22,967 bases of DNA, taken from a virus. The translations under genes were made by a program, and so were the position numbers. Below are positions 1 to 22,967 of the stretch, piece after piece (position 1 is the first letter of the stretch; each line of letters opens with the position of its first letter). The DNA is taken from positions 1 to 22,967 of the IMG/VR virus record IMGVR_UViG_3300009786_002043, one strand, 5' to 3'. The notes under the pieces were generated by a model, which saw nothing but the letters and a program-made list of their open reading frames with translations, made no database searches and was not told where the DNA came from.

Positions 1-123
1 AAAACCAATTGGTGAGAAACTAGGGGCAGGCCCAAAACCAATTGGTGAGAAACTAGGGGCAGGCCCAAAACCAATTGGTGAGAAACTAGGGGCAGGCCCA
101 AAACCAATTGGTGAGAAACTAGG
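1..123. repeat. 33-bp direct tandem repeat, about 3.7 copies
   Basis: Units at 1-33, 34-66 and 67-99 are identical, and 100-123 is a partial fourth unit. Each encodes the 11-residue unit APSFSPIGFGP on the minus strand. The array reaches the first base, so its true copy number is unknown. Confidence 0.97.
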
Positions 124-1212
124 TGCCCCAGTAATGCTAATTGGAGTGAACGTAGGCCCAGTAATGCTAATTGGAGTGAACGTAGGTGCCCCAGTAATGC
201 TAATTGGAGTGAACGTAGGCCCAATAATGCTAATTGGAGCAAACTTAGGACCAGTAATACTGATCGGAGTGAAGGTAGGCCCAGTGAGACTGAATGGTGA
301 TAGCTGAGGGATATCTAAATCGATATCTATACTAATGACCGATAAATCAATTGGGCCGATATCCAAACAAGGAAAAACTATAGGAGGTATTCTTGTTTCT
401 ATGGTTATATCGTCACATATTGACGGAACATTTAAAGATGGTATTGGCGGAATGTTGGGTATTGGTATTATGAACTCTTCATCTGGTGGCGGTTCTTCAT
501 AATTGCCCGGAGATTGTATTGTTTCGCATTTACCATTTTTTACAATAAGAACAGGGTTTGCTAATCTATTTGTTGCATAAAAATGTGTTCCCTCAAGTTC
601 AGTTGACGTGAATGTTCCATCTCCAAAATCCAATTTATATTCTTGAAACGTTCCTAGTATTTCAACCAAGAACTCTGCCGTGTATCCTGTTTCCTCATTG
701 CCAGATTGTATGCTAAAAGTAAAAGTTATGTCTGGGCACAAATGATCATCAAATACAACAGGAAGTGCTTCTAAATTTCTTATCCTCCAATCAACTGTTT
801 CGATGTCAGTATTAAATTGAAATCCAACAAATTCTTCCACCTTTAATATTGCATCTACTAATTGATTGTGATGTTCCGCAACAACAAATCCTCTTACATA
901 TTTTCCTGCTGGTACGAAATGTGTTTTTTTGCCACCTAAGTTTCTAGCGCATCTTTTTAATTTATATATTTTACCATTTGAGTCTGTCTCAACAGAATCA
1001 TAATATAAAAGTTCTCCTTCAATATTTGCAAATCCATTATCCGGCCAAACCTCTGTTTCGCCGGATTCAACAGGTTTAATCTCTATATCTTCAGACCAAG
1101 CTGGATTGTCAGCGACTAACTTTGCTTCCGTTGTATTGTAAACAAGAAACAATGTGAAATCATTGTCAATTGCAAAAGGATAAACTGGATTTGGTGGGTA
1201 GCCTATAGTCAA
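1..1212 (-). CDS. PKD-containing tail appendage protein with C-terminal tandem repeats (partial, runs off left edge)
   Basis: This frame is open for 404 codons, from a TTG at 1212 to the window edge, with no stop, so the C-terminus is missing. An in-frame TAG nine bases upstream excludes a longer protein, and AGGAAG lies five bases before the TTG. Residues ~13-130 match the N-termini of the next two genes upstream, including AEHHNQLVDAILKVEEFVG (~110-128), a helix found near the start of many phage tail appendage proteins. A PKD-like stretch follows (YKLDFGDGTF near 195-205). Next comes a Pro/Ile-rich linker (~230-300) and then 10- or 11-residue repeats (consensus TFTPISITG-P, then SFSPIGFGPAP) up to the edge. 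I infer a virion surface fibre: N-terminal anchor, Ig-like domain, long repetitive shaft. The receptor or partner is unknown. The paralogy is firm; the exact role is not. Confidence 0.8.
   Translation of the reverse strand, partial: MTIGYPPNPVYPFAIDNDFTLFLVYNTTEAKLVADNPAWSEDIEIKPVESGETEVWPDNGFANIEGELLYYDSVETDSNGKIYKLKRCARNLGGKKTHFVPAGKYVRGFVVAEHHNQLVDAILKVEEFVGFQFNTDIETVDWRIRNLEALPVVFDDHLCPDITFTFSIQSGNEETGYTAEFLVEILGTFQEYKLDFGDGTFTSTELEGTHFYATNRLANPVLIVKNGKCETIQSPGNYEEPPPDEEFIIPIPNIPPIPSLNVPSICDDITIETRIPPIVFPCLDIGPIDLSVISIDIDLDIPQLSPFSLTGPTFTPISITGPKFAPISIIGPTFTPISITGAPTFTPISITGPTFTPISITGAPSFSPIGFGPAPSFSPIGFGPAPSFSPIGFGPAPSFSPIGF
124..303. repeat. Degenerate 30/33-bp tandem repeat, about six copies
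   Basis: Units begin near 131, 161, 194, 224, 254 and 284 and encode variants of TFTPISITGP on the minus strand. An extra Ala codon converts some 30-bp units to 33 bp. Units become more divergent towards 303, which is the N-terminal side, and nearly identical towards the 33-bp array. This suggests growth from the C-terminal end. Confidence 0.93.
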
Positions 1213-1217
1213 TTTAA

Positions 1218-1223
1218 CTTCCT
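1218..1223 (-). promoter_or_regulatory. Ribosome binding site deciding a TTG start
   Basis: The minus strand reads AGGAAG, five bases before TTG at 1212. There is no ATG or GTG between the upstream in-frame stop and this TTG, so this site fixes the start of the repeat-bearing appendage gene. Confidence 0.75.
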
Positions 1224-1261
1224 ATCTTATTTTGTTTAATTTATTTATTACTTGACTTTAA

Positions 1262-3604
1262 TTAATAAATTCCCATTTGCCACTGTGTCCCTGTTGGTCT
1301 GACTCCTAAAGACTTAAATGTTAAATCTGTTTCGTTAAATGAGACGAATGCTTTTGAACTGTAATCGAAGCTCAAATATGCCTTTCTATCTCCATCTGAT
1401 GCTGCCAGAAGAGTATTGGTGGTATCGCCAAATCCCGTAACGCCTGTATCTTGTAAGGACACAAAAGAAGTGGCCACAGATTGCCCAGTCTCCCAAACAT
1501 CTGATACATCATTATAAACAGATATTGCACTAGAATTATCAAAGAAATATAGTCCAGATTTAAGAGGAACCAATTGGCCTTCATACTTTACAGTTCCTGG
1601 CATGTCCGTTAATTTCCTAATCAGTTGCACAGGATCACTTGTCACTCCTTCTGTTCGGTAGAAACTTTTTAATCGGAATGTAGCGCCAACTCCATCATTT
1701 CTGATTATGTATCCTGTATTGTTTTTATAAGCTGTTCTATATGCACTAAAATGCCCATGGTTTGTAAATCCGCCATTATCAAATGTTGCTACATTATTTT
1801 TTAATTCCTCTGCGGAGTTCTTGTAATTTGAATCTGCGAATGTGGATGATGACGAATTCAAAGTTGTTAGATTTTTTTTAACAAGTTCTTGATTCGTTAA
1901 AGACTCCCAACTGGAAGAGTCGGCCACGCCTAAGAAGAAATAAATATCTTCGAGAGCATTTAGGCCAATCCAATTCCACTGTCTTGGCAGAGAAGAAGGA
2001 CAGTTTGCCGCTATACAGTAAGTTCCTTGAAATGCATTATATGTTAAAAAATCAATGTCTTCTACCGTGTTAGCGTCAGTCGGTGCCCTTCCAGTGGCCC
2101 AATAAAGAATTGCATCTCCACCATTGCCAGATGTGGCTGTTGTTCTTTGTGCCATTCCATTATTTCGATCAAATTCTCGCACCAATTGATCCGAGTTGGC
2201 AACTTCGTGCACTCCCTCAACGTTTACTAAAAAAGAACTATCTATATTTAGAGTTTTTATGGGAGCAGGCTCTGTTTTAAATGTTTCTGATAAAAGACCG
2301 AATTCATAAGATCTTACATCAGTCGAAGAACCAGCAGAATAATTCCAAAGCCACAAATTTACATCCTCTACTACGTCAATAACATTAGGGTATTGTGTTA
2401 TTCTATAAGAATTCAAATCTGTGTCTGTTCGAACTGTTACATCATATAACCCTCCGATGCTATACGCTGCTCGTGCAGTTCTGTTGTTAGAATGTGTTAA
2501 ATCATCACTTAAAGACCATGTGTAAGACGTTACGGGATCAAGAGGATCATTATTTCCGTCAAGGGTTTCTCCCGAATAGGATTTGCCTGTCGAACTATTT
2601 GTCCCAGCCTCAATTTGAAGGTCTATAATGGTGCCAACTTTGGTTTTTAGAATAGGTGGGAATGTTGTTGTGAAGTCAGGAGGCACTACAGGGTCCGTTC
2701 CTTGAATCAGATTGCCGTTTTCGTCGTATCTGTCAGCGGATAATTTTAATTGGCCTGTTCTTTTAACTAAGTTTATAATTGCTTCGTCAGGAGCCTCAAT
2801 TCGGGCATAGATATATGCGGGAAACTCTAAAACCTCTTCACTTATGTCATTTTTAACAGTCAGGGAGACATCATACCTTCCTGGCACATGATAAGTCTTC
2901 TTAATCTTCCCCCCGTTAGCATCTTCTACAATTACATTGACTTCGTCTCCGGGCACTTCATCAGCAACCGAGATGGTAGAAACTAATGATAAATTTGTTT
3001 GATCTCCAAAGTCCCATGTGTAATGTATATCACCTGTGGTTCCATCTGTTCCGAGTTGAAAACTAAGTTCATTAAATTCCACGGTAAAAGGAACTATTCC
3101 TGTTGTTCTGTCGGCTGTGAACCACACCCTCGGTTTTAGAACCAATGACCTGAGGAAATTAATTCGCCCTTCCATGGTTTCCCCTAAAGGCTTCTTATCA
3201 ATGGTGCCTTTTATCCCAACAAATTTTTCTATTGCAATAACTGCATCTTTTATTTGATTGTGGTGGGATGCCATTACATTTTGGGTGACGTTTGTTATTT
3301 TTTTAGATTTAATAACATCTTTGAATCCAGGCAATATATCTAAGCCAGAAAAAACATTGTCTACTTTAGAACTATAAAAAAACGATATGGCTCTTTTGTC
3401 TGGTTCGCTACATTGTTCTGTCAAAGTGATCAAACCACTGGCGGGAAAATTAGCAAGAGCCAAACTATCGTTTGTAACGGTTATGCTCTTGTCCCCAGGT
3501 TTATAATCTTCTGAGAGCTTCACCCTCGCAGAATCATGCACTTCATATAAATTTGCGTCATTATCAAGTGTGCCCGGGTAATTGCTAGAACTAGGTATTG
3601 TCAT
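1262..3604 (-). CDS. Large PKD-domain tail appendage protein with kelch-like C-terminus
   Basis: 780 residues with an ATG start and GGTG seven bases upstream. Residues ~1-135 are the same anchor domain as in its two neighbours; the signature is ASHHNQIKDAVIAIEKFVG near 111-129. A PKD fold follows at ~159-256, with YTWDFGDQTN near 198 and YHVPGRYDVSLTV at its end. A second, more divergent PKD-like domain lies at ~320-400 (SYTWSLSDD, then GLYDVTVRTD). The rest (~410-780) is not PKD. It has a Trp/Tyr-rich central region and ends in kelch-like strands (GLYFFDNSSAISVYNDVSDV, then repeated Tyr/Ser strands). PKD domains are beta-sandwiches that commonly mediate surface or glycan contacts; here a receptor-facing or capsid/tail-decorating role is inferred. 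It lies 13 bases downstream of the shorter paralogue and 49 bases upstream of the repeat-bearing one. Confidence 0.8.
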   Translation of the reverse strand: MTIPSSSNYPGTLDNDANLYEVHDSARVKLSEDYKPGDKSITVTNDSLALANFPASGLITLTEQCSEPDKRAISFFYSSKVDNVFSGLDILPGFKDVIKSKKITNVTQNVMASHHNQIKDAVIAIEKFVGIKGTIDKKPLGETMEGRINFLRSLVLKPRVWFTADRTTGIVPFTVEFNELSFQLGTDGTTGDIHYTWDFGDQTNLSLVSTISVADEVPGDEVNVIVEDANGGKIKKTYHVPGRYDVSLTVKNDISEEVLEFPAYIYARIEAPDEAIINLVKRTGQLKLSADRYDENGNLIQGTDPVVPPDFTTTFPPILKTKVGTIIDLQIEAGTNSSTGKSYSGETLDGNNDPLDPVTSYTWSLSDDLTHSNNRTARAAYSIGGLYDVTVRTDTDLNSYRITQYPNVIDVVEDVNLWLWNYSAGSSTDVRSYEFGLLSETFKTEPAPIKTLNIDSSFLVNVEGVHEVANSDQLVREFDRNNGMAQRTTATSGNGGDAILYWATGRAPTDANTVEDIDFLTYNAFQGTYCIAANCPSSLPRQWNWIGLNALEDIYFFLGVADSSSWESLTNQELVKKNLTTLNSSSSTFADSNYKNSAEELKNNVATFDNGGFTNHGHFSAYRTAYKNNTGYIIRNDGVGATFRLKSFYRTEGVTSDPVQLIRKLTDMPGTVKYEGQLVPLKSGLYFFDNSSAISVYNDVSDVWETGQSVATSFVSLQDTGVTGFGDTTNTLLAASDGDRKAYLSFDYSSKAFVSFNETDLTFKSLGVRPTGTQWQMGIY

Positions 3605-3617
3605 TTATTTTCACCAA

Positions 3618-4664
3618 TTAAGATACAAGGATTGAATCCTCTAAAAAAATACGTTTTAATTTTCCACTAGAAAATATAATGATTATGTTAACATCATATG
3701 TGCCTGGCGAAGCATACGTGTGTTTGACGGCATGTTTATTAGGATCATAAACACTTTCTTGCATTGCGTCATCAAAAACCCAGTGTCTTTCGGTGATGTC
3801 TCCATCTGTTTGATCTACAAATGTAAATTCCGTTGCTGTAGTGGAATTCAAAGTAGCTGTTTCTTGTGAAACTCCAACTAGTGCACTCGAATAGAAAAAA
3901 GCCTCCGTTTCATCTTTGTCTACAGAAATGTAGTTGTTTTTAGTTGTAACGGCTTGTTCGCCTAATGATGTCATAATGTTTAATTTGACAGAATAATTCC
4001 CTTCAGCAGTATAAGTGTGAACTGGGACCTCATCGGTGGAACTAGATCCATCCCCAAATTCCCACAAGTATCTAATGGGAGGGCCTCCTGAAAAATTAGC
4101 AAATGTAACTTTCAAAGGAGGTGCACCAACAACGGGATAGGCTCTAAATGATGGTTTGGGACCAAGAAATCTTTCTTCTTGTTTTTTAAGTATTTGGTTT
4201 AAAGACGCCCCAATTCCCACTGGTGATATATCATCGTTGGGGGTGCTCTTTATTCCTAAATCAGTTTCTATATTAATTATTGCATCTTTTATAGAATTAT
4301 GGTGCGAAGCCATTACTGCGCTTGTAACATTGGAACCCTTCGGCCATTGCCCCCTGATGGAACCAGCAAAACCTCTTATGGTGTCTTTGAATGTGTTTGT
4401 TGTTTTTTTTCCATAATAAATTAATTCATGATTTCCGGCTTCACCAACTTTGGTGTTTCCAATCCTTATTATCCCCGTGTCGGGGAAAGATGATGTGCTT
4501 TCTACCACTATATTTTTAGCGGTATAAACAACTGACTGAGAAACTTTTGCTTCTCCATTGTTTTTAGCTTCATATAATATATCTTTGTCGTCTTTTACAA
4601 TGGGAAATAAAGACAAATCTCCTGTTTTATATCCACTGGTGAAAGAAGAAACTTGATCAGCCAT
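3618..4664 (-). CDS. PKD-domain tail appendage protein (two PKD domains)
   Basis: 348 residues with an ATG at 4664; GAGGA lies about ten bases upstream, inside the end of the preceding gene, which it overlaps by eight bases. The N-terminal ~140 residues match both downstream paralogues, with ASHHNSIKDAIINIETDLG near 118-136. Two PKD domains follow. The first (~169-250) has the canonical YLWEFGDG and HTYTAEGNYSVKLNI. The second (~275-345) has ERHWVFDD and HTYASPGTYDVNIII. The protein stops just after the second PKD domain, so it looks like the minimal member of the trio, with no shaft or kelch-like part. Family knowledge supports an extracellular or virion-surface beta-sandwich; the precise location on the particle is inference. 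Confidence 0.82.
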   Translation of the reverse strand: MADQVSSFTSGYKTGDLSLFPIVKDDKDILYEAKNNGEAKVSQSVVYTAKNIVVESTSSFPDTGIIRIGNTKVGEAGNHELIYYGKKTTNTFKDTIRGFAGSIRGQWPKGSNVTSAVMASHHNSIKDAIINIETDLGIKSTPNDDISPVGIGASLNQILKKQEERFLGPKPSFRAYPVVGAPPLKVTFANFSGGPPIRYLWEFGDGSSSTDEVPVHTYTAEGNYSVKLNIMTSLGEQAVTTKNNYISVDKDETEAFFYSSALVGVSQETATLNSTTATEFTFVDQTDGDITERHWVFDDAMQESVYDPNKHAVKHTYASPGTYDVNIIIIFSSGKLKRIFLEDSILVS

Positions 4665-5334
4665 TTTTATTGTCCTCTATTTTGGTTTGTTTAATTTGAA
4701 CCAAAGCTTGTTGTTGAATATTTTCCAACATCTTAATTGTTTGTTGTTTTGTTGGAGAATTGTTATTAAGCGCCATAATAGTTTTAACCAATTCAACATC
4801 AGGGGCACGTTGCAATAGAAGCTTAAGGTTTAGTTCATTTGAAAGCTTTTCATCCCAATAGTGTTGTTGAGAGGGTAAATCGTCAAAATCTTTTAAAGGC
4901 TCTATTTCCTCTAGGTTTTTGAATGTTTCTAAAAAGAAATTTGCTTCTTCCAATATGTAGTTGTGTTTTTTGTTTAAATCAACTAATGCATTCTCCGTCT
5001 TTTGTCTTTGTCTTTCTAATTGTCTAGCAACAACCCTACACTCTCTTGCATTCAGATCTCCCTCAGGGGAAGATTCCATGTTTTTTAGAATCAGATTGTT
5101 TTTTTCTATTTGTATATCTATTAATTCTTTTTTATCATTTAATTCATAATTTTCTATTTCAACGGCATCTAAAGAGTCCTTTCTGCTTCCAAGCTCTCTT
5201 ATGCATTGCCACATTTTGCCTTGTAAAGTAGGTTCTTTTCCAATAACAAAATATTTAAGTTGAAAATAACTGTGCCTTTCAGACAGTCCATTTTCCAATA
5301 TTTTATTTATTTGTTCCATTATTTCTGTTGACAT
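4657..5334 (-). CDS. Coiled-coil protein of unknown function
   Basis: 225 residues with an ATG at 5334; CGGAG is about ten bases upstream. I do not recognise a named family. The N-terminal part has SERHSYFQLKYFVIGKEPT (~18-36) followed by a conserved-looking KMWQCIREL. Residues ~50-140 are rich in Glu/Lys/Leu/Asn with heptad-like spacing, suggesting one or two long coiled coils. The tail (~195-225) is Gln/Lys-rich and low in complexity. There is no signal peptide or membrane segment. It overlaps the first PKD gene by eight bases, so the two are probably translationally coupled. It is the first gene of the leftward block after the plus-strand gene. A role as an assembly helper or scaffold for the appendages is possible but is inferred from context alone. 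Confidence 0.7.
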   Translation of the reverse strand: MSTEIMEQINKILENGLSERHSYFQLKYFVIGKEPTLQGKMWQCIRELGSRKDSLDAVEIENYELNDKKELIDIQIEKNNLILKNMESSPEGDLNARECRVVARQLERQRQKTENALVDLNKKHNYILEEANFFLETFKNLEEIEPLKDFDDLPSQQHYWDEKLSNELNLKLLLQRAPDVELVKTIMALNNNSPTKQQTIKMLENIQQQALVQIKQTKIEDNKNG

Positions 5335-5393
5335 GAAAATTTACTCCGTAATAATGTGGTATTGAATTATAAGAGTTCAAAAGGAGCAGAAAG
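5335..5393. promoter_or_regulatory. Divergent intergenic region, possible promoter for the plus-strand gene
   Basis: These 59 bases separate the coiled-coil gene (leftward) from the deoxyribosyltransferase-like gene (rightward). A TATAAG at 5368-5373 lies 20 bases before the plus-strand ATG and could be a -10-like element. No convincing -35 was found. A promoter is expected here because the plus gene has no upstream gene on its own strand. Confidence 0.3.
5381..5386 (+). promoter_or_regulatory. Strong ribosome binding site of the plus-strand gene
   Basis: AAGGAG sits seven bases before ATG at 5394, a near-ideal Shine-Dalgarno placement. It supports this being a real, well-translated gene rather than an antisense artefact. 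Confidence 0.8.
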
Positions 5394-5954
5394 ATGAATA
5401 GACTTAAAAATACTAGGGTGTATTTGTGTGGCGCAATGGATCGAGTTCCTGACGGGGGAACCGCCTGGAGAGATGAAATAACTCCTTTGCTGGAAAGCAA
5501 AGGAGTTATTATCATTAATCCATGTAAAAAACCAATAGACGTAGGCATTGAAGACAGTGTTGCTAGAAAGAAAATAGAAAAATACAAAAGAGATGGCGAT
5601 TTTGATAAAATTAGACCTGAATTTGGAGTAATTAGAACCGTAGACTTAAGATGTGTAGATATATCAGATTTTATAATTGTAAATATTGATATAAACACTC
5701 ATGCATGTGGAACATATGAAGAAATCACCGTGGCCAATAGGCAGAAAAAACCAATTTTAATTTGGTGCACCCAAGGTAAGGAGTATACTCCAAACTGGTT
5801 GTTTTTCATGTTGCCACATCAACATGTTTTTGGGAACTTAGAAGACTTAATGTATTACTTGAATAAGATAGACACCTGCGAAGGCGAAATCGATCATTGC
5901 AAAAGATGGTTCTTTTTTAATCAAAAGTTTAAAAAATCTGATACCCAAGTATAG
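5394..5954 (+). CDS. Nucleoside 2-deoxyribosyltransferase-like protein
   Basis: 186 residues, and the only plus-strand gene in the window. The N-terminus RVYLCGAMDRVPDGG (~8-22), followed by TAWRDEITPLLESKG, matches the first beta strand and helix of the nucleoside 2-deoxyribosyltransferase superfamily. The central VDISDFIIVNIDI and then CGTYEEITVANRQKKPILIW match its Asp-containing strand and Gly-Thr-Tyr-Glu-Glu active-site helix, where a Glu is the family nucleophile. Family members exchange or hydrolyse N-glycosidic bonds of deoxynucleosides or nucleotides, acting in nucleotide salvage or modified-base metabolism. The substrate here cannot be read from sequence. The C-terminal ~40 residues (Cys/Phe/Lys-rich) look lineage-specific. 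Its 3' end overlaps the convergent GT-like gene by 26 bases. Lone opposite-strand placement suggests an acquired moron-type cargo gene. A member of a related base-processing branch is the main alternative. Confidence 0.75.
   Translation: MNRLKNTRVYLCGAMDRVPDGGTAWRDEITPLLESKGVIIINPCKKPIDVGIEDSVARKKIEKYKRDGDFDKIRPEFGVIRTVDLRCVDISDFIIVNIDINTHACGTYEEITVANRQKKPILIWCTQGKEYTPNWLFFMLPHQHVFGNLEDLMYYLNKIDTCEGEIDHCKRWFFFNQKFKKSDTQV
5477..5510. repeat. Perfect 15-bp inverted repeat with GGAA tetraloop inside the deoxyribosyltransferase-like gene
   Basis: The left arm 5477-5491 (AATAACTCCTTTGCT) is exactly complementary to the right arm 5496-5510, with GGAA (a GNRA-type loop) between. It lies at codons ~28-39 of the plus-strand gene. 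No T-run follows on either strand, so it is not a typical intrinsic terminator. Confidence 0.95.
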
Positions 5955-6474
5955 CTTTAAATTTACAACCATACTCAGTAGCCTTACATCCCCACAAAAG
6001 CTTGCACATTTGCAAATTTTCATCTTCTTCAAATTTGCCCACTTTGTTAAATGTTTTTTTGTGAATCATAAGTCCATTTAAAGTACAATCAATAAAATCA
6101 GTTTTTTTATCAACTATAGGAAAAATCACATCTTTATCGTCTTCTAAAAAATGATTTATTTTTTTATCAACACAAGGCCTTATAAAACTACCTGCCGTGA
6201 CAAACATGTTCCATGTTTTACACCCATGCCTCATTCCTTTGTTCATTAGAGAAGTATAGGTTTTACCTCCCTTATAAACCTTGCACACTTCTTTCATTAA
6301 ACTCATTTCATCTTTATCTATTTTTGAAGTGGCGATCCCTACAAAAGGAAGACCGTCATAATTGTTTTTGATAGAATTGGCTGTTGATTTTAGAGAATCT
6401 ATATTATCATTATGACATAATATGATAAAACCAAAATCAAAATGAAATTTAGGTCTTTTAGATTTTATTATCAT
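5929..6474 (-). CDS. Glycosyltransferase-like (GT-A fold) protein, probably degenerate
   Basis: 181 residues. The ATG at 6474 overlaps the previous gene's stop as TAATG, so translation is probably coupled. FGFIILCHNDNIDSLKSTAN (~14-33) looks like the first strand and helix of a family 2 glycosyltransferase. SLMNKGMRHGCKTWNMFVTA and the following GSFIRP occupy the place where a nucleotide-sugar-binding Asp-x-Asp is usually found, but no DxD is visible. The ending, NGLMIHKKTFNKVGKF with MCKLLWGC, resembles the acceptor part of such proteins. It is shorter than typical GT2 enzymes (about 220-300 residues). It may be a reduced enzyme, an inactive binding protein, or a phage-specific family using other residues. 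It is convergent with the plus-strand gene over its last 26 bases. Confidence 0.5.
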   Translation of the reverse strand: MIIKSKRPKFHFDFGFIILCHNDNIDSLKSTANSIKNNYDGLPFVGIATSKIDKDEMSLMKEVCKVYKGGKTYTSLMNKGMRHGCKTWNMFVTAGSFIRPCVDKKINHFLEDDKDVIFPIVDKKTDFIDCTLNGLMIHKKTFNKVGKFEEDENLQMCKLLWGCKATEYGCKFKAILGYQIF

Positions 6475-7292
6475 TAGGAAAGTTCGGTATCGTAATCAAC
6501 TACTATAACATCACTTAAAGTTATGGCGGATGATAAAACAAATATCCCGCTGGCTGGAGTTGCAGTAAATTTAAGTGCCACCCAGGTCGATGCGTCTAAT
6601 TCAGGATTGGCTGCTGGAGGTACCAGAACAAGAGTGTCCTCAAGTAGTCTAGTTCCATTTATGTGAACTCTTAGTGACCCACTAATATAGGGCGTGGAAA
6701 CAGTATTTACTTTATAATTCGTATAATCAGGCGTTACCGCATCTGAATGTACCGGAGTATCGTTGTATACATGTTGATGTAATGACGTAGCAGGAAAAGT
6801 AGTATTAGCATATATTTTGCTGTTAGATATATGCCAAGAAATAGAGTCAGAAGGTTCGAAATCTAAATTTCCATTTGTATATGAAACAGTAGTAGAAGGA
6901 GTGGTGAACTCTGCCACCAAGCTGTTTGATCCGCTTTCAATCAAAGACAACTTATCTCGCTCATCTTGCTTCATCCTAATAAATGAAACGCTGTCACTCG
7001 CTCCTGGAGAGCTTTCGCCAAGACCATCTACGTGCGATCCTATATTGTGATCTACATCATCTACAGCCGTTTTCTTCAATGATCCATCAGATTCTAAAGA
7101 TTGATTCAATCTGTTGGCAAGAGTGCCTGCACTGCCAATTGCCGCTATCATCAAATCGGTATTAGAATCAACTGCTCCGTTTATCAACTCTTGTCGAGTG
7201 ATAAGCTTTTTTAAGGGTGCATTATCAAACTCGTGATGGTAAGGGTCTAAAGGGTTGTGTAATGGGACTGATATATTACTTATGTTAGGCAC
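6474..7292 (-). CDS. Tail fibre-like structural protein
   Basis: 272 residues from a GTG at 7292, with AGGAG six bases upstream and lying across the stop of the SET-domain gene. Residues ~25-80 contain helical, trimer-type sequence (ITRQELINGAVDSNTDLMIA). Near 103-118 is RMKQDERDKLSLIESGS, related to the ERxKLxxIExGA motif common in trimeric phage tail fibres. The C-terminal half is beta-rich, with YKVNTVSTPYISGSLRVHIN and then GTRLLED, and ends in hydrophobic strands (SGIFVLSSAITLSDVIVVDY). No enzymatic motif is seen. This layout fits a short fibre or baseplate-proximal appendage on the virion. The fibre motif is a visible match; attachment point and receptor are unknown. Confidence 0.7.
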   Translation of the reverse strand: MPNISNISVPLHNPLDPYHHEFDNAPLKKLITRQELINGAVDSNTDLMIAAIGSAGTLANRLNQSLESDGSLKKTAVDDVDHNIGSHVDGLGESSPGASDSVSFIRMKQDERDKLSLIESGSNSLVAEFTTPSTTVSYTNGNLDFEPSDSISWHISNSKIYANTTFPATSLHQHVYNDTPVHSDAVTPDYTNYKVNTVSTPYISGSLRVHINGTRLLEDTLVLVPPAANPELDASTWVALKFTATPASGIFVLSSAITLSDVIVVDYDTELS

Positions 7293-7298
7293 TGTCGT

Positions 7299-7303
7299 CT
7301 CCT
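7299..7303 (-). promoter_or_regulatory. Ribosome binding site for the GTG-start fibre gene
   Basis: The minus strand has AGGAG six bases before GTG at 7292. It overlaps the TAG of the upstream SET-domain gene (7302-7304), so termination and re-initiation are probably coupled. Confidence 0.75.
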
Positions 7304-7835
7304 AGTCAAATAGTTGTTTAAGTAAACCTAAATTATATAGGTCATGAGATATAAAGGTTTCCCAACTATCTATGGAGCCTTTATCCTCTTCTTTATATTT
7401 ATCAGTCCACCTCAATATCTTATTCCATGGATCTCCATAATATCCAAGGACTTCTTCATCTTTATTTATATCTTTAATTACCCGATATAGGATTGGCCCC
7501 GCAGCGGGGTTCTTCTTTTTATAGTTCTTATGTAACGAATCTTTAATGAATTCTATTTCAACGTTTTGTTCTTTTTGGTCTATGGCATGATTTATAATTG
7601 CGGCAAATCCCATAGGAACGATTTGATGAGTTATTTCCTCATTTGATGCAAATTTATATTTATTAGCGTATTGAGTACAAGCGTGGGCAGTTGAATCCGA
7701 TTTAACCATTACTCCGATTATCTCTAAATAATTGCCTTTTTGTATTTTTTTTTGGGAAAATACACCAGAGCCAGCGCCTTCAATGGAAGAATCTTTAATA
7801 TAAAATCTAGGGTCAGTTTCACTTATAATAATCAT
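7302..7835 (-). CDS. SET-domain protein, putative lysine methyltransferase
   Basis: 177 residues, ATG at 7835. The order of motifs fits the SET fold. GAGSGVFSQKKIQKGNYLE (~20-38) is the N-terminal GxG-type SAM-binding strand pair. GFAAIINHAIDQ (~76-87), with Asn82-His83, corresponds to the NHS/NH pseudoknot motif. KDEEVLGYYG (~125-134) supplies the conserved Glu-Glu and a Tyr-Gly. There are no pre-SET or post-SET cysteine clusters, as expected for compact viral or bacterial SET proteins. Such enzymes transfer a methyl group from S-adenosylmethionine to protein lysines; the target here is unknown. Placement between tail genes allows modification of a virion protein or of a host protein. The upstream small acidic gene ends three bases before this ATG, and the next gene's ribosome binding site overlaps this stop. 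Confidence 0.8.
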   Translation of the reverse strand: MIIISETDPRFYIKDSSIEGAGSGVFSQKKIQKGNYLEIIGVMVKSDSTAHACTQYANKYKFASNEEITHQIVPMGFAAIINHAIDQKEQNVEIEFIKDSLHKNYKKKNPAAGPILYRVIKDINKDEEVLGYYGDPWNKILRWTDKYKEEDKGSIDSWETFISHDLYNLGLLKQLFD

Positions 7836-7838
7836 TAA

Positions 7839-8102
7839 TTATATGCGTCCTGATTCAATGGCTTCATTTACTTCTTCTAAAGTAATTTCTTTTCCAATAA
7901 ATTCAGAAAAGCTTTCAATAAAATGTCTTTTTATATCTTCGTTTAAAGATTTTTTCATAGTAGAATCATTTTTAGTAAATTCAATAGCATTACTTAAATG
8001 TTCTTTTTCCATTCCCCAATCAAACAATGCGTCATCAACATAAATTGCTCTACATTGGTCCCCAGTTTCTTCATCTTGGTATGGTTTAATGGATAATTTC
8101 AT
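7839..8102 (-). CDS. Small acidic hypothetical protein
   Basis: 87 residues if started at the ATG at 8102 (MKLSIKPYQDEETG), five bases after the preceding gene's TAA. A longer reading from ATG at 8135 adds MELAIVICLIN and overlaps the preceding gene by 28 bases. Neither start has a clear ribosome binding site. I prefer 8102 because the hydrophobic extension is coded by sequence shared with the neighbouring gene's end. Visible features are a short beta-type start (CRAIYVDDALFDWGMEKEHL) and a helical acidic C-terminus (SEFIGKEITLEEVNEAI). There are no catalytic motifs or membrane segments. I do not recognise the family. Operon position suggests a small tail or assembly-associated protein. Confidence 0.6.
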   Translation of the reverse strand: MKLSIKPYQDEETGDQCRAIYVDDALFDWGMEKEHLSNAIEFTKNDSTMKKSLNEDIKRHFIESFSEFIGKEITLEEVNEAIESGRI

Positions 8103-8107
8103 ATTGA

Positions 8108-8584
8108 TTAAACAAATGACAATCGCCAATTCCATGTAATTTGCATGGACGAAGTTTTAGTAAGGTCAGGGAAAGTAACCATGCTATATAAATCTCCATT
8201 GTTCATTTGAAGAGCCATTTCGCTCAATGCATATCCATTGGCTTCTGTGAAGGTTAAAACAGTGGTGAAAATAACTTGAGTTGTAGCATTAGGATCTACT
8301 GTGGAGAGCACTCCTTTGTTGGCACGAGTTACTCCGAAAAGGCCATTGACTGAATCAGTTACAAATTTAGGGGAATCTCCTTGTGTCCCTCCATCCCCAA
8401 ATAACATCCTTGATATAAAAAAGTCATAAGTATCACCTACTACATTGGCAAGAGAATTTGCCAATGCCTGTCTACCCTTTAATAGAACTGTATTGCTGAA
8501 ATTGACGGTCTTATCGGGACGATCATCATCGTATGTGATGATCATTTCTACTTCGCCCTTAGTTTTTATTTTATCTTTGTGCAT
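8108..8584 (-). CDS. Baseplate- or fibre-associated structural protein
   Basis: 158 residues. The ATG at 8584 overlaps the stop of the giant wedge gene as TAATG, with AAGGAG about ten bases upstream inside that gene's end. An internal ATG at 8545 (MIITYDDDRPDK) is an alternative start. Residues ~30-55 are helical (GRQALANSLANVV). RMLFGDGGTQG at ~59-69 and ALSEMALQMNNGDLYSMVTF at ~118-137 resemble a small beta-rich protein often encoded next to tail protein I. No enzyme motif is present. By position I infer a baseplate-to-fibre adaptor or minor tail component. The family resemblance is from memory and should be treated as moderate. Confidence 0.65.
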   Translation of the reverse strand: MHKDKIKTKGEVEMIITYDDDRPDKTVNFSNTVLLKGRQALANSLANVVGDTYDFFISRMLFGDGGTQGDSPKFVTDSVNGLFGVTRANKGVLSTVDPNATTQVIFTTVLTFTEANGYALSEMALQMNNGDLYSMVTFPDLTKTSSMQITWNWRLSFV

Positions 8585-11500
8585 TAAATGTTGTCTCCTT
8601 CAATTTCTTCATCATCAGCCCATTCAATTTCTAATGTGATATTTTCTTCTTGTGATATAGGCTCTTTAATTTGGTCATCGTTTGCATTTAAAGCCTCTGC
8701 TGCAAAGGCTGCAAAAGGAGCAGCGGTATCTGTATTTAGGGATATCACTTCATTTCCTCTTCTATCAATAAAATTAAAATCATGTCCTAAGTACTGATAC
8801 ATTGTTGGTTGTACATATGACAATCCATCAACTGTTTCTCCACTATATCCTTCTGTTTCTCCTCCATACCCAGCTTTAGGCTGTATGGAAATGTTTTCTT
8901 TAGAATATTTTAAAATAGAATATGTAACTGAAGTTCCTCCACTAACTTTCCAACTTTCTTCTGGACCATCAACATTTATTGTGGTGCCATCTATTCCTGT
9001 TACTTTATAATAGTTTGATCCAATTAACACTAAAAAGTTTTCTTTAAATAGATTGTCATCAACTACGATGGCAGGGGGATTTGAGCCATTGACTATGCCT
9101 AATCCTGTTTCATGATTAGAGGATGTTACAATTTTCATACCTCTATAATCCAGATATCCGGCTTCTGAATCAACTAATCTCTTATAAACATTAAAACTTT
9201 GCCCAGAGGCATCTCCAGCAGTATATCCACTTATATAAAATTGATAGTCTTGTGAGTCAACAAATCCTATTATTTTATATTCAGTTCCACTTAATACAAA
9301 ATAATCACTTGTGTCTGCTACATCTCTAATGTCATTCGCACCACCACCAGAAGGAGAGGAGTCAGTTATCTTGGCCCTTCTACTTATTGCAAGACTTCCA
9401 TTGTCGCTAGAAGACACATGATTGTTGCTATCATCTAAAATATTATAAGACAATGAAGATGAATTGCTTTTTGGCAATGCCTCAGTGGGGTCGTTGAGGA
9501 TAAGACTGCCATCTGACAATATGTTGGATATGGTATATATCCCATTTAAAAATCCCGCCTCTGTTATTTGCACTTTCCATGCGGTTCCTGTATAGGACGA
9601 GTCATTGTTGTCATCCCAATCTGTTTTTATTCCTTTTTCTATGAAATCAACCGTTGTATCACTAAATGCGAAAACATCATCTTGCTCAATAGCGGCTGTT
9701 CCTGAATAAGAATCATTTGATAACCTAAAAGCAAAAGATGATGTGTTTAAAGGCTCAGTTATACCAGATATATTGGCCATATGAGTGTCTGGACTGGCAA
9801 TGCTATAATTTCCCGCATTCGCAGAAGGAGACAATATCTTTAACACATTGGAGCTTGTATCTAAAGGTAATAAGTCGAATCTTACATCAGGTGCGTAGAT
9901 TACTATATTGTCATTAAACCCAGTTGCAGATTGACTTGATACTTCTGTGGTGGAAAAAGCAAGCATGTTTCTTTTTACAAATCCAGAAGAAGTTGTGGGA
10001 GAACCATTGACAAAATCAGTTTTAGACATGCCTGCCGTGCCAGAATCTGTAAGAGTGATCGTCGTGTTACCGTCCGGCCCGAAAGTACTTTGTGCAATGG
10101 TAACAACTGCGCCCTCAGCCGTAGCAGTGAATCTGGTACCAGATGGCCCACTGCTTGTGTTAATGACGTTCATCAAATTTGTAGCAGTTTGATCATTGCT
10201 TGTGTCGGACTCCCAGGTGCCATTTACCGAACTTTGAGATCCATTTACGAAATCATAATTAGTTCCGTCAGAAGCAATTAAATTAACCTTATCCGTAGAA
10301 TTAAGTTCAGTATAGTCAGTAATTGTTACCGTCCCTGTTGCTTGCGTGCTCGATGTGAACGCATTGTCGAACATTGCTCGGAAGAAAACTTTTTGCTGAT
10401 TACCCGATAATACATTTTCAGTAATGGAATATTTTACCGTTCCCTCTAAATTCTCTATTGGGGATAGAACAAATTCATTAAATCCGCCGGAAACATTCAC
10501 TTGGTGCAGCACAGAATGAAATGGAGTGTATTCTTTAATAATAGATTCTGCTTCATCGATTCTATCTGTAGAAAGATCCTTTATTTCTAAATCTAAATTA
10601 AATTTGCTGCTTTGACAATATTGGCATTTGTCAACAAAATACTTATCTAAATGGCATGGATCAGTGGAATCTCTTAGGCTACCATTATATTCTTCCATAT
10701 TATAAATATTTTCACTATAAGGGAACTCCGTCCTTATTTTTCCATAGAGCACAGGATCGTGAAAAGGATGACGATCCGGTATTAAGACATCAAAGAGGGC
10801 GTCGTCTTCTTCAATTAGTCTAACGTTCCAATTTTTGGGAGGATAATCTTGTAAATCCTCATCACGTTGATCCGCTAATGGTAAAGATCTTATGTAATTT
10901 TCTTTGACTTGTTCAGTTGAACTAGGAACATTAATAACTTCATATAATATTTTTACAAAATCTCCTTCTGACAATGTTATTGGACTAGATGAAAGCAGAT
11001 GACCCACCCAAGTCATCGTGGTTTCTCCTTCTGAAGTAGAAAAAGAAACATGATCATCTGTTAGTTCTGTATAAGATGATGACCCTTTTGGTCTTCTAAA
11101 TATACTGGTATTAGCTGTGCTGCCGCCTGTGAAATTTGTCTTGGTCATGCCGCCAGTGCCGGAATCTGCAAGAGTGACTGTTGAGTTCCCATCCGCCCCC
11201 GAAGTGCTTTGCGAAATAGTAACAACCGCTCCAACTGCCGATGCAGAAAATCTAGATCCAGAAGGCCCACTGCTTGTGTTGATAACGGCAGCTAAATTTG
11301 TGGCAGTTTGATTATTGCTTGCGTCAGCCTCCCAGGTGCCACTTGTCGAACTTTGACTTCCATTTATGAAATCATAATTAGTTCCATCAGTAGCAATTAA
11401 ATTAACTGCGTCACCTGAATTAAGTTCAGTGTAGTCAGTAATTGTTACTGTTGCAGTGGCGGCCAGCGGATCGTCCACACCACCAGTGAAGTCTGTTTTG

Positions 11501-13668
11501 GACATACCGCCAGTGCCGGAATCTGTAAGAGTGGCCGTTGTGTTTCCATACGTCCCTGAAGTGCTTTGCGTAATAGTAACAACTGCTCCAACTGCCGATG
11601 CAGAAAATCTGGTGCCAGAAGGCCCACTGCTTGTGTTGATGACGGTAGCTAAATTTGCAGCAGTTTGATTATTGCTTGCGTCGGACTCCCAGGTGCCAAA
11701 TGCCGAATCTTGATCTCCATTTACGAAATCATAATTAGTTCCGTCAGTAGCAATTAAATTAACCTTATCCGTTGAATTAAGTTCGGTGAAGTCAGTAATT
11801 GTTACTGTTGCAGTGGCGGCAATGGCCCCATCGCTTATGTGTCCCAATGCCACTTTTTCTAATACAAACATGGGAAGCCCACCAGTAAAGTCTGTTTTAG
11901 ACATACCGACCTCACCAGGGTCAGTCAAAACAATAGTTGTATCTCCGGCTTCGCCAGCCGAAACCTGTGTTATCGTCACCGATTCGTTGCTGGCAGTGGC
12001 GGTTAATTTAGAATTGGCGTTTAAACAGATCGCTAAATTAGCAGCAGTGGAATAGTTGCTGCCATCAACTATTGCCCAAGTTGGGGAATTTGTATTAGTG
12101 GTTGTGGTGGCGACTCCATTTGATGTGGCTGTGGCCGTTATTACAGTTCCATCAGTCGTAGTGATGGCAATGTAATGAGTGGGGCTGGAGCCAGACGATC
12201 CCGACCCCGCCAAGTTTTCCACTGCCTGAATAACAACTGTACCGCTTGATTTGTTGGCTATCGCATCTGTTTTAAATGACTCTTGCCAAGTATATGGAGA
12301 AGTTATTTGCCACAACTTTGTAACTTTCTTAAGCTCCATATCTGCCTGTAGAAAAGATTCCTTTAAACTCCCACTAGTGCCTTTTCGCTTGAATAAAGGA
12401 ACCGCAGTTTTTATTTGCCTTCTCCACAACGTTGGATCGTCGGATTTAAGCCTCAAGTTAAACATGTTACTTAAAAGATTTAATAAAGATTCATGAGTTG
12501 AATTGGCGTCCAGCAAATCAACAGATTGATTAGCCATGTCTTCTACAAATGTAAATCCTTTGGCTATAGCTTTATGAAATTTATCTAACGTATCGGGAGT
12601 AACATCTGCCGCAGAAAGTTTTGATTTGTATACCTCAGGAAGATATCTCTCTAACAAAGTTGTGTACTTTTCAGGATTAGTAAAGTGAGCAGGAATACTA
12701 GTTGTTAATACAGTACTTCCTTCTAAATTGAATTTTAAATAGGATGAAATTGAATCCCCGGCAGCATTAGGAGTCCATGTCCAACAAACGATGTAATCTC
12801 CTTCACGACTTTGAACAGGATTCCAATTATATTTAAAATTACCAAATTGATTGTTTCCATCTGCATCCAGAGGTACGTTTTCAATAAAAGCATTATCTGT
12901 ATCTGTTGATAGCCAAGCGGGATTGTTCTCATCCCCTAAGACTTTAACAGGGACAAGTTCGCTGTAATAATTCGAACTTTTGTTAGTAGTATCATTTAGT
13001 TCGGATTTTAATCTTTCAACTTCTTTTAATTGAGCCTTTGTAGGCAGGCCGCCAGCAAAGTCTGTTTTAGACATTCCTACGGCATCAGGATCAGTCAAAA
13101 CAATAGTTGTATTTCCGGCTTCGCCAGCATCAACCTGCGTTATTGTCACGACTCCACCATTGGCGACAGCAGTTAATTTAGAATTGGCATTTAAACATGT
13201 TGCTAAGTTAGCGGCAGTGGAGGATTCACTTCCACTGACTAGTGCCCAAGTTGGAGAGTTTGTATCAGTGGTTGTGGTGGTTCCGCCATTTTCTGTAACT
13301 GTTGCCGTTATTGTAGTTCCGTCAGTCGTAGCAATGGTAATGTAATGAGTGGTTGCCACCAAATTTGCTGCGTCAGTAATAGTAACTGTACCTGTCGCAT
13401 GCGAATAAGCACACGCAATGGCTTTGGCTTTTTCATATTCCGCTAAAACTTTAGAGTTTAGATGGTTTTCTTCAAAAATGAAAGGAGTCCCTGAAAAATG
13501 GTTTCTCCCTAAAGAATATATTGTAACCTTATCAACTTTATATGGATTTGAAATAAAGCATTCATCTGACCCTGGCGTGAGGAGTTCTATAGATACAATG
13601 TCTGCTATTGTTGGACTTTCGTCCAACTTTTTTATTTTTTGATTATTACTAGTTTTATTTATAGACAT
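8584..13668 (-). CDS. Giant baseplate wedge protein: tail protein I core with five inserted repeat modules
   Basis: 1694 residues, ATG at 13668, six bases after the gp6/J-type gene. Residues ~338-450 resemble the phage tail protein I family (P2 gpI), which joins the baseplate wedge to fibres: LERYLPEVYKSKL, FVEDMANQSVDLLDANSTHE, LWRRQIKTAVPLFKRKGTSG. A second core segment, ~905-1065, continues that fold (LPLADQRDEDLQDYPPKNW, ESIIKEYTPFHSVLHQVNV). Five ~115-residue beta-type modules lie at ~90-209, 474-598, 617-730, 736-850 and 1109-1224. A Cys cluster, C1005-H-x8-C-x2-C, could bind metal. The C-terminal ~470 residues are beta-rich without a recognised family. P2 gpI is about 176 residues and Mu gp48 about 190, so this protein is greatly expanded. 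The core assignment is good; module function is unknown. Confidence 0.8.
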   Translation of the reverse strand: MSINKTSNNQKIKKLDESPTIADIVSIELLTPGSDECFISNPYKVDKVTIYSLGRNHFSGTPFIFEENHLNSKVLAEYEKAKAIACAYSHATGTVTITDAANLVATTHYITIATTDGTTITATVTENGGTTTTTDTNSPTWALVSGSESSTAANLATCLNANSKLTAVANGGVVTITQVDAGEAGNTTIVLTDPDAVGMSKTDFAGGLPTKAQLKEVERLKSELNDTTNKSSNYYSELVPVKVLGDENNPAWLSTDTDNAFIENVPLDADGNNQFGNFKYNWNPVQSREGDYIVCWTWTPNAAGDSISSYLKFNLEGSTVLTTSIPAHFTNPEKYTTLLERYLPEVYKSKLSAADVTPDTLDKFHKAIAKGFTFVEDMANQSVDLLDANSTHESLLNLLSNMFNLRLKSDDPTLWRRQIKTAVPLFKRKGTSGSLKESFLQADMELKKVTKLWQITSPYTWQESFKTDAIANKSSGTVVIQAVENLAGSGSSGSSPTHYIAITTTDGTVITATATSNGVATTTTNTNSPTWAIVDGSNYSTAANLAICLNANSKLTATASNESVTITQVSAGEAGDTTIVLTDPGEVGMSKTDFTGGLPMFVLEKVALGHISDGAIAATATVTITDFTELNSTDKVNLIATDGTNYDFVNGDQDSAFGTWESDASNNQTAANLATVINTSSGPSGTRFSASAVGAVVTITQSTSGTYGNTTATLTDSGTGGMSKTDFTGGVDDPLAATATVTITDYTELNSGDAVNLIATDGTNYDFINGSQSSTSGTWEADASNNQTATNLAAVINTSSGPSGSRFSASAVGAVVTISQSTSGADGNSTVTLADSGTGGMTKTNFTGGSTANTSIFRRPKGSSSYTELTDDHVSFSTSEGETTMTWVGHLLSSSPITLSEGDFVKILYEVINVPSSTEQVKENYIRSLPLADQRDEDLQDYPPKNWNVRLIEEDDALFDVLIPDRHPFHDPVLYGKIRTEFPYSENIYNMEEYNGSLRDSTDPCHLDKYFVDKCQYCQSSKFNLDLEIKDLSTDRIDEAESIIKEYTPFHSVLHQVNVSGGFNEFVLSPIENLEGTVKYSITENVLSGNQQKVFFRAMFDNAFTSSTQATGTVTITDYTELNSTDKVNLIASDGTNYDFVNGSQSSVNGTWESDTSNDQTATNLMNVINTSSGPSGTRFTATAEGAVVTIAQSTFGPDGNTTITLTDSGTAGMSKTDFVNGSPTTSSGFVKRNMLAFSTTEVSSQSATGFNDNIVIYAPDVRFDLLPLDTSSNVLKILSPSANAGNYSIASPDTHMANISGITEPLNTSSFAFRLSNDSYSGTAAIEQDDVFAFSDTTVDFIEKGIKTDWDDNNDSSYTGTAWKVQITEAGFLNGIYTISNILSDGSLILNDPTEALPKSNSSSLSYNILDDSNNHVSSSDNGSLAISRRAKITDSSPSGGGANDIRDVADTSDYFVLSGTEYKIIGFVDSQDYQFYISGYTAGDASGQSFNVYKRLVDSEAGYLDYRGMKIVTSSNHETGLGIVNGSNPPAIVVDDNLFKENFLVLIGSNYYKVTGIDGTTINVDGPEESWKVSGGTSVTYSILKYSKENISIQPKAGYGGETEGYSGETVDGLSYVQPTMYQYLGHDFNFIDRRGNEVISLNTDTAAPFAAFAAEALNANDDQIKEPISQEENITLEIEWADDEEIEGDNI
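9998..10344. repeat. Repeat module E in the giant wedge protein
   Basis: Encodes residues ~1109-1224 on the minus strand. Hallmarks are TVTITDYTELNSTDKVNLIA, the NTSSGPSGTRF turn and closing GMSKTDFVNG. It belongs to the same subfamily as modules C and D but lies on the far side of the second tail-I core segment. Confidence 0.9.
10615..10656 (-). other. Possible metal-binding Cys/His cluster in the giant wedge protein
   Basis: Encodes Cys1005-His1006, Cys1015 and Cys1018 (CHLDKYFVDKCQYC). CxxC plus a Cys-His pair in one short loop is a plausible zinc or iron site. The rest of this 1694-residue protein has only five other cysteines. Confidence 0.4.
11119..11463. repeat. Repeat module D in the giant wedge protein
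   Basis: Encodes residues ~736-850. It is directly adjacent to module C and closely similar in DNA as well as protein, with the same NTSSGPSG turn and closing GMTKTNFTGG. Confidence 0.9.
11479..11820. repeat. Repeat module C in the giant wedge protein
   Basis: Encodes residues ~617-730, with TVTITDFTELNSTDKVNLIA and closing GMSKTDFTGG. It forms a tandem pair with module D. Confidence 0.9.
11876..12248. repeat. Repeat module B in the giant wedge protein
   Basis: Encodes residues ~474-598. It belongs with module A in a second subfamily marked by TNSPTWA, AANLAICLNANSKLTA and TTIVLTDP. It carries a short Gly/Ser insertion (GSGSSGSS) near its start. Confidence 0.9.
13043..13402. repeat. Repeat module A in the giant wedge protein
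   Basis: Encodes residues ~90-209, upstream of the tail-I core. It shares long identical DNA stretches with module B, for example around the TTIVLTDP segment, although the two are more than 1 kb apart. Confidence 0.9.
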
Positions 13669-13673
13669 TTTTA

Positions 13674-15227
13674 TTATTCAAAAGTAAATGTTATGGTAAT
13701 GGTGCCAGGTCGAATAATTTCGTAATATTTAGTAGTTACTAATGATCCTGAATTAGCATCATCATCTGTTGTGAATTCAACGGAGTAACTATCAATTTGT
13801 TTGATGTCGGCAATATCTTTAATTAAATTAGTTTCTTTAAGATCATCTCCCATTTCCCAACGACTTAAAGAAAAGAATTCATTAACTCTATTTAAAACTC
13901 TTTGTCGGTATTCATCAACAAACTTCTTATAAAACTTATCTACAGAGCAATCAATCGCCACATCAACAAGCAAAACGTCTCCGTCCCGTATGCAAACGAA
14001 GTCTGTAAACATTTTCTTTTCATCAATTTCTTCGTTTAAAGCAATCTTGAGTCCTTCGGAAGATTCTTCTAACGCCACCTCTCCTGCTCTGGATAAAATA
14101 TATAAGTCAATTATGTTTCCTGCGCATCCATGATTTCTAAGAATGGATGTCGCCTTTCCCACTTGCCCATTTGTGCTAGTAACAAATTGTTCAGCGATAG
14201 TTTTATAATCTAGACCAGTGACGGCTCTGTCTTGAGTTCTCAAATAAGGAGGAAGTTTTCTTCTAATGTCTTCAATTGTATCGCCTGCAAATCCGTATTT
14301 TCCATTGGTGTAATTTCTAAAGGTCGCAGGTATTGAATAATTGAACCCCGGCACAGAGAAGTTAGTTTGGTATTCTACAAGTCCAGCAATTATATTACCT
14401 GACGTTCCCCCGCCGGTTCTATAGGTGGCTTTTATTTCAGATGATGTAGAGGGTATCATTCCGGCTCGATTGTTTCCAAAAATAATAAATCCATTAAAAT
14501 CAGAATCGTATTCAAAAATATATTCTCTTCTAGGATTAGAATCTGTGAAATAATCCACTTCCGTCCATCGTACCCCATCCACATCAACACGAAGCGAATC
14601 AAATATTACAGGCCCTTCAACGAGCGACAGAGTCTGTCCTACTGCTCCGCTGCCAACGAATGTGTCTTGTACAGTGTTTCCTTCAACAGCAACTATGTTG
14701 GCGTTAACTACATCCCCCGCAGAGACAATAATATTATCTTCATAAATAGGGTTATTGTTTTCATCGGCTGGAAACAACTCAAGTCTGATAGGCGATCCAT
14801 CTGACACTGTGTTAATAGCAAAAGGGGTAATGATTGATAAGTCAGTGGTCAAAGGACTAGTAAGGCTTCCCGTCCACATAGAAGCAGCGCCAATTGGGCC
14901 AACTGGTTTTAAACCTACTAATTTAGACAACCTGAAAGCATTTTCTACCTCTGTGACTGTGTCGATGAATAATTCATTTACTATTTGATCCATTTTGAAA
15001 GAAAGAGTGTCCGCTAAAAACGCCCAGTTTTCAATTAGCATTATTGCTAAAGATGATTCCACAAAATCTGAGAAGTCCTCTTCGAAATTTTGTTTGATAT
15101 AATCAACCAACCTAGTTTTTAATGACCAAAAATCTTGACTAGTATAGTTAAGATTAAAAATAGGAGGATTTTTAATCAGTTCCGATTCACCAATAGGTGC
15201 TGCATCTCTTAGACAATTGTCAGGCAT
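13674..15227 (-). CDS. Baseplate wedge protein, gp6 / gpJ family
   Basis: 517 residues, ATG at 15227 with TTAGGAG about ten bases upstream. The N-terminal segment YTSQDFWSLKTRLVDYIKQN and LAIMLIENWAFLADTLSFKM (~62-81) is the helical start seen in T4 gp6-like proteins. The middle, FIIFGNNRAGMIPSTSSEIK then TYRTGGGTSGNI, is the Baseplate_J signature. The segment PPYLRTQDRAVTGLDYKTIA is the conserved helix and turn after it. The C-terminal part is a beta-alpha domain (VDVAIDCSVD, then DEYRQRVLNRVNEFF). gp6/J proteins form the inner baseplate wedge ring that controls sheath contraction. Length is between P2 gpJ (about 300) and T4 gp6 (660). It sits between gp25-like and tail-I-like genes, the expected W-J-I order. 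Confidence 0.9.
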   Translation of the reverse strand: MPDNCLRDAAPIGESELIKNPPIFNLNYTSQDFWSLKTRLVDYIKQNFEEDFSDFVESSLAIMLIENWAFLADTLSFKMDQIVNELFIDTVTEVENAFRLSKLVGLKPVGPIGAASMWTGSLTSPLTTDLSIITPFAINTVSDGSPIRLELFPADENNNPIYEDNIIVSAGDVVNANIVAVEGNTVQDTFVGSGAVGQTLSLVEGPVIFDSLRVDVDGVRWTEVDYFTDSNPRREYIFEYDSDFNGFIIFGNNRAGMIPSTSSEIKATYRTGGGTSGNIIAGLVEYQTNFSVPGFNYSIPATFRNYTNGKYGFAGDTIEDIRRKLPPYLRTQDRAVTGLDYKTIAEQFVTSTNGQVGKATSILRNHGCAGNIIDLYILSRAGEVALEESSEGLKIALNEEIDEKKMFTDFVCIRDGDVLLVDVAIDCSVDKFYKKFVDEYRQRVLNRVNEFFSLSRWEMGDDLKETNLIKDIADIKQIDSYSVEFTTDDDANSGSLVTTKYYEIIRPGTITITFTFE

Positions 15228-15254
15228 TTTTAACTAACTCCTAATTTAAACTTT

Positions 15255-15743
15255 TTAATTCTCACCGGCTGCATCTCTCGATAAGACCGAAACGTCACTT
15301 CTCGTAGATAAATTAGCTGATGTACTAGTCCCACTCAGTGGAAGTTCTAAAACTAATTCTTGTAAATCCAATATGGATTCAGGATCAAAGAACACAATTT
15401 TAATACTCAAAATTGCTCCCTGCTCAGTTAAATCATCATGTTTATCTAGACTATCTTGCTCTAATCCGTTAGTTACTTCTATGGCCTCTATCGTTATTCT
15501 AGGCTCCCACTGACTAATGGATTGAATAATCATGCCCCTCGCAGCAGAAATCAGTTCCAGATCGTTATGTTCAAACATTAACGTTCTCAAAGGAGTCCCA
15601 TATGTGGGCATAAAAACTCTTTCTCCAGGATTAGTTAAAAGTAAAGACAACATATCCGCCTTAACTTGATCTATACCACTTTGGGTATGGAGCAAACCCT
15701 TCGCATCGGGAATAATCGGATATGGCATGCCTTTAAATTTCAT
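15255..15743 (-). CDS. Baseplate wedge protein, gp25 / gpW family
   Basis: 162 residues, ATG at 15743; the ribosome binding site is weak (AAAG). Motifs fit the GPW_gp25 family: GIDQVKADMLSLLLTNPGER (~28-47), FMPTYGTPLRTLMFE (~49-63), and ISQWEPRITIEAIEV (~80-94). It lacks any catalytic residues of a lysozyme, despite historic naming of gp25. The protein nucleates sheath assembly at the baseplate together with the gp6/J type protein encoded 27 bases downstream. The C-terminal ~30 residues are Ser/Thr-rich and probably disordered. There are no cysteines, in contrast to the hub and spike proteins upstream. Confidence 0.92.
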   Translation of the reverse strand: MKFKGMPYPIIPDAKGLLHTQSGIDQVKADMLSLLLTNPGERVFMPTYGTPLRTLMFEHNDLELISAARGMIIQSISQWEPRITIEAIEVTNGLEQDSLDKHDDLTEQGAILSIKIVFFDPESILDLQELVLELPLSGTSTSANLSTRSDVSVLSRDAAGEN

Positions 15744-15830
15744 TTTTAATCTTTATTTTAAACCTTTACTAATTAGGTAGGGTGTTTAAATTAAATTGTT
15801 AGCGGTAAGTAAACAAGATGCTAATAAATT
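15744..15830. other. Largest intergenic gap (87 bp), no gene seen
   Basis: An AT-rich spacer between the spike and gp25-like genes. A weak TTTAAAC...GTTTAAA inverted repeat with a ~20-base loop is present, but there is no clear terminator or promoter. Confidence 0.4.
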
Positions 15831-17909
15831 TCAAACCGAAGGACAATCATCCCCGGCAGATGCAAATACTCTTTCACTCATTGAATCTTGTGTCCAATGA
15901 ATCATATGAGGAAATAGAGGACATGGTCTTGGACACTTGCCTACAATCACTGGATAGACGCAAGGAGTCGGGCCATCGGGTCCGTCGCAATCATAATTAG
16001 CTAATAAAGCAATAAATTCATCAGCAAAAATAATTGTTCTTGCATTTTTATTAAAGTATGTTTCTTCTGCAAATACTATTTTATTGCGTGTTATATATTC
16101 TATTTTATCTGATGGGTTTTCATCAGGTTCCCCAATAATAGAGAATTGGTTATCATAAGTAGATACGATGTAATCCCCTCCTGCACGCAAAAATATTTGA
16201 CCAGGCCCAGTAGGTCTTTCTTGAAATCTTTCAATATGCGGGCCTCTTTGTTTATTATCTTTTTGAGGTGCTAATATTTGAATGTATTGTTTTTGTGTTT
16301 CTTGCTGATCGTTGTCGTCACCCATATGTATTTCAAGACCATATCCTGATCTTATTTGCACGAATGCTTTTTTAGATTTATTGACAGGAGTTCCACCTTC
16401 TTTTCTGACCTGCGGCGATTGTTCATTTTGTTCATCCACCATCCAGATGTGATGGCGACTAGTAGACTCTAGAGCTATTCCACGGTTTTTTCCTGCCAAT
16501 CCCTCTTCATTTATGGTGTGATCATTAAGTTGAAGCCTGTTTCCGCATGCTGTTAATAATTTAATACCATTATGTGGGATATTGGCTGGTGCTCTATTAA
16601 AATGTGATTCTTCTTTGAATGGTGCCCTTACTTTGGCGGGGGTTTCGGAATCTCCCAATTCTATCAGGTGTCCGGTAGCAGATTTCAACATCATCTTTCC
16701 ATAAAATTTATCTGTGCAACCAAAACTAAAATCCGCTATAGATTTTTCCCATTCTATTTTTCCGTCTGGTTGTTCCACATGATCGTCCATTACAAAAGAA
16801 TGACCACTTAAAGAAAGAAACTGAATCCCACTTTGTCCCAATTCCGCAGAATTATTTTGTGGCGTTCCCGGCCCACGATAGGGCCTATCCTCATTTATAT
16901 GTTTGGCATAAGGGTTGCCACAGACGTTTCCGCCATCTTCAGAACATTCAGTGCCATCTTCTCCTCCGTCACACAAGATTCCGGCTGCTGTAGGGATTCC
17001 AAATTGTGTGGTGACAGTCCCGGAGCCGACTGCCTTCAACTGTCCGCAATCACTTTCATCACCAGATCCAGGTTGTTCAGTAAACCAAGAAGACTTACCC
17101 TTAGAACATTGTGTTTTTGTACTGGCCCATTGTCCTGCTGGGTGAAGATGATCATCTTTCATGATCATCCAATTCCCAGTGCTAGATAGTATTTCTAATC
17201 TTTTCCATCTCCTACAACACTTAGGATCTCCATCCACCATTTTCATCATGTGTTTTTCAGGAGTCTTAAATCCATAAATGTTTGGATAAGTTTCTTTTCT
17301 TTGATTTTCCTCTGCCGTTGATGCGGTGGTATCCTCTTTTGAAGTAACATCTATGCCATTATAATTTTCTGTATTCCACTGCGGGTATACTTGCGATCCA
17401 TCATTGGGTCCAATGTGGTATCCTTTTCTATGCCCTTCATATACTTTGTAGTGCTCATCTATATTGAAATTCCAATTGCGTTGTCCTGCTGGGCCTCTGT
17501 TTCTATACCAAGTTGTTCCTATGTATAATGCTTTCCCCCTCAGCCCCTGTTCAAATAACAAACAAATCATGGAGCCAGCAGGAGGAACCCAGACGCAGCC
17601 GGAATCATCAAACCCGCCCATATTTGATATGGGATTGGCAAAGGGAAGTTGGTTTACCCAAGTTTTAGGATTGTGATATAAAGGAGAATAGAATCTAACT
17701 CTTCCTTTCTTCCATGGGTCTAGCGTAGAAACACATAAGGCGGTTGTTAAATTTACTTCTGAATCGGCTTGTGCAGACAAGCTAGTGCTGTGCTTTTGGG
17801 AGGATTGCGTCACTGCATCCATGCTGTATCCCATCTCGGCAAAGCGATTCTCTAGCGTCTTTATGCGTTGATCTAATTGGTGAGTATTTTTATTTTGCAT
17901 TTGCGCCAC
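15831..17909 (-). CDS. Baseplate central spike, gp5 / gpV type, without lysozyme domain
   Basis: 692 residues. The ATG at 17909 overlaps the hub gene by 20 bases. Residues ~8-25 are a short coiled coil (HQLDQRIKTLENRFAE). Residues ~55-150 form the OB-fold of gp5/VgrG-type spikes (DPWKKGRVRFYSP, GSMICLLFEQGLRGKALYIG). After that, seven segments repeat a Ser-x-x-Gly-His-hydrophobic-Asp pattern (LSSTGNWMIMKDDH, LSLSGHSFVMDDH, LKSATGHLIELGD, LTACGNRLQLNDH, and three more), typical of the triple-stranded beta-helix shaft. No T4-type lysozyme domain is present. The C-terminus is Cys/Pro-rich (CDGPDGPTPC, KCPRPCPLFPHMIHW) and could be a tip or tip-binding element. There are seventeen cysteines in total. 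The spike punctures the outer membrane upon contraction and sits on the hub encoded just upstream. Confidence 0.85.
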   Translation of the reverse strand: MAQMQNKNTHQLDQRIKTLENRFAEMGYSMDAVTQSSQKHSTSLSAQADSEVNLTTALCVSTLDPWKKGRVRFYSPLYHNPKTWVNQLPFANPISNMGGFDDSGCVWVPPAGSMICLLFEQGLRGKALYIGTTWYRNRGPAGQRNWNFNIDEHYKVYEGHRKGYHIGPNDGSQVYPQWNTENYNGIDVTSKEDTTASTAEENQRKETYPNIYGFKTPEKHMMKMVDGDPKCCRRWKRLEILSSTGNWMIMKDDHLHPAGQWASTKTQCSKGKSSWFTEQPGSGDESDCGQLKAVGSGTVTTQFGIPTAAGILCDGGEDGTECSEDGGNVCGNPYAKHINEDRPYRGPGTPQNNSAELGQSGIQFLSLSGHSFVMDDHVEQPDGKIEWEKSIADFSFGCTDKFYGKMMLKSATGHLIELGDSETPAKVRAPFKEESHFNRAPANIPHNGIKLLTACGNRLQLNDHTINEEGLAGKNRGIALESTSRHHIWMVDEQNEQSPQVRKEGGTPVNKSKKAFVQIRSGYGLEIHMGDDNDQQETQKQYIQILAPQKDNKQRGPHIERFQERPTGPGQIFLRAGGDYIVSTYDNQFSIIGEPDENPSDKIEYITRNKIVFAEETYFNKNARTIIFADEFIALLANYDCDGPDGPTPCVYPVIVGKCPRPCPLFPHMIHWTQDSMSERVFASAGDDCPSV

Positions 17910-19491
17910 CTCTACCTTTCAGGCCAGGGTCCCACTCCACTTTGATTGTGGTAGTATAAGATCCTTCTTTCATATCATGATTAATCGCATCAATTCGGTA
18001 CGCCTTACTAGTTAAGATTGGATTGCATGTTGGATTTGCTAACCACTCGGAAGTTTTTACTTGACCACTACCGCCGCCCTTCTCCAGCACAGGGTGGAAA
18101 GGGTTTACAACAACAATGGAGATATAACTGCCAATCCAGTCCAGTATATTACACATCTGTGGATCGCCTTGTATTATAAGTTCGGCTGTTATAGGCTCGT
18201 TCAATTCATTGTTAGCATGCGCCTGTGCGGCCATCGCTGAGTCGGTAGCTTTTTGGGCGTTCTCTGGGCCGTCGTTCTCAACGGACTCTTCAGTAGGCGG
18301 AATTGCTGTTCTTTCGCCTACACCATCGGGACCTTTAACAACAATACAATCATTTTCATCCACCCCCAATCGCTTATGAGATGCCCCAGTATCAGTTGAT
18401 CCGGCTCCGCCGCCGTATGCTTCCGCAGTGGCTTGTGGGTTCCAAGCTATTGTGGGATTAAATGATATAACAGGAGAATGTTTTCCTCCATTAACGATAT
18501 AGGTGCGGAGGCATTGGTCAGTAGGAGATCCCTTGCAGCCGGATTCTATATACGTTATATGGGGTTCTGAATCTTTATCGTTCCATACAGGTCTAAGCCC
18601 CTTGCCTTTATCCGTTTTAAAAGGGCCTTTCCACTTAACAACTGCGGCCATGGTGCCGGTGCCTTCGCATTTCCAGGTGGCGATTGCAGGCTGCTTCGAA
18701 TCATTTACAAAAGGTTCGTCAATATCAACCATTTTCCCCTTCCCGCCACCGGGGTTCGGAACGTGACGTTTAAAAGATACTTTCGTTGAAGGAATGCTAT
18801 CTTTCCATGCTTTTATCACGGCATCTTTCAGTTTCATCTTGCCACCACCCTCCGGGTAAACCTTATCATTAAGGGTTTGAAACTGCTTCTGTTGCGTGTC
18901 AACACCCTCAATAACATACCTAAATCCTCCTTGGCTATAATTTATAGCCAAAGTGTTTGGCAAATAAGTAATACACTCCGAAAACGGCATATTGCCCTGA
19001 CGCATGGAAGCGTTCCATTCAGAACATGGTGTAGATGTCCAACCCCATTTGATCTTCATCAGAAAATTTGACTTTGTTTCCTCGCCAGTTTTATCTAAGT
19101 GTTTAAAGAACTCGCCAAGTTTGGAACCCTTTCTATCGAGTATCTCTAGTTTGCATCCTATGCCATTAGAGAACCCACAGCTAAAACTTTTTATAATGCT
19201 TTCCTTAGTATCCTCACCCTGAGAACCCAACTGGAACCTGCCTCTCCCTCCGACCGCTGGATCAAAATTACCAACCGATGCGGCAATTTGATTTCCTTTA
19301 ACAGGGTTACAACTTACAAAGCTGCAAACAACCCAAGGCGCAAGGGCAGGAGCATTAAGTGGTTTTTTTATTGGCCCCCCGTGACATTTAGCCTGTCCGA
19401 CGCAACCTTCGGAATCCCAGTTTTTACCGCTAACGGCACCGCCCAATCCAACACCCTGTAGCAGGTCAAGAAAATTTGCGTCTTTATTCAT
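17890..19491 (-). CDS. Baseplate hub protein, gp27 / late-control D type
   Basis: 533 residues, ATG at 19491, 15 bases after the LysM/gp53-type gene. Assignment rests on order (directly before the spike) and on C-terminal features. ITAELIIQGDPQMCNILDWI (~435-454) and ILTSKAYRIDAINHDMKEGS followed by YTTTIKVEW match the hub pattern of a GDP-containing strand and a final H-x3-G-x-Y-x-T strand. The N-terminal part (ALAPWVVCSFVSCNPVKG) starts a beta domain, with FLMKIKWGW and LAINYSQGGFRYVIEGVDTQ as further strands. Hub trimers join the tail tube to the spike. T4 gp27 is 391 residues, so this one carries an extra ~140, notably an Ala/Glu/Asn-rich linker near 395-430. Fourteen cysteines is high for this family. 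Confidence 0.78.
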   Translation of the reverse strand: MNKDANFLDLLQGVGLGGAVSGKNWDSEGCVGQAKCHGGPIKKPLNAPALAPWVVCSFVSCNPVKGNQIAASVGNFDPAVGGRGRFQLGSQGEDTKESIIKSFSCGFSNGIGCKLEILDRKGSKLGEFFKHLDKTGEETKSNFLMKIKWGWTSTPCSEWNASMRQGNMPFSECITYLPNTLAINYSQGGFRYVIEGVDTQQKQFQTLNDKVYPEGGGKMKLKDAVIKAWKDSIPSTKVSFKRHVPNPGGGKGKMVDIDEPFVNDSKQPAIATWKCEGTGTMAAVVKWKGPFKTDKGKGLRPVWNDKDSEPHITYIESGCKGSPTDQCLRTYIVNGGKHSPVISFNPTIAWNPQATAEAYGGGAGSTDTGASHKRLGVDENDCIVVKGPDGVGERTAIPPTEESVENDGPENAQKATDSAMAAQAHANNELNEPITAELIIQGDPQMCNILDWIGSYISIVVVNPFHPVLEKGGGSGQVKTSEWLANPTCNPILTSKAYRIDAINHDMKEGSYTTTIKVEWDPGLKGRGGANAK

Positions 19492-19505
19492 ATCACTTTC
19501 CTATC

Positions 19506-19835
19506 TCAAAAAACAATTGAAGGTAATCTTATGTTGGTTCCTGATTTAAAATCAAAAATATCTTTAATTCCATTGATTTCCAATATTTTCCACCAGAAAT
19601 CTGGCAGTCCATATTCTTCATAAGAAACTAAATCTGGTCGATATTCATGACCTGGTCCTACTATTGTAAATCTATCTTCATTAGATAAAATTTTGTTCCA
19701 TCCTTTGTAGGTGTTTAAAGTTAAATACCCATTATCTGAGTATTTTAAGACTTTTGTATTGTTGTTATTATATCGACTAGTCGAAGCAACATAGTCGCTT
19801 GTTTCTGTTGTCAATATTTCTATTTTGTTTGCCAT
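19506..19835 (-). CDS. Baseplate wedge protein of gp53 / LysM-like type
   Basis: 109 residues from ATG at 19835 (MANKIEILTTETSDY), immediately after the TAA of the preceding gene. A TTG at 19871 would add twelve residues, but only by reading the end of that gene in another frame, so I use the ATG. The C-terminal half, ILSNEDRFTIVGPGHEYRPD then LVSYEEYGLPDFWWKILEIN and GIKDIFDFKSGTNIRLPS, fits the gp53-type and LysM-containing small baseplate proteins. In those, an Asp-Phe-Trp/Tyr-Trp segment is followed by a Gly-x-x-I/L-Pro strand. Such proteins bridge the hub or tube to the wedges (XkdP, Mu gp43 region and T4 gp53 are positional counterparts). No cysteines are present. Confidence 0.75.
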   Translation of the reverse strand: MANKIEILTTETSDYVASTSRYNNNNTKVLKYSDNGYLTLNTYKGWNKILSNEDRFTIVGPGHEYRPDLVSYEEYGLPDFWWKILEINGIKDIFDFKSGTNIRLPSIVF

Positions 19836-19836
19836 T

Positions 19837-20511
19837 TTACAGACCCCATTTCGTGCCATCGCCATAAGCAATTCGTGATTGTCCTGGTAAATCTTCGGTA
19901 GGATAAACTACTTCCCAATTACAAGTCACATCAAACTTATAAGGCAAAAAAGTGGCTGACCCAACTTGTCCACCTGACCGCACCCCATTATCCCAAGGAA
20001 CGTCTGTGGGGAATTGAACTGAATAACTTTTCAAAATAACACAAACTGGCATCCGATCTTGGCCGTTACCGGCACCACCAAGTAGTTGGCCACATTCAAT
20101 CCTGCAAACCGGCGGTGGCCTATAAGGGAATCGAGGATCATCCATTGGATATACAGCACTTTCAATTAGCCTTAAAGCCATTAGATTATCTTCAATATCT
20201 CGGTCTTCTATTACTACAAAATGGCACACCATAGTGATTGTCCTATTCTCGGAATGAGAATAGGTCTTCATTGGAAATGCTCTACCCATAATAGGTTCAT
20301 CATTCCAAGCTGCACTTTTTGTATCTGTTATCTCTGGTAGGACTCTAAGGTAAATGTCTTGTCCCATAATATAAAGTTTACATGCTTCCATGGGGATAAG
20401 ATTCCCCGTGGATGGCTCGGTGGCACGTCCCCAACCCTTTGGGTAAAGATGTTTGACCGGGTATTGTTTGCCCTGCGTTAGCTTTCCGGGTTTTTGTGCT
20501 TCATGTCCCAT
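19837..20511 (-). CDS. Tube-cap or hub-adaptor-like virion protein
   Basis: 224 residues, ATG at 20511 with AAGGA about nine bases upstream. I recognise no catalytic motif. KLYIMGQDIYLRVLPEITD (~45-63) and AFPMKTYSHSENRTITMVCH (~78-97) are strand-rich. CRIECGQLLGGAGNG (~137-151) and then MPVCVILKSYSVQFPTDVPW (~154-173) look like the strand-turn-strand end of tube-initiator proteins. YKFDVTCNWEVVYP follows near the C-terminus. Position directly after the tape measure and before the gp53/LysM-type gene is that of the tail tube initiator or hub adaptor (T4 gp48/gp54, Mu/P2 counterparts), which caps the tube at the baseplate. Six cysteines in 224 residues are notable. The functional call is by synteny and fold-like pattern, not by a strong motif. 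Confidence 0.6.
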   Translation of the reverse strand: MGHEAQKPGKLTQGKQYPVKHLYPKGWGRATEPSTGNLIPMEACKLYIMGQDIYLRVLPEITDTKSAAWNDEPIMGRAFPMKTYSHSENRTITMVCHFVVIEDRDIEDNLMALRLIESAVYPMDDPRFPYRPPPVCRIECGQLLGGAGNGQDRMPVCVILKSYSVQFPTDVPWDNGVRSGGQVGSATFLPYKFDVTCNWEVVYPTEDLPGQSRIAYGDGTKWGL

Positions 20512-20555
20512 GTTTAATTTCCTTGTACTATACGAGTGTAATTTAATTTAATCTT

Positions 20556-22967
20556 TTATTTTCCAGTATTAATTACTTGTTTGTTTCCCATTTGTCCATG
20601 TTTACCGAATTGCCATTTATAATAGTTTGGGGAGCTTTTTGGCTGTACGTTCGATGTGGGGTCTCCACCATCAGTAGTTGATGGCGAACCCCCTGAAGAT
20701 GTATCCGCACCACCAGCGAGATCTCTCATAGCCTTTAGATGATCACGTATTTCAACTAAAGTTGCACATTGCTGATCTGTTGATGACGAAATCATCGATA
20801 GCTCTTTGCCTCCTACTGATGTGGACGATCTAGATCCTGATATGTCTCGTTGAACCCTATCGTGAATATCCCCTGTGGGCATACCTGCGCTCGCAGCAGT
20901 AGCGGTCTCTCCTAATCCGAACCAGGATGATGCGGCACCACCAATCCCCCCGGCGAGCATTCCCAAAGGCCCAAACATTGCACCACCAGCAGCACCACCA
21001 GCAGCACCGGCAAGAATTCCCATAATACCCCCACCCTCTTTCCCGCCAACAGCCTTGCCGGAACCAGACAGGGATTTAGATAGGCCACCAAGCGACCCGA
21101 CCGCTGTCGATCCGACCAGTCGGGCTGACTTGTCGCCTTCCAGAAGCATGCCTATCATTGCCGTATTATCTGCAATTGCGACAACATTCGTCGATATGTC
21201 CTCTAGGGGAGTTGTTTTTTTGGGAGCTTTTATTTTCTCTTCGCCACCAAAACCAAGCCAGTCCATAATACCGCCACCAACACCGCCAAGAAGGGCACCA
21301 CCAACACCCCCGACGAGCATTCCCGCTGGCCCCAATGCAGCACCAGCCATTGCTCCTGCGGCGGCACCACCCATTGCCCCGCTCCCGCTCAGTCCAGCTA
21401 AAGCACTTCCAAATCCACCGAATATTCCACTTAAAGGACCTCCAATAGAACCTTCTAATGCTTCTCCAACACCTCCTAAAGAAGCGCTAGCAACATCCAT
21501 GTTTGATGGAATAACCATTTCGCCAGGATGGAGCATTGCTAGTCCTCCGCTATGGACTTCAGGGGTTCCTTCCGCAAGTCCTAACCAGCCACCCACTGAC
21601 GAGGCCATCGACGATATACCCGCAAAGCCTGCCGTCAGGGTATCCCCTGCCGCACCAAGAAGATCGCCTTCCATAAGCTTGCCTCCAGCAGACGCTAGTT
21701 TGCCTCCAACTGCTGCTCCGGCGTCCCAGATAGCGCCTCCGATTGCAGCGCCCCCATCAATGAAGCTTGCTCCTATATTCCAAGCACCTTCCCCCACTGC
21801 GCCGACCATGTCACCGATGCCACCCAACAAACTTCCGCCTGCGTCCCAAAGTCCTCCTGCAAGACTTCCAACTGCTCCTACAAGATCTCCTGACATCAAA
21901 GCCCCGCCTGCGTCCCAAAGTCCTCCTGCAACATCTCCTATAGCACTTCCAATTCCTCCTGCGGCTCCAGAAATAACTCCACCTACTGCCCTGACTCCAT
22001 CCCCCAGCGGACCCATTGCATCTAATGTTCCTCCAACAAAATTATCGATTGGGTCTTTAAAGATCTTATAAACTTCAGCACCTGCCCCTACCACTCCACC
22101 TATAGCAGCACCAACTGCTGTCCCTACAACTGGAATGACGCTACCAATGGCGGCTCCAGTCATTGCCCCTGTGCCAGCGGCTCCTGCGACACCCAAAGCC
22201 AAATCTGCCGTAGAATCTTTTTCTATGCCAAGCATTCCACTAAACATACTGCCTGTGTCTGCCCCGCCGGTAAGAGCGCCTAAAATAGCACCTTCGCCTT
22301 TAGTCATTCCTAATGCTTCGGCTTCTGCTGCGCCAAATGCACCTCCAACAGCCAATGCAAATGGGCCAGCTGCCTTTCCAGCTACGGCTCCTGCTGCCTT
22401 ACCCATTCCTTTTGCAAGAGCACCGCCCGCCACTTTAGCAGCAGTTCCAGCACCCTTTGCAATCCCTGCGGTAGCCTTTGCTATAGCTGGGCCTGCTTTT
22501 GTGGACAACTTAGCAAGTCCTGGGCCTGCTACTTTTGTTAACTTACTCCCAACTTCTAAAGCATGTTTTCCTACCTTTGCCAGTCCCGGACCAGCATGTT
22601 TTCCTAAATTAGCTCCAACTTTTACAGCTTGTTTTGCTGTCGTCTTTAATGCTTTCGTGACTTTAGAAAGTTTACCCGCTCCGTTCCCTGCTGTGTCCGC
22701 TACTCTCTTCACTGCATTTCCTACTTTGCCCATTTTTACTTGTGCCGTTTTCATTGCAGGGCCAAACTTGCCATTGGCGTATTTGGCAAACACGCCCATT
22801 TTATTTTGTGCTCCACTTAATGCAGGGCCAAACTTGTCTTTTGCCACATTAGCAAACTGACCCATTTTTCCTTGTGCTGTTTTTAATGCTGGGGCAAGCT
22901 TGGTCTTAAGAGCACCTCCCACTTTTCCTATATTTTTTTGTACGCTTGGTGGCACCATATTCTTCAT
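20556..22967 (-). CDS. Tail tape measure protein (start may lie beyond right edge)
   Basis: 803 residues from an ATG that coincides with the last bases of the window, so a longer protein cannot be excluded. The N-terminal region is Lys/Ala/Gly-rich with three 22-residue repeats (GQFANVAKDKFGPALSGAQN and variants, ~14-79), then more imperfect KVAGPGLAK-type repeats to ~165. The middle is Ala/Gly-rich with hydrophobic stretches (GAAIGSVIPVVGTAVGAAI, ~270-288) and WDAGG repeats around 330-440. HSGGLAMLHPGEMVIPSNM (~472-490) is a motif common in tape measures. The C-terminus has a helical ATLVEIRDHLKAMRDLAGG. Tape measures set tail length and are ejected with DNA; the hydrophobic Gly/Ala segments fit membrane insertion. 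The long plus-strand open frames across this gene are shadows. Confidence 0.85.
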   Translation of the reverse strand: MKNMVPPSVQKNIGKVGGALKTKLAPALKTAQGKMGQFANVAKDKFGPALSGAQNKMGVFAKYANGKFGPAMKTAQVKMGKVGNAVKRVADTAGNGAGKLSKVTKALKTTAKQAVKVGANLGKHAGPGLAKVGKHALEVGSKLTKVAGPGLAKLSTKAGPAIAKATAGIAKGAGTAAKVAGGALAKGMGKAAGAVAGKAAGPFALAVGGAFGAAEAEALGMTKGEGAILGALTGGADTGSMFSGMLGIEKDSTADLALGVAGAAGTGAMTGAAIGSVIPVVGTAVGAAIGGVVGAGAEVYKIFKDPIDNFVGGTLDAMGPLGDGVRAVGGVISGAAGGIGSAIGDVAGGLWDAGGALMSGDLVGAVGSLAGGLWDAGGSLLGGIGDMVGAVGEGAWNIGASFIDGGAAIGGAIWDAGAAVGGKLASAGGKLMEGDLLGAAGDTLTAGFAGISSMASSVGGWLGLAEGTPEVHSGGLAMLHPGEMVIPSNMDVASASLGGVGEALEGSIGGPLSGIFGGFGSALAGLSGSGAMGGAAAGAMAGAALGPAGMLVGGVGGALLGGVGGGIMDWLGFGGEEKIKAPKKTTPLEDISTNVVAIADNTAMIGMLLEGDKSARLVGSTAVGSLGGLSKSLSGSGKAVGGKEGGGIMGILAGAAGGAAGGAMFGPLGMLAGGIGGAASSWFGLGETATAASAGMPTGDIHDRVQRDISGSRSSTSVGGKELSMISSSTDQQCATLVEIRDHLKAMRDLAGGADTSSGGSPSTTDGGDPTSNVQPKSSPNYYKWQFGKHGQMGNKQVINTGK
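21835..21931. repeat. 69-bp-spaced direct repeat in the tape measure gene
   Basis: A 28-base block is identical at 21835-21862 and 21904-21931. It encodes GGLWDAGG-type segments, one 23-residue period apart. Confidence 0.85.
22731..22928. repeat. 66-bp (22-residue) tandem repeat in the tape measure N-terminus
   Basis: Three consecutive units of 22 residues share KxKFGPAxxxAQxKM, with a partial fourth unit following. The first complete unit starts only 13 residues after the Met at the window edge. Confidence 0.85.

Follow-up and report, generated by a model that had tools for sequence, protein, structure and literature searches.

Five copies of a putatively portable decoration domain, likely derived from phage sheath domain II, in a baseplate wedge-like protein of an uncultured phage

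We examined a viral contig of 22,967 nucleotides (IMG/VR record IMGVR_UViG_3300009786_002043, hereafter the window), in which one ORF of 1694 aa (8584-13668, minus strand) contained five copies of a module that flank and interrupt a Tail_P2_I core. The question raised by this locus is whether these modules are integral parts of a tail protein, multiplied within its own gene, or portable domains inserted into it, and what such domains would contribute to the virion.

All five modules are encoded on the minus strand. Modules A (residues 89-208, 13045-13404) and B (residues 472-598, 11875-12255) formed one subfamily, with 71% protein identity, and modules C (residues 616-731, 11476-11823), D (residues 735-850, 11119-11466) and E (residues 1108-1223, 10000-10347) formed another, with 75-81% identity; identity between the subfamilies was about 38-48%. 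This division agrees with the original prediction, as does the presence of a conserved closing motif: across the five copies, which are 116-127 residues long, 33 columns were invariant, including D-G-T, T-W, T-A-x-N-L, V-T-I, Q and the closing G-M-x-K-T-x-F. When module D alone was used as a query, the other four copies were found with E-values of 1e-54 to 1e-9, far above chance, and the search gave no further match in the window. These similarities confirm the five modules and show that they are homologous. The long identical DNA stretches that had been described between copies were not seen, the longest identical run being 32 nt (between C and E).

The protein that carries the modules is a tail-tip protein of an uncultured relative of giant phages, and we assigned it to the Tail_P2_I/T4 gp7-like baseplate wedge proteins. 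The Tail_P2_I model (PF09684) matched at 12271-12585 with 25.1 bits and nine related records with 26-36 bits, all over the curated cut-off; a scan of the whole window protein gave 19.9, slightly below the cut-off of 20.6. The gene order is a further likeness to the wedge proteins T4 gp7 and P2 gpI. It comprises a probable tape measure (20556-22967, assigned by size, composition and position, its library match being unnamed), a wedge subunit (19506-19871), a gp25-like wedge gene (15255-15743), a gp6-like wedge gene (13674-15227), the host gene and a collar-fibre-like gene (8108-8584), the gp6-like and collar-fibre-like genes directly adjoining the host gene. The window protein differs from these wedge proteins in having about 1,100 residues before insertion and in conserved segments that are unnamed in the libraries searched. 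For the whole module-free chain, PDB sequence searches gave no match and fold comparison gave none that was reliable: a search of the PDB with a predicted module-free orthologue gave two matches below E 1e-3 at probability 0.18, and baseplate proteins were matched weakly. Because this fold search was unreliable (model pTM 0.35), the gp7-likeness of the host rests on the Tail_P2_I match and gene order.

Around and between the modules lie four core segments, all on the minus strand: residues 1-88 (13405-13668), found in most module-free orthologues; core segment 1 (residues 209-471, 12256-13044), colinear in orthologues; core segment 2 (residues 851-1107, 10348-11118), which is 48-60% identical in module-free orthologues and 96% identical in a close relative, L006; and a C-terminal segment (residues 1224-1694, 8587-9999), also found in module-free orthologues. 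Two tail-I core segments had been proposed amid the modules. The first carries the Tail_P2_I match and is retained, whereas core segment 2 had no tail-I match and no named family in the libraries searched, and is a conserved part of a larger protein.

A scan with core segment 2 yielded 80 loci; with LR756511 added and a duplicate of the L006 contig omitted, 80 loci with an orthologue were available, on contigs of up to 527 kb, some of them cut by contig ends and some near-duplicates. None of these loci carried a module at E<=0.01. Complete module-free orthologues were mostly 1,020-1,190 aa long with colinear core segments, and therefore the base protein has about 1,100 residues, to which the modules add about 600; a protein of normally ~180 residues, expanded by some 1,500, as originally assumed, is not what this clade contains. 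In the annotated phage collection, tblastn with module D found nothing, and the whole protein found only the core of LR756511. The comparison of orthologues thus indicates that the modules are dispensable additions to a conserved core.

At the insertion sites, the aligned module-free proteins have a few residues. On the predicted structure of the L086 orthologue, site A (77/78) falls in the turn joining helix 62-77 to helix 81-96, site B (330-335) in a loop between strands, the site shared by C and D (344-348) in the loop after that of B, and site E (601-604) in a loop within a low-confidence stretch. As the core model has a low overall pTM (0.35), these positions are valid locally only; at that scale the model suggests that the modules were inserted at loop positions of the host protein. 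Several module-free orthologues (L099-L105, L123, L128, L134-L142) were about 70-100 residues longer, and their core segment 1 match started only at position 44-58, suggesting that this region may take another, unrelated insertion.

The close relative L006 (the same contig as L085 and L165, and treated as a single phage) shows changes in the module set against a nearly constant background. Core DNA was 93-97% identical between the window and L006, and modules A, C and D were 89-92% identical to their counterparts, having been inherited vertically, whereas module B was absent. At site E the two phages carried modules of different subfamilies, with 56% DNA identity and a dS of 1.72 compared with 0.07-0.28 elsewhere; from the G-T-A-G-M-S codons at ~10041 to position 10000 and past it, identity was again ~99%. 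This pattern points to the loss or gain of B and to an in-situ replacement at E, with one boundary visible in the closing motif. Since C and D are 86% identical within the window, compared with 90% for C and 92% for D between the window and L006, the C and D copies predate the split of the two phages, and recent duplication inside the window gene, part of the original prediction, was rejected. With frames intact, modules A, C and D had dN/dS values of 0.19-0.31 between the window and L006, which indicates purifying selection; core segments 1 and 2 had 0.07-0.12.

Two viral scans with the modules gave 78 and 75 loci, partly overlapping, and a profile search across all of them identified 231 domains in 156 ORFs. 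After the modules were masked, 98 distinct ORFs fell into 23 host groups without mutual similarity at the threshold used. These include a tail sheath (phrog_23, E 1e-62; Phage_sheath_1C; including the L026 group), a tail protein with a tube-like segment (phrog_376/584; E 3e-201 for phrog_376), a tail spike with a T7-fibre-like N-terminus and beta-helix, a head-tail adaptor (phrog_211) and a virion structural or head protein (phrog_8455); many of the other groups had no assignment. Exchange between tail proteins, as initially suggested, thus describes part of the hosts, and the spread is wider, reaching the head-tail adaptor and head protein. The distribution of the family was patchy and copy numbers differed widely. 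No relative was found when 84,980 genomes of bacteria and archaea were scanned with two sets of patterns.

Modules in unrelated hosts were up to 89% identical in protein and up to 89% in DNA, identical runs between them reached 53 nt, and for 40 of 116 modules the nearest relative was in another host group. A module tree, built from few columns and with many unresolved forks, required 43 host changes, compared with a minimum of 22 and 68 in shuffles; in the same tree, again limited by few columns, the seven sheath modules needed seven host changes, and A and B clustered with modules of other hosts, apart from C and D. These comparisons indicate that one portable family is shared by many phage structural proteins that are unrelated to each other. 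In L042 (6996-9014) and L063 (7047-8990), as well as in L064, L065 and L067-L069, a complete module was located within another, at a beta-hairpin near position 78, and the outer module of L042 and L063, once rejoined, scored as a full module (118-126 bits). In L024 (7671-11324), tandem partial modules were found in which positions 45-114 were repeated and the first 38 positions were repeated separately, which suggests sub-module duplication.

Module D was modelled with AlphaFold from an alignment of 51 sequences. The single module was predicted with high confidence as a beta-alpha-beta domain (pLDDT 96.5, pTM 0.90) with strands at 2-9, 20-24 and 30-35, a helix at 51-63, and strands at 73-78, 81-89, 98-100 and 107-109. 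Fold and motifs were conserved across sequences down to about 21-40% identity. The only PDB match below E 1e-3 in a Foldseek search was a 498-residue chain of the phage Milano baseplate entry 8fqc (E 8.9e-4, probability 1.00, though with a TM-score of only 0.57), which is most likely the Milano sheath protein gp20; sheaths, a J-like baseplate protein and a major tail protein were among the viral models matched.

At the sequence level, the modules had no significant match in Pfam, NCBIfam or PDB searches, and to this extent the absence of a named family stands as originally proposed; fold and profile nevertheless place the modules near PF17481 (Phage_sheath_domII). The module profile gave five sub-threshold PDB sequence matches, two of them sheath entries, and the 8fqc entry includes gp20. 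The Milano stretch found by the sequence profile was 126-175, which is enclosed by the external sheath extension domain (residues 91-203, PMC10811340). When a profile of seven sheath extension domains was compared with the module profile by hhalign, the result was 93.5% with a score of 44.5, compared with at most 17.7 and <=1.9% in controls (other sheath domains, 24 core windows, a reversed profile and 100 column-shuffled profiles). Mu-like sheaths alone, whose domain Pfam names PF17481, gave 90%, and the C/D/E subfamily alone gave 4.7%. The PF17481 model itself had no match at E<=1 in the window or six related records and was not among the families matching 51 modules. Because C/D/E alone gave only 4.7% and PF17481 misses the modules, the link is one of remote homology rather than membership. 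Sheath domain II is the likely origin of the module.

The likeness to the sheath extension domain comprises the fold, the strand-helix-strand order, an alignable profile, a shared T-A-x-x-(L/I)-A helix motif and V-x-(L/I)-T ... G-x-x-G-N, as well as the character of an inserted, outward-facing domain (PMC10811340). The differences are that the sheath domain occupies one place in sheath proteins whereas the modules occur in many unrelated proteins, multicopy, swapped and nested; that the closing GMSKTDF segment is a feature of the modules; and that the window host is a Tail_P2_I protein and not a sheath, although some module relatives do sit in sheaths. PHROG 28344, a family without functional label, weakly matched most of modules A, C and D (best E 4.5e-4), and only 3 of 51 family members matched it.

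The idea of a portable decoration domain is strongly supported by the module-free loci, the changes seen in L006, the 23 host groups, the cross-protein DNA identity and the independent fold. We consider it probable that a portable decoration domain of the sheath-domain-II type, able to fold on its own, is present here in five copies, which occupy loops of a baseplate wedge protein like T4 gp7 and P2 gpI. By analogy with other phage decoration domains, accessory adhesion is the likely role, with cementing of neighbouring subunits as the second. A compact domain with presumably adjacent termini would enter loop tips, as the nested cases suggest, and copies would spread as coding DNA by recombination between conserved module-end codons; the closing GMSKTDF codons may serve as a crossover, as at the single swap boundary observed (site E). 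It is probable that the copies stand out from the edge of the baseplate and decorate the virion surface, where weak, multivalent contacts with polymers of the host surface or the environment would be their most likely contribution. Extra sheath domains sit away from the tube, and a contribution to adhesion or stability has been proposed for them (PMC9230969). On gut phages, Ig-like modules act as modular adhesins that confer binding (PMC13370021), and receptor-binding and baseplate proteins are enriched in domain mosaicism (PMC10684548). Fraser 2006, as quoted in PMC9230969, describes Ig-like decoration domains as portable between phage structural proteins. The present modules resemble Ig-like phage domains (BIg, FN3, PKD) as portable surface additions exchanged between structural proteins, and differ in their helix-containing fold of the sheath-domain type.

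The main competitor concerns the role: the modules may touch adjacent subunits of the baseplate or sheath and lend stability to a large baseplate, as structural fillers and not adhesins. The related Milano extension domain is cross-linked to its neighbour by an inter-subunit disulfide (Cys47-Cys182, PMC10811340), so that cementing would fit Milano equally well, and it was also proposed for extra sheath domains (PMC9230969); purifying selection and the spread into head, neck and sheath proteins are in line with it. However, 80 loci without a module, and a close relative with one module fewer and one swapped, are hard to square with a specific required interface. We regard cementing as a serious rival of lower probability, and favour accessory adhesion over it, arguing largely by analogy. 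Near-neutral accretion, in which loops tolerate modules and conserved ends recombine so that copies multiply with little function, would account for the module-in-module insertions and partial tandem copies (L042, L063, L024), the patchy distribution and the very different copy numbers, but dN/dS values of 0.19-0.31 in intact frames and the retention of fold and motifs in distant members make it rather improbable.

Two structural alternatives fared worse. Five copies in one protein, with C and D side by side, could be read as integral lobes of the tail-I fold expanded only by internal duplication; this was rejected as extremely improbable given the 80 module-free loci and 23 unrelated host groups, the confident fold predicted for a module on its own and the grouping of A and B with modules of other hosts apart from C and D. 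A divergent Ig-like, PKD or carbohydrate-binding family, for which weak Foldseek matches to antibody domains (E 0.27 and above) could be cited, is very unlikely and was likewise rejected: Ig, PKD, FN3 and CBM profiles had no significant match to the modules (for Ig, PKD and FN3, single sub-threshold matches, best E 0.06), a 13-residue helix is predicted between strands 30-35 and 73-78, which would speak against an all-beta Greek-key sandwich, and among solved structures the Milano chain alone gave a significant match. Returning to the portable decoration domain, it is conceivable, if doubtful, that this one family is a general virion plug-in of environmental phages, which enters loop tips of almost any structural protein as well as its own copies and is continually re-assorted by recombination at conserved ends, giving an interchangeable coat on head, neck, sheath, baseplate and spike.

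These analyses define a family, and its likely origin from sheath domain II, for a module that was missed by annotation libraries yet is widespread in structural proteins of uncultured phages. Among virion proteins, it gives a clear natural example of how a domain is inserted, lost, replaced and nested; with its clean boundaries it is open to direct testing, and it suggests that portable phage decoration modules extend beyond Ig-like folds.

Additional features were observed elsewhere in the window. A repeat at 811-885, 3203-3277 and 4242-4316 is common to three adjacent genes. It codes for an H-H-N ... D-A-I ... G motif (e.g. MASHHNQIKDAVIAIEKFVGIKG) and could be an assembly segment that the three proteins have in common; PKD domains occur in one of these genes (1262-3604), and a second (3618-4664) has a weak match to a baseplate wedge family. 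Two genes in the tail region were tentatively assigned by motif: 7302-7835 (minus strand), which we take to encode a SET-domain-like protein, and 5394-5954 on the opposite (plus) strand, presumably encoding a nucleoside 2-deoxyribosyltransferase-like protein. Finally, positions 1-300 consist of tandem 30/33-nt repeats that encode FSPIGFGPAPS and FTPISITGP units, at the end of a protein running off the contig.
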